From positions 1-64,000 of the forward strand of contig JADBJJ010000029.1 in assembly GCA_014874475.1 (NCBI GenBank): DNA of 64,000 bases, given 5' to 3'. Numbering within the stretch: position 1 is the stretch's first letter; each line of letters begins with the position of its first letter. Both the position numbers and the translations under genes were made by a program. The notes under the pieces were generated by a model, which had not been told where the DNA came from, ran no database searches, and saw nothing but the letters and a program-made list of their open reading frames with translations. Of the stretch, positions 1-64,000 are shown piece after piece. The DNA comes from Chloroflexota bacterium. Its GTDB lineage: Bacteria > Chloroflexota > Anaerolineae > B4-G1 > DUEL01.

Positions 1-66
1 TGGCGCTTTACCACTGCTGATGCGCGCATCAAATTGAAACATCTGTATCCAAAGATTCAGACTTGA
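1..66 (+). pseudogene. C-terminal tail of an IS630-type transposase (cut by window edge)
   Basis: Frame 1 from the first base reads WRFTTADARIKLKHLYPKIQT and stops at 64-66. This WxFTxxDARIKLxxLYP ending is typical of the C-terminus of IS630-family (DDE) transposases. A second copy of the same ending, WRFTSAEARDWLKRLYRQ, lies at 3473-3628 on the other strand. The rest of the gene is outside the window, so intactness cannot be judged. The family call is from memory of the motif. Confidence 0.6.
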
Positions 67-639
67 CAGAGTACTAGCGGTAATATTTTCAGGAAACTCG
101 GATTACGTCTCAACGAACCGGATAAGTCTTGGGTTATTCAAAGCTATCGCAAGGCCAACGAGGTTTTGACGAGATATAATAGATCAAGAGGTAATGATGG
201 AGATAGATTAGCGTACTCCGATTTCATAAATGGTATAAATGACCCACACATTCCTCAAATGGTAGAAATTCTACAAGCCTTAAAACAAGAGGGATTGATT
301 GATGTTTTTTATTTACAAATCCGCTACGGGCCCAATCTTGATCCAATGAATCCGCTAACCTCCCAACAGATTTCAGAAGTTATAAATCGTATTTCTGGGC
401 AAACAGGTGTCCCTATCATTATTAGCGAGTTGGGATTTGATGGCGGGACTCAAGAGTCAGTAACAAGAGGATTCACTGATGCGGTGATGGCATGCAAACA
501 AAATCCTATGTGCTTGGGAATACAATTTGATAAGGTAGTGCCAGAAAATTCAAGGGAAAATGAGCTTTTTAGCTTTGTTAATGGCAATGCCCTTCCTGAT
601 CAAGATTACTTTGCCATAATAGCCGTCTTAGTCAAGTAA
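67..639 (+). pseudogene. 5'-truncated GH10 endo-xylanase fragment
   Basis: Directly after the transposase stop the same frame stays open to 639. Its product resembles the last third of the GH10 xylanase at 792-2267: the segments LKQEGLIDVFYLQ and VPIIISELGFDG match LKQDNLVDAVGLQ and VDVVITEFDVNL there, including the nucleophile Glu. The N-terminal half of the (beta/alpha)8 barrel, with the acid/base Glu, is absent, so it cannot be an active enzyme as it stands. The stretch is visibly AT-rich against the genome background. The likely history is a second GH10 gene cut by insertion of the IS630-type element. A TTG at 166 could start translation, but no convincing ribosome-binding site is seen. 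Confidence 0.6.
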
Positions 640-791
640 ACTCTGGCAGAAAAGACCTGACATTCACACTCTCGATCCAGCGATGAATTTAGCAACCGGC
701 TAATCGCCCAATCCGGGAGCGCGATTGGGGCTGAACAAAGGGCACAGGGCAAAACCCACGCCACCTAACACTTCAAAAGGAAGAGGACAAA
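640..791 (+). other. Intergenic region upstream of the GH10 gene
   Basis: No gene is seen in this 152-base gap. Base composition returns to host-like here. The purine-rich AGGAAGAGGAC just before 792 is the ribosome-binding site of the xylanase gene. No clear -35/-10 pair could be recognised. Confidence 0.5.
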
Positions 792-2267
792 ATGAAGCGA
801 CCAGAACACAAAATCACACGGCGAGACGTATTGAAATTATTCTCTCTCGGCGCAGCCTCTCTCTTGCTGAAGGGCTGTAGGGTCTTGCCCCCATCTCTGG
901 GAGAACCTACTCCGACCCCTTCCCCCACCGCCACCCCCCGACCCACCAACACCCCAACGCCGGCGGCGACTCCGACACCAACGCCAACCCCGACGCCGAC
1001 GCCCATTCCCACTCTGGCAGCCTTCCCCGGCGTCCCCGACCCGAGGGCTACCCATCCCGAACTATTCGATCTGCAAGACCCCGATGCCCCGATCCCCCAG
1101 TTTGTCAATGCGATGCGGATGGCCGGGATTGAGGTAAAGAGGGAGGAAATAGTAAATGAATTAAACTTTCAAGCACGCAAAGGTGTTGATGGAAAAGATT
1201 ATGTTTTGGCTACCTACACGATTACAGACGAAAATGGCACACCATATACAATGGGCTTTATAGCGGAACAATATGAGGGAGTATGGAAATGGGATAAAGC
1301 CACTTATAAAAAGTCAACACAGTTGAAAGGCATTAAATTTGGCAGTTGTTATCCATGGGGCTTATATGGGAGGCATTATGAAATTTATGAAGAAAACATC
1401 ATCAAAGCAACCCTTGATTATGGAATATACCCTAACAACATTAACCCACGTCAAGGTCATTATGATTTTTCTGTAATAAATAGAAATGCCCGAAGAGCGA
1501 GAAATTCAGGATTTGAGTTAAGAGGACATGCTCTTTTCTTTCCCACCAGTGAACCCTATTGGCTAAGAAATGGCAATTTTTCGCAGAATGAAATGGAAGA
1601 AATTATAGAAGATCGTATCACGACCGTTATGGAAAAGTGCGCACGATTAGGTATTCGAGAATGGGTTGTGGTAAATGAACCGTATTTTCCCCCATATAGA
1701 CCAGATCCATTTTACGATGCTTTTGGCAGTTATGATTACATACTTTATGCCTTTCAAATCGCAAGACAAACAGATCCTGATGCCAGATTAATATATAACG
1801 ACACTGATAACCATAGACCCGATGGTTTAACTACCAATTTGACTATGAAGATTATCCGCCGATTAAAACAAGATAATCTTGTAGATGCAGTAGGGCTACA
1901 ATTACATTTGGGTGATTGGGTTCCTTTACCCACATCAGAAAGTGATATAAATGGAATAATAGAAACGATACAAAGATACAAAAAAATGGGAGTTGATGTT
2001 GTCATCACTGAGTTTGATGTTAATCTGACTGGGGTTGCTGGTCCTCAAAGCGAACGCCTCAAATTACAGGCTAAAATATACCGAGAAGTATTAAGAGCTG
2101 CTTTAGAGGCTGGCGTAACAGATATTACCTTCTGGGGATTGGATGACTCAAATTCCTGGATTGAATTTGCATTAAACCAAAAAGACGGAGATCCCACCCT
2201 ATTTGATGAAAACTTTCAACCAAAACCTGCTTATTATGCTATTTTGTCTCTGCTCTTTTCGGATTAG
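792..2267 (+). CDS. GH10 endo-1,4-beta-xylanase, Tat-type lipoprotein
   Basis: A 491-aa protein predicted to hydrolyse xylan backbones at the cell surface. The N-terminus carries a twin-arginine-like motif (TRRDVLK) and a lipobox ending in Cys (LLLKGC, residues 25-30), so it is probably exported folded and lipid-anchored. Residues about 35-75 are a Pro/Thr-rich linker of TP repeats. The GH10 domain follows: the acid/base Glu lies in VVNEP (E296) and the nucleophile in VITEFD (E407). The start is set by AGGAAGAGGAC upstream. Composition switches sharply near base 1135: signal and linker are GC-rich like the genome, while the catalytic domain is AT-rich, which suggests a mosaic or transferred domain. 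The stop codon sits about 10 bp from the end of an IS1-family element. Confidence 0.9.
   Translation: MKRPEHKITRRDVLKLFSLGAASLLLKGCRVLPPSLGEPTPTPSPTATPRPTNTPTPAATPTPTPTPTPTPIPTLAAFPGVPDPRATHPELFDLQDPDAPIPQFVNAMRMAGIEVKREEIVNELNFQARKGVDGKDYVLATYTITDENGTPYTMGFIAEQYEGVWKWDKATYKKSTQLKGIKFGSCYPWGLYGRHYEIYEENIIKATLDYGIYPNNINPRQGHYDFSVINRNARRARNSGFELRGHALFFPTSEPYWLRNGNFSQNEMEEIIEDRITTVMEKCARLGIREWVVVNEPYFPPYRPDPFYDAFGSYDYILYAFQIARQTDPDARLIYNDTDNHRPDGLTTNLTMKIIRRLKQDNLVDAVGLQLHLGDWVPLPTSESDINGIIETIQRYKKMGVDVVITEFDVNLTGVAGPQSERLKLQAKIYREVLRAALEAGVTDITFWGLDDSNSWIEFALNQKDGDPTLFDENFQPKPAYYAILSLLFSD
902..1012 (+). repeat. Low-complexity CCGACN/CCNACN repeat encoding a Thr-Pro linker
   Basis: A stretch of reiterated ACC/CCG/ACG codons encodes alternating Thr-Pro residues between the lipobox and the catalytic domain of the xylanase. 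Such linkers are common in secreted bacterial glycosidases. The DNA is internally repetitive and could vary in length by slippage. Confidence 0.75.
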
Positions 2268-2937
2268 TGAGTCCCGGTAGTCTCCATGTCAAGTGTTGCT
2301 GAGGGACAGGGATAGTCGTCAGTCGCTCTTTAACAGTCCAGATGTGGTCTGTCAAGCCAGCAGCCATAGCAGGCGTCCGTGGCAACCAGCGGCGTCTCGG
2401 ATTGCCGGCGACCTCAAGGCGTAACGTCTTCAGCGGGCGAACCAGATTGTACACGTTGTCCTCCCAAGCCGCCGCGCGATGCATCTCCAGAACCTTTGAG
2501 TACGCCAGCGTCCGACGGGTCAGGCGACTGTTGAACCGGCGCATGGTCCGGTGAGGGCGCTTCAAGTAGGCCGTGCTCCGCCCCAGCCGTTCAAGGACAT
2601 CCTTCCCTCCTCCATAGATGACCCGCAAACGAGTACCTACCCCACGGCCATTCTCCCGCTGCTGGACCACCTGCAAGGATTGCCAACCGTCCTGAGGGCG
2701 CTTCTGGGTGGGGGGTCGGCCTATCCCACAGTATTCGGGTATCTGTCCGTACACCTCAATCATCGCTTCCCGGATACCCCCCCAGCCATCCGAAACCGTC
2801 GGCGGCAGCGCATCGGGATGTCCCCGCCGCTTCAGGGTGCGGAAGACGGCAATGGAAGCCTCCGTCTCGGTCTTTTCCATCCCGCGGGCGACGCGGAGGC
2901 GGGTGTCAATTTCCATCATCGTGGCACGCCAGAACAT
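2239..2937 (-). CDS. IS1-family transposase, downstream frame (InsB-like catalytic part)
   Basis: This frame overlaps the upstream one by 22 bases and encodes the rest of the DDE/DDEN core: an acidic residue in PTVSDGWGG and a C-terminal RRTLAYSKVLEMHRAAAWEDN segment. It probably has no start of its own; the ATG at 2937 lies inside the conserved MFWRATM segment that follows the slip site. The fused product would be about 380 aa, longer than IS1 of E. coli. The last residues run past the left inverted repeat into flanking DNA, so the C-terminus depends on the insertion site. Confidence 0.7.
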   Translation of the reverse strand: MFWRATMMEIDTRLRVARGMEKTETEASIAVFRTLKRRGHPDALPPTVSDGWGGIREAMIEVYGQIPEYCGIGRPPTQKRPQDGWQSLQVVQQRENGRGVGTRLRVIYGGGKDVLERLGRSTAYLKRPHRTMRRFNSRLTRRTLAYSKVLEMHRAAAWEDNVYNLVRPLKTLRLEVAGNPRRRWLPRTPAMAAGLTDHIWTVKERLTTIPVPQQHLTWRLPGLTNPKRAETK

Positions 2938-3456
2938 GCCACTGACGTCGGTTTCGGGGTAGCCTTTTTTTCACCCCGGTTGCCGACGTAAGACCATAGC
3001 GCATCCAACTGCGCCCGCTTCAAGGAATAGTTGGCCATCAGGGCTTCTTCAACCGCTTCCACGTGCCGGGCAGCATCCCGCAACCAGTCCAGAATCGTGT
3101 CTTCTCTATGCCCTTTGGCGCGTGCGAGACTGCTGATGCGGACTCCTTCAGCGATGAGTGCCAACGTCTCAAGGATTTCTTTTTCAGAAGTCCGCCGCCG
3201 ATAGAAGAGGGTCCCCTTGGTCTCGGTAAAGGTCTGCTGGCACGTCTTGCACTGGAATCGCTGACGCCCGCGCTGAGTCTTGCCGGCTCGTTTGATGTTG
3301 CGCTGTTGATCGGATTGGAGTTTACCATAGTCTGGACAGGATTCATTTGGACAAAAATCACCAACTGGTGCTAACTGCATCTCTCGCCACCCCTATCGCC
3401 AATGTCGGTACCGTAAGGATACCTCATTTCCTAAAAACACTCAAGAGGGAGACTAC
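2277..3456 (-). mobile_element. IS1-family insertion sequence with imperfect terminal inverted repeats
   Basis: The element carries a two-frame transposase on the minus strand. Its ends are imperfect inverted repeats: the left end at 2277-2297 reads inward GTAGTCTCCATGTCAAGTGTT and the right end at 3436-3456 reads inward GTAGTCTCCCTCTTGAGTGTT, matching at most positions. No convincing target duplication was found outside these ends, so the exact boundaries are tentative. The insertion lies just after the xylanase stop codon and beside an IS630-type remnant, which makes this an insertion hot spot. Confidence 0.6.
2916..3380 (-). CDS. IS1-family transposase, upstream frame (InsA-like)
   Basis: 154 residues in the zero frame. 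The N-terminus holds a zinc-finger-like CPNESC...CKTC pattern (residues 10-45) followed by a helix-turn-helix region (ISSLARAKG) and the start of the catalytic core, AQLDALWSYVG, which carries the first acidic residue. Just after GEKK the frame departs from the family pattern. The coding strand there contains seven A followed by G, arranged as A AAA AAG in the zero frame, the classic bacterial -1 slippery heptamer. A -1 slip would give EKKGYPE and join the downstream frame. Without frameshifting this product lacks the rest of the DDE triad, but it could act as a DNA-binding regulator as InsA does in IS1. Confidence 0.75.
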   Translation of the reverse strand: MQLAPVGDFCPNESCPDYGKLQSDQQRNIKRAGKTQRGRQRFQCKTCQQTFTETKGTLFYRRRTSEKEILETLALIAEGVRISSLARAKGHREDTILDWLRDAARHVEAVEEALMANYSLKRAQLDALWSYVGNRGEKKATPKPTSVACSGVPR

Positions 3457-3472
3457 TACTTGACCACAATGA

Positions 3473-3628
3473 TTATTGACGGTATAGGCGCTTCAGCCAG
3501 TCCCGCGCCTCCGCAGAAGTAAAGCGCCATTCCACAGTAGCCTGCGCCTCATTCCGTTCTCTGGCCCAGGCCTCCACTTCCCGTCGCACCGTTTCTAACT
3601 GAACCCGATATCGTTGAGGTCTTGGCAT
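3473..3628 (-). pseudogene. IS630-type transposase C-terminal remnant
   Basis: A 51-codon frame begins with ATG behind a good ribosome-binding site (GGAAGGAGACC). It reads MPRPQRYRVQLETVRREVEA and ends WRFTSAEARDWLKRLYRQ. This resembles only the last part of IS630-family transposases, including the ending seen at 1-66. All catalytic residues are missing. It is most likely a deletion remnant whose internal Met happens to follow a purine-rich stretch. The IS1-family element ends 17 bp away. Confidence 0.5.
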
Positions 3629-3684
3629 GGTCTCCTTCCCTCCGCAAGAATGTTTCGGAAGAAAGGATACCACCAAAAACCAGA

Positions 3685-4043
3685 GTGGTCAAGTACTACC
3701 TACCCCCGACTGCAAAAGAAACAGAAGAAAATCCCCCACCGAGTCCGGAATATGACCGGGCGCTGGTTCAGAGAGGTTCGGTGATTCTTTGGGTGTCGGA
3801 CGATGCCATCGCCGGATGGCTGTACAATACTATATTCGGAAGCACGGTCGCCGTACCTGGGATAGGCATTGTCAATATCATCGCCGTTCGTTGGCGAAGA
3901 GGGCTGTTTTTCGCCGGAAAGCCATCTTGGGGGAACATCTGACTGCCCGTTTGCTCCCTGTTCAGTGTACCCAGGTGTTCATTCGCTGCCGGGCGTTGAC
4001 ATCGTAATGTATCGGGATGCCAGACAGTTATATGGTGACCTGA
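3685..4043 (+). pseudogene. Decayed IS5-type transposase remnant
   Basis: Two separate frames carry pieces of an IS5-like transposase. The first (about 3736-3830) reads YDRALVQRGSVILWVSDDAI, the usual N-terminal motif. The second (about 3905-4043) reads RRKAILGEHLTARLLPVQCT, and after a stop codon GMPDSYMVT, which match the C-terminal end of the same family. The catalytic middle is deleted and the frame is broken, so the element is dead. The inverted GGTGACC/GGTCACC at the end may be residual terminal structure. Confidence 0.5.
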
Positions 4044-4222
4044 ACCGGTCACCCGATGGAGCCGGCAACAGTCATCAAGAAACAGGGATTGCTGCTCACG
4101 TTTGTTCGTAGCGCAATTTATGCACCAAGGTCCATTTGCGCCTTACCTTCTCCCCGCTGGATGAAAAGATGCAGCGGACGGCTTCGCCGTCCGCCGCACC
4201 CATTCTCTGGGGAGAGTAGTTT
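4044..4222. other. Intergenic region downstream of glnA
   Basis: No gene seen. It contains the perfect 9-bp hairpin at 4174-4194, listed separately, and otherwise unremarkable sequence between the dead IS5 remnant and glnA. Confidence 0.5.
4174..4194 (-). terminator. Hairpin downstream of glnA
   Basis: GCGGACGGC-TTC-GCCGTCCGC forms a perfect 9-bp stem with a 3-base loop, 29 bases after the glnA stop. On the minus strand it is followed after a few bases by TCTTTTC, a weak U-tract. It is one of a set of GGC-TTC-GCC hairpins found after several genes in this window. Confidence 0.5.
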
Positions 4223-5638
4223 CTACACATCGTAGTATAACTTGACCTCATAGGGGTGAGGGCGGACGCGCACCGCCAGATCTTCTTCCCGACGAGCCGC
4301 AATCCAGCGCCCAATCAAGTCCTCGCTAAACACCCCACCAGCGCAGAGAAACTCATGGTCTGCCTCCAGCGCGTCCAGCGCATCGGAGAGGGCGGTGGGC
4401 AACGGCCGAATTGCAGCCCTCCGCTCCTCGCTCCAGGAGAAAACATCTGCCTCTATCGGACCAAAGCCCGCCTCGGTAGGGTCTATCTCCCGCCGAATGC
4501 CGTCCAGCCCCGCCAGCAGTTGGGCCGCCAGGGCCAGGTAGATGTTGCAGGTTGCATCGGGAGGGCGGAACTCAATGCGTACCTTTTCCGGCTTGGTGGC
4601 GTAGCGGGGAATGCGCACCGCCGCCGTTCGGTTCCCGGCGGAGAAGAAAGCCAGGATCGGCGCCTCATACCCCGGCACCAGCCGACGGTAGGAGTTGGTG
4701 CTGGGGTTGGTCAGCGCCAGGACGGCGGGGCCGTGGGCCAGCAACCCACCGATGTACTGCAGCGCCGTCCGGCTGAGCAGACTGTACCCCTGGGGATCAT
4801 AGAAGAGGTTCCGGCCGTCCCGGAACAGTTGCTGGTGGAAGTGCAGACCATTGCCCGCCTCGCCGTAGAGCGGCTTGGGCATGAACGTGGCCGTCAGGCC
4901 GTGAGCGCGGGCGACCATTTTGGTGACGTACTTGATCATCATCACGGCATCCCCAGCCTGGACCAGGCCCATCATGGGTGTCTCAATCTCGCATTGCCCC
5001 GGCCCGCCGACTTCGTGATGGTGGTACTTGACCGGAACGCCCATCGCCTCCAGATAGCGAGTCATCTCTGTCCGCAGGTTGTAGAGGGTATCCTTCGGTG
5101 GGATGGCATGGTAGCCCCCATGGAGGGGGATGACATGCCCGGAAGGAGCCCCGTCTCCCCAATCGGCTTCGGCTGATTCCACCCGATACCCGCAGCGATT
5201 CGGGCCATACTCATAGGCCACCCGGTCAAACACGTAGAATTCCGGTTCCGGCCCCCAACGGCTCTCATCGGCAATGCCGGTCTCCCGCATCCACGCCTCG
5301 GCCCGGAGAGCGATGTTGCGGGGGTCGTTGGCGAAGACGGCTTTCGTATCCGCCTCCAGCGTGGTGCAGATGAAACTGACGGTCGGTACTTCCCAGAAGG
5401 GGTCCAGGAATCCCGTGGTCAGGTCAGGGACCAGCACCATGTCCCCGGCCTTGACCGATTTCAGGCCGACGGCGGAGCCGTCAAACCCCACGCCCTCCTC
5501 CATCAGGGCCGGGGTGAACTGGGAGACGGGAAGAGTCAGGTGGTGCCACCGGCCTCCCAGGTCGGTGAACTTGAGATCCACCATCTGGATGTCGTGTCGC
5601 TGGACAAACTGTCGGGCTTCGTCAAATGTGGAGAACAT
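4223..5638 (-). CDS. glnA: Glutamine synthetase, type I-like
   Basis: 471 aa. It makes glutamine from glutamate, ammonia and ATP in the cytoplasm. Visible signatures are the beta-grasp N-domain (VDLKFTDLGGRWHHLT), the catalytic PEPEFYVFD segment, KYHHHEVGGPGQCEIE, GNGLHFHQQLF and NPSTNSYRRLVPGYEAP. The start at 5638 is chosen because AAGGAG lies 6 bases upstream. A further in-frame ATG upstream would add 18 low-complexity residues. The region where enterobacterial GlnA carries its adenylylated Tyr (NLYDLP) here reads DVFSWSEERRAAIRPLP with no Tyr, so control by adenylylation is unlikely. It is the last gene of the minus-strand run after the permease. Confidence 0.93.
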   Translation of the reverse strand: MFSTFDEARQFVQRHDIQMVDLKFTDLGGRWHHLTLPVSQFTPALMEEGVGFDGSAVGLKSVKAGDMVLVPDLTTGFLDPFWEVPTVSFICTTLEADTKAVFANDPRNIALRAEAWMRETGIADESRWGPEPEFYVFDRVAYEYGPNRCGYRVESAEADWGDGAPSGHVIPLHGGYHAIPPKDTLYNLRTEMTRYLEAMGVPVKYHHHEVGGPGQCEIETPMMGLVQAGDAVMMIKYVTKMVARAHGLTATFMPKPLYGEAGNGLHFHQQLFRDGRNLFYDPQGYSLLSRTALQYIGGLLAHGPAVLALTNPSTNSYRRLVPGYEAPILAFFSAGNRTAAVRIPRYATKPEKVRIEFRPPDATCNIYLALAAQLLAGLDGIRREIDPTEAGFGPIEADVFSWSEERRAAIRPLPTALSDALDALEADHEFLCAGGVFSEDLIGRWIAARREEDLAVRVRPHPYEVKLYYDV

Positions 5639-5663
5639 GTCACGCTCCTTGCAGAGATATGGG

Positions 5664-5684
5664 GCGGGCGGCGAAGCCGCCTGC
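5664..5684 (-). terminator. GGC-GAA-GCC hairpin between permease and glnA
   Basis: GCGGGCGGC-GAA-GCCGCCTGC forms a near-perfect 9-bp stem 24 bases after the permease stop and just upstream of the glnA ribosome-binding site. No U-tract follows, so it may be a partial terminator, an mRNA stabiliser or a repeat copy. Confidence 0.35.
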
Positions 5685-5707
5685 TGGGGCAAAAGTTATG
5701 GAGTATT

Positions 5708-7519
5708 TCATCTCAGCGGCCAGAAGACAGGCACCAGCACCAGAACGGCGCCAAAGACCAGCAGCGTCAGCGGCCAGCCAACCCGCAGGTAATCCCGCGC
5801 GCGATAGCCGCCGACGTTCATCACCAGCACGTTGACCGGGTGCCCCAGCGGCGTCAGAAAGGTCGTGGAGGTTGCCAGAGCGACCGTCATCGCCAGCGCC
5901 TGAGGACTCAGGCCGGCCTGCAGGGCCAACTGGATGGCCAGGGGGGCCACGATGGAGGCGACCACCGCGCTGTGCATGACCTGCGCCAGCCCCATTGTCA
6001 GCAGAAATAGCCCAGCCAGGAGTCCCATCGGGCCAGCAAGACCGATCAGGCTCAGGACCCGTTCCGCCAGCCAGGCCGCCGCCCCACTTTTCGTCATAGC
6101 AATCCCCAGCGGCATCATCCCCGCTACCAGGAAGACGGTTTTCCACTCAATCACCTCGTAGGCCTGGTCCATCGTCAGCACACCCGCCAGCATCATGGCC
6201 AGCGCGCCTCCCAGCAGGATCTCCGCCAGAGCCTGGTAGCGGAGGGCAGCCAGACTTAACGCCACAAGAGCGATAGCGGCAGCCAGCCAGCCCTTTCCCG
6301 CTATTGGCAGGTACGCTTTCTCGTTCGCCAGCAGGATCAGGTCGGGCTCGCTCCGCAGGACGGGGAGCCGCTCCCGGGGTCCCTGGAGGAGCAGCGCATC
6401 CCCAAACTGAAGGGGCAGGTCAGAGAGATTGGTTCGGATGGGACGCCCGGCCCGCCAGATGGCCAGGACGGTGAAGCCATACTTCTCGCGAAATTGCGCT
6501 CTCCGTAGCGTCTGGCCGATGAGGCCAGAGCGGGGGGAGAGGACAGCCTCCACGACGACCACCGCCGGAGACTCCAGGTCTTCCTCCCGCCATTCGCGCG
6601 GCGGGAGAATCTCCAGATAGGGAGGCCGATCCCGGCGGCGGAACTCCTCCAGATTCCCCTCCAGAAGCACCACGTCCCCCTCCCGAAAGACGAAATCGGG
6701 AGAGGGGGCCAGAGTCACCCGTCCATCCCGCTCCAGACCAACGACGTTCAGGTTATAGATTTCCCGGAATGTGCTTCGGGAGAGAGGTTTACCGATCAGA
6801 TACGACCCCGCGGGCACCCGGGCGCGGAACAGCCGTTCCCCCAGGCGGTACAGTTGGACCAGGTCTTCTTCAGGAAGACGGATCCCCTCAGTACGGTCGC
6901 GGATGGGCTGGATGGGAAGCAAGCGGTAGCCCCATAGGGTCATATAGGCTACCCCAATAACGACCAGTGGCAAGCCAACGGGGGCGAAATCCAGGATACC
7001 GAACCCCCGCAGCCCCTGGTCTATCAGCAACCCGCTGACGACGATGTTGGTGGTGGCCAAAAGCGTCGCCATGCCGCCCAGCAGGGTGCCGAAGGCCAGA
7101 GGCATCAGCAACCGGGTGGGGGCAATGCCGGCCTTGCGGGCTGCCGATGAGATAGTTGGGAGCAGGATGGCAGCGGCCGCGATGTTGTTCATAAACAGCG
7201 AGAGCAGTGCCCCCGCCAGCATCGCCCCGACGACCAGATGGGATTCCCGTCTCCCCACCAGACGGAGAAGGATGTCGCCCATCCGGTCGGTCACCCCGGT
7301 GCGGCGGAGGCCCTCCGCCAGGATGGAGATGGCCATGATGGTGATCACGGCGGAGCGGCTGAAGCCGGAGAAGACCTCCTGAGGGGAGAGGACGCCGGAG
7401 ATCGCCAGAGCGAACAGAACCAGCAAAGCCACCAGGTCGGCCCGCAGTCGCTCGCTGAGGATCAGGAGGACGGCGGCGACCAGAATCGCCAGCGTGAGCG
7501 AAAGGGCCGGGTTATCCAT
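5708..7519 (-). CDS. SLC13/DASS-type anion permease with two central TrkA-C (RCK-C) domains
   Basis: 603 aa. It is predicted to be an inner-membrane, Na+-coupled carrier for an anion such as sulfate, phosphate or a dicarboxylate; the substrate cannot be read from the sequence. About six membrane segments (residues 1-180) precede two cytoplasmic TrkA-C-like domains (around 200-380, with PLSRSTFREIYNLNVVGLER and GQTLRRAQFREKYGFTVLAI). A second membrane half with the family-type SPQALAMTVALATSTTFLTP and PLGHPVNVLVM segments follows. The start MDNPALSLTL is chosen because the upstream in-frame extension is Pro/Gly-rich and non-conserved, though no good ribosome-binding site is visible. It lies between the uracil-DNA glycosylase gene and glnA. 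Confidence 0.82.
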   Translation of the reverse strand: MDNPALSLTLAILVAAVLLILSERLRADLVALLVLFALAISGVLSPQEVFSGFSRSAVITIMAISILAEGLRRTGVTDRMGDILLRLVGRRESHLVVGAMLAGALLSLFMNNIAAAAILLPTISSAARKAGIAPTRLLMPLAFGTLLGGMATLLATTNIVVSGLLIDQGLRGFGILDFAPVGLPLVVIGVAYMTLWGYRLLPIQPIRDRTEGIRLPEEDLVQLYRLGERLFRARVPAGSYLIGKPLSRSTFREIYNLNVVGLERDGRVTLAPSPDFVFREGDVVLLEGNLEEFRRRDRPPYLEILPPREWREEDLESPAVVVVEAVLSPRSGLIGQTLRRAQFREKYGFTVLAIWRAGRPIRTNLSDLPLQFGDALLLQGPRERLPVLRSEPDLILLANEKAYLPIAGKGWLAAAIALVALSLAALRYQALAEILLGGALAMMLAGVLTMDQAYEVIEWKTVFLVAGMMPLGIAMTKSGAAAWLAERVLSLIGLAGPMGLLAGLFLLTMGLAQVMHSAVVASIVAPLAIQLALQAGLSPQALAMTVALATSTTFLTPLGHPVNVLVMNVGGYRARDYLRVGWPLTLLVFGAVLVLVPVFWPLR

Positions 7520-7566
7520 GCTGGGGCAAATGTGCCAAGCACTCTGGGAAGTGCCTGGCACGCTGA

Positions 7567-8169
7567 TCAGAACAACCGCAACTGTTCGGGCTGGGGCGGG
7601 GGCTGGTATTCGGCCACTCCCTCCGCCTTCGCCAGTACCTCGGGGATACGCCGGAAATCTTCCTCCACCGTCCGCCGCAGGGATGGCTGGTGGAGCGCGG
7701 CGGCTGGATGGTACATCGGGTAACAAATGATGCCGCCCACCCGCTGAGGCTGACCATGGACGTCGGAGATGCGCGCCCGGGGAAGGAAGTGGGCCATAGA
7801 GAACCGCCCTAGGGTCACCACCAGTTTAGGACGAATGAGAGCCAACTGCCGATCCAAGTAAGGGCTACAGGCGGCGATTTCGTCGGGTAGGGGGTCGCGG
7901 TTGCCCGGTGGCCGGCACTTGACGATGTTGGTAATATAGACCTGGTCCCGCCGCAAGCCGATACTGGTCAGAAGTTCTTCCAGAAACTGACCCGCCTGCC
8001 CGACAAAAGGACGCCCCTGCTGGTCTTCATGAAAGCCGGGGGCCTCACCGACAAACACAATAGCCGCATCGGCGGGCCCTTCTCCAGGCACGGCCATTGT
8101 ACGCCCCCGGTGCAGGATGCAGACCGTACAAGCACGGATTTGTGCGGCGATTTGTTCCAGTTCTTCCAT
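7567..8169 (-). CDS. Type 4 (Fe-S) uracil-DNA glycosylase
   Basis: 200 aa. It removes uracil from DNA, a repair activity common in thermophiles. Cys14, Cys17, Cys85 and Cys101 match the four ligands of the [4Fe-4S] cluster. Other family motifs are GEAPGFHEDQQGRPFVGQAG (uracil pocket), ITNIVKCRPPGNRDP and MYHPAA. GGAGGTGAC lies directly before the ATG. The gene follows rimI in the same direction. The last 20 residues are Pro/Gln-rich and probably disordered. Confidence 0.92.
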   Translation of the reverse strand: MEELEQIAAQIRACTVCILHRGRTMAVPGEGPADAAIVFVGEAPGFHEDQQGRPFVGQAGQFLEELLTSIGLRRDQVYITNIVKCRPPGNRDPLPDEIAACSPYLDRQLALIRPKLVVTLGRFSMAHFLPRARISDVHGQPQRVGGIICYPMYHPAAALHQPSLRRTVEEDFRRIPEVLAKAEGVAEYQPPPQPEQLRLF

Positions 8170-8210
8170 GTCACCTCCGCCATAAGGGAATCAGGGAAAA
8201 AACACCAACA

Positions 8211-8248
8211 GACCGCGCATCACGCATCACTTTTTCATGCATCACTTT
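8211..8248. repeat. Degenerate GCATCAC heptamer reiteration between rimI and the UDG gene
   Basis: The gap holds repeated units such as GCATCAC GCATCAC and ATGCATCAC TTTTCAC. Similar degenerate reiterations occur at several other gene borders in this window (see findings). No coding or RNA function is evident. Confidence 0.5.
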
Positions 8249-8851
8249 TCACTTATCCCGCATCGACACCGCCTCTACAGCCCGGCGGGTCTTCTCCAGG
8301 CGCTCTATTTCCGCCTCGTCCAGCGGCCCCAGCCGCATCACCCAGGCATCTTCTCCGTCCCGGTAGTAGCCTCGCTGAATACCTACCACCCGGAAGCCCA
8401 GGTCAGTGTAGAGTTGCTGAGCAATCCGATTGGATACGCGGACCTCCAGGGTGACAAACCGGATACGGTTTCGCAGTGCTTGCTGGATAGCCATCAGGAG
8501 GATATACTTTCCCAGTCCCCGACCGCGCCACTCTGGGTGAACAGCGATAGTGGTGATGTGGGCTTCGCCAGGGACAAAGCGCATACCTACGTAGCCGATG
8601 ACCGGGGAACGTTCCCTCTGTCGCCTTCTCAGAAGCCGGTCCCACCAGGTCGCCGGGGATGGCTCTTGACACGGCTGCAGGACATAGAAAAGAGAGTCCG
8701 TCCCGTAGCGGATTTCATGCCGGTACGCGGATTCCGGCCACGGATTCGGGAAGGAGTGCCGCTCAATCTCCATCACCTCCGCAATGTCCTCTTCCCGCAT
8801 TGGTCGGAAGAGAAAGGGAAAGGATTCGGGTGAAGGAGCGGAAGCATTCAT
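8249..8851 (-). CDS. rimI: [Ribosomal protein bS18]-alanine N-acetyltransferase (GNAT)
   Basis: 200 aa with a GNAT fold. The acetyl-CoA-binding motif A is visible as ITTIAVHPEWRGRGLGKYIL, and motif B as RVSNRIAQQLYTDLGFRVVG. RimI acetylates the N-terminal Ala of S18 in E. coli. The assignment rests on the family motifs and on linkage to tsaB and tsaE, a widespread bacterial arrangement. The start overlaps the tsaB stop by 4 bases (ATGA), so the two are translationally coupled. It is longer than E. coli RimI because of an insert at residues 55-75 (PCQEPSPATWWDRLLRRRQR). Confidence 0.85.
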   Translation of the reverse strand: MNASAPSPESFPFLFRPMREEDIAEVMEIERHSFPNPWPESAYRHEIRYGTDSLFYVLQPCQEPSPATWWDRLLRRRQRERSPVIGYVGMRFVPGEAHITTIAVHPEWRGRGLGKYILLMAIQQALRNRIRFVTLEVRVSNRIAQQLYTDLGFRVVGIQRGYYRDGEDAWVMRLGPLDEAEIERLEKTRRAVEAVSMRDK

Positions 8852-9498
8852 GGCCAGTTGATATACAGCGGGGCCAGAGTGGCGGGGTCGTCTGTCTCCC
8901 CGCTGCGGACCCGTTCCCAGGCCAGTTCAGCCAGGAAGCCTGCCCGGCGCAGACAGCAGGCAGGAGGCAGGACGGTCACCCATTCGCCCAGTCCTCCTAT
9001 CAGATGGAATCCCTTCTCATCTATCTCGCCGCAGAGGAGAGTGGGCCGGGTGATGGAGGCCAGGAGGTCCTCCCAGGTAGTCAGGAAAAACCCCTCCCGC
9101 CGCCGCCAGCCGTTGCGCCAGCGATAGCGCGCGGCGCAGAGGCGGCCCCGTCCGGCCTGGATGACCGTGATCAGCGGATAGCGGCTCTGGCCCTGTGCGG
9201 CTGCCAGAATATCCAGTGTAGGAACACCGACCAGGGGAATTTGGAGGGCCAGGGCCAGCCCTTTGGCGATGGCCAGTCCGACCCGCAAGCCGGTGAAGGA
9301 GCCCGGCCCCAGTGCAACGGCGACCGCACGGAGCGCATCGGGCCCGAGCCGCAAGTCCTCCAGTGCAGCCACTATCCGGGGCATCAGTTGCGTCGTATGC
9401 TGGCGGCCTGCCTCCCAGGTAGTCTCGTAGCGAAGGACGCGTCCGTCGTGGAGGGCCAGACTGGCAAAACGGGTAGCGGTATCCAGGGCCAGGAGCAT
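8848..9498 (-). CDS. tsaB: tRNA threonylcarbamoyladenosine (t6A) biosynthesis protein TsaB
   Basis: 216 aa, ASKHA-fold partner of TsaD in transfer of threonylcarbamoyl to A37 of ANN-decoding tRNAs. The start MLLALDTATRFASLAL is typical, followed by family signatures HTTQLMPRI and LGPGSFTGLRVGLAIAKGLA. The start at 9498 follows GGAGGATGAG, where the TGA is the tsaE stop. This gives a tsaE-tsaB-rimI unit with almost no spacing. TsaD was not found in the window. Confidence 0.9.
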   Translation of the reverse strand: MLLALDTATRFASLALHDGRVLRYETTWEAGRQHTTQLMPRIVAALEDLRLGPDALRAVAVALGPGSFTGLRVGLAIAKGLALALQIPLVGVPTLDILAAAQGQSRYPLITVIQAGRGRLCAARYRWRNGWRRREGFFLTTWEDLLASITRPTLLCGEIDEKGFHLIGGLGEWVTVLPPACCLRRAGFLAELAWERVRSGETDDPATLAPLYINWP

Positions 9499-9499
9499 C

Positions 9500-10006
9500 T
9501 CATCCTCCAAAGATCGCCCGACGCAGCGACCGAAGGAGGGGGAAGTAGACGTCCCCCTGGGCGGTGAAGAGCAACCGCCGCCGGTCCCCATTGGCGAAAT
9601 CCAAACGAACCCACAGTCGCTGAGAGGGCAAAATGGCCGTGGCCCGCTCCGGCCATTCTATGATGACCACCGTGTCCGCGTCCCCCAACCAATCCTCCAG
9701 CCCCAGACTCCTGGCTTCCTGAGGGTCCTCAAGGCGGTAGAAGTCTACATGGAGTAGGCGCCGGGAGTCGGAGGCCCGATGGTGTTCCCGCACCAGTACG
9801 AAACTGGGGCTCAGCACCGGGGAAAGGGCGCCCCAGCCCGTACCGATGCCCTGAGCAAGGACCGTCTTGCCCACGCCCAGCGGCCCATCCAGACAAATAA
9901 CTTCCCCCCCGCGCAGCAGTTGTCCCAGCAGTGCCCCAACCCGGCGGGTTTGGTCTGCATCGCGAGAGAGTACTTCCAGCGAGTCCGGGCCCAGAATTGG
10001 AGTCAT
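9500..10006 (-). CDS. tsaE: tRNA t6A biosynthesis ATPase TsaE
   Basis: 168 aa ATPase required for the TsaBDE t6A-transferase cycle. The P-loop is GPLGVGKT (residues about 41-48), followed by the family segments SPSFVLVREH and HVDFYRLEDPQEARSLGLEDWL and the Walker-B-like VVIIEWPER. A promoter-like TTGCCC-17-TATAAT lies so close that the predicted transcript begins within a few bases of the ATG, and no ribosome-binding site precedes it. This looks like leaderless expression, unless the true start is further in. Confidence 0.9.
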   Translation of the reverse strand: MTPILGPDSLEVLSRDADQTRRVGALLGQLLRGGEVICLDGPLGVGKTVLAQGIGTGWGALSPVLSPSFVLVREHHRASDSRRLLHVDFYRLEDPQEARSLGLEDWLGDADTVVIIEWPERATAILPSQRLWVRLDFANGDRRRLLFTAQGDVYFPLLRSLRRAIFGG

Positions 10007-10014
10007 CGGAGCAG

Positions 10015-10043
10015 ATTATACAACGGTTGGGAGAGGGGGGCAA
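10015..10043 (-). promoter_or_regulatory. Putative sigma70 promoter for tsaE-tsaB-rimI
   Basis: On the minus strand TTGCCC (10038-10043) and a perfect TATAAT (10015-10020) are separated by 17 bases. The expected start of transcription is only about 2 bases before the tsaE ATG. Confidence 0.55.
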
Positions 10044-10266
10044 GAGGAGGGGCGGGCTTCAGCCTTCCCCTCTTTTCAGGACCCCTCAGGGCTCTTTGGA
10101 CCTCAGAGGAGCGGGATGAGCCCCCAGCCAAAGAGCTTCCCGCCTCCCTCCCCCCGATGGGGCCTGCAGAGTGAACCCAGAGGCCCCATCACGTTTTACG
10201 TTTTGTGTTTTACGTTGCCCGTTTCACTTTTAGCCTCCGCCCCCGGTATCTATCCCCCTCAATAAA
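10044..10266. other. Intergenic region between the rpoC terminator and the tsaE promoter
   Basis: No gene is seen. It includes a degenerate reiteration around 10189-10235 (CATCACGTTTTACGTTTTGTG and similar), one of the border repeats discussed in the findings. Confidence 0.45.
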
Positions 10267-10294
10267 AAGAGGCGACCGGGAAAGGTCGCCTCTT
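10267..10294 (-). terminator. Rho-independent terminator of rpoC
   Basis: A perfect 11-bp stem AAGAGGCGACC / GGTCGCCTCTT with a 6-base loop is followed on the minus strand by TTTTTATT. It lies about 20 bases after the rpoC stop. Confidence 0.9.
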
Positions 10295-10313
10295 CTCTCG
10301 TCCTGGCCTGACC

Positions 10314-14756
<4,443 letters not shown>

Positions 14757-14877
14757 AAACCCCCTCCGATCCCCCTTACATTGCCAGGGACAAACACAAA
14801 CAAAGCGCTTGAGCCCCTGTCTCAGCGCTTGACGAAGATGGTCACAAGTTTACCGGCACCTGCTGAAAGGTGGAAGT

Positions 14878-14905
14878 ATTATAAACTCTTTTGAAGTTTT
14901 GTCAA
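14878..14905 (-). promoter_or_regulatory. Consensus sigma70 promoter of rpoC
   Basis: On the minus strand a perfect TTGACA (14900-14905) and a perfect TATAAT (14878-14883) are separated by 16 bases. The predicted leader to the rpoC ATG is about 115 bases and contains two AAGCGCT copies. This indicates transcription of rpoC independent of any upstream gene. Confidence 0.85.
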
Positions 14906-15091
14906 GTAGAACGCGCGAACGGTGCACGCATGATGGGTCAGTGCGTTGATCGGCAGGTCCTTCCCGGTGCAAGGGGGTTATCAACCCGGAGAGTCGTACC
15001 GACTCCGCTCTTTCACAGAGATCCCTCCCCCTAACCCGCCATCTGGCGCACCCTGCCTGGCAAATCGTGATATCCCCGTGAGAAAGAGCGT

Positions 15092-15120
15092 TTATGGCGA
15101 CGGCTTCGCCGCCGCCATAA
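15092..15120 (-). terminator. Hairpin after the sulfur operon
   Basis: TTATGGCGACGGC-TTC-GCCGCCGCCATAA forms a 13-bp stem with one mismatch, 23 bases after the last gene of the operon. On the minus strand no strong U-tract follows, so termination strength is uncertain. Confidence 0.5.
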
Positions 15121-15142
15121 AAACGGATCGCAGAGGAAGCGC

Positions 15143-15457
15143 TTACGGCAGGACAACCCGGGCACCGGGCGGCGGCGCGTGCTCCCGAATCCATCCCTCA
15201 AACCACTCCCGGTCCAGCACTTGGATCAGCAGCGCCGCCCGATCGCTGCGCTGGTTGAGAATGTGGCGCAGTTCGGTAATCTTCTGGTAACACTCCTCAA
15301 AGGCCTGCTCTATCTCAGCCGAGGTAAGTTCCCCGGCTTTCCACTTCTCCATCCGCCGACACATCGGCTCCATCAACTGGCGCCAGCGATACTCCCGATA
15401 ATCCGCCACCAGCCGATCTTCCCACCATTGAGTGGATGAGGACTCGCGCGGGTCCAT
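15143..15457 (-). CDS. Conserved-looking small protein of unknown function, last gene of the sulfur operon
   Basis: 104 aa, no recognised family. The start MDPRESSSTQWWEDRL is chosen because GGGAGGTAC lies 6 bases before it. The protein is charged and rich in Trp/Glu/Arg, predicted mainly helical and cytoplasmic, with two Cys (one in MEPMCRRMEKW, one in FEECYQKI). There is no signal peptide or membrane segment. It follows the DsrK-like gene by 54 bases on the same strand and precedes the hairpin at 15092, so it is probably co-transcribed with the TusA/DsrE/DsrMK-like genes. A role in that pathway is guilt by association only. Confidence 0.65.
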   Translation of the reverse strand: MDPRESSSTQWWEDRLVADYREYRWRQLMEPMCRRMEKWKAGELTSAEIEQAFEECYQKITELRHILNQRSDRAALLIQVLDREWFEGWIREHAPPPGARVVLP

Positions 15458-15511
15458 TTTGTACCTCCCTGATTCCGAAGGACCAGGCACTTTTTGAAAC
15501 GCCTGGCTCTC

Positions 15512-16762
15512 TCATCTCACTATCAGCGCGTCGGCGATCAGGTCCACCGCGCCCTTGATTTCCACGCCCAAACCGTAGCGCTCGCTCAGGTCTGCCAGTT
15601 GCGTCTTACAGTTCTCGCAGGTGGTGACCACCCACCGGGCACCAGTGCGCTGAATCTGTTCCACTTTGGGCCGCCCGGCCTTCATCCGGACCTCCAACAT
15701 GTCCGGCTCGGCGATCATCCCGCCGCCCCCGCCGCAGCACCAGTTCAGTTCCCGGTTGGGCGTCAGTTCCTGAAAGTCAGTGGCGACCGCGCGGATAAGC
15801 ATGCGCGGCTCCTCATAGATGCCCGCGTTTCGGCCCAGGTTGCAGGGATCGTGATAGGTCATCGGTACATCAAAAGCGCCAGGCTGGACCTGGATGCGTC
15901 CCTCCTGGAGATACGAGGCGACCAGTTGGACAACGCTGACCCGCTGAATGCCCACCAACTCTTCCCCGAACCAGTGGTCCCAGAAGTTCAGCAGGGTCCG
16001 GGTGGCGTGGCCGCACTCCGCGTAGGCGATGACCTGCACGCCCAGCCGTCGGGCCTCTTCCACAATCCAGTGGGCCGCCTGTTTGGCCTTCTCTATATCG
16101 CCGACGAAGAAGGAATGGTTGGTGGCGGTGAACATGCTCAACGTCCAGGACTCCTTCGCGGCATGGAAGATTTTGGCCAGGGGGATAATGGCGTGCTCGC
16201 CCACGACGGGGACATAGAGGACGCGCGCCGGTTCGTCCACCGGGATGCGCAGGTCGGGGACGCCCCATTCCTGACGGATGCGCTCTGCCAGTTCCCGGAC
16301 CTGGTCCACAAAGAACTCCTTGAGGGCGTCTATGATTTCCCCTTTGCTGACCTCAGCGTTGCCGATTTCAGCGACCATCTCCATCCCCATCCCCTCCTGG
16401 CCCAGGGCGTAGCGGCCCACATTCACCATCAGCGCCGTATCCAGGTCAAAGGGGCAGAAGACGGAGCACCGTCGGCAGCCAGTGCACTCCCAGAGTGCCT
16501 TCCGGAGTTCTGCCACCATTTGCTCGCTGGCCATACCGGTCTCCCGGTACCAGCCCAGGAGCCCCTTCCGACCGTTGCCGCCCTGCTGGAGCAGTTTCTT
16601 GACCAGCATCATCCGATAGGCCGGGATGTGGGCCGGATGGCCAGAGGTAACGTAGAAGTGGCAGGCGTCTATACAAGCCCCGCAGCGGACGCAAATGTCC
16701 TGGTAGTACTGAAGCGGGCGAGTGATGCGCTGACGAAGCGTGTCCAGGAATTTGGTCAACAT
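15512..16762 (-). CDS. DsrK/HdrD-like iron-sulfur oxidoreductase
   Basis: 416 aa cytoplasmic Fe-S protein. Two [4Fe-4S] ferredoxin motifs lie at the N-terminus (Cys24/27/30/34 and Cys93/96/99/103). Two CCG-type domains follow, the second with PCNLGRN, NWCCGGGGG and TCENCKTQL, as in HdrD, DsrK and TmcB, which form a noncubane cluster for disulfide chemistry. In DsrMK-type complexes this subunit exchanges electrons between the membrane quinone pool and a cytoplasmic disulfide or trisulfide. The membrane partner ends 10 bases upstream. GGAGG precedes the ATG. The natural substrate is not known; linkage to TusA and a DsrE-like protein points to a sulfur-carrier-bound persulfide or disulfide. Confidence 0.85.
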   Translation of the reverse strand: MLTKFLDTLRQRITRPLQYYQDICVRCGACIDACHFYVTSGHPAHIPAYRMMLVKKLLQQGGNGRKGLLGWYRETGMASEQMVAELRKALWECTGCRRCSVFCPFDLDTALMVNVGRYALGQEGMGMEMVAEIGNAEVSKGEIIDALKEFFVDQVRELAERIRQEWGVPDLRIPVDEPARVLYVPVVGEHAIIPLAKIFHAAKESWTLSMFTATNHSFFVGDIEKAKQAAHWIVEEARRLGVQVIAYAECGHATRTLLNFWDHWFGEELVGIQRVSVVQLVASYLQEGRIQVQPGAFDVPMTYHDPCNLGRNAGIYEEPRMLIRAVATDFQELTPNRELNWCCGGGGGMIAEPDMLEVRMKAGRPKVEQIQRTGARWVVTTCENCKTQLADLSERYGLGVEIKGAVDLIADALIVR

Positions 16763-16772
16763 CGCGTCCTCC

Positions 16773-17486
16773 TTAACTCCGGGCGACCATCTTGGAGAGC
16801 ACCGAGCCGATGATGTGGCTCAGTTTGCCAAAGGGAAAGTAGACCATCAGCACTTGGACCAGGGCAAAGTGCCAGATGAAAGCGGGCCCCGCGCTCTCAG
16901 GGACCGGCTGCCAGCGGAAGGAAGCCAGTCCGGCGAAAAAGCGATGCAGTTCCTCCACCTCCACCGTCCGCAGGAGGCGCATGTGGAAGCCGGTCAGGGC
17001 AATGCTGATGAGCAGGAGGAGAACGAAGAAGTCTTCCGGGACGGAGAGCCACTTGACTGCGCCGCTCCAGCGGCGGGCCAGCAGGTAGAAGAGGGGGATA
17101 GTGAAGAGCGTCCCGGCGATCGTCCCGGCGACAGCGGAGAAGGTATGCTGTTGCTCCTTGCCCCAGTTCAGTAGTTTCCACAGGAAGTAGAAGTCGGTGA
17201 AGGCCCGCACGTGGCCGACGAGAACGAAGAGGAGCCCCAGATGCATAATGAAGCCGCCGGCCCAGAGGAGCGGGTTCACCCGCAAGAGCCCCTTTAGGGT
17301 GAACATATCCACCAGAGCATCCAGCAGGCGGCCCAGTCGGCTCTGGGGACGGGGGAACAGGGAGAAGCGAGCCGGCGCCAGCTTTTTCTGCCACCACCGG
17401 TAGACTCGGTATGCCAGCCCGCCGAAGAAGACAGCGACAGCAATATAGGGGAAGACATAATAGAACAGAAAGGCTATGGTTGCCAT
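16773..17486 (-). CDS. DsrM/NarI-like membrane cytochrome b subunit
   Basis: 237 aa with about five hydrophobic segments (residues 3-23, 75-100, 120-150, 165-190, 205-230). His residues in MHLGLLFVLVGH, QQHTFSAV, TGFHMRLL and FIWHFALVQ could ligate b haems as in the NarI/DsrM family. The predicted role is quinone-linked electron transfer to the DsrK-like subunit encoded next. The start MATIAFLFYY is chosen from GGAGGTG upstream. In-frame residues further upstream are not membrane-like. Confidence 0.82.
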   Translation of the reverse strand: MATIAFLFYYVFPYIAVAVFFGGLAYRVYRWWQKKLAPARFSLFPRPQSRLGRLLDALVDMFTLKGLLRVNPLLWAGGFIMHLGLLFVLVGHVRAFTDFYFLWKLLNWGKEQQHTFSAVAGTIAGTLFTIPLFYLLARRWSGAVKWLSVPEDFFVLLLLISIALTGFHMRLLRTVEVEELHRFFAGLASFRWQPVPESAGPAFIWHFALVQVLMVYFPFGKLSHIIGSVLSKMVARS

Positions 17487-17713
17487 CGGCACCTCCGCTC
17501 GTAGCGCAAGATTTGGCGGCTTCGCCAGGGATTCCAGCAATAGCCTGCGGGGAGATTTGCCCCCTCCCCGCGCTGCGAAGTGGCTGCATGGAGAGGACGG
17601 GGGAGGGGCGAGACCCTAAGGTTTCGGCGGCGGCTTGCCGGAGTCACCTTTCAAGGTGCAACATCTTGCGCCAAGACACAAGACCTCTCTTGCGTTACGC
17701 TCAATTTGGGGGG
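17487..17713 (-). other. Intergenic region inside the sulfur operon
   Basis: A 227-base gap between tusA and the membrane cytochrome gene. It contains an imperfect GC-rich hairpin near 17541-17612 (CCCCTCCCC...GGGAGGGGC) and no convincing reading frame. It may modulate expression of the downstream DsrMK-like pair relative to TusA/DsrE. Confidence 0.35.
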
Positions 17714-17953
17714 TTACTTCACCCGGCGAATCCAGAACTTGAAGACGCCGTCGCCCTTCTCCATTCCGACCAGTTCGTTACCGGTGCTCTTACACCATGC
17801 CTGGATGTCGGCCACGGAGCCAGGGTCAGTCGCCAGCACTTCCAGAACACCGCCCACGGAGATGTTCTTGATTTCCTGGCTGGTCTTGACGACCGGCATA
17901 GGGCACTTCAGCCCACGGGCATCCAGCGTCTTCTCGGGAGTGTAATCTGCCAT
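17714..17953 (-). CDS. tusA: TusA-family sulfur carrier protein
   Basis: 79 aa, the usual family length. It has LDARGLKCPMPVV with the persulfide-carrying Cys17 in the CPxP motif. TusA passes sulfane sulfur between enzymes in the cytoplasm. AAGGAGG lies 6 bases before the ATG. A second Cys is at position 54. Its neighbour upstream is a DsrE-like protein, the usual partner of TusA. Confidence 0.93.
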   Translation of the reverse strand: MADYTPEKTLDARGLKCPMPVVKTSQEIKNISVGGVLEVLATDPGSVADIQAWCKSTGNELVGMEKGDGVFKFWIRRVK

Positions 17954-17983
17954 CTCTGCCTCCTTGTATGATTGTGTACTGGC

Positions 17984-18469
17984 CTAAATAAACAACGTGA
18001 TGTGAGATTGGTTTGCTTCGGCAATGTAGGTCGCCGCGCCGACGACGTCGGTGACCTCGTCAATCAGGTCCTCCCGGCGGATGCCCATAACCTCCATACT
18101 CATTTGGCAGGCCAGGAGTTTGACCCCCAGGTCAATCGCCATCTGGCGCAGTTCTGGAAGGGTAGTCACATTCTGCTGCTTCATCATCTTCTTGAACATC
18201 CAGCGGCCCATCCCGCCCATGTTCAATTTGCTGGGGCCTATGCGGTCAATGTCCTTGAAGAAGAGGCTCAGCATCCTCTGGAAGAGAGTCTGCCCGGTGG
18301 AGACTCGTTTTTTGATGGCCTGGAGACCCCAGAAAGTAAAGAACATAGTGGTCTCAATGCCGCTGGCGGCGGCGGTGGTGGCAATAATGAAGGCCGCCAT
18401 TACCTTGTCCATATCGCCGCTGAAGACAACGATGGACGCTTTTCGGGCTTCGTGTTCGTGCTCGTTCAT
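17984..18469 (-). CDS. DsrE2-like sulfurtransferase/peroxiredoxin-family protein
   Basis: 161 aa, DsrE/F-like fold (KASIVVFSGDMDKVMAAFIIA at the N-terminus, MFFTFWGLQAI in the middle). A single candidate sulfur-binding residue, Cys121, sits in LLACQMSMEVMGI, the position of the active Cys in DsrE2-type proteins. A basic, Met-rich segment (residues 80-100) may contact membrane or partner. It is predicted to accept or donate sulfane sulfur with the TusA encoded 30 bases downstream. AAGGAG precedes the ATG. Confidence 0.87.
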   Translation of the reverse strand: MNEHEHEARKASIVVFSGDMDKVMAAFIIATTAAASGIETTMFFTFWGLQAIKKRVSTGQTLFQRMLSLFFKDIDRIGPSKLNMGGMGRWMFKKMMKQQNVTTLPELRQMAIDLGVKLLACQMSMEVMGIRREDLIDEVTDVVGAATYIAEANQSHITLFI

Positions 18470-18529
18470 CGGACTCCTTTACAATGATAAAGTTTAAAAA
18501 GACGGGGCCACACGGGCCCCTGCTCTTCC

Positions 18530-18880
18530 CTATCGCCCCACGACGCTCATTTGCTCCGCCAGGCCGCTCCGCAGGGCCAGTTGGTCCCGCAACACATCCC
18601 GCAGCAGGTTCAGCGCCTGGATAACCCGTTCGTCGGCCAGGGCGTAATAGACCGCCGTCCCTTCCTGCTCGGCAGCGACCAGACCGCGCTCGCGCAGAAT
18701 CTTCAGGTGATGGGAAACGGTGGGTTGAGGCAATCCCAGGGTCTCTGCCAGGTCCGTCACCCGGCAGGGGCCTTCAGCAAGGGCATAGAGGAGCAGAATC
18801 CGCTTGGGGTCCGCCAATCCCTGGCAGACCTGCGCGTGCAGAAGGGCAATCTCTTGCTGGAGATCAAGGGTGATAGACAT
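18530..18880 (-). CDS. ArsR/SmtB-family transcriptional regulator, first gene of the sulfur operon
   Basis: 116 aa winged-helix repressor type. The HTH is visible as VTDLAETLGLPQPTVSHHLKILRERGLV and the wing as EQEGTAVYYAL. It has two Cys (19 and 39). The canonical ELCVCDL metal site is not present; the equivalent region reads AEGPCRVTDLA. The two Cys could instead sense sulfide or persulfide by forming a di- or trisulfide, as known for BigR/SqrR-type regulators; this is inference. Two palindromes between its promoter and ATG are candidate operators, consistent with autoregulation of the whole operon. Confidence 0.9.
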   Translation of the reverse strand: MSITLDLQQEIALLHAQVCQGLADPKRILLLYALAEGPCRVTDLAETLGLPQPTVSHHLKILRERGLVAAEQEGTAVYYALADERVIQALNLLRDVLRDQLALRSGLAEQMSVVGR

Positions 18881-18890
18881 ATGAATATGT
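18877..18890 (-). promoter_or_regulatory. Candidate ArsR operator 1 (overlaps the arsR start codon)
   Basis: Perfect inverted repeat ACATAT-GA-ATATGT overlapping the ATG. Its centre is about 23 bp, two helical turns, from the second palindrome. Confidence 0.5.
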
Positions 18891-18900
18891 TTCTATGCAA

Positions 18901-18912
18901 GTATTTAAATAC
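18901..18912 (-). promoter_or_regulatory. Candidate ArsR operator 2
   Basis: Perfect 12-bp palindrome GTATTTAAATAC at the expected transcription start, downstream of the -10 element. A bound dimer here would block initiation. Confidence 0.5.
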
Positions 18913-18919
18913 CTTTGAG

Positions 18920-18947
18920 ATTATACCACGAATCCGAAAAAGCGCAA
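18920..18947 (-). promoter_or_regulatory. Putative promoter of the sulfur operon
   Basis: TTGCGC (18942-18947) and a perfect TATAAT (18920-18925) with a 16-base spacer on the minus strand. It begins only about 14 bases beyond the stop of the upstream M50-like gene, and no terminator is seen between. Confidence 0.65.
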
Positions 18948-18960
18948 GGGGGAGTACTGC

Positions 18961-19704
18961 CTACCGGTACTCCACTCGCACTCCCTTCAGGTGACTCAGA
19001 GTCCGCTCCAGGAGAAGGATGAGGAGAAAGAAGGGGAGGTCTATCAGAACGGTCAGGGTGCAGGCAGCCGCCAGCCAGCGGAGGGTCGCGGAGAGGGGGA
19101 TGGCCAGCGCCGGGCCCATATCCAGCAGGAGCACCAGTCCGACCACCAGGGCGAAAAAGAGAGCCAGGACGGGCCAGGCCCGCATATCGGAGCGGCTGGG
19201 GAGCATTGTGTTGCTGATGGCGAAGGCCAGATAGATCCACACTCCGGCGTCAGGGGCATGGATCACCGATTTCAGGTGCGCCCAGGCCCCAGCCCAGTCC
19301 GCTCCGGCCAGCGCCGCCCCCACCAGCCCCAGCCCCAACCCCAGATAGCCGATGAGGACCAACGCCAGACAGCCGACCAGCAACGGCGCCAGGCCAATGA
19401 GCGCCGTGCGTACGGGCCCCGTCCGCTCCACCGGCACAAAGCCCAACTGGATGCGGTCTCCCTGGCGGACCGGCAGGACGGAGACTCTCCCCACCCGGGC
19501 ACCGACCAGACGGGCCGCCAGCGCGTGGCTCAGTTCGTGGAGGATGACCCCCGGCAGCAGGGGCAGCGCGTAGAGCCAGACCGCCACTTCCCGGTCGCCC
19601 ACCATCAGCAGGGCCACTCCTTGCAGGTGCTGGTGAACCCATCGCTCCAGCCGAAGCAAAGCCACCAGCGCCGCTGCAAACCACAGGAGAGCATAGATGT
19701 CCAT
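18961..19704 (-). CDS. M50-type membrane metalloprotease-like protein
   Basis: 247 aa, polytopic. The zinc-binding HExxH motif is present as HELSH in PGVILHELSHALAARLVGA at the end of a hydrophobic segment (about residues 55-75), as in site-2-protease-like M50 proteins. At least five further hydrophobic segments follow. A C-terminal NxxPxxxxDG-type third ligand motif was not recognised; SNTMLPSRSD is in roughly the right place. Proteolytic activity is therefore uncertain. The start MDIYALLWF is chosen as the first Met at the membrane segment. It follows the epimerase gene by 27 bases. Confidence 0.65.
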   Translation of the reverse strand: MDIYALLWFAAALVALLRLERWVHQHLQGVALLMVGDREVAVWLYALPLLPGVILHELSHALAARLVGARVGRVSVLPVRQGDRIQLGFVPVERTGPVRTALIGLAPLLVGCLALVLIGYLGLGLGLVGAALAGADWAGAWAHLKSVIHAPDAGVWIYLAFAISNTMLPSRSDMRAWPVLALFFALVVGLVLLLDMGPALAIPLSATLRWLAAACTLTVLIDLPFFLLILLLERTLSHLKGVRVEYR

Positions 19705-19731
19705 CTTGCTTGAGGATGGGCCGGGCACTTC

Positions 19732-20748
19732 TCAAAGTGTCTGGCCCATCACGACCCACTCATAGAGCCGCTGGATGCCTTCTTCCACCCCCACCCGGGG
19801 CACCCAGCCCAGTTCCCGCCCGGCCTTGCGGATGTCGGAGATGTAGACCCGCTGGTCGCCCGGACGCCAGTCCCCATAAGAAACGGGAATCGGGCAGCCC
19901 AGAAGCCGCTCCAGCATCGGGCCGAACTCCGCCCATACGGCGAGGATGTTCTGCGGCCCCCCACCGATGTTGTAGACCTGTCCGGCAGCCACCTCTATCC
20001 GGGCCACCGCCGCGTCGTAAACGTCCAGCAGGTCGTCTATGAAGAGCACATCCCGCACCTGCTTGCCGTCCCCATAGATGGTGATGGGCCGACCGGTGAC
20101 GGCCGCGATGACGAACCAGGCCACCCATCCTTGGTCCTCCATCCCCTGCTGGTGAGGGCCGTAGATGCAGGACTGGCGGAAGGTGACGGTCGGCAGGCCG
20201 TAGATGCGGAAGTAGTCCCGGACGTACTGGTCGCCCGCGCCCTTTGAGCAGCCGTAGGGCGAGTGGAAGTCCAACGGTTGCGTCTCCGGCACTCCCCAGG
20301 GGAGGTCCCGATAGCGGTATCGGGTCGCTTCCTCCACGATGACCACGTCCTCCATCCCGCCGTAGACCTTGTTGGTGGACGCGTAGAGGACGATGGGGTT
20401 TCGGCCAGAGAGGCGCGCAGCCTCCAGGACGTTGAAGGTACCCAGCGCGTTGACCTCAAAGTCGGTGCGGGGGTCGGCGACCGAGGTGGTGACGGCGACC
20501 TGGGCGGCCAGATGGACAATGATGTCGGCCTCCCGGGCAGCCCAGCGCAGGGTCTCAAAGTCCCGCACGTCGGCCGTAATCATCCGAAACGCGCATTCGC
20601 CGTGCTCAGCCCGCAGCCATTCCAGGTTCTTCTCCGTGCCCGGGCGGGAGAGGTTGTCGTAGATGGACACCTCCTCCCCCCGGGTCAGGAGCCGATGCGC
20701 GTAGTTGATGCCGATGAATCCAGCGCCACCAGTGATGAGGTATCGCAT
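19732..20748 (-). CDS. NAD-dependent sugar-nucleotide epimerase (CDP-paratose 2-epimerase-like SDR)
   Basis: 338 aa extended SDR. The Rossmann GGAGFIG is at residues 7-13, with LAAQVAVTTSV, the STNKVYG segment and a YGCSKGAGDQY motif supplying Tyr/Lys. The STNKVYG plus SPYGCSKGAGDQYV pattern is closest, from memory, to CDP-paratose/tyvelose epimerases. It is likely to prepare an activated sugar for envelope glycans. Its neighbours are a flippase-like protein and, further upstream in the same direction, two GT-C-type membrane proteins. Confidence 0.85.
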   Translation of the reverse strand: MRYLITGGAGFIGINYAHRLLTRGEEVSIYDNLSRPGTEKNLEWLRAEHGECAFRMITADVRDFETLRWAAREADIIVHLAAQVAVTTSVADPRTDFEVNALGTFNVLEAARLSGRNPIVLYASTNKVYGGMEDVVIVEEATRYRYRDLPWGVPETQPLDFHSPYGCSKGAGDQYVRDYFRIYGLPTVTFRQSCIYGPHQQGMEDQGWVAWFVIAAVTGRPITIYGDGKQVRDVLFIDDLLDVYDAAVARIEVAAGQVYNIGGGPQNILAVWAEFGPMLERLLGCPIPVSYGDWRPGDQRVYISDIRKAGRELGWVPRVGVEEGIQRLYEWVVMGQTL

Positions 20749-20783
20749 GATGCGTGATCCGTGATGAGTGATACGTGATTAGG
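20748..20783. repeat. Degenerate CGTGATN heptamer reiteration
   Basis: Units CGTGATC, CGTGATG, AGTGATA, CGTGATT follow one another between the epimerase start and the upstream gene end. They belong to the border-repeat family discussed in the findings. Confidence 0.55.
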
Positions 20784-21840
20784 AGTTGTGGTCGGAGACG
20801 GTCGGGTTTTCTGCGGACCGGGCAGTGGCGCCCGGGTTGTCCGTGGACCGGGCAGTGGCGCCCAGGTTTTCGGCGGACCGGGCAATGGCGCCCAGGGTCA
20901 GGCTTTCCCGCGCCAGGCCAATCAGGCCCAGGACAGCGAACAGGATGTACTGGAAAGCATGGACGGCGAAGGCAGCGGTGACAGCCTCCTCCGCCGGTAC
21001 GTTGAAGGGAATAGTCAACCCGTAGCGGGCGATGGCGTGGAAAACGCCCACCGCGCCGGGCGAAGAGGGAATCGCCATCCCCAGCCCCAGGATACAGACC
21101 AGGAAGGGGGCGGCCAGAAACGGGGGGCGGGGAATGAAGGCCTGCAGAAGGGCCCAGTAGGTGAGGACGACAAACGCCCAGGTAATGGCCGACCAGAGGA
21201 GAAGGGATAGGCCGAGACGACCGGAACGCAGGGGGGCCAGGCCGTCAAAAAGGCCATCAAAAACCCGCGCCCAGCGTTCAGCGTTCAGGCGGGGGATTCG
21301 GACCAGAATCCGCCGGACCATCTGCTGGCCCCATTGGGAGCGAAAGGCCATCAGGAGAAGCACCGCCGCCGCCCCAATCGCCAGGACCCCAGCGAGGATG
21401 CCTGCGCTGACGGCCTGGCCCGAGCCGGCCACAAAGGGGGCGACGCCGCCCAGCATGGCCACGACAGTCAGCATATCCAACACCCGCTCCACCACGACGG
21501 TGGAGAGGGCCGCCGGGACGGAGACCCCTTCCCCTCGCCCGATGATCACCGCGCGGGCCGGGTCGCCCAGGCGGAAAGGAAGGACGTTGCTCACCAGGTA
21601 GCCAATGTTGGTCACCCAGAAGCAGCGGGTCAGGCTGACGCCCGGTCCCAGAAGCAGCCGCCAGCGGACTGATCGCGCCAGCATATAGGCTATGAGCGCC
21701 GCCGCTCCCGGAATCAGGTAGCGGTAGTCCGATTGAGCCAGCGTCGCCACCACCCGTTTCAGGTCAATGCCGACCAATGCCAGCACCAGCGCCGCAACGC
21801 TGATGAGGACTCCGATGATGACCTGCCACCTTCGTTTCAT
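20779..21840 (-). CDS. Lysylphosphatidylglycerol synthase TM-like / flippase-like membrane protein (UPF0104 type)
   Basis: 353 aa with about eight membrane segments. Family features are SVRWRLLLGPGVSL, NVLPFRLGDPARAVIIGRGEGVS and the PSSPGAVGVFH segment typical of this integral membrane group. Such proteins are often linked to glycan or lipid synthesis; a precise substrate cannot be given. The C-terminus ends in three degenerate copies of a 10-residue unit (GAIARSAENL, GATARSTDNP, GATARSAENP) encoded by a 30-bp tandem repeat. The start MKRRWQVIIG is chosen after GGAGCGA. Confidence 0.75.
   Translation of the reverse strand: MKRRWQVIIGVLISVAALVLALVGIDLKRVVATLAQSDYRYLIPGAAALIAYMLARSVRWRLLLGPGVSLTRCFWVTNIGYLVSNVLPFRLGDPARAVIIGRGEGVSVPAALSTVVVERVLDMLTVVAMLGGVAPFVAGSGQAVSAGILAGVLAIGAAAVLLLMAFRSQWGQQMVRRILVRIPRLNAERWARVFDGLFDGLAPLRSGRLGLSLLLWSAITWAFVVLTYWALLQAFIPRPPFLAAPFLVCILGLGMAIPSSPGAVGVFHAIARYGLTIPFNVPAEEAVTAAFAVHAFQYILFAVLGLIGLARESLTLGAIARSAENLGATARSTDNPGATARSAENPTVSDHNS
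20816..20897 (-). repeat. 30-bp in-frame tandem repeat, about 2.7 copies
   Basis: Copies at 20816-20845, 20846-20875 and 20876-20897 share GACCGGGCARTGGCGCCC. They encode the C-terminal 10-residue repeats of the flippase-like protein. Confidence 0.8.
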
Positions 21841-21950
21841 ATCATATCTCGCTCCGGTTGATATTCTTCCATGTCGCTCCGCGGCCAACTACAACCACCG
21901 AGCGCCACCTTTGCGCCGCTTCGCAGTGGACTACAAACATTTACGTCCTC

Positions 21951-23063
21951 TCACAGACCCAGCGCCTCCCGCAACCGCTCCAGAAAGGTCGGTTGGCGCA
22001 CTTCCACCACCGACTCGCCGCCCAGCGTCTCCGCCAGTTTCTGAAAAAGTTCCCGCTGCTCGCGGGTCAGTCGGGTTGGCACCTCCACCCGCGTCAGAAT
22101 CAGCAGGTCGCCCCGGCCCTCCCGCCGCAGGTGAGGGACCCCCCGTCCGCGCAGGCGGAAGATGGCACCGGTCTGGGTGCCGGGGGGGATATCTATCTGC
22201 TCCTCCCCCTCCAGAGTGGGGACAGTGACCCGCGCCCCCAGAGCGGCCTGAGCAACGTTGATGCCCAGTTCCACCAACAGGTCATCGCCCTGGCGGCGGA
22301 AATAGGGATGCGGCTCCACCTCCAGGACAACGTAGAGGTTCCCCGGCGGCCCGCCCCGCTCCCCTGCTTCTCCCTCTCCGGCCAAGCGAATCTGTGTGCC
22401 CGTATCCACGCCAGCGGGGATGTTGACCGTCAGTTTCCAGGTTACGTGGGCCTTGCCCTGACCTCCACAACGAGAGCAACTGATGGAAACCACCTCCCCT
22501 ACCCCGCCGCAGACCGGACAGGTGGTAACATTAACGAAGGAGCCGAAAATGGTGCGCTGGACCTGCCGTACCTGACCAGTGCCGCCACACGTACCACAGC
22601 GGACAGGGGTTGTTCCCGGCGCGGCCCCGCTCCCCCGACACTCCGGACAGGCCTCCAGGCGAGTGATCTCTATTTCCTTTTTGCACCCGAAGACGGCTTC
22701 CTCAAACCGCAGATGAAGGTCATAGCGCAGGTCGGCCCCCCGGCGCGGCCCCCGCCGACGACCGGTTCGGAAGCCGAAGTCCACGCCGAAGACTTCTTCA
22801 AAAATCTCAAAGGGGTCACGAAAGCCGAAGTCAAAGCCGGCTCCCGGCGGCCCAACATAGCCGAAGCGATCGTACGCGGCGCGCTTATCCGGATCCGAAA
22901 GGACCTGGTAGGCCTCGTTGATCTCCTTGAAACGGGCCTCAGCGTCCGGTTCGGTGGAGACGTCCGGATGGTATTTGCGGGCCAGTTGCCGGTAGGCCCG
23001 TTTGATCTCGTCCTGTGTGGCGTTCCGGCTGACGCCCAGAATCTCGTAGTAGTCTCGTTTCAT
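21951..23063 (-). CDS. dnaJ: Chaperone protein DnaJ (type I)
   Basis: 370 aa. J-domain at the N-terminus with the HPD motif (KYHPDVS), then a short Gly/Phe-rich linker. Four CxxCxGxG-type zinc motifs follow ([32 protein letters not shown]), then the C-terminal client-binding domains. It stimulates DnaK ATPase and delivers substrates. The ATG at 23063 ([11 protein letters not shown]) is preferred over a TTG two codons earlier. It is last of the hrcA-grpE-dnaK-dnaJ series, 160 bases after dnaK. Confidence 0.95.
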
Positions 23064-23222
23064 AGCCAAATCCCAGCACAGAATCCCGATCAGGAACGAA
23101 TGCGGTTTGCAATGGCGGGGCTTTTCAGCCCCTGGACGGCCGAAAGGGCCATCTATAGAACAGCACGGAAAGACTCCCCTGCGGTATTGCCCGAGTCGGC
23201 AGTACAGGCAGGGGGCATCCGT
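23064..23222 (-). other. dnaK-dnaJ intergenic region
   Basis: Contains a small perfect hairpin GGGGCT-TTTC-AGCCCC at 23117-23132 without a U-tract. It may act as a processing or stabilising element that sets the dnaK to dnaJ ratio. No gene is seen. Confidence 0.4.
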
Positions 23223-25055
23223 TTAACCAGGCATCTTGGAAGAAGTATCCGGCGCACTGGCGCCCGGCCCGCCTGCTTCCTCCATTGCCCGATAGAGTTC
23301 AGCCATCGCTTGGCGGACCCTGGCGGTGTCTTCTGTTGCCAGAACGGCCTGCAGAGCCCGCATCTTCTCCTCAATCTGACGGCGAGCCGCTTCGCCCAGC
23401 ACTTCCCCCATTTCCCCCAGCAATTTCCGGGCCGAATAGATGAGGCCATCGGCGGCATTGCGGATTTCCGCCCACTCCTTCTTCCGCTGGTCTTCCTCCC
23501 GATGGGCCTCCGCATCCCGGACCATCCGTTCCACCTCGTCGTCGGTCAACCCGCTGGAGGGGACCACTTGCATGCTCTGCTCTCGCCCCGTCGCCCGGTC
23601 CCGCGCCGAGACGTGGAGAATGCCATCGGCGTTGATGTCAAAGGTCACCTCAATCTGGGGGACGCCGCGCGGGGCCGGGGGGATACCATCCAGGATGAAG
23701 TAGGCCAGGCTCTTGTTGTCGGCAGCCATCGGGCGTTCCCCCTGGACAACATGAATCTGCACCTGGGTCTGGTTATCGGTGGCGGTGGAGAAAACCTGAG
23801 TGCGCCGGACCGGGATGGTGGTGTTCCGCTCAATGAGCGGCGTCGCCACGCCTCCCAGGGTCTCAATGCTCAGCGTCAGCGGGGTGACGTCCAGCAGGAG
23901 AATGTCCTTCACCTCCCCGCCCAGGACACCCGCCTGGATGGCCGCGCCCAGAGCCACCACCTCCTCCGGATGGACACCCCGATGGGGCTCCCGCCCGAAG
24001 AACTCGGCGACGATGCGCTGGACGGCGGGCATCCGGGTCTGCCCGCCCACCAAAATCACCTGCCCGATGTCCGACGGCTTCAGGCGCGCGTCCGCCAGCG
24101 CCTGACGGCACGGCTCCAAGGTCCGTAGAACGAGGTCCTCCGTCAACGCCTCCAGTTTTGCCCGCGTCAATCGCATCTGCAGATGTTTGGGGCCGGAAGC
24201 ATCGGCGGCGATAAAGGGCTGGTTGATTTCCGTCTCCAGGACCGAGGAGAGTTCTATCTTGGCCTTCTCTGCCGCCTCCTTCAGCCGCTGGAGCGCCTGC
24301 CGGTCCTGCCGCAGATCGATGCCGTGCTCCCGGGCGAACTCGTCGGCGATATAGTCTATGATGCGGCGGTCAAAGTCGTCGCCACCCAGGAAAGTGTCGC
24401 CGCTGGTGGCCCGGACCTCGAAGACCCCCTCGCCCACATCCAGGATGGAGATGTCAAAAGTCCCTCCACCCAGGTCATAGACGGCAATGAGTTCGTCCCG
24501 GTGCTCGCCCAATCCGTAAGCCAGCGCGGAGGCCGTCGGTTCGTTGATGATGCGCAGGACCTCCAGTCCGGCGATTCTCCCGGCGTCCCGCGTCGCCTGC
24601 CGCTGGCTGTCGTTGAAGTAGGCGGGGACGGTGATGACCGCCTGGGTGACCGGCTCACCCAGGTACGCCTCAGCATCCGCCTTGATTTTGGCCAGGATTA
24701 TAGCCGAAATCTCCGGCGGGGCATACTCCTGTCCGTTCATCCAGACCCGAACATCGCCGTTGGGGGCGGGAGTGACCCGATAGGGGACGACCTGAAGCGC
24801 CCGCTGGACTTCGGGATCATCGTACTTCCGCCCCATGAAGCGTTTGATGGAGAAAACGGTGTTCTCCGGATTCAGAATGGCCTGCCGTTTGGCGACCTGT
24901 CCTACCAGCCGCTCCCCCGTCTTGGGGTTGACGGCGACGACGGACGGGAACAGCCGCTCCCCCTCCACGCTGGGGACAATCACAGGCTCCCCGCCCATCA
25001 TCACCGCGCAGACCGAGTTGGTAGTGCCCAGGTCAATGCCGATAATCTTACTCAT
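23223..25055 (-). CDS. dnaK: Chaperone protein DnaK (Hsp70)
   Basis: 610 aa. The N-terminal ATPase domain starts [16 protein letters not shown], with [13 protein letters not shown] and [13 protein letters not shown]. The substrate-binding domain ([15 protein letters not shown]) and a helical lid follow. Folding and stress protection in the cytoplasm, with GrpE and DnaJ. Its start overlaps the grpE stop by 4 bases. Its expression is predicted to depend on the CIRCE promoter at 31.5 kb. Confidence 0.97.
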
Positions 25056-25669
25056 ACGGACTCCTGCTGGGAAGAATCAGGGGGCCGGGTCGCGCGGGCC
25101 ACCCGCACCAGGGCAGGGCGGATGACCCGTTCCCCCAGCATGTACCCTCGCTGCACCTCGCCAATAATCTGTCCCTCCTGGTAGCCAGGGACATCCTCGT
25201 AGGTCACCGCTTCGTGGTAGAGGGGGTCAAAGGACTTCCCCACCGTCTCTATGGGTTTCAGCCCCTCTGCTTCCAGGATGACCTCCAGTTTCCGCTTGAT
25301 CAGAAAGATGCCATCCACCCAGGTGAGGCTCTGCAGGCCCGGCGGAAGGGTCTGCATAGCCCGCTCCAGGTCATCCAGCACGGGCAGGATGCGAGCGATA
25401 AGGACGGCGTTATTCAGACGGACCCGCTCTAGGAACTCCGCTTCCTGGCGTTTACGGTAGTTGGCGAATTCCGCCTGGGTGCGTTGCCAGCCGTCCAGGT
25501 ACTCCGCCGCCTGGGCCCGGACTGTCTCCAGTTCCTGGCGCAGTCGCTCCAGTTCGGCTTCCAGCGTTTCCGGTTTCGGCCCTTCAGCCGCAACCGTTGC
25601 GAACTCTTCGGCGGTCGTCCCGGTTTGAGGGGTTCCCTCTGCAGGTACTGATTCTTGCCGTTCTGCCAC
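25052..25669 (-). CDS. grpE: Nucleotide exchange factor GrpE
   Basis: 205 aa: a long N-terminal coiled coil (residues about 35-110), a dimeric helix region and a beta-domain ([34 protein letters not shown]). It releases ADP from DnaK. A GTG start is inferred from AGGAGG 8 bases upstream. It lies between hrcA and dnaK. Confidence 0.93.
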
Positions 25670-25679
25670 TATGCTGACC

Positions 25680-25735
25680 TCCTACTCCGTATCGGGTGTT
25701 TCGTACTCCGTGCTGCGTGTTCCGTACTCTGCACT
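25680..25735. repeat. Degenerate TACTCCGT reiteration in the hrcA 3' end
   Basis: Repeated TACTCCGT / TCGTACTCCGTG / GCGTGTTCCGTACT units cover the last codons of hrcA and the hrcA-grpE junction. They belong to the border-repeat group. Confidence 0.5.
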
Positions 25736-26794
25736 GTGAGGCAGGGCCGACTCGGTGCGGACGACAAAGACGTCGTAGACCAGTTCGGAGAGGATGCCGG
25801 CGACGAAGCGGACGGCAGAGATGGCCCGCCCATAGCCCATACGGGTGGGGCCCAGCACGCCCAGTGCACCCGTCGCCAGGCCGGCCACGCCATAGTGGCT
25901 GAGAATGAGGCTGCAGGCGCGCAGTTCATCAAAGCGGCCCTCGCCCCCGATCATTACCCGCACGCTGCCGACGGTGCAACCCAGCGCGTGGGCCAGAATC
26001 GCCTCCAGGAAACTCCGCTCCTCAATGACCCGCAGTACCCCCTGCGCATGGGCTCTTTCCTGAAATTCCGGCTCCTGGAAGAGTTCGCTCAGCCCGTCGT
26101 GATAAATCTCATCGGGGGCGACCGTGCTGGCCCGCCGCATCATCCCCACCACCAGCCGGGCAACATCCGCCTCCAGAAGCGGCAGGTTTCCGATGCGAGG
26201 CTCAATCTCGTCGGCAGTGAGGCCGGCGCAGAGTTGGTTCAGCCGGTCCGCCGCCTCGCTGAGTACCTGCTGGGGCAGCGGCTCGGGCAGGGTGAGCATC
26301 TGCTGCCGAACCATGCCGCCCTGGAGAACCAGAATCAGCAGAACCAGGCGGCCCTGGGTGGAGATAAGTTGCATATGCCGGTAGCGGGGCCGGGCCGCCT
26401 GTGGCGCGGTGATCAGGGCGGCGCTCCGGGTGGCGCGCGCCAGCACCGACGCCGCCAGGGGCATCCACTCCTCCACGTCGTCCCGGACCTGCTGGAATTG
26501 ATGGGCGATGGTGCGCCGTTCCGCCAGCGGCAACTCCGTCTCCCGCAGTAGTCGCTCCACGAAATACCGGTACCCCTCATTGGTGGGCTGGCGTCCGGCG
26601 GAAGTGTGCGGGTGGGTCAAGTACCCCAACTCCTCCAGGCGTGCCATCTCGTTGCGCACCGTCGCCGGGCTGACATCCAGCCCGTACTTCTCCACCAGCA
26701 TCCGGGAGGCCACTGGCGCCCCCGTCTGCACAAATTCCCGCACCACCAGTTCCAGGATCATTTGCTGCCTGGGACTCAAATCTTCAGCCATCAT
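25682..26794 (-). CDS. hrcA: Heat-inducible transcription repressor HrcA
   Basis: 370 aa. The N-terminal winged helix (residues 1-75, PRQQMILELVVREFVQTGAPV, SPATVRNEMARLEELGYL) binds CIRCE; a GAF-like regulatory domain follows. The C-terminal residues SAEYGTRSTEYETPDTE are encoded by a degenerate short DNA repeat and probably have no function. The only CIRCE element seen lies 4.7 kb upstream, ahead of two membrane-protein genes transcribed in the same direction. Confidence 0.95.
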   Translation of the reverse strand: MMAEDLSPRQQMILELVVREFVQTGAPVASRMLVEKYGLDVSPATVRNEMARLEELGYLTHPHTSAGRQPTNEGYRYFVERLLRETELPLAERRTIAHQFQQVRDDVEEWMPLAASVLARATRSAALITAPQAARPRYRHMQLISTQGRLVLLILVLQGGMVRQQMLTLPEPLPQQVLSEAADRLNQLCAGLTADEIEPRIGNLPLLEADVARLVVGMMRRASTVAPDEIYHDGLSELFQEPEFQERAHAQGVLRVIEERSFLEAILAHALGCTVGSVRVMIGGEGRFDELRACSLILSHYGVAGLATGALGVLGPTRMGYGRAISAVRFVAGILSELVYDVFVVRTESALPHSAEYGTRSTEYETPDTE

Positions 26795-26863
26795 CTGTAG
26801 ACCTCACTCTGTACCACAGACCATAGACCACCGATCACTTCGTTATTGTCCGTGGTCGGTCGC
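26795..26863. repeat. Junction between the GT39-like gene and hrcA with degenerate ACCATAGACCAC-type repeats
   Basis: This short gap contains ACAGACCATAGACCACCGATCAC-like units and a GTCCGTGGTCGGTCGCC-like partner. No CIRCE, no -10/-35 pair and no terminator could be seen, which supports read-through from the membrane-protein genes into hrcA. Confidence 0.45.
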
Positions 26864-29116
26864 CTATCGTCCGTCGTCTACCCTCACTTCCCACAGCGGG
26901 AGCAGGCGGCCAGTGGGGAGGGCCCGCCCGTGCTCGTAGAGGGGCAGGGCGTCCTCGCCCGTCGGATCGTAGACGGCGATACCGATGTCATACACCCCCG
27001 GCGGGGCATCCACCGCCAGAGGCATCCGCCGGTGGTCTGCCCAGACCTCCCCCGGCTCCAGATTCAAGGGAAGGTCAACCTGAGCGATCTTGTACCCGCC
27101 GTCTCGCAGGACCTGCACGGAGGCTGCACGGGGACCGGAAAACGGTCTCAGCGCCCGCCAGTAGAGCGTCAGGTCCAGTTCCTCCCCCGGCGACAGGACC
27201 GCCCGCTCCAGCCGGTAGCCCACCAGGGCAACCTCGCGGCTCCAGCGGTAGTCCAGCACTGGCCCGGACTCTGGAACGACGATCCGCGGGCCCGGGAAAT
27301 GGAACGTATCCCCCAGCCGCCAATCTTTATCATTATACACCGGTAGCCGTTCTGTGAAAGTCGTCAAGCCCACCGCCAGCGTGCCCACCATCGTCGTCGG
27401 GACGGTCGCCCGTACAGGCAGGAAGTAGCGGTCGCAGAAGACCAGCCCGGGGGGCCACAGGGACATCGGGAAGGTCCCCGACCCCGGATGGGTGACCTTC
27501 TGCCCCGCCGTCAACCCTTCAGCCGTCTGCAGCGAGAGGGAAATGAAGTAATCGGCCCCGACCGGGCCACGGGCGTACCAGCACAGGGTAACCGGAAAAA
27601 TCTGGCCCGGGCGGACCTCTTCCGCCTCCACCCGGTAGCCCAGAAGCGCGATGCTCTCGCCAAAGCGGACGTCGGTCCGGTGGGAGATTTGCGCTTCCGC
27701 CTCCGCCATTGTCAGCGGCGCGGGGCGGGCGTAGGCGGGCCGGATGACTCCGAAGGGCATCCAGAGGGCCAGGGCCAGCAGCACCGCGCCCAGGGCCAGG
27801 AAGAGCCACCGGCGCGCCCGCGCAGGGGCCAGTTCCGTCCACCCCAGGGCCAGCAGGACTGCGTGGGCGCCGATGGCCGGATAGAGCAACCGTCCCTGGG
27901 AGCCGCCGGTGGTCAGTGTCCAGCGAATCAGTCCCACCGCGACGATCAGCGCCCAGAGGGCCAGGTAGCCCACCCCGCCCAGCGCGCCCCAGTCCCTCCG
28001 GCGCACCGCGCGTGCCACAAAAAGGGCCAGTCCGGCAAGCCCGAAAGCCGTCAGCAGGCCATAGACCCCATAGACCCACCCCGGCGCGGCCAGGTTGAAC
28101 CAGCCAAAGACGGCCCAGTAGGACATCCAGACCAGCCCGGCCTCAGTCCGGAAGAAGTCCGCCAGACCAAATCCGGGCTCGCGGTGGCCCACCAGCGGAA
28201 GCATAGCCGCCAGGCCCGTCGGGTCGCCATAGAGGCGCCAGTTGCGCAGATACCACCACCCACAGACAGCCAGCGCAACCCCGAAGGTCAGAAGAAAACC
28301 ACGAAGACACGAGGGCACGAAGGCGCATTTTTTAAAACTCGGTGTCCTGGTGTCTTTGTGGCAAATCCATAATAGCGCCAGAGCAGCGAAGGGCCAAAGG
28401 AGGAGGCCGCTCAGTTTGGTCAGCGCAGCCGCGCCCAGGAGCAGGCCGGCCAGGACTTCACCGCGGAGACCGCAGAGATTTTCTGTTTCCCCCTCTTGTC
28501 CTCCGCGCTCTCTGCGACGAGTGAAAATCACCAGTGTCCAGGTGGCGATGCAGGCCGCCAGCGCGTCGTTGTTGACCAGGCCAGCGGTGAAGAGAAAGCC
28601 CGGGGTCAGGGCGACCGCCATCGCTGCTCCCGCTGCCACCCATTCTTCCTGCGGGAACAGCCTTCGCGCCAGAGAGTATGTCCCCCAGACCGTCCCGGCG
28701 CCGAAGAGAACGGAGAGCAGGCGGGCCAGGCGAATCGCCAGCGCCACCCCTCGGTACGGGAACTGTTCAGCGTCTGTGTGAATATAGTGGTTCTGGTTAT
28801 CCCGATGCCTGATGGGCAGGAGCGCGGGAAACGGATTCTCCCGCTCGTAGAGCGCAAGCAGATCCCCCTGGGGCACCCAGCGGGTCAGGGCCGCCGCCAG
28901 CAGGTAGGAGAGGGGCGGCTGGCTGGCCTCCTGACGGGCCAGGTGCGGGTACTGATCCGGCGGCTGGCGGGGTAGTCCTTTCCCCTCTGCGATATGCCAG
29001 ACATAGGCGTAATGCCAGGACTCATCGTTCCCCTCAAAGAGGGGGACAGTGAGGCTGTAGAGCAGAGCCAAAAACGTGAAAAGTAAAACGTAAGACGCGG
29101 GGCGGGAAGGGTTCAT
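26864..29116 (-). CDS. GT39/ArnT-like polytopic glycosyltransferase (GT-C fold)
   Basis: 750 aa. An N-terminal membrane segment is followed by the acidic motif FEGNDESWHYAYV in the first periplasmic loop, characteristic of GT-C enzymes that use polyprenyl-phosphate sugars. About ten membrane segments and a large C-terminal extracytoplasmic beta-rich region (from about residue 450) follow. The start at 29116 overlaps the preceding stop (ATGA). Two palindromic DNA repeats are inserted in frame in loops (28299-28361 and 28462-28516). The beginning of the gene (codons for SYVLLFTFLAL) also coincides with a border-type repeat. The acceptor is unknown. Confidence 0.75.
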   Translation of the reverse strand: MNPSRPASYVLLFTFLALLYSLTVPLFEGNDESWHYAYVWHIAEGKGLPRQPPDQYPHLARQEASQPPLSYLLAAALTRWVPQGDLLALYERENPFPALLPIRHRDNQNHYIHTDAEQFPYRGVALAIRLARLLSVLFGAGTVWGTYSLARRLFPQEEWVAAGAAMAVALTPGFLFTAGLVNNDALAACIATWTLVIFTRRRERGGQEGETENLCGLRGEVLAGLLLGAAALTKLSGLLLWPFAALALLWICHKDTRTPSFKKCAFVPSCLRGFLLTFGVALAVCGWWYLRNWRLYGDPTGLAAMLPLVGHREPGFGLADFFRTEAGLVWMSYWAVFGWFNLAAPGWVYGVYGLLTAFGLAGLALFVARAVRRRDWGALGGVGYLALWALIVAVGLIRWTLTTGGSQGRLLYPAIGAHAVLLALGWTELAPARARRWLFLALGAVLLALALWMPFGVIRPAYARPAPLTMAEAEAQISHRTDVRFGESIALLGYRVEAEEVRPGQIFPVTLCWYARGPVGADYFISLSLQTAEGLTAGQKVTHPGSGTFPMSLWPPGLVFCDRYFLPVRATVPTTMVGTLAVGLTTFTERLPVYNDKDWRLGDTFHFPGPRIVVPESGPVLDYRWSREVALVGYRLERAVLSPGEELDLTLYWRALRPFSGPRAASVQVLRDGGYKIAQVDLPLNLEPGEVWADHRRMPLAVDAPPGVYDIGIAVYDPTGEDALPLYEHGRALPTGRLLPLWEVRVDDGR
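28299..28361. repeat. 63-bp palindromic repeat inserted in frame
   Basis: Arms CCACGAAGACAC (28299-28310) and GTGTCTTTGTGG (28350-28361) pair with one mismatch around a 39-base AT-rich core. The length is exactly 21 codons, and it encodes the odd hydrophilic stretch around CHKDTRTPSFKKCAFVPSC in the glycosyltransferase. A smaller relative with perfect arms lies at 35057-35085. Confidence 0.65.
28462..28516. repeat. Second palindromic repeat (CGCGGAG/CGCAGAG type) inserted in frame
   Basis: CGCGGAGACCGCAGAG (28462-28477) and CTCCGCGCTCTCTGCG (28501-28516) pair imperfectly (13 of 16). It encodes RERGGQEGETENLCGLRGE in a cytoplasmic loop of the glycosyltransferase. Confidence 0.55.
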
Positions 29117-31431
29117 GGGACGACGACTGTGCCGATCAGCAAGGAGTTCCATTCAGAAAGGGCGATGGTTTCCCCCCGCACAATGCGCGGGGGGTAGCGT
29201 TGCTCGGTTTGGGGGTCCCACCACCCCACTTCCAACCGATACTCTCCCGGAGGGGCATCGGGCGCTACCTGGAAGGTGTACGTATCCCGATAGAGGCCAC
29301 CCGGCTGCCACCAGTTGATCCCCATCTGCTTATCTTCCTGCCCCCAGAGAGGGGTGCCGGTGGCGGGATTGATCGTTGGCCCGATCAGATGGACGAAACT
29401 GTTGGCCGCGCGCTCTATCGGGTGAGGGATTTCCCACCAGAAGGTGACGGAGACCTCCTCGCCCGGCGCGGCATAGCCAGAGGAGACGGTGTACCCACAG
29501 AGGTGCAGCGTCTCCCCAAACCAGACGTCCACCTGGACCTGAGCGCCGTGGATGGACTCGCAGGTGGAGTTATGGCGCAGGAAAGTGGTGTGCGGGTCCA
29601 GCCAGAAGGTCTTCAGCGCGGCCAGTCCGACCAGCAACCCTGCCACCCACCAGCGAGGTTTTATGTAAGCAGCACCCAATTGATGTTGTGCAGGACGGCG
29701 CCAAAGCACGGCCAGAGCCAGCAAGACGACCGCCGTTATCCCGCTGACCCAATCCCCCACCTGCTGGGCCACCGTGCCTTCGTATTGCAGGAGGACGGTG
29801 TGCCGTCCGGCGGGGATGTCCATCAGGATGTAGCCGCTCCCTTCGGCAGCCCGCAGAGGTTGCCGTTCACCGTCCAGGTATCCGGCCCAACCGGGGAAGT
29901 AGAGGGCGTGGAACGCGCCCTGGAAGGCGATCGGTGTCTCCAATTCCGCCTTCAGGTATCCCGTCCGCCGCTCCCAGTGAAGCACATGTCCCCCCTCGGG
30001 CAGGTTGGAGACGGGCGACCCAGCGATGCGCTCCACTTCGTCCGGGGTGAAGGGGACGGTCCGCCCACGGGGGAGCAGTTCCCGGAAGTAACTGAGGTCC
30101 GGGAAGCCCGAGCGCAGGGTGAACGCCTGCACATCAGCCAGGGTGGGATCGCGCGGGACGTCGGCGTGGCGAGTGAGAAGGGACGGGAAGAGAGAGGGCA
30201 GAGCGATTCCCACGCCGAGGATCACCGTCAGCGCAGCCAGAGGACCGATCCAGCGGCGCGGGACGGCGGCGAGCAGGAATCCAGCGGCGAGGGCCGTCAC
30301 CAGGCCCATAGAGGCCAGGAGCCGCCAGCGGAAGTTCAGGTACTGCATCACCCCCAAGGGGGTCACAGCGGCCCAGACGGGAGTGGCAGAGGCTGTCTGC
30401 ATCCAGAGGGCAAACGCCCCCCAGAGGGCCAATCCTCCGGCCAGGATCGCTTCGGCTCGCCGGCCGCGCCGGGCCAGCAGCAACGCCGCCACCAAAGCCA
30501 GGGGAATGAGAAACGCCGGAAGCGGCCCCAGGGTCTGCCCGGTGTCGTTGTTCGCCAGGCCGGCGTCAAAGACCAGAGGCCAGGCGAAAAACTCGGAAAG
30601 GCGCATCGCCCCCGTCGTCGGCGAGGCCCACACCCGGTCGGTCGCGTTCTCCAACTGCACCGCCGACTGTTCAGCCATAAAGGGGAGCAGGAAGAAGGCC
30701 GCCAGCAGAAGCCCGACGACCAGGGCCAGCGCGGTCAGCCAGAAGCCAACCCGGCCGACGCGGAGGGTGATGAAAAGCCACCCCAGGGCCAGGACAGGCA
30801 AAGCCAGCAGCGCGCCGGCATTATGGGTCAGGATAAGGGCCGCCCAGGCAATGGAGGCCATAGCCAAACGGAGCCCGGAGGGGCGCTCCGCCAGAGCCAG
30901 CATCCCCCACAGCACCCAGGGGTAGAGAGCGATGGCCACTCCCTGAGGCGAGCCGCGCTCAAAGAGTTCCCGCAGAAGATAAGGCGAGTAGGTGTAGAGG
31001 GCCGCAACCGCCAGCGCAACGTCGGCCCGGCGGAAGAGAGCCAGCCCCAGGCCAAAGGCGCCGAGCGCCGCCGCCATAAAAGTCAGCGCGACCACCAGAC
31101 GCCAGGTAAGGGCAAAAGGAAGGCCGACAGCGTGAAAGACCGTCATCAGGAAATAGATGAGGGGGGAGTAAAACACAAAGAGGGGTCCGCCCAGGCCGCC
31201 GTTGATGCCGGGGACCCAGCGCGGGTAGAGCCAGCCATCGGCCTGCGCAGCAGCGAAGACGACGGCGCGGTAGACGTGGAAGAGCGCCGCGTCCACCGCG
31301 TGCTCCTCAATGGGGTTCACCACCGCCGGCAGGGCCGCCAATAGCGGCAGCAGAAGCGCCAGCGCCCAGGAAAATACCCGTCCGTCCAATTTCTTGCGAC
31401 AGCCCTGCTGTTTTTCCGCCCCCCCTGCCAT
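29113..31431 (-). CDS. Large GT-C-type membrane protein (6-pyruvoyl-tetrahydropterin synthase-related / YfhO-like)
   Basis: 772 aa, about 12 membrane segments. The first outer loop has HAVDAALFHVYRAVVFA and WLYPRWVPGINGG, the pattern of the PTPS-related membrane family, and continues with GGPLFVFYSPL. Two extracytoplasmic beta-rich parts lie after about residue 440 and at the C-terminus (PPGEYRLEVGWWDPQ). Probably envelope glycan or glycolipid synthesis. It is the first gene after the CIRCE promoter and overlaps the next gene by 4 bases. The ATG at 31431 has only a weak ribosome-binding site. Confidence 0.7.
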   Translation of the reverse strand: MAGGAEKQQGCRKKLDGRVFSWALALLLPLLAALPAVVNPIEEHAVDAALFHVYRAVVFAAAQADGWLYPRWVPGINGGLGGPLFVFYSPLIYFLMTVFHAVGLPFALTWRLVVALTFMAAALGAFGLGLALFRRADVALAVAALYTYSPYLLRELFERGSPQGVAIALYPWVLWGMLALAERPSGLRLAMASIAWAALILTHNAGALLALPVLALGWLFITLRVGRVGFWLTALALVVGLLLAAFFLLPFMAEQSAVQLENATDRVWASPTTGAMRLSEFFAWPLVFDAGLANNDTGQTLGPLPAFLIPLALVAALLLARRGRRAEAILAGGLALWGAFALWMQTASATPVWAAVTPLGVMQYLNFRWRLLASMGLVTALAAGFLLAAVPRRWIGPLAALTVILGVGIALPSLFPSLLTRHADVPRDPTLADVQAFTLRSGFPDLSYFRELLPRGRTVPFTPDEVERIAGSPVSNLPEGGHVLHWERRTGYLKAELETPIAFQGAFHALYFPGWAGYLDGERQPLRAAEGSGYILMDIPAGRHTVLLQYEGTVAQQVGDWVSGITAVVLLALAVLWRRPAQHQLGAAYIKPRWWVAGLLVGLAALKTFWLDPHTTFLRHNSTCESIHGAQVQVDVWFGETLHLCGYTVSSGYAAPGEEVSVTFWWEIPHPIERAANSFVHLIGPTINPATGTPLWGQEDKQMGINWWQPGGLYRDTYTFQVAPDAPPGEYRLEVGWWDPQTEQRYPPRIVRGETIALSEWNSLLIGTVVVP

Positions 31432-31465
31432 TTCCAGAGGCCATCTCTCCGGGTCGGGATGAATT

Positions 31466-31492
31466 TTAGCACTCTCATAGCGAGAGTGCTAA
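31466..31492 (-). promoter_or_regulatory. CIRCE operator (HrcA-binding site)
   Basis: Perfect consensus TTAGCACTC-N9-GAGTGCTAA, with the inverted repeat extending into flanking A/T (AATTTTAGC...GCTAAAATTT). It lies about 7-33 bases after the predicted transcription start and 35 bases before the ATG of the first membrane-protein gene. Confidence 0.97.
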
Positions 31493-31505
31493 AATTTGCT
31501 ATTTC

Positions 31506-31534
31506 ATGCTACCATGCGCGGGGAAATCTGTCAA
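31506..31534 (-). promoter_or_regulatory. Heat-shock promoter (sigma70 type) ahead of CIRCE
   Basis: Perfect TTGACA (31529-31534), 17-base spacer and TAGCAT (31506-31511) on the minus strand. Start of transcription is expected near 31499, just before CIRCE, the usual arrangement for HrcA-controlled operons. Confidence 0.8.
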
Positions 31535-31626
31535 GGAATCCGCAGCCAAGTTTGCGCTGGCACGGATAGGGGCTCCTATCGCCCCCTCATCTCTCCCCGA
31601 AACGGGGGAGAAGGGGGAAGAGGTGA

Positions 31627-31665
31627 GTTTGGGGGCGGCGACCCTTTGGGCCACCGCCCCCAAAC
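31627..31665 (-). terminator. Strong GC hairpin after the GT2 gene
   Basis: GTTTGGGGGCGG / CCGCCCCCAAAC form a perfect 12-bp stem between the GT2 stop (31707) and the heat-shock promoter. A smaller GCCGC-GAA-GCGGC hairpin lies at 31688-31700. Neither has a clear U-tract, but together they probably insulate the two operons. Confidence 0.45.
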
Positions 31666-31706
31666 CCCGACGATTTCCGCTTTTTGCGCCGCGAAGCGGC
31701 TTCCTT

Positions 31707-32876
31707 TTACCTCAGTTCATGCACCCGATACACGCGCCCCTTCCAGCCGATGCCGCCCCAGAACGCCATGCGCATAGAGTCCAGCAGGACCAGCAGGACC
31801 AGCAAGACGGTGATCGGGTAGAGGAATGCGGTGATGCGCGGCAGCCGGAAACGCACGGCGACGGTGTACCACAGACCACTGTTCAGGAAGACCTGAAAGA
31901 GCGCCAGGCGCAGGGTCGGTTCCCCCAGCCGCCCTTGCAGAAGCCCCTCGTACAGCAGGAACACCGGCCAGAGAAACAGGAAGCCGTAGAAGACAAACAT
32001 CAGCACAGTCGGCAGCAGCCGGTACTCCAGCGCGGCAAAGGCGCTCTTGGCTAGCCCGCGCCACGACTCCCAGAACCCCCGGTAAAAGTGGACGTCCAGG
32101 TGGTCGGCGCCATCTAACAGGACCACCCGTCCGTTGTGCCGCCGGACCCGGCGGGCCAGCACCACGTCCTCCGCTATCTCCCCCCGCACCGCCGCATGCC
32201 CTCCGATGCGCTCGTACGTCTCCCGCCGGAAGAGCAAAAAAGTGCCAATGGCCATGGTCAGCGCAGGGATGCCCAGGCGCGCCCCCAGTGCCAGCGGGAA
32301 CAGCCCCAGCATACCGAAGGGGATGATGGGCAGCAGCAATTGCTCCCCAAAGGTATGGGTAACGGCGCGGGGGACCAGGGTGACCAGGTCGGCCTGGTTT
32401 TCCTTTGCGGCGGTGAGGGCCCATGAGAGAGTCTGGGAGTGATGGACGGTATCGGCGTCGGTGAACAGGAGCCACTCTCCCCGGGCTTGCTGAGCCAGTT
32501 GGTGACAGGCGAAGTTCTTGCCCATCCACCCCGCCGGTAGAGGTTGCCCCGGAATCAGCCGCAGGCGCGGGTCCCGGCGGGCCATCTCCGCCACAATCTC
32601 CGGCGTCTCGTCGGTGGAGCCGTCATCCAGCACCAGTACTTCCATCAGGGGGTAGTCCTGGGCCAGGAGCGACTCCAGGCAGCGGCGGATGTTGCGGGCC
32701 TCGTTGCGGGCCGGCACCAGCACCGAGACCCACTCCAGCCCCGCCGGATTGACCCGGGACGGCATCGCCTTCTCCACCATCCGGAGATTGGCGATGAGGT
32801 TCAACCCCACCACCAGCAGGACTGCCGTCAGCGCGACCTGGTAGGGGATGAGGTCGGGAGAGAGAACGTCGCTCAT
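31707..32876 (-). CDS. Family 2 glycosyltransferase, membrane-bound
   Basis: 389 aa. A membrane segment at residues 10-30 is followed by the GT-A domain: SVLVPARNEARNIRRCLESLL, VLDDGSTDET, and the DxD-type LLFTDADTVH. EDVVLARRVRRHNGRV is in the position of the catalytic ED, and three membrane segments close the protein. It resembles the carotenoid/hopanoid-linked GT2 group. The start at 32876 overlaps the plsY stop (ATGA), indicating a two-gene operon. Substrate unknown; the lipid-synthesis neighbour suggests a lipid acceptor. Confidence 0.8.
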   Translation of the reverse strand: MSDVLSPDLIPYQVALTAVLLVVGLNLIANLRMVEKAMPSRVNPAGLEWVSVLVPARNEARNIRRCLESLLAQDYPLMEVLVLDDGSTDETPEIVAEMARRDPRLRLIPGQPLPAGWMGKNFACHQLAQQARGEWLLFTDADTVHHSQTLSWALTAAKENQADLVTLVPRAVTHTFGEQLLLPIIPFGMLGLFPLALGARLGIPALTMAIGTFLLFRRETYERIGGHAAVRGEIAEDVVLARRVRRHNGRVVLLDGADHLDVHFYRGFWESWRGLAKSAFAALEYRLLPTVLMFVFYGFLFLWPVFLLYEGLLQGRLGEPTLRLALFQVFLNSGLWYTVAVRFRLPRITAFLYPITVLLVLLVLLDSMRMAFWGGIGWKGRVYRVHELR

Positions 32877-33532
32877 GGATGGGGTACCGGCTGATCGGAA
32901 TTGCTCTCGCCCTGGTAGAACCCCGGCTTTCCCTTCTGCCAGGGAGAGCGCGCCCAGACCTCCCGCTCGTGGGGCAGGTCTATGATTTTCTTCACCGCCA
33001 GCATCAGGAAGAGGCAAAGGATGTAGAAGGATGTCCAGAGGGGCGCGCCCAAAAGAGGCGGGAGCAGGATGAGGGCAGGGATGCCGAAGTTTAACGCCTT
33101 ATTCATATCGCGGAAAATGAGGTACATCGCCCCAATCCACAGACCACCAATCAGGGTAGAAAGGGGCAGGAACCCCAGGAGAAAGCCCACCGTCGCCCCG
33201 ACCCCCTTGCCGCCCCGGAAGCGCAGGAAGGGGGAGAAGTTATGGCCTAGGGGAGCAGCGAACCCGGCAGCGAGAAAGGCCGCCTGGGAGACGGCCAAAT
33301 GCCGGGCCAGGAGACAGGCCGCCGTCCCCTTGCCCACATCCAGTATGCCCGCCAGAACGCCCCACTTCGGCCCCACCACATGGTAGACGTTGCGGGCACC
33401 GACATTCCCCTCTCCGTGCTCGTAGATGTTGATCCCCGCCTTCCAGCGGGCAATCAGCCAGGAGAAGGGAATGGCGCCAAGCAGATAAGCCAACAGCACA
33501 GCCAACAAATCAGAATAAGCGATACAGATCAT
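32873..33532 (-). CDS. plsY: Glycerol-3-phosphate acyltransferase PlsY-like
   Basis: 219 aa membrane enzyme that transfers acyl from acyl-phosphate to glycerol-3-phosphate, the first step of phospholipid synthesis. Family motifs are visible: LLGAIPFSWLIARW, HGEGNVGARNVYHVVG (GxGNxGxxN type), GHNFSPFLRFRGGKGV. The C-terminal 45 residues are an extra hydrophilic tail. The start is chosen from TGGAGGTGG upstream; the in-frame extension before it is not conserved in character. Confidence 0.85.
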   Translation of the reverse strand: MICIAYSDLLAVLLAYLLGAIPFSWLIARWKAGINIYEHGEGNVGARNVYHVVGPKWGVLAGILDVGKGTAACLLARHLAVSQAAFLAAGFAAPLGHNFSPFLRFRGGKGVGATVGFLLGFLPLSTLIGGLWIGAMYLIFRDMNKALNFGIPALILLPPLLGAPLWTSFYILCLFLMLAVKKIIDLPHEREVWARSPWQKGKPGFYQGESNSDQPVPHP

Positions 33533-33751
33533 AAGGCCACCTCCAGAAAAGGTCCTTGCATAATTAGAAACACCTTCTCCCCGGAAAGGTGACGTCCATC
33601 CGCAGGACATCCCTATCTGCTCTGATAACTTCTGACACAAACTTGATAGGTTTTGACAGTCTCTTGAGTTTACAATAATGGCCGTTGCTGGGATACGCCC
33701 GGCGCTATCTGCGCAATACGCTACACGGAACACGGAATACCCAATCCGCCA
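33533..33751. other. Divergent intergenic region plsY / HMG-CoA reductase
   Basis: No gene seen. On the plus strand TTGACA occurs at 33653-33658 and TACAAT at 33671-33676, but with a 12-base spacer, so no promoter is claimed. Around 33708-33745 there are border-type repeats (CTACACGGAACACGGAATACC). Confidence 0.4.
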
Positions 33752-35047
33752 ATGCCATCATCTCGCGTCTCTGGTTTCTATAACTGGCCCCTCCAGGAAC
33801 GCCTGGAGTGGGTGGCCCAGTGGGCCGGCCTGACGGAAGAGGAGACCGCCGTCCTGCAGGGCGAGGCCGGTCTCTCCGCGGAACAGGCCGACCGGATGAT
33901 TGAAAACGTCGTCGGGCGGTATGCCCTGCCCCTGGGGATTGCCCTCAACTTCCAGGTCAACGGGCGGGACGTGCTGGTGCCGATGGCTATAGAGGAGCCG
34001 TCGGTCGTGGCCGGGGCGTCCTTTGCGGCCCGCCTAGCCCGCGAGGGCGGGGGGTTCCGCGCTGGGGCCACTCCGCCGGAGATGATCGGGCAGATTCAGG
34101 TGCTGGACGTGCCCGATGTGGCCGCAGCAGCCGCCGCGCTGGTGACCGAACGGGACCGGCTTCTGGCGGCGGCCGACGAGGTGGATCCGGTCCTCCGGCG
34201 GCTGGGCGGCGGCGCCCGCGACCTGATCGGGCGGGTGCTCCCGGAAACGCCCGCAGGCCCGATGCTGGTTGTCCACCTCATCTACGACGTCCGGGACGCG
34301 ATGGGGGCCAACGCGGTTAACACGGCCTGCGAGCGGCTGGCCCCACTGATCGCCGAAATCACCGGCGGACGGGTAGGCCTGCGCATTCTCTCTAACCTGG
34401 CCGACCGGCGGGTGGCGTGGGCAGAGTGTTCCATCCCCGCGGCAGCGCTGTCCTTTGACGGTTTTGCCGGGGAGCGGGTCGCGCAGGGGATTGTGGAGGC
34501 CTGGGCCTTCGCCGCCGCCGACCCGTATCGGGCCGCGACCCACAACAAGGGCATCCTCAACGGTATAGACGCAGTGGCGCTGGCCACCGGGCAGGACTGG
34601 CGGGCCATAGAGGCTGGAGCCCACGCCTACGCGGCCCGATCCGGCCAATACACCAGTCTCTCCACGTGGAGCCTGGACGGGAAGGGCAACCTGGTAGGCC
34701 GGCTGGAACTCCCGCTGGCGGTAGGGACTGTGGGCGGCGCTACCCGCGCCCACCCAACGGCGCGCGTCGCCTTGAAAATCCTGGGCGTCCAAACCGCGCA
34801 GGAACTGGCGGAGATTATGGCCGCCGTCGGGTTGGCCCAGAATCTGGCCGCCCTGCGGGCTCTGGCGACAGAGGGCATCCAGAAAGGCCATATGGCCCTG
34901 CACGCCCGGCAGGTCGCCCTCGCCGCTGGCGCCGTTGGCGAGGAGATAGAAGAAGTCGCCCGGCAGATGGTCACCGAAGGCGTCGTCCGCCCCGACCGGG
35001 CGGAGGAGATTTTGAAAACGTACCGCAAAGAACGCGGAGGGAATTAA
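33752..35047 (+). CDS. mvaA: Hydroxymethylglutaryl-CoA reductase, class II (degradative-type) fold
   Basis: 431 aa. It interconverts HMG-CoA and mevalonate. Catalytic candidates are Glu51 (MIENVVGRY), Lys266 (THNKGILNG), the Asp in [10 protein letters not shown] and His380 (KGHMALHAR). The cofactor segment is [13 protein letters not shown]. Length and motifs fit class II enzymes of Pseudomonas mevalonii type, which are also used biosynthetically in some bacteria. Here the following genes are HMG-CoA synthase and thiolase, so a biosynthetic role in isoprenoid production is more likely. No good ribosome-binding site precedes the ATG. Confidence 0.93.
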
Positions 35048-35056
35048 CCGCAACGG

Positions 35057-35085
35057 CACGAAGACACAGGCTTGGCGTCTTCGTG
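35057..35085. repeat. Small palindromic repeat before the HMG-CoA synthase start
   Basis: CACGAAGAC (35057-35065) and GTCTTCGTG (35077-35085) are perfect arms around GCTTGG. It resembles the ends of the 63-bp palindrome at 28299-28361. It sits 12 bases before the ATG and may affect translation. Confidence 0.6.
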
Positions 35086-35097
35086 GTGAAAAAGACT

Positions 35098-36159
35098 ATG
35101 GAGACCCGATTGCTGCGAACAGATAGACCCGTTGGCATTATTGGCTATGGAGCCTATATCCCCCGCTATCGGCTTCCGGCGACGGAGGTCGCCCGCATCT
35201 GGACCGGCGGGGAGGGAGAAACGCCCGTCACCGAGAAGGCAGTGGCGGGGCCAGACGAGGATGTGGTCACTATCTCCATAGAGGCGTCCCGCAACGCGCT
35301 GGCGCGCGCGGCGCACGTGGACCCTACCCTCATCCGCGCGGTCTGGGTGGGGAGTGAGTCCCACCCGTACGCAGTCAAGCCGACCTCCACCATTCTCGCC
35401 GAGGCCATCGGGGCCACCCCCTACGTTCAAGCCGGGGACTGGGAGTTCGCCTGTAAGGCCGGGACGGAGGCCCTGCAGGCGGCCATCGGTTTCGTGGGTT
35501 CCGGGATGGCCCGCTACGCGCTGGCGGTGGGCGCCGATACCGCCCAGGCCCGTCCCAGCGACGCGCTGGAGTACACCGCTGCTGCGGGCGGTGCGGCCTA
35601 CATCGTCGGCCCGGCAGAGGAGGCGCTGGCCGTCGTGGAGGGGGGCCTCTCCTACGTGACCGATACGCCGGACTTCTGGCGGCGGGCCTACCAGCACTAC
35701 CCGTCCCACGGGGGGCGGTTCACCGGCGAGCCGGCCTACTTCAAGCATATCACCGAGGCGGCCCGCGCGCTGATGGAAGCGCTGGGGACAACGCCCGCCG
35801 ACTATGATTACGCCGTCTTCCACCAGCCCAACGTCAAGTTCCCGCAGACCGTCGCCCGGCAACTGGGGTTCAAGTCGGAACAGATTCAAGCCGGCCTGCT
35901 GGTGGACCGAATCGGCAACACCTACGCTGGCTCCTCGCTGGTGGGGTTGACGGCGGTGCTGGACGGGGCCCGGCCCGGTCAGCGCATCCTGCTGGTCAGT
36001 TTCGGCTCTGGCGCCGGGTCGGACGCCATCTCTCTGCGAACAACGGAGGCCATCGTGGAGCGACAGAACCGAGCGCCCGCCACTCAGGACTACATCGCCC
36101 GCCGCACAGTCATTGACTACGGTCTCTACGTGCGCTTCCGGGGGAAACTTTTGACGTAA
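35098..36159 (+). CDS. Hydroxymethylglutaryl-CoA synthase, archaeal type
   Basis: 353 aa thiolase-superfamily enzyme that condenses acetyl-CoA with acetoacetyl-CoA. Length and motifs fit the short archaeal type: start [16 protein letters not shown], nucleophilic Cys119 in [11 protein letters not shown], catalytic His242 in AVFHQPN and YAGSSLVGL near the end. The ATG at 35098 is chosen by homology to this start; an in-frame GTG four codons earlier is possible. It is followed by a thiolase and a DUF35 protein, as in archaea. Confidence 0.92.
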
Positions 36160-36233
36160 GACCCCAAAGGGCACAAGGGTTTCAACAAAAATTTTGTGTA
36201 CTCCGCGCGCCTTTCGCGGTTCAGGGGAAATTT

Positions 36234-37391
36234 ATGCGAGAAGTAGCCATTATCGGCATCGGTCAAACCAAAGTCGGGGAGCACTGGGAGAAGGATTTGC
36301 GTCACCTGGGGCTGGAAGCGCTCCAGGCCGCGATGCGGGACGCTGAACTGGAGCGGGTGGACGCGCTCTACGTAGGCAATATGCTCAGCGGCGAACTGAC
36401 GGGCCAGGAGCATCTCGGGGCGCTGGTGGCGGACTTCGCCGGCCTGCGGGGTGTGGAGGCCGTAAAGGTGGAAGCGGCCTGCGGGTCCGGCGCGGCCGCG
36501 CTCCGGCTGGGCTACGTTGCTGTTGCCGGCGGCCTGGCGGATGTTGTCCTGGTCGTCGGCGTGGAGAAGATGACGGACGCCACGGGCCCGGAGGCGACCG
36601 CCGCGCTGGCAATGGCCGCAGATGCCGACCACGAGGTGGCCCACGGCCTCACTTTCGTCGCCATCAACGCGCTGTTGATGCGCCGGTATATGTACGAGTA
36701 TGGCTACAAGAAAGAGGACTTCGCGCCCTTCACGATCAACGCGCACGCCAACGGGATGAACAACCCGTACGCGATGTTCCACGGGAAGGTGACGCCAGAG
36801 GCCTACGCGAAAGCCCGGATGATCGCCGACCCCATCAATCTGCTGGACTCATCGCCGGTGGCGGACGGCGCGGCGGCGGTGGTGCTGGCACCCGCCGACT
36901 GGGCCCGGAGGAGCGGGAAGCCCGTGGTCCGCATTGCGGCATCGGCGGTGGCGACGGACGCGGTCGCTCTGCACGACCGGCGGGACCCGCTGGTGTTGGA
37001 AGGGGCAGCCCTCTCAGCCTGGCGGGCCTATCAGCAGGCCGAGATTGGGCCAGAGGAGGTAGACCTCTTTGAACTCCACGACGCCTTCAGCATTATGGCT
37101 GCGCTGAGCCTGGAGGCAGCGGGGTTCGCCCGGCGCGGGGAGGGGGTCCGGCTGGCACTGGACGGCGAGATTATTCTGCAGGGCCGAATTCCGATCGCCA
37201 CCATGGGCGGCCTGAAGGCGCGGGGGCATCCCGTTGGCGCAACGGGTGTCTATCAGGTCGTGGAGGTCGTTCAGCAACTGCGCGGCGAGGCCGGGGCCAA
37301 CCAGGTCCCGAACGCGCGGGTCGGGATGGCTCAGAACATCGGTGGTAGTGGAGCAACGGTTATCACGCACGTTCTGGTGCGGGAAAAGTGA
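36234..37391 (+). CDS. Acetyl-CoA C-acetyltransferase, archaeal (SCP2-like) thiolase
   Basis: 385 aa. It forms acetoacetyl-CoA from two acetyl-CoA. The nucleophile is Cys83 (EAACGSGAAAL). The C-terminal GHPVGATGVYQVVE and AQNIGGSGATVITHVLV segments carry the second catalytic site. SCP2-like thiolases in archaea form a complex with HMG-CoA synthase, bridged by a DUF35 protein, and both partners are encoded here. Confidence 0.9.
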   Translation: MREVAIIGIGQTKVGEHWEKDLRHLGLEALQAAMRDAELERVDALYVGNMLSGELTGQEHLGALVADFAGLRGVEAVKVEAACGSGAAALRLGYVAVAGGLADVVLVVGVEKMTDATGPEATAALAMAADADHEVAHGLTFVAINALLMRRYMYEYGYKKEDFAPFTINAHANGMNNPYAMFHGKVTPEAYAKARMIADPINLLDSSPVADGAAAVVLAPADWARRSGKPVVRIAASAVATDAVALHDRRDPLVLEGAALSAWRAYQQAEIGPEEVDLFELHDAFSIMAALSLEAAGFARRGEGVRLALDGEIILQGRIPIATMGGLKARGHPVGATGVYQVVEVVQQLRGEAGANQVPNARVGMAQNIGGSGATVITHVLVREK

Positions 37392-37435
37392 AGCGTGATA
37401 ACGTGATAAAGTGAAACGTGTGCGGAGGTGAAAGA

Positions 37436-37834
37436 ATGGGTATTCCTAGCAAGAACTGGCGGCTGCGAAATCAGCGGTATCGGCTGGTGGGGGAAATCTG
37501 CGAGAAGTGCAGGGCACCGATTTTCCCGCCCCGGGATGTCTGCCCGGAGTGTGAGGCACCGGCCCAGACCCCCTACGTCTTCAGCGGGCGGGGGGAGGTC
37601 TACTCCTACAGTACGGTCTACCACCCCCCAGCGGGGTTTGAGAAGTACGTGCCGTACACCGTCGCGCTGGTCCGGCTGGAGGAGGGCCCGATGCTGACGG
37701 CCCAATTGACCGACGTGGATCCCGGGGAGGTCCACATCGGTATGCCGGTGGAGATGGTCACCCGGCAGATGCAAACAGACGGCGACGAAGGCGTCATCGC
37801 CTACGGCTACAAGTTCCGCCCGCGCATGAGGTAA
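37436..37834 (+). CDS. DUF35 zinc-ribbon/OB-fold CoA-binding protein
   Basis: 132 aa. The rubredoxin-like zinc ribbon has Cys22, Cys25, Cys36 and Cys39; an OB-fold follows (GRGEVYSYSTVYHPPAGFEKY). In the archaeal thiolase/HMG-CoA synthase complex this protein holds the shared CoA-binding site. GGAGGTGAAAG before the ATG sets the start. The gap to the thiolase gene holds a degenerate CGTGATAA reiteration (37389-37425). Confidence 0.9.
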   Translation: MGIPSKNWRLRNQRYRLVGEICEKCRAPIFPPRDVCPECEAPAQTPYVFSGRGEVYSYSTVYHPPAGFEKYVPYTVALVRLEEGPMLTAQLTDVDPGEVHIGMPVEMVTRQMQTDGDEGVIAYGYKFRPRMR

Positions 37835-37839
37835 GGGTG

Positions 37840-37879
37840 TTGCGGCGGCCTTTGCAGCGGCAGCCTGCGGCCGCCGCAA
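37840..37879. terminator. Bidirectional hairpin between convergent genes
   Basis: TTGCGGCGGC and GCCGCCGCAA are perfect 10-bp arms around a 20-base loop. It sits between the end of the mevalonate module (plus) and the end of the CoA-transferase operon (minus). Confidence 0.6.
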
Positions 37880-37885
37880 AAGCCC

Positions 37886-38656
37886 TTATTTCCCGACCAC
37901 CATTCCAGCGGGGTCAATCTCCCTCAGGATGCGCTGTTCCTCTGGAGTGGGCGGCGCGCTCTCCGGCACATCGGCAGGAATGAGGATTTCAAACTCGCTG
38001 TTGGCCTGAATCTCCTCAACTGTCACTCCCGGATGGCGGCTGAGCAGCATCAGCCGCCGGGTTTCCTCGCCAAAGCCATAGACGCCCAGTTGCGTGATCA
38101 CCCGATAGGGGCCGGTCCCCTCCGGCAGACCGGCAGCCTCACGCGCTCCGGGGCCGGTCAGGTAGCCGGGGGTGGTGACGAAGGGCAGTCGCTTCAGGAA
38201 ACGGCGGCGGTCCTGGCGCATCACGATAATCGTCCGCCAGCAGAGGGAGCCGATGTCGTTGGCACCGCCGCTGCCGGGCAGGCGCACCTCGGGGCGCTCC
38301 CAGTCGCCAAAAACGGTGGTGTTGATGTTGCCGTAGGGATCAATGGCGGCCGCGCCCAGGAAGCCGTAGTCCACATAGCCGCTCTGCAGGGCGCTCATCA
38401 CGTCGTGCATGGACGAAGCGCTGACGGCCCGGTGGAAGGTCCGGGAATCGCCCACGGAGATGGGGAGGACCGGCACCTGGGGGCCAATGCCCCCCGCCTC
38501 AAAGATGATGAGCAGATGGGGGGCGTGGGTGCGTTGGGCCAGCATAGCCGCAATCATGGGTAGACCCGTCCCCACGAAAACGGACTTGCCGTCTTCCAGC
38601 AGGCGCGCGGCCACGCAGGCCAGGAGTTCGGTTGACGTGTAGCGGGCATCAGTCAT
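37886..38656 (-). CDS. CoA-transferase subunit B (glutaconate CoA-transferase-like)
   Basis: 256 aa, class I CoA-transferase beta subunit (VFVGTGLPMIAAMLAQRTHAP at the N-terminus, SASSMHDVMSALQSGYVDYGFLGAAAIDPYGNINTT in the centre). The start at 38656 overlaps the alpha-subunit stop by 8 bases. The acyl substrate is not determined; the group includes glutaconate, 3-oxoacid and steroid-ring CoA-transferases. Confidence 0.85.
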   Translation of the reverse strand: MTDARYTSTELLACVAARLLEDGKSVFVGTGLPMIAAMLAQRTHAPHLLIIFEAGGIGPQVPVLPISVGDSRTFHRAVSASSMHDVMSALQSGYVDYGFLGAAAIDPYGNINTTVFGDWERPEVRLPGSGGANDIGSLCWRTIIVMRQDRRRFLKRLPFVTTPGYLTGPGAREAAGLPEGTGPYRVITQLGVYGFGEETRRLMLLSRHPGVTVEEIQANSEFEILIPADVPESAPPTPEEQRILREIDPAGMVVGK

Positions 38657-39665
38657 TCCCCTCCTCCGGCGCCCACATAGATTCACGCAGTTGCTCCACC
38701 CGTCTCAGGTAGTTCAGTTTTCGGATGCCCCCCACCCTCTCCAGGTACTCTTCAAAGTCCCTCACGCCGAAGACGTAGCGGTCAAAATAGGCCTTCGTCC
38801 CCTCCTCCGTCCGGGACAGGGTGAGCCACTCCCGGATGTGCTCTTCGTCAAAAAAGTACAGGTACGGCATCTGGGTGGGATGCGCGCCGTAGGGGACTTC
38901 GCAGACGGCATCCACCAGGTAGAAGGGGACCACCGTCCGGTCGGGGTGGCGGCGGATCACGTCCTCATCCACAATCTCTTCGGTGGTGATGATGACCCGC
39001 CGGGCGGCCCGGGCCAGTTCAAAATCCTCCACCAGGATGCCGTCTATCTGGGCATTGCCGTACCGGTCGCAGCGGGGGACGTGGAACATAGCCACGTCCG
39101 GATAGGCAGCGGGCAGGAGGCAGATGGGCTTGCCGCTCCAGGGGTCGCGGACAATTTTGGCGGAACTCTTCTCAAAGGTGTCGGTGCCCATAAGGATGCG
39201 AGCAGGGATGAAGGGAAGGCCCATCGCGGCAGCCAGGAAGCGCCATTGGTAGCCCGCGTTGCTGATTTCGGCGACCACTTTGCACTTCCCGGTCTCCACG
39301 GCGCGCCGCCCGGCAGGGGAAAGGCCGCGCAGTTCGTGGCCGAAGGAGTAGGCGACCTCCACCCGGCTCACGCATCCGGCGCCGATGAGGACATCTATAT
39401 CGTGGACGGCGGTCTTTCCGGCCATCGTCAGGTTCTGCCGGCCCTGGCGGATGATTTCGTAGATGAGGGCCATAGGGACGCGGACGTGGCCGAAGCCGCC
39501 GCAGGCGATGAAGTCGCCATCGCGAACGAACTTCTCCACCGCTTCGGCGACTGTCATGGTCTTATCTTTCCGTTCGCGGGACTTGTTTTCCCGCACCCAC
39601 TGACGATGCTCGTCGGGGTCGTGCCAGCCGACCAGTTCACCGTGACCTTCGTAGAGGATTTCCAT
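38649..39665 (-). CDS. CoA-transferase subunit A (glutaconate CoA-transferase-like)
   Basis: 338 aa alpha subunit. Visible elements are TVAEAVEKFVRDGDFIACGGFG, IGAGCVSRVEVAYSFG and VPRCDRYGNAQIDG. In class I transferases the catalytic Glu lies on one of the two subunits; it was not located here with certainty. The C-terminal 80 residues (YLYFFDEEHIREWL onward) form an extra domain as in GctA-like proteins. It forms a two-gene operon with the beta subunit. Confidence 0.85.
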   Translation of the reverse strand: MEILYEGHGELVGWHDPDEHRQWVRENKSRERKDKTMTVAEAVEKFVRDGDFIACGGFGHVRVPMALIYEIIRQGRQNLTMAGKTAVHDIDVLIGAGCVSRVEVAYSFGHELRGLSPAGRRAVETGKCKVVAEISNAGYQWRFLAAAMGLPFIPARILMGTDTFEKSSAKIVRDPWSGKPICLLPAAYPDVAMFHVPRCDRYGNAQIDGILVEDFELARAARRVIITTEEIVDEDVIRRHPDRTVVPFYLVDAVCEVPYGAHPTQMPYLYFFDEEHIREWLTLSRTEEGTKAYFDRYVFGVRDFEEYLERVGGIRKLNYLRRVEQLRESMWAPEEGND

Positions 39666-39774
39666 AGGCGGATTCCCTCACCTCAAGATATGGGTCGGGC
39701 CCCAGCATCCTTCCCGGCCCGCCTCAGCCCTGATGCCTCAGGGAGTCCAGCCGCATCTGGAGGCAGGGTTTTCG

Positions 39775-39797
39775 GCGGATGGCTTCGCCGCCCGCCG
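39775..39797 (-). terminator. GGC-TTC-GCC hairpin after scpA
   Basis: GGCGGATGGC-TTC-GCCGCCCGCC, a 10-bp stem with two non-Watson-Crick positions, begins 11 bases beyond the scpA stop. It is of the same type as the hairpins after glnA and the sulfur operon. Confidence 0.4.
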
Positions 39798-39807
39798 CCC
39801 CCACCGC

Positions 39808-40560
39808 TTATGTTGCGGCCGGAGAGAGTTGCTCCTGCAGACAAGGATAAATGAAAATAGGCCCGAATAACTCCTCTTGCTGCACCCGAATCTGCTCTTG
39901 CTTGATCAGTTCCAGCACAGCCATCAGGGTGACGACGATTTCCGCCCTTCTGGTCACCTCTGTCAGCAGGTCCTGAAAGCAGAGGCGACCCATCTGGGTG
40001 AGCCGCTGCTGAATCCAGCACATCTGTTCAGCCACCGTGATCAGGGGGGGAACGACTACGGTTTCTACTGCAGGGGCCGGATATGTCCGCAATGCCTCTT
40101 GCGCAGCCCGCAACAGGTCTTCCAGTGTTACATCGGCCAGAATGGCAGAGGGGTCCTCTCTTCTCGCATGGGCCTCTCCGGGCCGCGCTACTCGCACGTA
40201 GGCCCGCCAGCCCCGCTCCTCCAATCGCGCCAGTTCCCCCGCGATGACCCGGTACAGCCGATACATTTCCAGTTGCCGGATCAGGTCCGCCGCGACCTCA
40301 TCCTCTTCGCTGCCCCGAGGGCGATACCCCGGCAACAAGACCCGGCTCTTGATGAGCACCAATTTCGCCGCCACCACCAGGAAAGCGGTCAGGTCGGCCA
40401 GACTCCGCCGGCCCATCTCTTCCACAATGGCCAGATACTGGTCCGTCACCTGAGCCAGCGAGATGGCAGTAATATCCAGTTCCTCCCGCTCAATCAACTG
40501 GAGCAGGAGGTCCAGCGGCCCCTCAAAGACCGGCAACTGGATAGGGTAGCAACGAATCAT
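39808..40560 (-). CDS. scpA: Segregation and condensation protein A
   Basis: 250 aa kleisin of the SMC-ScpAB chromosome condensation complex. Typical start: FEGPLDLLLQLIEREELDITAISLAQVTDQYL. The central ADLTAFLVVAAKLVLIKSRVLLP segment and a C-terminal winged helix that binds the SMC head are present. Its start overlaps the acyl-CoA synthetase stop (ATGA). scpB was not seen nearby. Confidence 0.93.
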   Translation of the reverse strand: MIRCYPIQLPVFEGPLDLLLQLIEREELDITAISLAQVTDQYLAIVEEMGRRSLADLTAFLVVAAKLVLIKSRVLLPGYRPRGSEEDEVAADLIRQLEMYRLYRVIAGELARLEERGWRAYVRVARPGEAHARREDPSAILADVTLEDLLRAAQEALRTYPAPAVETVVVPPLITVAEQMCWIQQRLTQMGRLCFQDLLTEVTRRAEIVVTLMAVLELIKQEQIRVQQEELFGPIFIYPCLQEQLSPAAT

Positions 40561-42605
40561 GGAGAATCGGGAGAAGAAGTACCGGCAATGAGCCGGACGT
40601 CGCCCACCAGGACGCCGCGGGGAAGGACGAAGACGGGGTTCAGGTCCATCTCGGCGATGTCCGGGTAGAGGAACGGGAGGTCAGAGACCCGCGCGATGAG
40701 GTCGGCCAGCGCGTCCATATCGCCAGGGGGACGGCCGCGCGCGCCTGTTAGCAGGGCTGCTACGCGGGTCTCCCCAATCATCGCCAACGCCTCGTCCCGG
40801 TCCACCGGCGCCACCCGCAGCGCCACATCCTGCAGGAGTTCGGTGTAGATGCCCCCGGCCCCAAAGGCCACCACCGGGCCGAACTGCGGGTCCCGGAACA
40901 GCCCCACCAGCACTTCCTGCGCATCCCGAATGAAGGGGTAGAGGACGACGCCCCGGAAATCCCGCCTGGCGGCGATCTCCGCCAGGCGCTCAAACCCGGC
41001 GCGGACAGCCTCGTCATCGGCAATGCCCAGGATGACTCCCCCCAACTCCGACTTATGCAGAATCTGCGGGGAGACGACTTTCATCACTACCGGATAGCCA
41101 ATCTCCCGGGCCGCCGTCACCGCTTCGTCTGCGCTGCGGGCTGTACGAAACGCCGGGACAGGGATGCCCTTTGCCTGCAACCAGGCCATCAGGTCCGGCT
41201 CCAGGAGGGAGGCGGGGAAATCGGTTTGCGGCAGGGCACGATGCGAAGCGGAGTGCCACATAGTGGAGTGCTGTCCTGTGTAATACTTCACCAACCGCGC
41301 CAGCGCCGCTACTGCACGCTCGCCAGTGGCGAAATTGGGGATGCCTTGCTCCCGCAGATAATGGACGGCTTCGGCGACGATGGGGCCAGGGAGAAAGGCT
41401 GCCGCCACCGGCTTGCCGCTCTCCCGCGCCGCCTGGACCACTCCGCGCGCCAGCGGAACCGAATCCAGGTAGGCGGGGGCGATGTTCAGCGCTAATGCTG
41501 CGTCGTATTCCTCTAGGACGGTCGTCAAGGTCCGCCGGTATCCTTCTTCTGTCCCCTCCACCGTCAGATCAATGGGATTGGAGAGGCTGCAGTACGGGGG
41601 GAGAAAGGCGGAGAGCCGCTCCCGCAGCGTCGGGGACGGCTCGGTGACCGTCAGCCCCACTTCTTCGGCCCAGTCGGCAGCCAGGACCCCCGGCCCGCCG
41701 GAGTTGGTGACGATGACCACCCGGCGGCCCCGCACCGGAGGGAGGGCGGTGAAGCCCAGGCAGAGGTCAAACATCTCTTCCAGAGAGGTCACCCGCAGCG
41801 CGCCGCACTGGCGCAGCGCGGCGTCGTACACCGCGTCGGCGCCGGCCATAGAGCCGGTGTGGGAGAGGGTGGCCCGTCGGCCGGCCTCCGTCCGTCCGGC
41901 TTTGATGACGATGACCGGTTTGCGGCGCGTGCAGGCCGAAAGGGCGCGCAAAAAGTCCCGCCCCTCCGTCACTTCTTCAATGTACAACGCCACCACCTGC
42001 GTCTCGGGGTCTTCGGCCAGGTATTCCAGGAAATCCCGCTCGGTCAGGTCGGCCCCGTTGCCGTAACTGACGAATTTGGCAATTCCCAGGCCGTGCTCTC
42101 TGGCCCAGGCCAGAAAGACGCCGCCAACAGCGCCGCTCTGGGCGATGAGGGAGACGCCGCCCGCCGGGGGGCGCGTCTCCAGGGTGGGGAAGAGGGCATG
42201 GTGGGTGTTGACGATGCCTGCGCAGTTGGGGCCGACGATCCGGATACCGGTCTTCCGGACGACCTCGCGGATGGCTTCCTCTCCGGCGACGTTGCCTACT
42301 TCCGAGAATCCGGCGGTGATGACGACGGCGGCGCGGGCCCCGGCCTGCGCACATTCCTCCAGGACGGCGGGGACAGTGGCCGCCGGGGTGACGATGATGG
42401 CCAAATCTATCGGCCTGCCGACTTCGGCCACCGACGGGTAGCCCGAGACGCCCAGCGCGCCCTGTCCTTTGGGGTTGACCACTGCCAGGCGCGCGGGTGG
42501 GAAGCCGCCATCCAGCATCTGGCGGAGCAGGTAGTATCCCAGTTTCCCCTCGCCGACTGAGCCGACGAGGGCTACCGTTTGGGGAGTGAAGAGTGATGGC
42601 CACAT
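40557..42605 (-). CDS. Acetate/acyl-CoA ligase (ADP-forming), fused alpha-beta
   Basis: 682 aa. The N-terminal CoA-binding Rossmann domain (VALVGSVGEGKLGYYLL), a succinyl-CoA-synthetase-like region with GPNCAGIVN and LSHTGSMAGADAV (phospho-His candidate), and a C-terminal ATP-grasp domain (VMKVVSPQILHKSELGGVILGI) are all visible. It converts acyl-CoA, ADP and Pi to acid, CoA and ATP, conserving energy by substrate-level phosphorylation, or runs in reverse. The PLP enzyme gene is 31 bases upstream and scpA follows with overlap. Confidence 0.9.
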   Translation of the reverse strand: MWPSLFTPQTVALVGSVGEGKLGYYLLRQMLDGGFPPARLAVVNPKGQGALGVSGYPSVAEVGRPIDLAIIVTPAATVPAVLEECAQAGARAAVVITAGFSEVGNVAGEEAIREVVRKTGIRIVGPNCAGIVNTHHALFPTLETRPPAGGVSLIAQSGAVGGVFLAWAREHGLGIAKFVSYGNGADLTERDFLEYLAEDPETQVVALYIEEVTEGRDFLRALSACTRRKPVIVIKAGRTEAGRRATLSHTGSMAGADAVYDAALRQCGALRVTSLEEMFDLCLGFTALPPVRGRRVVIVTNSGGPGVLAADWAEEVGLTVTEPSPTLRERLSAFLPPYCSLSNPIDLTVEGTEEGYRRTLTTVLEEYDAALALNIAPAYLDSVPLARGVVQAARESGKPVAAAFLPGPIVAEAVHYLREQGIPNFATGERAVAALARLVKYYTGQHSTMWHSASHRALPQTDFPASLLEPDLMAWLQAKGIPVPAFRTARSADEAVTAAREIGYPVVMKVVSPQILHKSELGGVILGIADDEAVRAGFERLAEIAARRDFRGVVLYPFIRDAQEVLVGLFRDPQFGPVVAFGAGGIYTELLQDVALRVAPVDRDEALAMIGETRVAALLTGARGRPPGDMDALADLIARVSDLPFLYPDIAEMDLNPVFVLPRGVLVGDVRLIAGTSSPDSP

Positions 42606-42636
42606 TGGAGAATCGGAGAATGGGAGAAGTTGGGTT

Positions 42637-43614
42637 CTATTCCAGATTGGGGCGGGCGAAGAGGCCGGCGACGCCCCCGGTATGCCAGAAGAGCACTCGC
42701 TCCTGAGGAGAGAACGCGCCCCGCCGGATCAGGTCTATCAGGCCGCCGAAGGCCCGCCCAGTGTAGACCGGGTCCAGGAGCAACCCTTCGGTGCGGGCCA
42801 GCAGGCGAATGGCCTCCCGCTCCAGGTCTCCGATGACGCCGTATCCGCCACCCAGGTAGTTGTCCTCCACGGCAAAGTCCTCCGGGGCGAAGGAGAGGGG
42901 AAGGCCCAGATGGTCGGCAGTGGCTGTGGCCAGTTCAGCCATCCGCTGGCGCAAAGGCCCGGCGAGCAGGTCCACGCTGATGCCCAGGATACGGCCCCGG
43001 TAGCCCAGTACCCGAGCCGCCACCATAAGCCCGGCCTGGGTGCCGCCGCTGGAGGAGGCCAGGATAATATGGTCAAACGAAATCCCTTCCCGCGCCATCT
43101 GGGCCATCAGTTCCTCCATTGCGGCGACGTAGCCACAGACACCCACCGGGTTGCTCCCGCCGTAGGGGACAATATAGGGGCGGCGCCCGTGGGCCTTCAG
43201 CGATTCCGCTACCTCCTCCAGGCGCTCTGCGATGGGGGTATCTCCCGCCCAGACCACATCGGCGCCCAGGAGTTGGTCCAGCAAAAGGTTGCCCTGAGCC
43301 TGGGCGGGGGGATGGCCGCGTAGAACCAGGGTGCAGGCCAGGCCGAAGCGGGCGGCGGCCGCCGCCGTCTGGCGGGCGTGGTTGGATTGAGCCGCCCCGC
43401 AGGTGACCAGAGTATCAGCTTTCTGGGCCAGCGCTTCGGCTACCAGAAACTCCAGTTTGCGGGTCTTGTTCCCGCCGGTTGCCAACCCGGTCTGGTCGTC
43501 TCGCTTCACCCACAGTTGGGGACCCCGTAGCAGGGCCGTCAGCCGGGGCAACATTTCCAGTGGGGTTGGGAGATGGGCGATGGATACTCTGGGATGTCGG
43601 TCGGTCAACATCAT
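42637..43614 (-). CDS. D-cysteine desulfhydrase / ACC deaminase-family PLP enzyme
   Basis: 325 aa fold-type II PLP enzyme. The PLP Lys is in GGNKTRKLEFLVAEAL, the substrate site in CGAAQSNHARQTAAAAA, and the phosphate-binding loop in SSSGGTQAGL. Candidate reactions are D-cysteine to pyruvate, H2S and NH3, or 1-aminocyclopropane-1-carboxylate deamination; sequence alone does not decide. Two adjacent ATG codons (43614, 43611) follow GAAGGGAG; the second has the better spacing. It has a consensus promoter. Confidence 0.85.
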   Translation of the reverse strand: MMLTDRHPRVSIAHLPTPLEMLPRLTALLRGPQLWVKRDDQTGLATGGNKTRKLEFLVAEALAQKADTLVTCGAAQSNHARQTAAAAARFGLACTLVLRGHPPAQAQGNLLLDQLLGADVVWAGDTPIAERLEEVAESLKAHGRRPYIVPYGGSNPVGVCGYVAAMEELMAQMAREGISFDHIILASSSGGTQAGLMVAARVLGYRGRILGISVDLLAGPLRQRMAELATATADHLGLPLSFAPEDFAVEDNYLGGGYGVIGDLEREAIRLLARTEGLLLDPVYTGRAFGGLIDLIRRGAFSPQERVLFWHTGGVAGLFARPNLE

Positions 43615-43658
43615 GCTCCCTTCATAGCCACAAGGTGCAGGCTCTGAGTGAGGCCATA

Positions 43659-43674
43659 CTGGCAAGCATGCCAG
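43659..43674 (-). promoter_or_regulatory. Candidate operator at the PLP-enzyme transcription start
   Basis: Perfect inverted repeat CTGGCA-AGCA-TGCCAG lies just downstream of the -10 box, at the expected start of transcription. It could bind a repressor or form a 5' hairpin in the mRNA. Confidence 0.4.
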
Positions 43675-43675
43675 C

Positions 43676-43703
43676 ATTATAGTGGCAACGGTGGAACTGT
43701 CAA
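43676..43703 (-). promoter_or_regulatory. Consensus sigma70 promoter for the PLP enzyme / acyl-CoA synthetase / scpA operon
   Basis: Perfect TTGACA (43698-43703) and TATAAT (43676-43681) with a 16-base spacer on the minus strand, about 55 bases before the ATG. Confidence 0.85.
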
Positions 43704-43733
43704 CTCCTGGGCGAAGGATCATCGTCTAAAAGT

Positions 43734-43765
43734 CAGAGGCGCACCCGGGGAAAGGCACGCCTCTG
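43734..43765 (-). terminator. Terminator of the glycerol operon
   Basis: Arms CAGAGGCG / CGCCTCTG (8 bp) enclose a GC-rich loop. On the minus strand ACTTTTAGA follows. It lies 52 bases after the DhaM-HPr-EI stop and just before the next promoter. Confidence 0.7.
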
Positions 43766-43816
43766 GCCGTAAACGGGGTGGCACTCCTTCGGGGTTATCG
43801 GGAGGTCGCTCTCCGC

Positions 43817-46390
43817 CTATGTTCCCATTGCGCGAACCGGGGAGCCTATCCGGCCCGATTCCTGCAAATTTCGTAACACATCCTTCAAGTACCGGGTGAC
43901 ATCCGCGGCGGAGGGCAGAAGGATGGCTTGCCGGGCAATTTCTCGGGCTTCGGCTATACTCAGAGCGCGAATCAACTCCTTGGCATAAGGGATAGCAGCA
44001 GGAGTCATACTGAACTCATCCAGTCCCAGCCCCAGAAGCAACGGAATGGCTATCGGTTCGCCAGCCAGTTCTCCGCATAAGCCGACCTTTTTGCCAAATC
44101 GGTGGGCGGTCTCAATGACTTGCTGAATCAGGCGAATCACAGCGGGGTCCAGCGGCTGATAGAGGGACTGCAACTGCTCATTGCCCCGATCGCATGCCAG
44201 GACATATTGCGTCAGGTCATTGGAGCCGATGCTGAAGAAATCCACCAGAGGGACCAGGAGGTCGGCGGCGATGGCCGCCGCTGGCGTCTCCACCATAATG
44301 CCCACCGGAATTTCTCGGGCATAGGGGATCCCCGATCGCTCCAGGTTCGCCTTTGCTTGCTCTAATGCTTCCAAGGCTTGGAGAACCTCGTCCCGGGTGG
44401 AGATCATCGGAAACATCACCCAGACGTTCCGCCCGGCACCTGCCCGGAGGATTGCCCGTAACTGCGGCTGGAATACATCGGGATGACTCAGCGAGAGGCG
44501 AATCGCTCGCACGCCCAGGAAAGGATTCGCCTCGGGAGAAAGTTTCAAGTAGGATAGGGGCTTATCTCCCCCAATATCCAGTGTGCGGATGATAAGGGGA
44601 CGCAAGCCGAGCACATCGGCGATAGCCCGATATGCCGCATGCTGTTCTTCTTCATCGGGCATGGTCGCCCGGTCCACGAACAGAAACTCCGTGCGCAGCA
44701 GGCCTACACCCTCAGCGCCAGAGTCCACTGCCTCGCGGGCTGAGGCCACATCCCCGATATTGGCAAATACCTCCACCCGGTGTCCGTCCAGGGTGATGGC
44801 GGGTTGACCGGCCTGGGAGAGCGCCGCAGCGGCCAGAGCCTCCCGTTGAACCCGGATTTCTTCATACTGACGGAGACGTTCTTGGGAGGGACTGACCTCT
44901 ACCAGACCGGCTTCTCCATCTACAGCCACCATCGTGCCATCGGGGATTTCCAACACTTTTTCGCTCAGACCCACCACTGCCGGAATACCCCACATCCGCG
45001 CCAGGATCGCGACATGAGAAGTTACCCCCCCGCCCACAGCACAGATTCCTTTCACTCTTTCCCGATCCAGACGGGCCGTATCAGAAGGGGTCAAATCTTT
45101 CGCCACCACGATCATCGGATGAGAAAGTGCCCGCAATGGGTCATGCTCCTCAGCCCCGACCAGAATTCGCATCAACCGCCGATGAATATCCCGAACATCC
45201 GCTGCCCGCAATTGGGATAACTCGCTATCTCCCTGCGCGAATTGAGCAACCCATTCGTTGAAAACCTCTTCCACTGCCACCTCGGCATTGGAAACCCGTT
45301 TTCGGATTTTCTCCTCCATCGCTCCGGTCAAAACGGGGTCCTCCAGCATCATCCGCTGGAATTCAAAGATGCGTGCCGTCTGCGGGTCTTGGGCAGCGAC
45401 TTCTTGTTGCAGAGCCAGCAGTTCCTGGCGGGCCTGTTCCAGCGCGCCCTGTAAACGGGACACCTCCGCTTGCACATCGCTCACAACCCGGTGCTCCACA
45501 TGCCAGGTAAGAGGACGGTATTGAAAGACTGGAGCAACGGCAATACCGGAAGAGGCGGGAATGCCCCGCAACCGCCCTTCCATCTCATCTTCTGCAGGCG
45601 GAGGTGCAGTTACTGCCACTTCCGGCCTGGCTTTTGGTGGAGGCGCAGGAGGTGATTCCTCCATCTCGCCAAAACCGCTTTCCACCAGCGCCTGGAGAGT
45701 GCGGATAGCCTCTGCCGCATCTTCTCCCCGCGCCACGATGCGAATCCGCTCTCCCTGCCATGCGGTTCCCTTGCTGGCGACTTCCATCATGCTTTTTGCG
45801 TCCGCCGGAGGACGACTTTGAGAGAGGTTCTGCACCGTGATACTGGCCTGGAAGCGCATCGCGGTTTGCACGAAGAGAGCCGCCGGACGGGCATGCAACC
45901 CCGTCGGGTTGGGCACGATCAACTCCGCACTTTCCTCAGGAACACCCTCTCCGGGCTTTTCTATCTGCGGGGGTGGCAACCCCTCCAGTTCCGGAATCTT
46001 GGATATGGCCAGGGCCTGTTCGGCAGCCCGCTGTACGGTTTCCAGGTCTCCATCCCCGGAAGCCGCGACCACAGCCGCAATGGCGCCTTCCACCAGCGGC
46101 GCGCTGGTCAGGCGTACCCGCTCCTGCCACTCTGGGGGCAGAGTTTCCAGCACCATCTGGGTGACCATCACCGCGCTGCCCAAGTCGGCCAACACCAATA
46201 CATCGCAGCCCTGCTCCAGGACGCGTTCCAGCGCATCCTGGACTTTTTCAAAACTGGTGCCCAGGCGGCCATCCTCTGTCCCGCCTGCCGGCAGCACAGG
46301 GACAGATGCCCCTCCGGCCATCTGCAGGGCTACCTCGCAGACCCCGGTGGCCAATTGTTCACTATGGGCAACGATCACGATACCGACCAA
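43817..46390 (-). CDS. Fused DhaM-HPr-Enzyme I phosphotransferase (PEP-dependent dihydroxyacetone kinase phosphoryl donor)
   Basis: 857 aa, three PTS modules in one chain. Residues 1-130 are a DhaM/EIIA-mannose-type domain with phospho-His9 (IVIVAHS). Residues 155-240 are HPr with His166 (NPTGLHARPAA) and a Ser46-like region (ADAKSMMEV). A Pro/Ala linker follows, then full Enzyme I from about 275 with phospho-His459 (GGVTSHVAILARMWGIP) and the C-terminal PEP-binding part (GSNDLTQYVLACDRGNE, GLCGELAG). It would take phosphate from PEP to DhaL-bound ADP with no other PTS protein. It starts with TTG behind AAGGAG. It is last in the glycerol operon, before a terminator. Confidence 0.93.
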   Translation of the reverse strand: MVGIVIVAHSEQLATGVCEVALQMAGGASVPVLPAGGTEDGRLGTSFEKVQDALERVLEQGCDVLVLADLGSAVMVTQMVLETLPPEWQERVRLTSAPLVEGAIAAVVAASGDGDLETVQRAAEQALAISKIPELEGLPPPQIEKPGEGVPEESAELIVPNPTGLHARPAALFVQTAMRFQASITVQNLSQSRPPADAKSMMEVASKGTAWQGERIRIVARGEDAAEAIRTLQALVESGFGEMEESPPAPPPKARPEVAVTAPPPAEDEMEGRLRGIPASSGIAVAPVFQYRPLTWHVEHRVVSDVQAEVSRLQGALEQARQELLALQQEVAAQDPQTARIFEFQRMMLEDPVLTGAMEEKIRKRVSNAEVAVEEVFNEWVAQFAQGDSELSQLRAADVRDIHRRLMRILVGAEEHDPLRALSHPMIVVAKDLTPSDTARLDRERVKGICAVGGGVTSHVAILARMWGIPAVVGLSEKVLEIPDGTMVAVDGEAGLVEVSPSQERLRQYEEIRVQREALAAAALSQAGQPAITLDGHRVEVFANIGDVASAREAVDSGAEGVGLLRTEFLFVDRATMPDEEEQHAAYRAIADVLGLRPLIIRTLDIGGDKPLSYLKLSPEANPFLGVRAIRLSLSHPDVFQPQLRAILRAGAGRNVWVMFPMISTRDEVLQALEALEQAKANLERSGIPYAREIPVGIMVETPAAAIAADLLVPLVDFFSIGSNDLTQYVLACDRGNEQLQSLYQPLDPAVIRLIQQVIETAHRFGKKVGLCGELAGEPIAIPLLLGLGLDEFSMTPAAIPYAKELIRALSIAEAREIARQAILLPSAADVTRYLKDVLRNLQESGRIGSPVRAMGT

Positions 46391-46432
46391 ACGTAAACTC
46401 CTTCCTGTATGATTCCGGCTATAAAGCCCGAA

Positions 46433-47044
46433 TTATTGCGCCTCGGGATTACATGCGGGACAATCCACGACCTCAACAGGGTCCAGGTCCGGGCAACTCC
46501 CCGTTCCCACATAACCGACATCTCCGCAGCGGCAGGCATACCAACCCTCAGCCAGTTCAGCAAAAGGGATTCGGGGAGCCTTCAGGTCTATGACTTCCAG
46601 GCCGTATTTCCATCGGGCGTTGGTCAGCAGCCAGCGACACCCGGCGGCCTGGAGACGGTCAAAATAATGGCCGAAATGGCGGCAGTGCCGCATTAACAGG
46701 ACACCGACGGTCACCCCGGCGGGAACAGGAAAATCCAGCGCGTTGGCACAAATCACCGCCAGGTTTCGCGGCAGGGAAAAGCCGATTCTCTCCAGCGACC
46801 GGGCCACCAGCAGCGGGTTGACCTCAATGGCATATACCTGCTGGGCATGCTGAGCGAGCCGCAGAGCCAGGCGCAAGTCTCCTGCACCGATTTCTATGAC
46901 GATATCGGCAGGAGTCACATAATCAAAGACAGCACGGTACAACTCCTCGTCGTAGGGGCTGAACCGTGCTTCCCACTCATCCAGGTCGTGGTGCAACAGA
47001 AATGATGCAACGCCGGTATGCTCGTCGTCCCAATCTACCTTCAT
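46433..47044 (-). CDS. SAM-dependent methyltransferase-like protein with a C-terminal Cys cluster
   Basis: 203 aa. The SAM-binding motif I is DIVIEIGAGDLRLALRLA, then VYAIEVNPLL, as in rRNA adenine dimethylase-like folds. The last 40 residues hold CRC, SCP and DCPAC, perhaps a small zinc knuckle. Target unknown. The start at 47044 overlaps the stop of the small membrane-protein gene (ATGA). It sits inside the glycerol operon between the dehydrogenase and the PTS fusion. Confidence 0.65.
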   Translation of the reverse strand: MKVDWDDEHTGVASFLLHHDLDEWEARFSPYDEELYRAVFDYVTPADIVIEIGAGDLRLALRLAQHAQQVYAIEVNPLLVARSLERIGFSLPRNLAVICANALDFPVPAGVTVGVLLMRHCRHFGHYFDRLQAAGCRWLLTNARWKYGLEVIDLKAPRIPFAELAEGWYACRCGDVGYVGTGSCPDLDPVEVVDCPACNPEAQ

Positions 47045-47301
47045 TGCCGTCCGGACTTGCGCGCCTTGGGAGAGTTTTCCTGTTTTTTGAATATGGCCCA
47101 TCCCGAGCGGTGGAGAATGGCTACCCAGAATCCAACCCAAGCCACCAGGAACAGGATCATACTGCCCCAGCGCCCAGCGATATAGAACATCAGTTCACTG
47201 GCAATCAGGGGGAGCAGGAAGATCAGAATCCAGAACCAGAGCGGTTTAGAGGAGCCGTTCGCCTTTTCTGACGCGCTCTTTCCCGTTGCTTTCTTCGCCA
47301 T
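47041..47301 (-). CDS. Small two-helix membrane protein, unknown
   Basis: 86 aa. A Lys/Ser-rich N-terminus, two hydrophobic segments (about residues 22-42 and 47-65) and a basic C-terminus. No family recognised. The ATG at 47301 is chosen because AGAGG gives correct spacing to it rather than to the two preceding start-like codons. Translationally coupled to the methyltransferase gene. Confidence 0.6.
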   Translation of the reverse strand: MAKKATGKSASEKANGSSKPLWFWILIFLLPLIASELMFYIAGRWGSMILFLVAWVGFWVAILHRSGWAIFKKQENSPKARKSGRQ

Positions 47302-47598
47302 CATCACCTCTGGACTATTGGGAGGCGATGGCCCGGCGCCGCTCTCAGCCCGATATCTCCCGACGGTTCTACCCTGGTTATTCCGGGGAGATGATGTTAT
47401 AGCGGCGGAGCCACTACAACTTCATTCCTGCCTCCCTACCCGTTGCCGTTGCGCGGTGCGGGTAAGGGGATAGGGAGAGTTGGATGAGGCAGCCCTTCGG
47501 GCCATCGCCCGTCCCTTTCTTCATCGCCTTCCCCCACCCGTTTCGGGGGAAAGGAGATACCAGATTCCCTCATCAGTCAATGGTTGCGGCCAACGGTA
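47302..47598 (-). other. Intergenic region in the glycerol operon
   Basis: A 297-base gap after the GlpA-like gene with several imperfect GC-rich inverted repeats, for example TCCCTACCCG...CGGGTAAGGGGATAGGGA around 47433-47480. There is a TATAAC near 47396 on the minus strand without a matching -35. It could hold an internal promoter or attenuator; nothing definite. Confidence 0.35.
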
Positions 47599-48762
47599 TC
47601 ATGCCGGGGGAAGCGGCTCCATATGAGTGCGACAGGGCACCGAAATCCCCATCTTGGCGCAGACCAAATCCACCGTCTTCTCTGCCATCAACCGGCAGGT
47701 GGTCAGTTTGCCACCGGTGATGGTGATGAACCCGCCGAGGCCGTTCAACGGCTCGTGGTCCAGCACGTAGAAAGCCCGGCTGACCTCTCTGCGCTCCTCC
47801 TCTTCGGCCTCCTGGGGAGGCTGATAGAGGGGGCGAACCGCCGCGTAATACCGCTGGATGCCCATATCTTCAATCGCTGGGACCATCTGGGTGCATTCGT
47901 CCAGCAACAGGTCAATCTCCCATCCCTGAATACAAAAGTCGTCCGGGTCCTGGATCGGCACCGATGTAGTGCCCAGGACAATCGTTGTGCCGACGGGCAC
48001 AATGATATCGCCATCGGTCGGGGGGCGGCAGCGGTTGATCGCCCGCCGAACTGGACGGCTGTCCAGCACTACCATCGTTCCGTAGTCCAGCGCCATCGGC
48101 ACCTCAATCCCTGCCAGACGAGCCGTTTTCTCCGTCCACGGACCAGTCGCGTTGACGACGTATTCGGCGCGTACCAGATATTCCTCCCCAGAGGTCTGGT
48201 CTATTGCCCGCACGCCGACCACGCGGTCCCCCTCCCGGAGAATCTCCGTGACCAGTGTATAGAGCATCGCCTGGGCGCCATACTCCTTCGCCGCTTTGAC
48301 GCTTCCGATACAGAGCGTCCAGCCGTCCACACTTCCATCCGGCACCACCACGGCCTGACGAACTTGTGGGGAGAGAGCCGGTTCCTCCCGAAGGGCCTCT
48401 GAGCCAGAGACGATCTCCACCGGAATGCCCACGCGCTGGCAGCCCTCCACGAGCCGGGGCAGGAATGCCTCATCGGCATCGGTCAGGGCGACGAAGAAAC
48501 CGCCGGTGTCTTCAATGGCCTGAGGGGCAATCTGGCGCAGGATGCGGTTTTCTACGATGCACTCTTCTGCAGCAGGCGGGTCTTTGACCGCATACCGGGC
48601 ACCGCTATGCAGAAGCCCGTGGAAATTTCCCGAGGTGCCACTTGCCAGATTCCCTCGTTCCAGCAGGATGGCCTGAATGCCCCGCATCGCCAGGTCCCGC
48701 AACACGGCGGTGCCAGTCGCGCCTCCTCCGATCACCACTACCTGAGTCTCTAACGTTTTCAT
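47599..48762 (-). CDS. FAD-dependent glycerol-3-phosphate dehydrogenase (GlpA-like)
   Basis: 387 aa. FAD-binding VVVIGGGATGTAVLRDLAMRG at the N-terminus, LERGNLASGTSGNFHGLLHSGARYAV (substrate/FAD region), VNATGPWTEKTA and GGKLTTCRLMAEKTVDLVC near the end. It oxidises glycerol-3-phosphate to dihydroxyacetone phosphate. It lacks the C-terminal [2Fe-2S]/BFD extension of E. coli GlpA, and no glpB or glpC is present. Instead etfA and etfB precede it directly, so ETF is a likely electron acceptor. AGGAGG lies 6 bases before the ATG. Confidence 0.88.
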   Translation of the reverse strand: MKTLETQVVVIGGGATGTAVLRDLAMRGIQAILLERGNLASGTSGNFHGLLHSGARYAVKDPPAAEECIVENRILRQIAPQAIEDTGGFFVALTDADEAFLPRLVEGCQRVGIPVEIVSGSEALREEPALSPQVRQAVVVPDGSVDGWTLCIGSVKAAKEYGAQAMLYTLVTEILREGDRVVGVRAIDQTSGEEYLVRAEYVVNATGPWTEKTARLAGIEVPMALDYGTMVVLDSRPVRRAINRCRPPTDGDIIVPVGTTIVLGTTSVPIQDPDDFCIQGWEIDLLLDECTQMVPAIEDMGIQRYYAAVRPLYQPPQEAEEEERREVSRAFYVLDHEPLNGLGGFITITGGKLTTCRLMAEKTVDLVCAKMGISVPCRTHMEPLPPA

Positions 48763-48780
48763 AGTAACCTCCTGACATCA

Positions 48781-49767
48781 TCAGGAACGCATTTCCTGGA
48801 AGGATCGAATCAGTGGCGGAACGACTTTTTCCCACTCGCCGACCACGCCGATATGAGCCAACTTGAAGATAGGAGCATCTGGGTCTTTGTTGATGGCGAC
48901 GATGGTCTTGGATGACCCTGCACCGGCCATATGTTGGGTCGCGCCGGATATTCCCACCGCGATATACAGTTTCGGCGCGACGATTTTGCCCGTCTGGCCC
49001 ACCAGGTGGGAGTGGGGCACCCAGCCCATATCGGCTGCGGGCCGGGATCCGCCAACGGCTGCGCCCAACACGCGAGCCAGTTCATGCAAGATACTGAACC
49101 CTTCGGCGCTTCCCATCCCCCGCCCGCCGCTGACGATGATTTCCGCCCGGTCCAGGCTGAGTCCTCTCTCCTCCGCTGCCTCTACTCGCTCCACAACCGT
49201 TACCGAGGTGGAAAAGGCCTCAGGGATAGGGATTTCCTGAATTTCGCCCGTGCGGAGGGCGTCGGCCGGTAACGGCTCAAACGCGCGGGAGCGGATAGTG
49301 GCAACCTGCAACAATCCCCGGGCACACATGTAGGCCATGGCCTTCCCACCGTATACGGGGCGGAGCCAGCGGATGTCGCCGTTCTGAACGGCAAAGCCTG
49401 TGCAATCCGTCACGATACCGGCCTTCAGCCGGTACGCCAAGCGGGGGCCCACATGCCCTCCGAACAACTCATCGTGAGGCAAAAGCACCACCCGGGGAGC
49501 GAGTTGGCGAACCACTTCCTCTGTTATCCCTAACACCACCTCATCTTCCGGACGCTCCAGGCAGGGATGGTCAGCCAGCAGGACCTGATCGGCCCCGTGG
49601 TGAATCAGAGCAGGAGCATGTTCTCTCACTCCCAATCCCAGGAAAAGTGCCTGGACAGGAACGCTGCCCAGTTGCTGGCTCAGCGACCGTGCGACAGCCA
49701 GCAGTTCCAGCCCGGAGCGGGGAATAGATGAGCGGGTACCCATGCAGAACGTCAGGATAGACGCCAT
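48781..49767 (-). CDS. etfA: Electron transfer flavoprotein, alpha subunit
   Basis: 328 aa. The C-terminal FAD domain has the family signature VGQTGKIVAPKLYIAVGISGATQHMAG and SGGRGMGSAEGFSILHELARVLGAAVGGSRPAAD. It forms a heterodimer with EtfB and carries electrons from the dehydrogenase. GAGGTGAAAG precedes the ATG. It lies between etfB and the GlpA-like gene with short gaps. Confidence 0.93.
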   Translation of the reverse strand: MASILTFCMGTRSSIPRSGLELLAVARSLSQQLGSVPVQALFLGLGVREHAPALIHHGADQVLLADHPCLERPEDEVVLGITEEVVRQLAPRVVLLPHDELFGGHVGPRLAYRLKAGIVTDCTGFAVQNGDIRWLRPVYGGKAMAYMCARGLLQVATIRSRAFEPLPADALRTGEIQEIPIPEAFSTSVTVVERVEAAEERGLSLDRAEIIVSGGRGMGSAEGFSILHELARVLGAAVGGSRPAADMGWVPHSHLVGQTGKIVAPKLYIAVGISGATQHMAGAGSSKTIVAINKDPDAPIFKLAHIGVVGEWEKVVPPLIRSFQEMRS

Positions 49768-49779
49768 CTTTCTTTCACC

Positions 49780-50577
49780 TCACACCAATCCAAGTTCTCG
49801 CAAGCGTAGGGCCAGATTTCGCGCTCGTTCTTCCGCTGATTCTCCGGCGATCAACTCGCAGCGGATTTCCCGCTGGGGGATCCACATTTCGTCTATCTCA
49901 ATCCGCCCCTCCTGGCCCAGCGCGGCCGCGTCCAGACTCAGGTCAGTTGCTGTCCAGGTGGGAATAGGGGTCCGCATGGCAGCCCGGATTCCTTTTACTG
50001 AGGCGTAGCGAGGAACGTTGCTTTCATCGTTGGTGATGGTTGCCAGACAGGGAAGAGGGGCTTCCAAGATCTCGTAGCCGCTCTCGGTGGGCCGCTTCAG
50101 GCGGACTTTTCCATTAGATGAGACCAGGTTGGCCACCAGGGTTGCACAAGGAATGCCCAACTCCTCAGCCAAGAAGGGGCCCACCAGTCCCATTTCCACA
50201 TCTCCGGCCTGTCGCCCACACAGGATGAGGTCAAAGTCGCCGATTTTGCGCAACGCAGCAGCCAAGATACGGGCCTTGCCAAACGAGTCGGTCTGCTCAA
50301 AGAGGGGGTCGCAGAGAAGAATAGCCGCATCTGCTCCCATCGCCAGCGCTTGATGGAGAGACTGGATCGTCTCCTTTGTCCCGATGCTCACGATGGTTAC
50401 CTGTCCGCCCCATCTCTCTTTGGCTTGAATGGCCACTTCTACCGCGACTTCGTCGTAAGAACTAATAACCAGAGGGTGACTACCCCGAATTTGGGTCTTT
50501 GCCACCGGATCAATGCGAAATAGGTGAAAGGGGACTTCGGGATCTATAATTTGTTTGAGACAGACCACAATGTGCAT
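49780..50577 (-). CDS. etfB: Electron transfer flavoprotein, beta subunit
   Basis: 265 aa. Start MHIVVCLKQIIDPEVPF is typical. The AMP/FAD-binding loop (LCGRQAGDVEMGLVGPFLAEELG) and the recognition-loop region LPCLATITNDESNVPRYASVKGI are present. The start is chosen from GAGGTGGAG. An upstream in-frame extension is not conserved in character. It follows glpK by 84 bases. Confidence 0.93.
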   Translation of the reverse strand: MHIVVCLKQIIDPEVPFHLFRIDPVAKTQIRGSHPLVISSYDEVAVEVAIQAKERWGGQVTIVSIGTKETIQSLHQALAMGADAAILLCDPLFEQTDSFGKARILAAALRKIGDFDLILCGRQAGDVEMGLVGPFLAEELGIPCATLVANLVSSNGKVRLKRPTESGYEILEAPLPCLATITNDESNVPRYASVKGIRAAMRTPIPTWTATDLSLDAAALGQEGRIEIDEMWIPQREIRCELIAGESAEERARNLALRLRELGLV

Positions 50578-50661
50578 GCTCCACCTCAGATAAGACAGGG
50601 AGGGAACAGGGAAAGGTACCCCCCGTTCCCTCCCATGCCCCTTCATTCAAAGGTGGTTGAT

Positions 50662-52173
50662 TTATTCAACCCACCCGAAGGTGCGCTCCACTGCCTTCAG
50701 CCACCCCTTGTACAACCGCTCGCGGGTCTCGGGATCCATCTTGGGCTCCCAGACCTTATCTACCGCCCAGTTCTTGCGCAGGTCGTCCTCGCTCTCCCAG
50801 AAGCCGACAGCGAGCCCGGCAGCGTAGGCGGCGCCCAGCGCGGTGGTCTCGGCCACCACCGGGCGGATAACCGGCACGCCCAGGATGTCGGCCTGGAACT
50901 GCATCAGGAGTTCGTTGAAGACCATACCGCCGTCCACTTTCAGGGCGGTGAGACGCACGCCGGAGTCCTTCTCCATTGCGTCCAGCACCTCCCGGGTCTG
51001 GTAGGCAGTGGCTTCCAGCGCGGCGCGACAGATGTGGGCCTTGGTGATGTAGCGGGTCAGGCCAACGATGACGCCGCGGGCGTCCAGCCGCCAGTAGGGC
51101 GCAAAGAGGCCAGAGAAGGCCGGGACGAAGTAGATACCCCCGCTGTCGGGCACCGACCGGGCGTAGTCCTCAATGTGCTTGGAGAAATTGTAGAAATTCA
51201 GATTGTCCCGCAGCCACTGGACCAGAGCCCCCGTGATGGCGATGGAGCCCTCCAAGCAGTAGATAGCCGGCGCGTCGCCAAATTTGTAGCCCAGAGTGGT
51301 CAGCAAGCCGCTCTTGCTGGGGACGGGGGTGGTACCAGTGTTGAGGAGCATGAAGCAGCCGGTGCCGTAGGTATTCTTGGCCTCACCGGGGCTAAAGGAG
51401 GTCTGGCCCACCAGGGCCGCTTGCTGGTCGCCCAGGTCGCCGCAGACGGGAATAGAAGTACCAAAAGGCCCATCCTTCGGCGTGTAGCCGTAAATCTTGG
51501 GGTCGCTGGAGGGGCGAATCTCCGGCAGCATCTGGCGCGGAATGCCCAGGATGTCCAGAATCTCCTGGTCCCAGTCCAGTGTCTCCAGGTTCATCAGCAT
51601 GGTGCGGCTGGCGTTGGAGACATCGGTCACGTGGGCGCCGCCATCGGGGCCGCCGGTCAGCCACCAGATTTCCCAGGTGTCGATGTTGCCAAAGAGGGCC
51701 TCCCCCTTCTCCGCCGCGGCCCGAACTCCGGGGATATTATCCAGAATCCACTTGATCTTGGGGCCAGAGAAGTAGGTCGCCAGCGGCAGGCCGGTCTTGG
51801 GACGGAAGCGATCCTGCCCGCCATCCTTGGCCAGGTCTTCGCAGATGTCCTTGGTGCGGGTGCACTGCCAGACGATGGCGTTATAGAAAGGCTTGCCTGT
51901 CTTCTTATCCCAGACGATGGTAGTTTCTCGCTGGTTGGTGACCCCGATGGCCGCGATTTCGTTCGGGTCTATCCCGTTCTTCTGAAGGGCCCCCTTGATC
52001 ACCTCCTGGGTTCGTTCCCAGATCTCCATCGGGTTGTGCTCCACCCAGCCGGGTTGGGGATAGATCTGTTCGTGCTCCAGTTGGTGGACGCTCACCACCA
52101 GACCGGCATGGTCAAAGACCATAAAGCGGGTACTGGTCGTACCCTGATCCACAGCAGCAACGTACTTGGCCAT
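50662..52173 (-). CDS. glpK: Glycerol kinase
   Basis: 503 aa FGGY-family kinase that makes sn-glycerol-3-phosphate. Signatures: [20 protein letters not shown] at the N-terminus, [20 protein letters not shown], and the C-terminal [26 protein letters not shown]. Full length. AAAGGGGGT before the ATG. It lies 30 bases after dhaL in the operon. Confidence 0.96.
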
Positions 52174-52203
52174 TTTCTTTACCCCCTTTCTGGTAATTAT
52201 TCT

Positions 52204-52845
52204 TTAATTTCGCTTTTCTTGAGCCACATTGGCCATCACCCGCAGTAAGAGATAAGTTGAGGTGGCTCCGGGGTCCTGGTGCCCGATACTGCGTTCGCCC
52301 AGATAGCTGGCCCGGCCCTTTTTCGCCAGCATCGGGATGGTGTCCTTCATTCCCTGCTCGGCCGCCGAGGCGGCTCGCTCCAGCGCGTCTGCGATGTCGG
52401 CACCGTTCTGGAGGGCCTCCCGCAGTGCCTGGACGGCGGGGGTCAGGGCATCCACCATAGTTTTATCCCCCAGATTGGCCCTCCCGCGCATCACGACCCC
52501 CTGAAGGGCCGCATCCAGGGCAGCCAACACATCCTGGGGGTCCAGTTCGTATTTTCCCTCCAGTACCGTTCCAGCCCGCATAAACGCTGTGCCATAGAGG
52601 GGACCACCAGCCCCGCCGACGGTGGAGACCAGCGCCACGCCAACAGTCTTCAGGATGGTACCCGCGTCCTTATCTTCTACCGGGGGTAACCGTTCCAGGG
52701 CCGCCTTAAACCCGCGGTCCATATTGATCCCATGATCGGCATCACCAATCGCAGCGTCCAGTGCGGTCAGGTATTCTCTGTTGGCTTCAATCACCTCCGC
52801 CATCCGGTGCAGACAGGTCAGAAGGTCTTGTGTTGTGACAGGCAT
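52204..52845 (-). CDS. dhaL: Dihydroxyacetone kinase ADP-binding subunit DhaL
   Basis: 213 aa. Mg-ADP-binding Asp residues are in LDAAIGDADHGINMDRGF; the core helical barrel follows with VGGAGGPLYGTAFMRAG. In PTS-type systems ADP stays bound and is re-phosphorylated by DhaM. The start MPVTTQDLLTC follows GGGGAGAGGAAA. Located between dhaK and glpK. Confidence 0.94.
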   Translation of the reverse strand: MPVTTQDLLTCLHRMAEVIEANREYLTALDAAIGDADHGINMDRGFKAALERLPPVEDKDAGTILKTVGVALVSTVGGAGGPLYGTAFMRAGTVLEGKYELDPQDVLAALDAALQGVVMRGRANLGDKTMVDALTPAVQALREALQNGADIADALERAASAAEQGMKDTIPMLAKKGRASYLGERSIGHQDPGATSTYLLLRVMANVAQEKRN

Positions 52846-52914
52846 TTTCCTCTCCCCCAATTCCCCGCCCACCTCCGGAGATTCCCGGAGATGGGCAGGG
52901 ATAGGAGTCGGCTG

Positions 52915-53988
52915 CTATACCCCCCAGCGCAGGCCTGGCGTTTTGACCGGGGCATCCCACAGGTCAATCATCTCGTCGTCCATCCGCAGTAGCGTGATGG
53001 AGCAACCCTGCATCTCCAGGGAGGTGATATAGCGGCCAATGAGGCGACGGACAATGACCAGCCCTTTCTTCTCACAAATTTCGTGCAATTTGCGATAGAT
53101 AATGGGCAGTTCAATGTCCGGAGTGCCGCCCATGCTGTTGACGAAGGCCAGGACGCGATCACCGGGGCGGAAAGGAGGATCCACCAGTTCCACATCCACC
53201 CACTCGCCTTTCTCCTCATCAAATTCCCGGACCGTTCGCCGGTATTCGGGGTCTTCAATGATGGAGAGGGCAAGCATTTCGGTAATCTCATCGGCGGTCT
53301 TGAGTTCCATCCGCTCACGCCCCGGCTCTCCGTGAATGCCGATACCCACCTCCATTTCATCCTCGCCCAGTTCAAAGGTGGGCTTGCCAGCCATAGGCAC
53401 TGTGCACGGGGTGAGGGCCATCCCCATACTGCGGCCGTTGATGTTCACCCGTCGGCAGAGGTCAGCGACCCGCCGCAGGTCGTAGCCCCGCTCTGCAGCG
53501 GCCCCGCAGATTTTCTCCGCCAGGACGGTGGTGCCGACTCCACGGCGGCCCGCCGTATAGAGGCTATCCTTCACGGCCACATCGTCGTCAATGAGAATGT
53601 TGAGCACCCGCAAGCCTTCGGCCCGGGCCATATCTGCCGCCATTTCAAAGTTCATCACGTCGCCGGTATAGTTCTTGACGATATAGAGTACACCGGCGCC
53701 GCCGTCCACCATCTTGGCGGCTTCCAGCATCTGGTCCGGAGTAGGGGAGGTGAAGACCTGACCCGGGCATGCTGCGTCCAGCATCCCCATACCGACGAAC
53801 CCCCCGTGCATGGGCTCATGGCCACTTCCGCCGCCGGAGATGACAGCCACCTTTCCCCGGACCGGGGCATCAGCGCGGTAGATGAAATCGGGGGCGAAGT
53901 GGACCTTCACCATATCTGGGAAAGCCAACGCGATGCCTTCCAGTTCCTCTTTGACCACATCTTCCGGGCGATTGATCAGCTTTTTCAT
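52915..53988 (-). CDS. dhaK: Dihydroxyacetone kinase substrate-binding subunit DhaK
   Basis: 357 aa. It binds dihydroxyacetone covalently through His219 ([13 protein letters not shown]). N-terminal [16 protein letters not shown] and [17 protein letters not shown] segments are typical. Together with DhaL and the fused DhaM protein it forms a PEP-dependent kinase. AAGGAGGGG precedes the ATG. Confidence 0.95.
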
Positions 53989-54054
53989 AGCACCCCTCCT
54001 TGTTATCTTCGCATCTCCGCGCTTACTGTGGTGGCCTCTGAAGAACGTCGGCGC

Positions 54055-54846
54055 CTATTTTTCGGGGAGGGAGCGGCTGATCAGCCAATCGTAGGTCAGG
54101 ATGCCCAAGACGCCGCCGACCAGGGGGCCCACAATGGGGCAGATGATCCAGTACAGGCCCGTAAAGAGACCCTTGGTGCCGATCAGAGCACCGAAGAGGC
54201 GGGGGCCGAAGTCACGGGCCGGGTTAATGGCGTACCCGCTGGGGCCGCCCAGGCAGAGGCCAACTCCCAGAACGACAAGGCCGACCAGTAGGGGGCCCAG
54301 ATTGGCACCAACACCCAGGTTCCTGGAGTCGCCCACTGCCGCCACGCCCCAGAGCAAAACGGCGGTCCCGAAGATCTCAGCGATGAAGGCATTCAAGAGG
54401 GAGTAGGAGGCTGCCGCCTGTCCTCCCGCGCCGCCCCAGAAGGCCTGGCCGAAAACAGAGCCGGGGCCAGTGCACCAGACGTTAGGCAGCCCCGCTGCCT
54501 GCAGGCCCTCCATATAGACCAGATAGACGCCAAGAGCACCCAGGAACGCACCGGCGATCTGGGAGATCCAATAGGGGATCAGCTTGCGCCAGGGAAAGAC
54601 GCCCCGCACCGCCATAGCCAGGCTCACTGCTGGGTTGATGTGAGCGCCAGAAACTCCCCCAGCCACATACACGGCCACAACTACCGCCATAGCCCAGCCG
54701 AAGGTTATGGTATTCCAGTTATAGGCCGGAGCGGCCAGGCGGGGGGCCAGACCCACGTTGGCAACAACGCCATCGCCCAGCAGAATCAGAATGAAGGTCC
54801 CGAAGACCTCGGCTATGCACTCTCCCAGCAGGCTGGTTTTTTTCAT
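54055..54846 (-). CDS. glpF: Glycerol facilitator / aquaglyceroporin
   Basis: 263 aa MIP-family channel. The two NPA boxes appear as HINPAVSLAM and AINPARDFGPRLFG; the Asp after the second NPAR is typical of glycerol-conducting members. Six membrane segments and two half-helices can be traced. First gene of the glycerol operon, with AGGAGG before the ATG and a leader of about 375 bases. Confidence 0.95.
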   Translation of the reverse strand: MKKTSLLGECIAEVFGTFILILLGDGVVANVGLAPRLAAPAYNWNTITFGWAMAVVVAVYVAGGVSGAHINPAVSLAMAVRGVFPWRKLIPYWISQIAGAFLGALGVYLVYMEGLQAAGLPNVWCTGPGSVFGQAFWGGAGGQAAASYSLLNAFIAEIFGTAVLLWGVAAVGDSRNLGVGANLGPLLVGLVVLGVGLCLGGPSGYAINPARDFGPRLFGALIGTKGLFTGLYWIICPIVGPLVGGVLGILTYDWLISRSLPEK

Positions 54847-55221
54847 CGCTTGCCTCCTTGATCAGTGGGAATGAAAGGTGGATAACATATGATAGGGGGG
54901 TTGGTTGTTAGTTTATATTTCTTTATCCTATATGCACCTCCTTGTAATACACCCTTCGTGTGTATTCCATCGCGCAGGCGTATTCCCATAGATCAGAAAC
55001 CACAGCCTAGCGCAAGATGAAACCCGCGCTACGTAGGCCACAAGTCTATGAATAGATGAACAAAAGGGGCAAGCATAAGGGAGAAAGGTAGATAATGAGT
55101 TAGGAAATCAAGAACAGGGCCGCTAATCAACCCCCTTCTTCCCGCCCATGGACGTATACGCATTCGGCCTCTCCCACTGGGGTACATCCAGGAGAACTCA
55201 ATAGATAGCGGGCTTATTCAA
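54847..55221 (-). other. Long 5' leader of the glycerol operon
   Basis: About 375 bases lie between the predicted transcription start and the glpF ATG. No known riboswitch class was recognised. On the minus strand an orphan AAGGAGGTG occurs at about 54933-54941 without an ATG at normal spacing; only a 4-codon GTG frame follows. The leader could contain a regulatory structure or an unrecognised small peptide. Confidence 0.4.
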
Positions 55222-55227
55222 AGTAGG

Positions 55228-55256
55228 ATTATAGCAGCCTGTCGACTGTCTGTCAA
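55228..55256 (-). promoter_or_regulatory. Perfect sigma70 promoter of the glycerol operon
   Basis: TTGACA (55251-55256) and TATAAT (55228-55233), both perfect, with a 17-base spacer on the minus strand. Start of transcription expected near 55221. Confidence 0.9.
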
Positions 55257-55270
55257 TAGACCCGGCACAG

Positions 55271-55291
55271 ATTGTTTCACATTGAAACAAT
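55271..55291 (-). promoter_or_regulatory. Candidate DhaR-binding palindrome
   Basis: ATTGTTTCA-CAT-TGAAACAAT, a perfect 21-bp inverted repeat centred at about -60 from the predicted start of the glycerol transcript. No U-tract follows on either strand, so it is not a terminator for dhaR. The position suits a class I activator of a sigma70 promoter. Confidence 0.65.
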
Positions 55292-55309
55292 TTAAGGCTT
55301 TAGTCTGTT

Positions 55310-57319
55310 TTAAAATGAAGCGGTGGTGTGGCGCTGGTTGCGGGGTTTTTGCCGAAAGTCGGCCGGATGGATACCAAAGGACCTCATTTTGCGCCACAGG
55401 GTGGTGCGCCCCACTCCTAAGGCACTGGCCATCTGGGTAATGTTCCACCGGAGAGTCTGCCCAGCCAGAATGATAGCCTGCCGTTCCGCTTCTTCAAAAG
55501 TGAGGAGTTTCCCCCTCTCGTCTCCCGATACGGCCCGACGTAGTTCTTCCGGAAGATGTCGGACGCTCAGTTCTGTCCCATCCACCAAATGAACTGCCCA
55601 TTCCAGCACATTTTCCAGTTCCCGCAGATTCCCCGGCCAGGAATATGCTCTCAGGACAGCGATTGCGTCCGGGGAAATGATCACTTCTTTTCCCAACCGT
55701 GCAGCACATTTGTCCACAATATGGGTGGCCAGAAAGACAACGTCATCCCCTCGTTCCCGCAGAGGAGGAATGGTCAGAGTCAACGACCGTAACCGATAAA
55801 ACAGATCTGCCCGAAAGCGCTTTTGCCGCATCTCTTCTTCCAGGTTCACGCCGGAGGCGGCGATGATTCGCACATCAATGGGGATGGTGGAGACGCCTCC
55901 GATTCGGACAACCTTTTTGGTATCTATGATCTCCAGCAGGGCAGCCTGAAGGTTCAGCGGTAGACTCTCAATGTTTTGTAAAAAGATCGTGCCCCCAGAG
56001 GCAATCTCAAACTTGCTGGGACGGCTTCCCCGAGAGGGCCCCATTCCATTCTCATAACCCAGCAACTCGTAGGCGATCATCTCCCGGGGAGCAGCAGCAC
56101 AATTCACAGAGACAAAAGGACCATCGGCATAATGACTGGCGTTATGGATGGCCTGAGCGAAGAGGTCCTTGCCGGTGCCGGGTTCGCCCAACAACAGCAC
56201 TGGGGCATTACAACGAGCAATAGCACGGGCGTAATGGATGACTCGCCGCATGCGCGTACTCCACCCCAAAATTTCATCAAAGGTGACAATGGCCTGCATT
56301 CCCATTATGTGGCGGGCCAGTTGTCGCGCCTCTTTCACAGGCCTCAATGTAATCACAAAACCACTGGGGCGAGTCCCTTCCCTCATAACATCCAGGGAAA
56401 CCATCGCCAGGCGAGGAGAGTTGCTGCCGCCAAAAGCAACCTCTCTTTCCGACAGCGGAGTTTTGCCGAAAAGACAGGTCTGAATTTCCGGAGGAAGGCT
56501 GACCAGAGAGCCCAAAGGGCGCCCTGGCGCACTTTTGGGCGAAATGCCCAGGATATCCCCGGCGCTGGCGTTCAGGTGGGTGACCACCCCCTGAGCATCC
56601 AGGAATATGATTCCCTTCTGCATCGCTTGCAGGGATGCTTTCAGTTCCGCCAGATGCCGATGGGCTTGAGCGAGGCTGGCATCGGCCTGCAACTGGTTTT
56701 CAATCGCCCGTGCGGTCGCCATCACAAGGCCCAAGGTATGCGGATGGCTGCACTCCACCGGCGTGATGATCCCGATGACTCCGATCACCCGGCCGCAGGG
56801 GTCATGAACAGGAGCAGCACTCCCTGAGAATCGGTGTAGACTCTTGAAGAAATGTTCGGGTCCCACTACCTGAACCGGGACACCTTCATTCAGTGCGAGG
56901 GCTGCCGCATTGGTACCCAGACATTCCTCCGTCATCGCGATACCTTCCGTAAATCCGCAACCATATAAGGTATCTCGCAGCCAGCGATCACCCAGAGATT
57001 CTATGACAAAGTGATGCTGATTGGTCAAATACACAACGATTCCCGATTCGCCTGCGAACTGGTAAATATCTTCCATCAGCGGCCGGGCAATGGCGATCAA
57101 ATCAAAATGTTCCCGGCGTTGCTGCTCCAGTCCTTCCGGTGTACAACGAACCAGCCGAGGAATAGCCTGGGGATCTAATCCGGCATCCCGGCAACGAATC
57201 CAGGAACGTGCAATCGCCGGGTCCAGCGAGGAGAGAGATAATGTTCCCTCTTGAACAAAATTCTCCCAAAGCAAAGTTAATCTGTGGATGTCATAAGGGT
57301 ATGCTGTCGGTAGCATCAT
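55310..57319 (-). CDS. dhaR: DhaR-like glycerol/dihydroxyacetone operon regulator (AAA+ enhancer-binding-protein family)
   Basis: 669 aa. The N-terminal GAF-like sensory region (about 60-190, GESGIVVYLTNQHHFVIESLGD) is followed by a PAS domain (about 225-300, GIIFLDAQGVVTHLNASAGDILG). The AAA+ domain has Walker A GEPGTGKD near residue 377. A Fis-type HTH lies near 623-643 (ITQMASALGVGRTTLWRKM). The sigma54-contacting GAFTGA loop is replaced by GMGPSRG (near 425), so sigma54 activation is unlikely. E. coli DhaR likewise acts on a sigma70 promoter. GGGGAGGTGG precedes the ATG. It lies directly upstream of, and in the same direction as, the operon it probably controls. Confidence 0.88.
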   Translation of the reverse strand: MMLPTAYPYDIHRLTLLWENFVQEGTLSLSSLDPAIARSWIRCRDAGLDPQAIPRLVRCTPEGLEQQRREHFDLIAIARPLMEDIYQFAGESGIVVYLTNQHHFVIESLGDRWLRDTLYGCGFTEGIAMTEECLGTNAAALALNEGVPVQVVGPEHFFKSLHRFSGSAAPVHDPCGRVIGVIGIITPVECSHPHTLGLVMATARAIENQLQADASLAQAHRHLAELKASLQAMQKGIIFLDAQGVVTHLNASAGDILGISPKSAPGRPLGSLVSLPPEIQTCLFGKTPLSEREVAFGGSNSPRLAMVSLDVMREGTRPSGFVITLRPVKEARQLARHIMGMQAIVTFDEILGWSTRMRRVIHYARAIARCNAPVLLLGEPGTGKDLFAQAIHNASHYADGPFVSVNCAAAPREMIAYELLGYENGMGPSRGSRPSKFEIASGGTIFLQNIESLPLNLQAALLEIIDTKKVVRIGGVSTIPIDVRIIAASGVNLEEEMRQKRFRADLFYRLRSLTLTIPPLRERGDDVVFLATHIVDKCAARLGKEVIISPDAIAVLRAYSWPGNLRELENVLEWAVHLVDGTELSVRHLPEELRRAVSGDERGKLLTFEEAERQAIILAGQTLRWNITQMASALGVGRTTLWRKMRSFGIHPADFRQKPRNQRHTTASF

Positions 57320-57632
57320 TCCACCTCCCCGCTGCTTGGATGAGCCATTCTATACAACACCGTCGGAGGAATAAAGATGCTCCCCAGAATTTGGGTAGTC
57401 TCCCATAGAATGTTGCTGAACGTTCACCACGAGATAAACACTGGGGGCGACTTGATTTTCGGGACGCGGTGGGAAAGTCTCTGCGGCAGTCCTCATTTCA
57501 TCTCATCTCCTCCCTCTTTCTCCCCTCTTCTCTCCCGCTGGGCAGGGGAGAAGAGGGACAAGGAGAGATGAGGGGAGTAGAATTACCCCGCAACCAGCAA
57601 AGGTGTGGCGCGAGCAATCATCCCGCATATGG
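57320..57632. other. Intergenic region dhaR / DUF2085 gene
   Basis: No gene seen. A GC-rich hairpin (CCCTCTTCTCTCCC...GGGGAGAAGAGGG, about 57521-57557) lies downstream of the DUF2085 stop and may terminate that transcript, though no U-tract follows. TAGAAT near 57349 on the minus strand could be the dhaR -10. Confidence 0.4.
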
Positions 57633-58445
57633 TCAGGTCAATCCTGCGTTGCTGGCCCCGAAAGTTTCTGATTGCGGGGCAACATTCTCTATTGCTGCAT
57701 CCGATGCTTCCCGGATCGCCCGATGAATATAAGGATATACCATCCATACTGTCGCCAGACCGAAAAGGGCGCCGGTGAGGACCCGCCGCAGCGGGGTGCT
57801 CTCCACAGCGACAAACCCGGCCGTCGGGAAAAGAGAAACCAGTATCTGGCTGATGAACTGAATCCCTCCGTCCAGAACCACAGGGGTCAGGCCAAAGAGC
57901 AGGTAGGCCCAGAGGGGTAGAGGTCGCCACCGGCGGCGGGTCAGGGCGAAGGCCAACCCGGCCAGAAAGATGGTTCCGTAAATCGCCGTATCCCGCTGAC
58001 AGAGGGCCACTTTGTAGCCCAGAACCGAATCGCCGATGTAGCCGTGGGGCACCAGGAGTTCCGGCGCTACCCCCCGGCGGAGCAGTCCTTCCATAGAATA
58101 AAAGGGTTCTTCGCCGAAGAGATACCAGGAGCGGTGAGGGAGTTGATGACAGAGGGGCTGGTAGGCCAGATAGATGAGGCGGGCGGGTCCCTCCGCGTCT
58201 GCTTTTATCAAGACGGGGGCTAAAAAAGAGATGCCAACGTAGAGGAACCACCAGAGGTTCAGGATGGCCAGCCAGTGGCGGACAAACCACCGACCCACCC
58301 GCTCAGTCCAGCGGGTGGGTCGCTGTTCCCAGGGGGAGCGGTAGAGCGCCTCTTTGGCCCGACGGGCAGCCCGTCGTCGCTCCACCTCGGCCAGGATTTC
58401 TTCTACGGTTGGCTCGGGCGCATCATTCCTTGCTTCCGCAGGCAT
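57633..58445 (-). CDS. DUF2085 family membrane protein
   Basis: 270 aa. About 65 N-terminal cytoplasmic residues (Glu/Arg-rich, EPTVEEILAEVERRRAARR) precede five to six membrane segments. The family motif YQPLCHQLPHRSWYLFG and CQRDTAIYGTIFLAG are present. Function unknown in the family. Start MPAEARND is preferred, but no strong ribosome-binding site is seen. Downstream of the CDF exporter gene on the same strand. Confidence 0.75.
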   Translation of the reverse strand: MPAEARNDAPEPTVEEILAEVERRRAARRAKEALYRSPWEQRPTRWTERVGRWFVRHWLAILNLWWFLYVGISFLAPVLIKADAEGPARLIYLAYQPLCHQLPHRSWYLFGEEPFYSMEGLLRRGVAPELLVPHGYIGDSVLGYKVALCQRDTAIYGTIFLAGLAFALTRRRWRPLPLWAYLLFGLTPVVLDGGIQFISQILVSLFPTAGFVAVESTPLRRVLTGALFGLATVWMVYPYIHRAIREASDAAIENVAPQSETFGASNAGLT

Positions 58446-58509
58446 ATGGCATCGGTTCTGTAAGGTCAACCACAAGGGTACTCCCCAGGGAAAGGGACAA
58501 ACTCTGCCC

Positions 58510-59928
58510 CTACGGCCTTTCCTCCGGTTCGGTGTGGACCAGGAAATGGGTCACCTGGGGAAAGGCCTGACGGAGGCGCCCCTCCAGTTGGGCTGAGCGG
58601 CGGTGGGCCTCCTCTATAGAGAGTTCCCCGGGGCAGACGCAATGCAGAGAAACGTAGAGGGCGTCGTGCACTTGCCGCAGCCGGATGTTATGGCATTCCA
58701 TTATCCCGTCATCATTCTCAGCAATCTGACGAATTTGTTCCACCATTCCGGTGTACATATTGGTCACGTCCTCTCCCAGGTCGTCGGAGGGCGCGGGGGC
58801 CACTTCAACGTGGGTCTCTATTGCAGCCAGTCCCTCTATATGTGCGCGCAACCGATCCTCAAATGAGGTCGCCATTTGATGGGCCTCTTCCAGCGAGAGG
58901 TGCCCGGAGACCTCCAGGTCTAGGTCTATGTGATACCCCTCTGCCATACGGTGAACGTGAACGTCGTGGATGGAGAGGCCGGCCTCGGCGGCGATGGCTC
59001 GGACCTGCCCGATAATGGGGTCAGGTGATGCCGCCGGTTCCACGTGGACAGTCACATCACAGTCGGAACAGATTTGGGAGATAGCCTCTTCCACGCGGGT
59101 CGCCACCTCATGGGCCATCCCGGCAGGCATCTCCGGCGCGACCCGTACCGTTGCCTCCACGAAAGTGATGGGTCCCGCCATACGCAGGCGAATGGGGCCA
59201 CACTCCCGGACGTGCTCCACCTCGCTGATGGCCGAGCGAACCCGTTCCTCCAGTCCCTCTGGTGCCCGGTCCAGCAGCGCGTCCACGGTGCGACGACCCA
59301 GTTTCAGACTGACCCAGATGACGATGCCCGCCACCACCAGTGCGGCGACCGCGTCGGCCCGCAGGAGCCAGGCCCGGTGAGCCGGAAATATGTCGGCCAG
59401 GCGCACCAGCACCAGTCCGATGATGACCACGGAACTGCTCCAGACATCGGTGGAAAAGTGGAGAGCATCCGCTTCCAACGCCTGACTGTTGTACCGGCGG
59501 GCCGTCCGGTAGAGGGCGCGGGAGCGGGAGATATCCACGATTATCGCTGCTCCCATCACAACGAAGGCCCAGATGTTGGCCTCCACCTCCACCGTCTTGA
59601 AGAACAGGCGGCCAATCGCTTCGTAGATAATCCAGGCACAAGTCGCCAGGAGCAGGAGCGTCTCCACCAGCGCGGAGAGGTTTTCCACCTTCCCGTGGCC
59701 AAAGGTGTGCTCCCGGTCTGCTGGACGGCCGGAGGCACGCACAGCCAGGAAGGTGATGAGCGCGGCCACCAGGTCCAGCCCTGAGTGAGCGGCCTCAGAG
59801 AGGATGCCCAGACTGTTGGTGGTGAGGCCGATAGTCAGTTTGAGCGCGGTAAGGAATATGGCCGCCAGAACAGAACTGAGGGCCACAATCTGCTTTTCTC
59901 GTTGGGCGGTAGATGTTTCTGTTTTCAT
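58510..59928 (-). CDS. Cation diffusion facilitator (CDF) metal exporter with extended C-terminal region
   Basis: 472 aa. Six membrane segments occupy residues 12-210, with metal-site motifs SEAAHSGLDLVAA and EADALHFSTDVWSS (H/D residues). Three ferredoxin-like cytoplasmic repeats follow (about 215-290, 300-375, 385-465), whereas ordinary CDF proteins have one. It probably exports Zn2+, Fe2+ or Mn2+. Its promoter lies so close that the transcript would start about 5 bases before the ATG. Confidence 0.9.
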   Translation of the reverse strand: MKTETSTAQREKQIVALSSVLAAIFLTALKLTIGLTTNSLGILSEAAHSGLDLVAALITFLAVRASGRPADREHTFGHGKVENLSALVETLLLLATCAWIIYEAIGRLFFKTVEVEANIWAFVVMGAAIIVDISRSRALYRTARRYNSQALEADALHFSTDVWSSSVVIIGLVLVRLADIFPAHRAWLLRADAVAALVVAGIVIWVSLKLGRRTVDALLDRAPEGLEERVRSAISEVEHVRECGPIRLRMAGPITFVEATVRVAPEMPAGMAHEVATRVEEAISQICSDCDVTVHVEPAASPDPIIGQVRAIAAEAGLSIHDVHVHRMAEGYHIDLDLEVSGHLSLEEAHQMATSFEDRLRAHIEGLAAIETHVEVAPAPSDDLGEDVTNMYTGMVEQIRQIAENDDGIMECHNIRLRQVHDALYVSLHCVCPGELSIEEAHRRSAQLEGRLRQAFPQVTHFLVHTEPEERP

Positions 59929-59939
59929 TCTTGTCCGTT

Positions 59940-59967
59940 ATGCTACCTCAAAACGGGCAGACGTCAA
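59940..59967 (-). promoter_or_regulatory. Promoter of the CDF exporter gene
   Basis: TTGACG (59962-59967), 16-base spacer and TAGCAT (59940-59945) on the minus strand. The ATG at 59928 has no ribosome-binding site, consistent with a leaderless mRNA. Confidence 0.6.
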
Positions 59968-60030
59968 GTCGGTATCCTGCGAGAGGTACGTCAGCAGGGA
60001 ATGACATGACCGAAGCCAGGGCCGGAACCA

Positions 60031-60063
60031 AAAGGGGAACAGGCACTGAGCCTGCTCCCCTTT
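60031..60063 (-). terminator. Terminator of the PadR-DUF4388 gene
   Basis: AAAGGGGAACAGGC / GCCTGCTCCCCTTT, a 14-bp stem with one mismatch and a 5-base loop. On the minus strand it runs into TTTTGG. It lies 60 bases after the stop codon. Confidence 0.75.
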
Positions 60064-60122
60064 GAGCGAAGCCGGCGGAGAGAATGTACAGCGATGGCAA
60101 CTCTCACAAATCTTCCCCCGGT

Positions 60123-61607
60123 TTACAGGGCCGATCCGTTCAATCGGTACCGCTGGATGGTCTCCATCAGGGAAGGGTTAATCTGGCTGCTGACCTGTTG
60201 CAGCAACCGACGGAGCACGGCTTCTCCCAACCGCTCCCGGATGACCTCTTTCTGGACTCTCAAAAAGCGCCGGTACATTTCTGCCAGTTCCTCTATCTGC
60301 AGGGCGGGGTCTGTATGGTCCTCAATCCGGCTGGCATTGAAACGGATAGGTAAGTCGGCGGCGCGCCGGTTCATCTCCATCTCGCAGGTGAAATCATCGG
60401 GCGCAGGACGGTATGGTTTGGTGGCCCAGCAGAGGAGTTCGGCAAACTCCCGGAAGGCCCGCCGCAGGCGGATTTTCTCCACATCTCCCGGGCGGATCAG
60501 GCCGACGGTGTAGAGGCTGTAGAGAATTTTGCAGGTCTCAAACTCCGTCAGGTTGCAGGCGCGCGCCACCTCCGAGACATCCCGTACCCCGTCCAGTGCC
60601 TGCCAGACCCCTTGCTCTTCCATTGTCAGGGCCAGGTCCTCTGGCAAAATTACCTCTTCCTGACGCTCAAAGATGACCTCTGGAGAGAAGATGACTCGCT
60701 GGATCGTCGCCCAGTTATCCACCCAACGAGCGCCAGCCAGAATGAATGCTTCCAGGCTCATCCGGAGAGCAACGCAGCCCTCCCGTGCGCATGTCCGCTG
60801 ATCAAAGGTGAAGGCCCCCTTCTGCCAGCGGAAGAGGTCGTAGATGTCGTTGGGGACCTGCTCCGGGCTCCGAAACTCCCCGCCGGGGCCCCGGGATGCG
60901 GCGCAGACCGGGTGCCCCTCATAGAAAGAAATGGTGCGCACGGAAGCGCCGTTGGTGACCGTGAGGGTGCCGGTATGGCGGCCGGAGGCGATCAGTTTAA
61001 TCAGGTCGGGGAGGTGGAAATCCCGCAGGTCACCTGTGAGCAACATCATCCCCTTGTAGTCCTGGACCTCCTCTCCACGCAGGTGGCGGATGATCCCCTC
61101 CAGCCACTCCCGCTCCGTCCGGGTGCAGGTGACGACGCGGGTGAGGATGGCGCTGCGCAGGGGGTCTCCTGCCGCCCGTCGGAGGGCCTGAGAGACCTCC
61201 AACTCCCGTTGGCGCAGGAATTCCAGCCGCTGCTCCAGAAGGCCCAGTGCTTGCTCCTGCGACAGTTTGTTCAAAAGGTAGATCCCCAAGTCGTAGTCAG
61301 AGTAGCGGGGTTCCCGAGAGGCCAGAACCTCTTCCATCCCGGTGAAGAATGCCTGTCGCCCTCGGGCGGTCAGGTGATAGATACTGCGCTCCCGGCCCTC
61401 GCCGCGCGCCCGGGTTTCCAGCACCAGCCCTCGCCGATGGAGTTTGGCCAGGGAGTAGTAAATGGCGGCCGGACTAACAGCCAGCCAAAGGTCCACCTCG
61501 GCCGCGCGGATCTGCTGGAGAATCTCATACCCATGCATAGGCCGGTCCATCAGCAATCCCAGGACCAGCAAATCGTTCCGGGTGAGGTCCAACCGTTCTT
61601 CCCCCAT
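60123..61607 (-). CDS. PadR-type regulator fused to a DUF4388-like domain
   Basis: 494 aa. The N-terminal PadR winged helix (residues 5-100: RNDLLVLGLLMDRPMHGYEIL, PAAIYYSLAKLHRRGLV) is followed by a PadR C-terminal helical domain (to about 180). A DUF4388/PatA-N-like region comes next (about 190-300: LTGDLRDFHLPDLIKLIASGRHTGTLTV, ISFYEGHPVCA). A C-terminal helical part with a second wHTH-like stretch (CNLTEFETCKILYSLYTVGLI) ends the protein. Such a fusion could combine DNA binding with a signalling or partner domain. GGAGGCGAT precedes the ATG. Divergent from the Fe-S/NrfD/cytochrome operon with a shared control region. Confidence 0.8.
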   Translation of the reverse strand: MGEERLDLTRNDLLVLGLLMDRPMHGYEILQQIRAAEVDLWLAVSPAAIYYSLAKLHRRGLVLETRARGEGRERSIYHLTARGRQAFFTGMEEVLASREPRYSDYDLGIYLLNKLSQEQALGLLEQRLEFLRQRELEVSQALRRAAGDPLRSAILTRVVTCTRTEREWLEGIIRHLRGEEVQDYKGMMLLTGDLRDFHLPDLIKLIASGRHTGTLTVTNGASVRTISFYEGHPVCAASRGPGGEFRSPEQVPNDIYDLFRWQKGAFTFDQRTCAREGCVALRMSLEAFILAGARWVDNWATIQRVIFSPEVIFERQEEVILPEDLALTMEEQGVWQALDGVRDVSEVARACNLTEFETCKILYSLYTVGLIRPGDVEKIRLRRAFREFAELLCWATKPYRPAPDDFTCEMEMNRRAADLPIRFNASRIEDHTDPALQIEELAEMYRRFLRVQKEVIRERLGEAVLRRLLQQVSSQINPSLMETIQRYRLNGSAL

Positions 61608-61661
61608 ATCGCCTCCGGCTGGTAGGATGAGGAACGCTTTTCCTTATCATCATACCACAAT

Positions 61662-61680
61662 TCCTGGACAAACGCCAGGA
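61662..61680. promoter_or_regulatory. Candidate operator in the divergent control region
   Basis: Inverted repeat TCCTGG-N7-CCAGGA between the PadR-DUF4388 gene and the plus-strand promoter at 61695. It could serve the PadR-type regulator. Confidence 0.4.
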
Positions 61681-61694
61681 TATTCAACTCGTGC

Positions 61695-61723
61695 TTGACA
61701 AACGAAAAAGCACATGGTATAAA
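61695..61723 (+). promoter_or_regulatory. Promoter of the Fe-S/NrfD/cytochrome operon
   Basis: Perfect TTGACA (61695-61700), 17-base spacer and TATAAA (61718-61723). Predicted leader about 50 bases. Confidence 0.85.
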
Positions 61724-61779
61724 TAGACTTGCATTTACCAAACCAACTATTCAGCACTGAATATTCTGGAGGCCTCCCT

Positions 61780-62430
61780 ATGGAGATTTCTCGCCGTCGG
61801 TTCTTGGGCCTGGTCGCCGCTGGTGCGGCCGTTGCGGCGAGTGCCCCACTGCTGAAGGGTACCCTCCCGGCCACCGCCAGCGAGCGCCCGAAGGCCCGTT
61901 ATGCCCTCGTGATAGACACCACCAAATGCACCGGCTGTGGCGCTTGTATAGAGGCCTGTCGTCTACGGAATCATCTCCCCGAAGGGATCAGTTATATCTA
62001 CCGCATCGTCAAGGGGAACAACCGCGAGCCCTGGTTCCTGATGATTCAGTGCCAGCACTGCGCCAACCCGCCCTGCGCCACCGTCTGCCCTACCAATGCC
62101 ACTTACCGGCGAGAGGACGGGGTGGTGCTGATTGACGAACGGCTCTGCGTAGGCTGTAAATACTGCATGCAGGCCTGCCCTTACCAGGCGCGCGTGTACG
62201 ACGAGGAGCGCGGGGTGGCCGATAAGTGCTGGCTCTGCCTGCCCTGGGTCCTGGGCGGCGGCCTTCCGGCCTGCGTGGAAGCCTGCATCCCCGGTGCTCG
62301 CTTCTTCGGCCGCGCCGACGACCCCAATAGTGAGGTTTCCCAACTGATCGCCTCCGGTCGGGCCCAACCCCTCCATCCCGAGTTCGGCACTGATCCATCT
62401 ATCCTGTTCTACGTCATTGAAGCGGAGTGA
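61780..62430 (+). CDS. Tat-exported four-cluster ferredoxin-like electron-transfer subunit (PsrB/PhsB type)
   Basis: 216 aa. The twin-arginine signal MEISRRRFLGLVAAGAAVAA directs it outside the membrane. Cys motifs for [4Fe-4S] clusters are visible: CTGCGACIEAC, CQHCANPPCATVCP, CVGCKYCMQACP and CWLC...CVEAC. It transfers electrons between a catalytic or cytochrome partner and the NrfD quinone module encoded next. The start at 61780 follows CTGGAGG. It is the first gene of the operon. Confidence 0.9.
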   Translation: MEISRRRFLGLVAAGAAVAASAPLLKGTLPATASERPKARYALVIDTTKCTGCGACIEACRLRNHLPEGISYIYRIVKGNNREPWFLMIQCQHCANPPCATVCPTNATYRREDGVVLIDERLCVGCKYCMQACPYQARVYDEERGVADKCWLCLPWVLGGGLPACVEACIPGARFFGRADDPNSEVSQLIASGRAQPLHPEFGTDPSILFYVIEAE

Positions 62431-62438
62431 GGTGCGCG

Positions 62439-63410
62439 ATGCAAACGACCTGGGGCTGGCTTCCGGCGATTTATCTCTTCCTGGGCGGCCTGGGCGCGGG
62501 CGCGCTGATGGTCGCCGCTATCTTTGAGTTCTTCGGTGAGCGCTACCAGTCCGATTTTTGCCCCACCGCCCTGGTGGGCGCTACTGTCCCCGGCCCGCTG
62601 GTCATCCTGGGCACAATTCTGCTCATCTTTGACCTGGGAGCCGGATTGCGAGAGCCCTGGCGCATTTTTTACATGTTCACCCACTTCTCCTCGGTGATGA
62701 CCTGGGGTGTCTGGCTGCTGACCTTCTTTATCCCCGTCTCCCTGGTCTACGGATTCCTGGAAGTTCTGGATACCTTCCCGGCAGCACGGGATTGGCTGCG
62801 GGGCCGGCGGTGGCTGCACTGGACAAAGTTCCTCTGGAACCTGCCCCTCCGCCGGACCAAGCGGGTCTTCGCCGGAATCGGTTTAGGGCTGGCCATCGGC
62901 GTTGCCATCTACACCGGCATCCTGCTCAGTGCTGTGGGGCCAGCCATCCCCTTCTGGTCCACGCCCGCCTTCCCTGGGCTTCATATCCCGCTAATGCCCT
63001 TCCTCTTCCTTGCCTCGGCCTTCTCCACAGGGGAGTCATTGACGGTAGACCTGATGGCGACGCTGTTCGTGGACGGACGAATTCCCCGTGGACGACGGGT
63101 TCATCTGATCCACCTGGCGGTTATCACTGCCGAAGCGCTCCTGATCAGCCACTTGCTCATCCATGCTTTCGGGGAAGGAGGGGCTGCGGCGGAAGCGGCT
63201 CGCCAGATCGCTTTGGGTCAGCACAGCCTGGTATTCTGGGTGTTCGTCATCCTCCTGGCCATCATCTTCCCCTTCGTTGGCCATCTCTATGCGGCCGGCC
63301 TGGGGCGCCATCTTAAGCCCTCGGGAATCAGTTCGGGGATCAGCATCCTGTTCTCCGGGCTCTTCCTTCGGTATCTGATCCTGGTCGGCGGGATTCACGC
63401 GTTCTTATAG
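62439..63410 (+). CDS. NrfD/PsrC-type quinone-interacting membrane subunit
   Basis: 323 aa with eight to nine membrane segments, no haem motif. Start TWGWLPAIYLFLGGLGAGALM is typical of the family. The Arg/Glu-containing first helices would form the quinone site. GAGGTG precedes the ATG. The gene starts 9 bases after the Fe-S subunit stop. Confidence 0.88.
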   Translation: MQTTWGWLPAIYLFLGGLGAGALMVAAIFEFFGERYQSDFCPTALVGATVPGPLVILGTILLIFDLGAGLREPWRIFYMFTHFSSVMTWGVWLLTFFIPVSLVYGFLEVLDTFPAARDWLRGRRWLHWTKFLWNLPLRRTKRVFAGIGLGLAIGVAIYTGILLSAVGPAIPFWSTPAFPGLHIPLMPFLFLASAFSTGESLTVDLMATLFVDGRIPRGRRVHLIHLAVITAEALLISHLLIHAFGEGGAAAEAARQIALGQHSLVFWVFVILLAIIFPFVGHLYAAGLGRHLKPSGISSGISILFSGLFLRYLILVGGIHAFL

Positions 63411-63420
63411 GAGATATCCC

Positions 63421-64000
63421 ATGTCCCGTTTCCGGAAGTCTCGCTGGGTTGTGATTCCTGTGGCCCTGATCCTGGTTCTGGGCGTTATCTCTGTCGGCCT
63501 TTTGCTGGAACCAGCGCTTCAAGCCCTTATGGCTCAGCCAGCACCCACGCCCACGCCGGAACTGTTGAACTACCGGGCCCCTCAATCAGTGGAGTGTATC
63601 TATTGCCACGTCTCTGAGGCAGACCTTCGGGTCGCGCTGGGGCCTGATGCGGATATCAGCCGCCTGCTGATCCTGCCCGATGAGGTGTACTCCCTTCACG
63701 GTCGGTTGGGGTGTGTGACCTGCCACGGAGGCAACGGGTACACCAGGGATGTTTCGGTGGCCCATCAGGGGTTGGTCCCCAACCCCAGTGACTACCGGGA
63801 GGCGGCCCGGGTGTGTCTCCATTGCCATACCGACCTGCGCACGGATATCCCGGAGAAATATCTGCACACGCCCCATGAGCGAATTCTGAGGGGGATTCGG
63901 GAAGGATGGGAGGTCTGCGCGTGCAGCAACTGCCACGGTCCGGTGGCGCACGGAGTGGAACCGATCGGCTCTCACGAAGGCCTGGCAGCCTACTGTATTG
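63421..64000 (+). CDS. Membrane-anchored multihaem cytochrome c (3' end outside window)
   Basis: About 193 codons are visible and the frame remains open at the edge. One N-terminal membrane anchor (WVVIPVALILVLGVISVGLLL) and a short Pro/Thr linker precede haem motifs CIYCH, CVTCH, CLHCH and CSNCH, and more probably follow. AGGAGATATCCC precedes the ATG. It is probably the periplasmic electron carrier of this NrfD-type complex. Confidence 0.85.
   Translation, partial: MSRFRKSRWVVIPVALILVLGVISVGLLLEPALQALMAQPAPTPTPELLNYRAPQSVECIYCHVSEADLRVALGPDADISRLLILPDEVYSLHGRLGCVTCHGGNGYTRDVSVAHQGLVPNPSDYREAARVCLHCHTDLRTDIPEKYLHTPHERILRGIREGWEVCACSNCHGPVAHGVEPIGSHEGLAAYCI

Follow-up and report, generated by a model that had tools for sequence, protein, structure and literature searches.

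Can a membrane complex of the DsrMK type exchange electrons with sulfur carriers of its own, in bacteria that encode neither DsrAB nor DsrC? This question is raised by a locus in a Chloroflexota bacterium of the class Anaerolineae (assembly GCA_014874475.1), which we analyzed within a window of 64,000 nucleotides, the whole stretch of DNA under study (contig JADBJJ010000029.1). A reading made from the letters of this DNA, here called the sequence-only reading, had proposed an operon of ArsR, DsrE, TusA and DsrM/K-like genes with an unknown last gene. All six genes are there, on the minus strand from 18880 to 15143, in the order arsR, dsrE2-like, tusA, dsrM-like, dsrK-like and a small unknown gene.

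Layout of the operon and its protein families

On its downstream side the operon is bordered by rpoC and on its upstream side by an M50-like protease gene, and none of the genes within these bounds is dsrJ, dsrO or dsrP. Intergenic gaps are 10 to 60 bp, except for 227 bp between tusA and dsrM, where close relatives have about 17 bp. Past the last gene, a 14-bp inverted repeat (15091..15121, minus strand) may mark the end of transcription. The same gene order recurs at each rank from genus to class, and beyond that in other phyla, so the set is not a chance assembly. We refer to the operon and its counterparts as the cassette.

Two of the genes encode sulfur carriers. The dsrE2-like gene (17984..18469, minus strand) belongs to PF13686 (9.6e-50) and scores 88 bits against the DsrE2 equivalog NF047629, below its cut-off of 210. 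Its product is similar to structures 3PNX and 2QS7 and nearest to DsrE2B-type proteins, 2QS7 being the Sulfolobus homologue of Metallosphaera cuprina DsrE2B; Cys121 is conserved in 95% of 44 cassette DsrE proteins. The tusA gene (17714..17953, minus strand) combines a PF01206 match (1.8e-27) with the active Cys of the CPxP motif, here Cys17 in CPMP, which is present in 46/46 cassettes (100%). Since this is its only conserved Cys, a redox form of TusA would be a persulfide, a thiosulfonate or a mixed disulfide, for example with DsrE, whereas DsrC forms an internal disulfide, an option that TusA does not have. M. cuprina DsrE2B was unreactive toward every sulfur compound tried (PMC4175335), and because the window DsrE resembles the Sulfolobus protein 2QS7, its role may be one of docking or regulation. 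The sulfane relay from DsrE to TusA in the sequence-only reading is thus left with both carriers encoded, whereas the transfer itself we can only infer, with a DsrE nearest to a type of which one member is unreactive.

The dsrM-like gene (16773..17486, minus strand; preferred start ATG at 17486) encodes a membrane cytochrome b of the NarI/DsrM type (PF02665, 4.7e-18), predicted to be a diheme protein. It reaches 101 bits against the canonical DsrM model NF038037, whose cut-off is 300. DsrM proteins of the window type have invariant His82, His92, His206 and His224, spaced like the NarI heme ligands, whose positions we take as the basis for reading these residues as ligands; the alignment to NarI itself (1Q16, chain C) is weak, at E 0.026. 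In other cassettes (L053, L056, L063, L065, L073, L083 and others), the place of dsrM is occupied by a second subtype, a membrane protein with three invariant His and no Pfam match, which is homologous to the window type by profile comparison (hhalign 96%).

The dsrK-like gene (15512..16762, minus strand) encodes an iron-sulfur subunit matching Pfam CCG (2e-14) and Fer4_8 (1.4e-12), with 240 bits against the canonical DsrK model NF045796 (cut-off 400). It has two CxxCxxCxxxC motifs for 4Fe-4S clusters and a CCG noncubane motif ending in CENC. Across cassette DsrK proteins all cluster Cys are invariant and the CCG motif ends in C-x-x-C (CENC or CDNC), where three deltaproteobacterial genomes with dsrAB have C-x-x-D (CAID) in their canonical DsrK; C-x-x-C also occurs in two canonical Chloroflexota DsrK rows. 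With these noncubane Cys, two 4Fe-4S motifs and a NarI-like partner gene with four heme His, the pair is of the broad DsrMK type and resembles DsrMK and DsrMKJOP. It differs from them in its scores below both canonical cut-offs, in its dedicated tusA and dsrE2 genes and in a DsrK that falls in a separate clade.

The first gene, arsR (18530..18880, minus strand; PF01022, HTH_5, 1.6e-19), encodes a repressor of the ArsR/SmtB family whose closest solved relatives are NmtR, CmtR and SmtB. Among 34 cassette ArsR proteins, Cys19 is conserved in 91% and His15 in 79%, and Cys19 is the only conserved Cys. The known sulfane-sulfur repressors sHdrR, SoxR, SqrR and BigR have two common sensing Cys, both of them required (PMC12423496). 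The cassette ArsR shares with sHdrR, SoxR and BigR the ArsR fold and the control of sulfur genes, but it lacks the two-Cys signature, one Cys alone being conserved among the 34 cassette proteins, and we rejected an sHdrR-type sulfane sensor on this mismatch. A palindrome, GTATTTAAATAC (18901..18912, no strand assigned), separates a TATAAT-like box from the start of arsR and is a candidate operator. Palindromes of the form WATTCGVW are enriched upstream of arsR, occurring in 10/30 loci against 0.6 expected from shuffles.

Spread of the cassette and other sulfur genes in its genomes

DsrK was found in 12/60 relatives, with the order dsrE-tusA-dsrM-dsrK in most fetched stretches; three more distant loci among the 12 vary or end early. 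Within Chloroflexota this DsrK is sparse, with 16 matches at E<1e-60 in 400 genomes. Where a DsrK match exceeds about 39% identity, dsrE and tusA nearly always lie immediately upstream of it; with weaker matches they do not. Among the matches listed for named species, the full cassette with arsR, which is the first gene in most cassettes, occurs in Chloroflexota (Anaerolineae, Dehalococcoidia, Thermoflexus), Actinomycetota (Coriobacteriia, Anaerosomatales) and Myxococcota, and the cassette without arsR occurs in Bacillota and Kryptonia. In a quick DsrK tree, built without bootstrap and rooted arbitrarily, the window protein belongs to a 58-row clade (SH-aLRT 98), and the canonical DsrK proteins from dsrAB genomes lie elsewhere. 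The full dsrE-tusA-dsrM neighborhood accompanies 48/58 of these rows, and several of the other 10 are at the ends of contigs or fetched stretches. The sequence-only reading had named two findings that would count against it, a scattering of the genes in related genomes and dsrAB elsewhere in the genome; the genes are in fact linked across relatives. Variant arrangements occur: in L077 dsrE follows dsrK, and L086 has dsrE twice. Beyond the cassette there are no conserved neighbors of note except a heavy-metal-type P-ATPase gene in 7 loci (L057, L058, L060, L062, L068, L075 and L080).

The second of those findings was not borne out either. The window genome (3.0 Mb, 32 contigs, 97.7% complete) has no protein with a NIR_SIR domain and therefore no dsrAB, and it has no DsrC, DsrH or SoxB; the combination of DsrAB with DsrC that would place it in the Dsr pathway is missing, as is a SoxB over cut-off for the Sox system. 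Together with the gene linkage, this supports the stand-alone module of sulfur relay and quinone link that the sequence-only reading had envisaged. The 58 cassette-bearing genome entries include five pairs with identical coordinates (G006/G455, G048/G475, G084/G485, G121/G457 and G209/G470); each pair is one genome, which leaves about 53 distinct genomes. DsrA is over cut-off in 4 of them, DsrC in 6 and SoxB in none; the same searches detected DsrA and DsrC in a Desulfomonile genome, which served as the positive control. Where a cassette genome has dsrAB, separate genes encode the cassette DsrK (261-274 bits) and the canonical DsrK (509-737 bits). A Desulfomonile sulfate reducer (G494 L163, the genome of L099) carries the dsrE-tusA-dsrM-dsrK set in addition to its canonical DsrK and DsrAB. 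A YeeE/YedE protein, which is not diagnostic, is encoded in about 21 of the 53 genomes and, away from the cassette, in the window genome.

Other CCG proteins of the window genome look like HdrB, TfrB/GlpC and GlcF types, and some adjoin HdrA, MvhD-like or NiFe hydrogenase genes. The stretches read around them contain no six-gene sHdr cluster (hdrC1B1A-hyp-hdrC2B2) and look HdrABC/Mvh-like, an assignment made from NCBIfam matches below cut-off and from reading the sequence. One cluster (L169:6897-18042, C12 of the window genome) combines HdrA pieces, a NiFe hydrogenase large subunit and a GcvH-like protein with a protein bearing a CxxCH heme-like motif and two TfrB/DsrK-like proteins.

Candidate roles and relation to known systems

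With a probability of about 0.6, we read the operon as encoding a membrane complex of the DsrMK type for which dedicated sulfur carriers take the place of DsrC and DsrAB. As judged from sequence, such a complex would best be described as an oxidoreductase for persulfides or heterodisulfides that is linked to quinone and has TusA, rather than DsrC, as its protein substrate. In sulfate reducers, DsrK is oriented to the cytoplasm and is able to reduce DsrC (PMC8076601), and PMC10504309 likewise has canonical DsrK reducing DsrC. The window genome has no DsrC, and its operon pairs tusA with the DsrMK genes, which suggests TusA as the natural substrate. A cytoplasmic DsrK would form or break a persulfide or (hetero)disulfide on Cys17 of TusA at its noncubane CCG cluster, and electrons would pass, in either direction, between its two 4Fe-4S clusters, the two b hemes of DsrM and menaquinone. 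DsrE2 would exchange sulfur with TusA or dock with it, and ArsR would bind the palindrome in the promoter of its gene and so repress the operon. Because TusA has further roles, in tRNA thiolation and for Moco, linkage alone does not prove that it is the substrate of DsrK. Also counting against this reading are the membrane subtype with three invariant His and an ArsR unlike the known sulfane sensors.

We lean toward oxidation, with sulfide or persulfide electrons passing to the quinone pool (about 55:35, the rest going to other functions), because oxidation of sulfide or persulfide by menaquinone is the favorable direction. The distribution of terminal oxidases does not settle the matter: COX1 is present in 36 of the about 53 genomes and none is shown in 17, about a third, so that an oxidizing role is not uniform. 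The reverse flow is somewhat unlikely in our estimate; menaquinol electrons would then reduce persulfide, polysulfide or trisulfide bound to TusA or DsrE through DsrMK, and sulfide would be released. Such a device would serve sulfur respiration or the disposal of excess persulfide. It would match the reduction of DsrC by canonical DsrK (PMC8076601, PMC10504309), would reach sulfide without a further enzyme and would suit the genomes for which no COX1 is shown. Most cassette genomes do have an oxidase, however, and for menaquinol the reduction of persulfide is an uphill step, except with a heterodisulfide of higher potential as substrate.

Two further explanations fare less well. The fold and cofactor motifs would also fit an ordinary DsrMK that feeds DsrC and DsrAB, accompanied by dsrE and tusA like that of sulfur oxidizers. 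The window genome, however, is without NIR_SIR protein, DsrC and DsrH, the few cassette genomes with DsrAB keep a separate canonical DsrK beside it, and cassette DsrK forms its own clade; we rejected this explanation, now very improbable, on the absence of DsrAB and DsrC and on the DsrK phylogeny. It is also improbable, though less so, that the operon is a module against metal or thiol stress, in which ArsR would sense a soft metal and the relay would supply or remove sulfide to protect the cell. The solved relatives of ArsR, its conserved Cys and His15, which could form a metal site, and the nearby P-ATPase point that way, but the P-ATPase is missing from most loci and respiratory subunits would be expensive for mere sequestration.

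The cassette shares with the dsrE3A-dsrE2B-tusA genes of M. cuprina sHdr (PMC4175335) the placement of dsrE and tusA beside a heterodisulfide-reductase-like enzyme, but in the cassette the partner is a membrane-bound DsrMK, with no HdrA/B/C hexagene and no dihydrolipoamide dehydrogenase. The YTD cluster and DsrEFH type II (PMC12998232, PMC13293266) likewise join tusA to a dsrE-family gene; the cassette differs in having no adjacent yedE, which the YTD cluster combines with tusA, dsrE and two to three conserved hypothetical genes, and no dsrEFH trio, in having DsrMK genes and in occurring in other phyla. Basal Chloroflexi DsrM proteins from organisms without DsrAB are on record in the available text of PMC10504309 and probably include the cassette family, whereas the linkage to tusA and dsrE, the regulation and the spread are not described in that text. 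In the open-access papers that we searched, a part of the whole literature, we found no description of the arsR-dsrE2-tusA-dsrM-dsrK arrangement.

Recurrence of the cassette in many unrelated bacteria suggests a previously undescribed, stand-alone route by which protein-bound sulfur could exchange electrons with the respiratory chain. Tentatively, at not quite an even chance, it may represent a new type of respiratory complex, a menaquinone-linked TusA-persulfide oxidoreductase that is self-sufficient without DsrAB, DsrC, sHdr or Sox and is found in several phyla. The markers from which sulfur cycling is deduced are dsrAB, sox and shdr. If this last reading is true, sulfur metabolism would be hidden in many bacteria scored as sulfur-inactive by standard marker genes, and uncultured Chloroflexota and Coriobacteriia in particular would contain a new kind of candidate sulfur metabolizer. 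It would also make testable the idea that DsrMK-type complexes can act on TusA without DsrC.

The last gene and the tusA-dsrM insert

The last gene (15143..15457, minus strand; preferred start ATG at 15457) encodes a small protein of 104 aa with no match in Pfam, NCBIfam, PHROG or PDB. Its AF2 model is a helical hairpin (pLDDT 88.8) with no fold match in the PDB; its relatives share one invariant Cys only (C33), and no cofactor motif was seen in the sequence comparison. High-scoring relatives occur in 9/396 genomes of the class, directly after a window-subtype dsrK wherever the contig continues and was read; two sit at a contig end. Several close relatives (L023, L025 and L026) have no such gene downstream of dsrK, so it is not essential, and its distribution marks it as an accessory of the closest subgroup. 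Of the six-gene set in the sequence-only reading, then, five genes are conserved, whereas the sixth is confined to this clade.

The insert that widens the tusA-dsrM gap (17487-17713) is strongly foldable and is missing from close relatives. It has about 81% similarity over 63 bp to a second site in the same genome (L170:5087-5148).

Follow-up and report, generated by a model that had tools for sequence, protein, structure and literature searches.

The window, which is the whole 64-kb stretch of DNA that was analysed, carries a gene for the regulator DhaR and, on the same strand, a downstream group of dha and glp genes. The features are given below from upstream to downstream along the minus strand.

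55310–57319, minus strand: dhaR, a 669-residue open reading frame with the domain order GAF-PAS-AAA+-lid-HTH_8 (Fis type)
56168–56188, minus strand: Walker A motif GEPGTGK, intact (residues 378–384, by alignment)
56027–56047, minus strand: L1 loop GMGPSRG, at the GAFTGA position (residues 425–431, by alignment)
55973–55996, minus strand: Walker B region GGTIFLQN, with Q-N instead of the usual D-E pair (by alignment)
55304–55324: distal palindrome, degenerate, ACCGCTTCATTTTAAAACAGA on the minus strand, core 10/12, centre near −93
55271–55291: proximal palindrome ATTGTTTCA-N3-TGAAACAAT, core 12/12, centre near −60
55251–55256, minus strand: −35 hexamer TTGACA, 14 bp after the proximal palindrome
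55228–55233, minus strand: −10 hexamer TATAAT with TG before it (promoter scan)
54847–55221, minus strand: predicted glpF leader of 375 nt, its start placed from the promoter
54055–54846, minus strand: glpF (MIP family; domain scan, as for the genes below)
52915–53988, minus strand: dhaK (Dak1)
52204–52872, minus strand: dhaL (Dak2)
50662–52173, minus strand: glpK (FGGY kinase)
49780–50586, minus strand: etfB
48781–49767, minus strand: etfA
47599–48762, minus strand: glycerol-3-phosphate dehydrogenase-like FAD oxidoreductase (DAO), its probable substrate assigned from the operon
43817–46390, minus strand: dhaM-like PTS donor of 857 residues, with EIIA-man, HPr and complete enzyme I domains in one chain

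The linkage of dhaR to dhaK, dhaL and the PTS donor dhaM is present in the window. In the DhaM-like chain a full enzyme I (N, mobile and C domains) is located behind EIIA and HPr, and because this enzyme I is complete, DhaK and DhaL may have a PTS of their own. Another gene of the enzyme I type is found at C21:53890. The etfBA genes lie between glpK and the dehydrogenase-like gene (47599–50586), a position hinting that glycerol-3-phosphate oxidation sends its electrons via electron transfer flavoprotein. No other regulator gene was found among the operon proteins scanned.

Domain profiles for GAF, PAS, Sigma54_activat (PF00158), the AAA lid and HTH_8 all match the window DhaR. The protein is 33% identical to E. 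coli DhaR over nearly the full length (E = 3e-110), and its GAF-PAS part matches the crystal structures of E. coli DhaR by sequence (E = 2.4e-34). These structures are also the top fold match of the predicted model, and the known structures seen in the fold comparison include DhaR-DhaK and DhaR-DhaL. The model gave fold matches, but nothing new on the mechanism.

The initial annotation had described an AAA+ domain that keeps Walker A and has GMGPSRG in place of GAFTGA. The alignment confirms both points; the loss of the Walker B pair (GGTIFLQN), however, had been missed. With Q-N at this position, ATP hydrolysis has probably been lost in the window DhaR. The sigma-54-dependent enhancer-binding relatives, which we take to be of the AcoR type, have the same fold and domain order, and they are the nearest GAFTGA-bearing relatives in the named scan. 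They differ from the window protein in GAFTGA, in the Walker B D-E pair and in the sigma-54 partner, all of which are missing here.

The same losses are common among dha-linked proteins. Exact GAFTGA is absent from all 30 loci of the class that were aligned, and GAFSGA is present in three of them (L009, L011 and L024; by eye). GAFSGA has been counted as a variant able to act with sigma-54 (PMC6615313). In the named scan of 80 loci, all six loci with a DhaK match within reach are without the GAFTGA motif, whereas a DhaK match is in reach of none of the 66 loci that have GAFTGA by a loose pattern. Judged by eye, 4 of 25 dha-linked proteins (24 from Chloroflexota and that of E. coli) retain the Walker B glutamate, compared to 11 of 14 unlinked relatives and all four GAFTGA reference proteins. 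On these counts, dha-linked DhaR has usually lost the loop presumed to contact sigma-54 together with the presumed hydrolysis residue.

The genome that contains the window (3.0 Mb in 32 contigs, 97.7% complete) gave no match to the sigma-54 domains PF04552 and PF04963; the same profile search found matches in 4 of 14 control genomes. DhaR is the only protein in this genome with a strong PF00158 match, the three weaker ones being in frames of 833–870 residues. Across the class sample, PF04552 was found in 34 of 199 genomes. Two (G021 and G022) of the 20 dha-linked genomes in both samples have it, and therefore the absence of sigma-54 is not universal. A −24/−12 promoter is not apparent from the sequence: within the 464 bp that separate dhaR from glpF, the best match has 7 of 10 letters, and a sigma-54 promoter was dropped as a candidate on this ground.

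The promoter upstream of glpF, TTGACA-17-TATAAT (55256–55228, minus strand), matches the sigma-70 consensus at 12 of 12 positions and has TG ahead of the −10 hexamer, and its description as perfect was well founded. The glpF transcript is predicted to start near 55221, about 7 nt past the −10 hexamer. The centre of the proximal palindrome, at 55281, is at −60 from this predicted start, in agreement with the distance of about 60 bp given originally.

The proximal palindrome has complete 9-bp arms and is perfect. It begins about 19 nt past the dhaR stop codon and is the sole match in the 64 kb at up to three mismatches, compared to none in 100 shuffles. Genome-wide (3.0 Mb), the pattern TGTTTCA-N3-TGAAACA with up to two mismatches is found at this site (no mismatches) and at one other place (two mismatches). 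The reversed-pattern control gives three matches per strand, and imperfect single matches therefore mean little. The distal palindrome is located 33 bp upstream of the proximal one and overlaps the dhaR stop codon (55310–55312); it is the weak copy in the window. The palindrome of the initial annotation is thus real and unique in the window, but the single-site picture does not hold, as the distal copy of a tandem pair had been missed. As there is no further copy in the window, autorepression of dhaR through these sites would not be expected.

Several features of the glpF leader were noted. A stem closing the first ~100 nt can be drawn by eye in the window, more weakly than in the leaders of G101, G075 and G006, where a stem scan places a stem with different letters around the first ~100 nt. 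In these four leaders a P1-like stem of varying sequence can be drawn by eye, and the stem scan finds it in three of the four, but it is not general and an Rfam search gave only chance-level matches. A structured RNA at the leader start was therefore rejected as a claim. An extended Shine-Dalgarno-like element, AAGGAGGTGNNNATNGG, is located at 54927–54943 (minus strand), about 80–90 nt ahead of the real start codon, and a tiny frame follows it directly (ATA-GGA-TAA in the window). The element was also noted at C16:25484, C22:135799 and C23:75704 of G000. It has three exact matches in the genome, each 80–90 nt before a gene start, and a one-mismatch copy is similarly placed; two-mismatch counts equal those of the reversed control. 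Similar elements are found in many glpF leaders of the class. The leaders of six relatives (G075, G006, G022, G129, G021 and G071) have, by eye, an intrinsic-terminator-like hairpin and T-run between the sigma-70 promoter and glpF, which suggests attenuation or antitermination of glpF in some relatives.

The initial annotation had proposed a search for the same palindrome upstream of dha/glp operons in relatives. The count set comprised 38 loci, namely 34 genomes with DhaR matches and four named loci; G109 was dropped because its region is too short. Truncated or partial DhaR matches (for example G093, G078 and G056) were left out, as were 76 further loci from the named scan, the majority of them with GAFTGA. 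A pair was scored at a match of at least 18/24, with expectations from dinucleotide shuffles. The pair is present in 23 of 24 DhaR loci with GlpF or DhaK downstream (0.054 expected), with the core GTTTCA-N3-TGAAAC and with copies 31–34 bp apart in the DNA downstream of DhaR. The one miss, L068, has the operon and a degenerate pair (15/24) at 32 bp, with TTGATT at a gap of 13. Among DhaR loci without visible dha/glp neighbours the pair is found in 1 of 13, and this exception (L070) is on a 3-kb contig where the genes downstream of DhaR are out of view. Four loci labelled Anaerolineales or Anaerolineae (L068, L070, L071 and L096) fall among the class relatives in the tree described below, and the class is accordingly placed in Chloroflexota, probably as Anaerolineae. 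Since the motif was derived from the window and its close relatives, these few loci do not test it independently, as the distant ones do; the pair accompanies dha/glp-linked DhaR over a range of about 36–100% identity. DhaR relatives of 41–54% identity in L050–L055 and in the genomes of family f12 are without GAFTGA (two retain GAFSGA), and neither dha/glp neighbours nor the palindrome pair were found at these loci.

The distance between the pair and the promoter is also conserved. A −35 hexamer with at least 5/6 matches follows the proximal palindrome after 13 bp in nine loci and after 14 bp in eight, in total 17 of the 23 pair-bearing loci (0.46 expected). A complete promoter of at least 9/12 at this gap is likewise present in 17 of 23 (0.15 expected). 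The remaining six (G066, G094, G033, G030, G181 and L096) have 7–8/12 at the expected place; one of these, G030, is a pair-bearing locus that retains GAFSGA. The promoter at this gap is consensus in the window and its near relatives and weaker in more distant ones. In an alignment of proximal palindromes from 24 loci including E. coli, all selected for having a pair, the core columns have about 0.9–1.8 bits, with raised values at the hexamers and low ones in most of the linker. The location of the site centre at about −60 or further, in fixed phase to the −35 hexamer (the gap of 13 or 14 bp seen in these 17 loci), corresponds to class I geometry.

In E. coli K-12, the dhaK-dhaR region contains TATGTTTCATAGTGAAACATA and AATGTTCCATATTGAAACTTT, 31 bp apart, and no other site in the scanned 600 bp scores high. 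In both organisms DhaR has the order GAF-PAS-AAA+-HTH_8 without GAFTGA and with an altered Walker B (FLEK in E. coli), dhaK, dhaL and dhaM are nearby, and two GTTTCA-N3-TGAAAC palindromes about 31–33 bp apart precede dhaK or glpF. In sequence, the window site matches the pair before E. coli dhaK and would be the same operator. There are differences, however, in the arrangement. In E. coli, dhaR is divergent from dhaK with the pair between them, whereas in the window dhaR is upstream of the operon and co-directional with it. The window operon also adds glpF, glpK, etfBA and the glycerol-3-phosphate dehydrogenase, and there is no further copy of the site in its 64 kb. Moreover, no strong sigma-70 promoter was seen by eye at a gap of 13–14 bp in E. 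coli, while the promoter in the window is full consensus.

A tree was built from 80 proteins, drawn from the class and from the longer ones among the 80 nearest named loci. It places E. coli and Yersinia nurmii DhaR inside a Chloroflexota DhaR clade of 38 tips with a support of 1.0, to which the window protein also belongs. The nested clades around these two proteins have 30, 13 and 9 tips (support 0.999, 0.99 and 0.963). The tree is midpoint-rooted and so does not fix the direction of a transfer. For Yersinia nurmii (L094), only about 120 bp upstream of dhaK are available, which speak neither for nor against the operator.

In E. coli, DhaR is the activator of dhaKLM and works at a sigma-70 promoter. 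Our best explanation, with a probability of about 0.78, is that the window carries an orthologue of this E. coli-type switch, in which DhaR would act from two sites near −60 and −93 at a sigma-70 promoter, with DhaK and DhaL as likely co-regulators. Four observations support sigma-70: the profile search of the genome found no sigma-54 gene, the pair is tied to the dha/glp operon, the promoter hexamers follow it at a fixed gap of 13–14 bp, and the pair is also present beside dhaR of E. coli, whose product is reported to depend on sigma-70 (PMC3162934). The earlier proposal that an enhancer-binding-protein relative activates (class I) or represses transcription at a sigma-70 promoter is thereby supported comparatively, with DhaR binding and the sign of control as predictions.

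One DhaR dimer is predicted to bind each palindrome, giving two tandem sites. In the most economical model, the two dimers would be on one face of the DNA, about three helical turns apart, and touch sigma-70 polymerase. DhaR would most likely touch the housekeeping RNA polymerase directly and so activate it, with no need for sigma-54 and probably none for ATP hydrolysis, and the promoter would drive glpF-dhaK-dhaL-glpK-etfBA-glpD(-dhaM) as a presumed co-transcribed unit. By analogy to E. coli, DhaK and DhaL are the likely corepressor and coactivator, acting on the GAF-PAS part. Work by Bachler et al. in 2005 and Shi in 2014 reportedly describes a signal path in E. coli in which DhaR is bound by DhaK and DhaL. 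As the operon region encodes DhaK, DhaL and the DhaM-like chain, this path would be available here.

Some points count against the best explanation: the six pair-bearing loci without a good promoter, the weak distal site of the window, the degenerate pair of L068, the PF04552 matches in G021 and G022, and the GAFSGA of G030. Another is the promoter itself, which is already consensus and has no obvious need for an activator. DhaR could instead act as a repressor on the pair, holding down a strong constitutive promoter until dihydroxyacetone releases it. As the promoters of the window and its near relatives should be strong unaided, repression is a real alternative, though we consider it unlikely. 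Both palindromes are upstream of the −35 hexamer and do not overlap the promoter core, the fixed gap of 13–14 bp suits polymerase contact, and the promoters at the same gap in more distant relatives are weaker.

Adjacency to dhaR is no proof of binding by DhaR, and the palindromes might be the sites of another regulator, for example a GlpR-type repressor, with DhaR a mere neighbour. This is quite improbable, as the pair tracks dha/glp-linked DhaR down to about 36% identity and into E. coli with its divergent dhaR, and the scanned operon proteins include no second regulator. The start of the proximal palindrome shortly after the dhaR stop codon could also indicate a terminator hairpin, or a chance inverted repeat, but this was rejected as barely credible: the arms are A+T-rich and lack a T-run behind them, the palindrome is absent from the terminator scan, and the pair is kept at its 31–34 bp spacing, sometimes far from the dhaR stop (335/369 nt in L058). 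Action through sigma-54 with a degenerate loop, which the GAFSGA of a few members might favour, is scarcely tenable in view of the undetected sigma-54 gene, the poor −24/−12 match and the missing Walker B glutamate in most dha-linked members.

The switch formed by DhaR, the pair and the sigma-70 promoter is most likely a newly found relative of a known switch and not a novel type, since the arrangement is found across the class and in E. coli. For E. coli DhaR, the loss of GAFTGA and the dependence on sigma-70 have been published (PMC3162934), and control of dhaKLM by DhaR is described in PMC6643234. The former source also treats TyrR, HupR and VpsR-type proteins as enhancer-binding-protein relatives that left sigma-54; like DhaR they have lost GAFTGA, with sigma-70 dependence reported or proposed (PMC3162934), but their targets differ. 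DhaR is, on the other hand, still listed as a sigma-54 enhancer in PMC8743547, which also names dhaK-dhaR among NtrC targets. A literature search aimed at Chloroflexota found no DhaR operator for this phylum; the E. coli pair may already be in print. What is added here is a candidate class-wide DhaR operator and its geometry, defined more sharply than in the initial annotation.

A more far-reaching view, held only tentatively, is that the DhaR line left sigma-54 for good. In Chloroflexota the ring ATPase would then have decayed (L1 loop and Walker B glutamate) while the rigid twin palindrome, the 13–14 bp gap and the sigma-70 promoter were kept, and gammaproteobacterial DhaR and its operator were maybe acquired from such a lineage.

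The pair provides an exact, conserved candidate operator for DhaR across two phyla, and the proteins that go with it are natural variants for studying how an enhancer-binding protein turns into a plain sigma-70 activator. Where neither the loop nor the sigma factor is present, the annotation of such Chloroflexota genes as sigma-54-dependent is probably mistaken.
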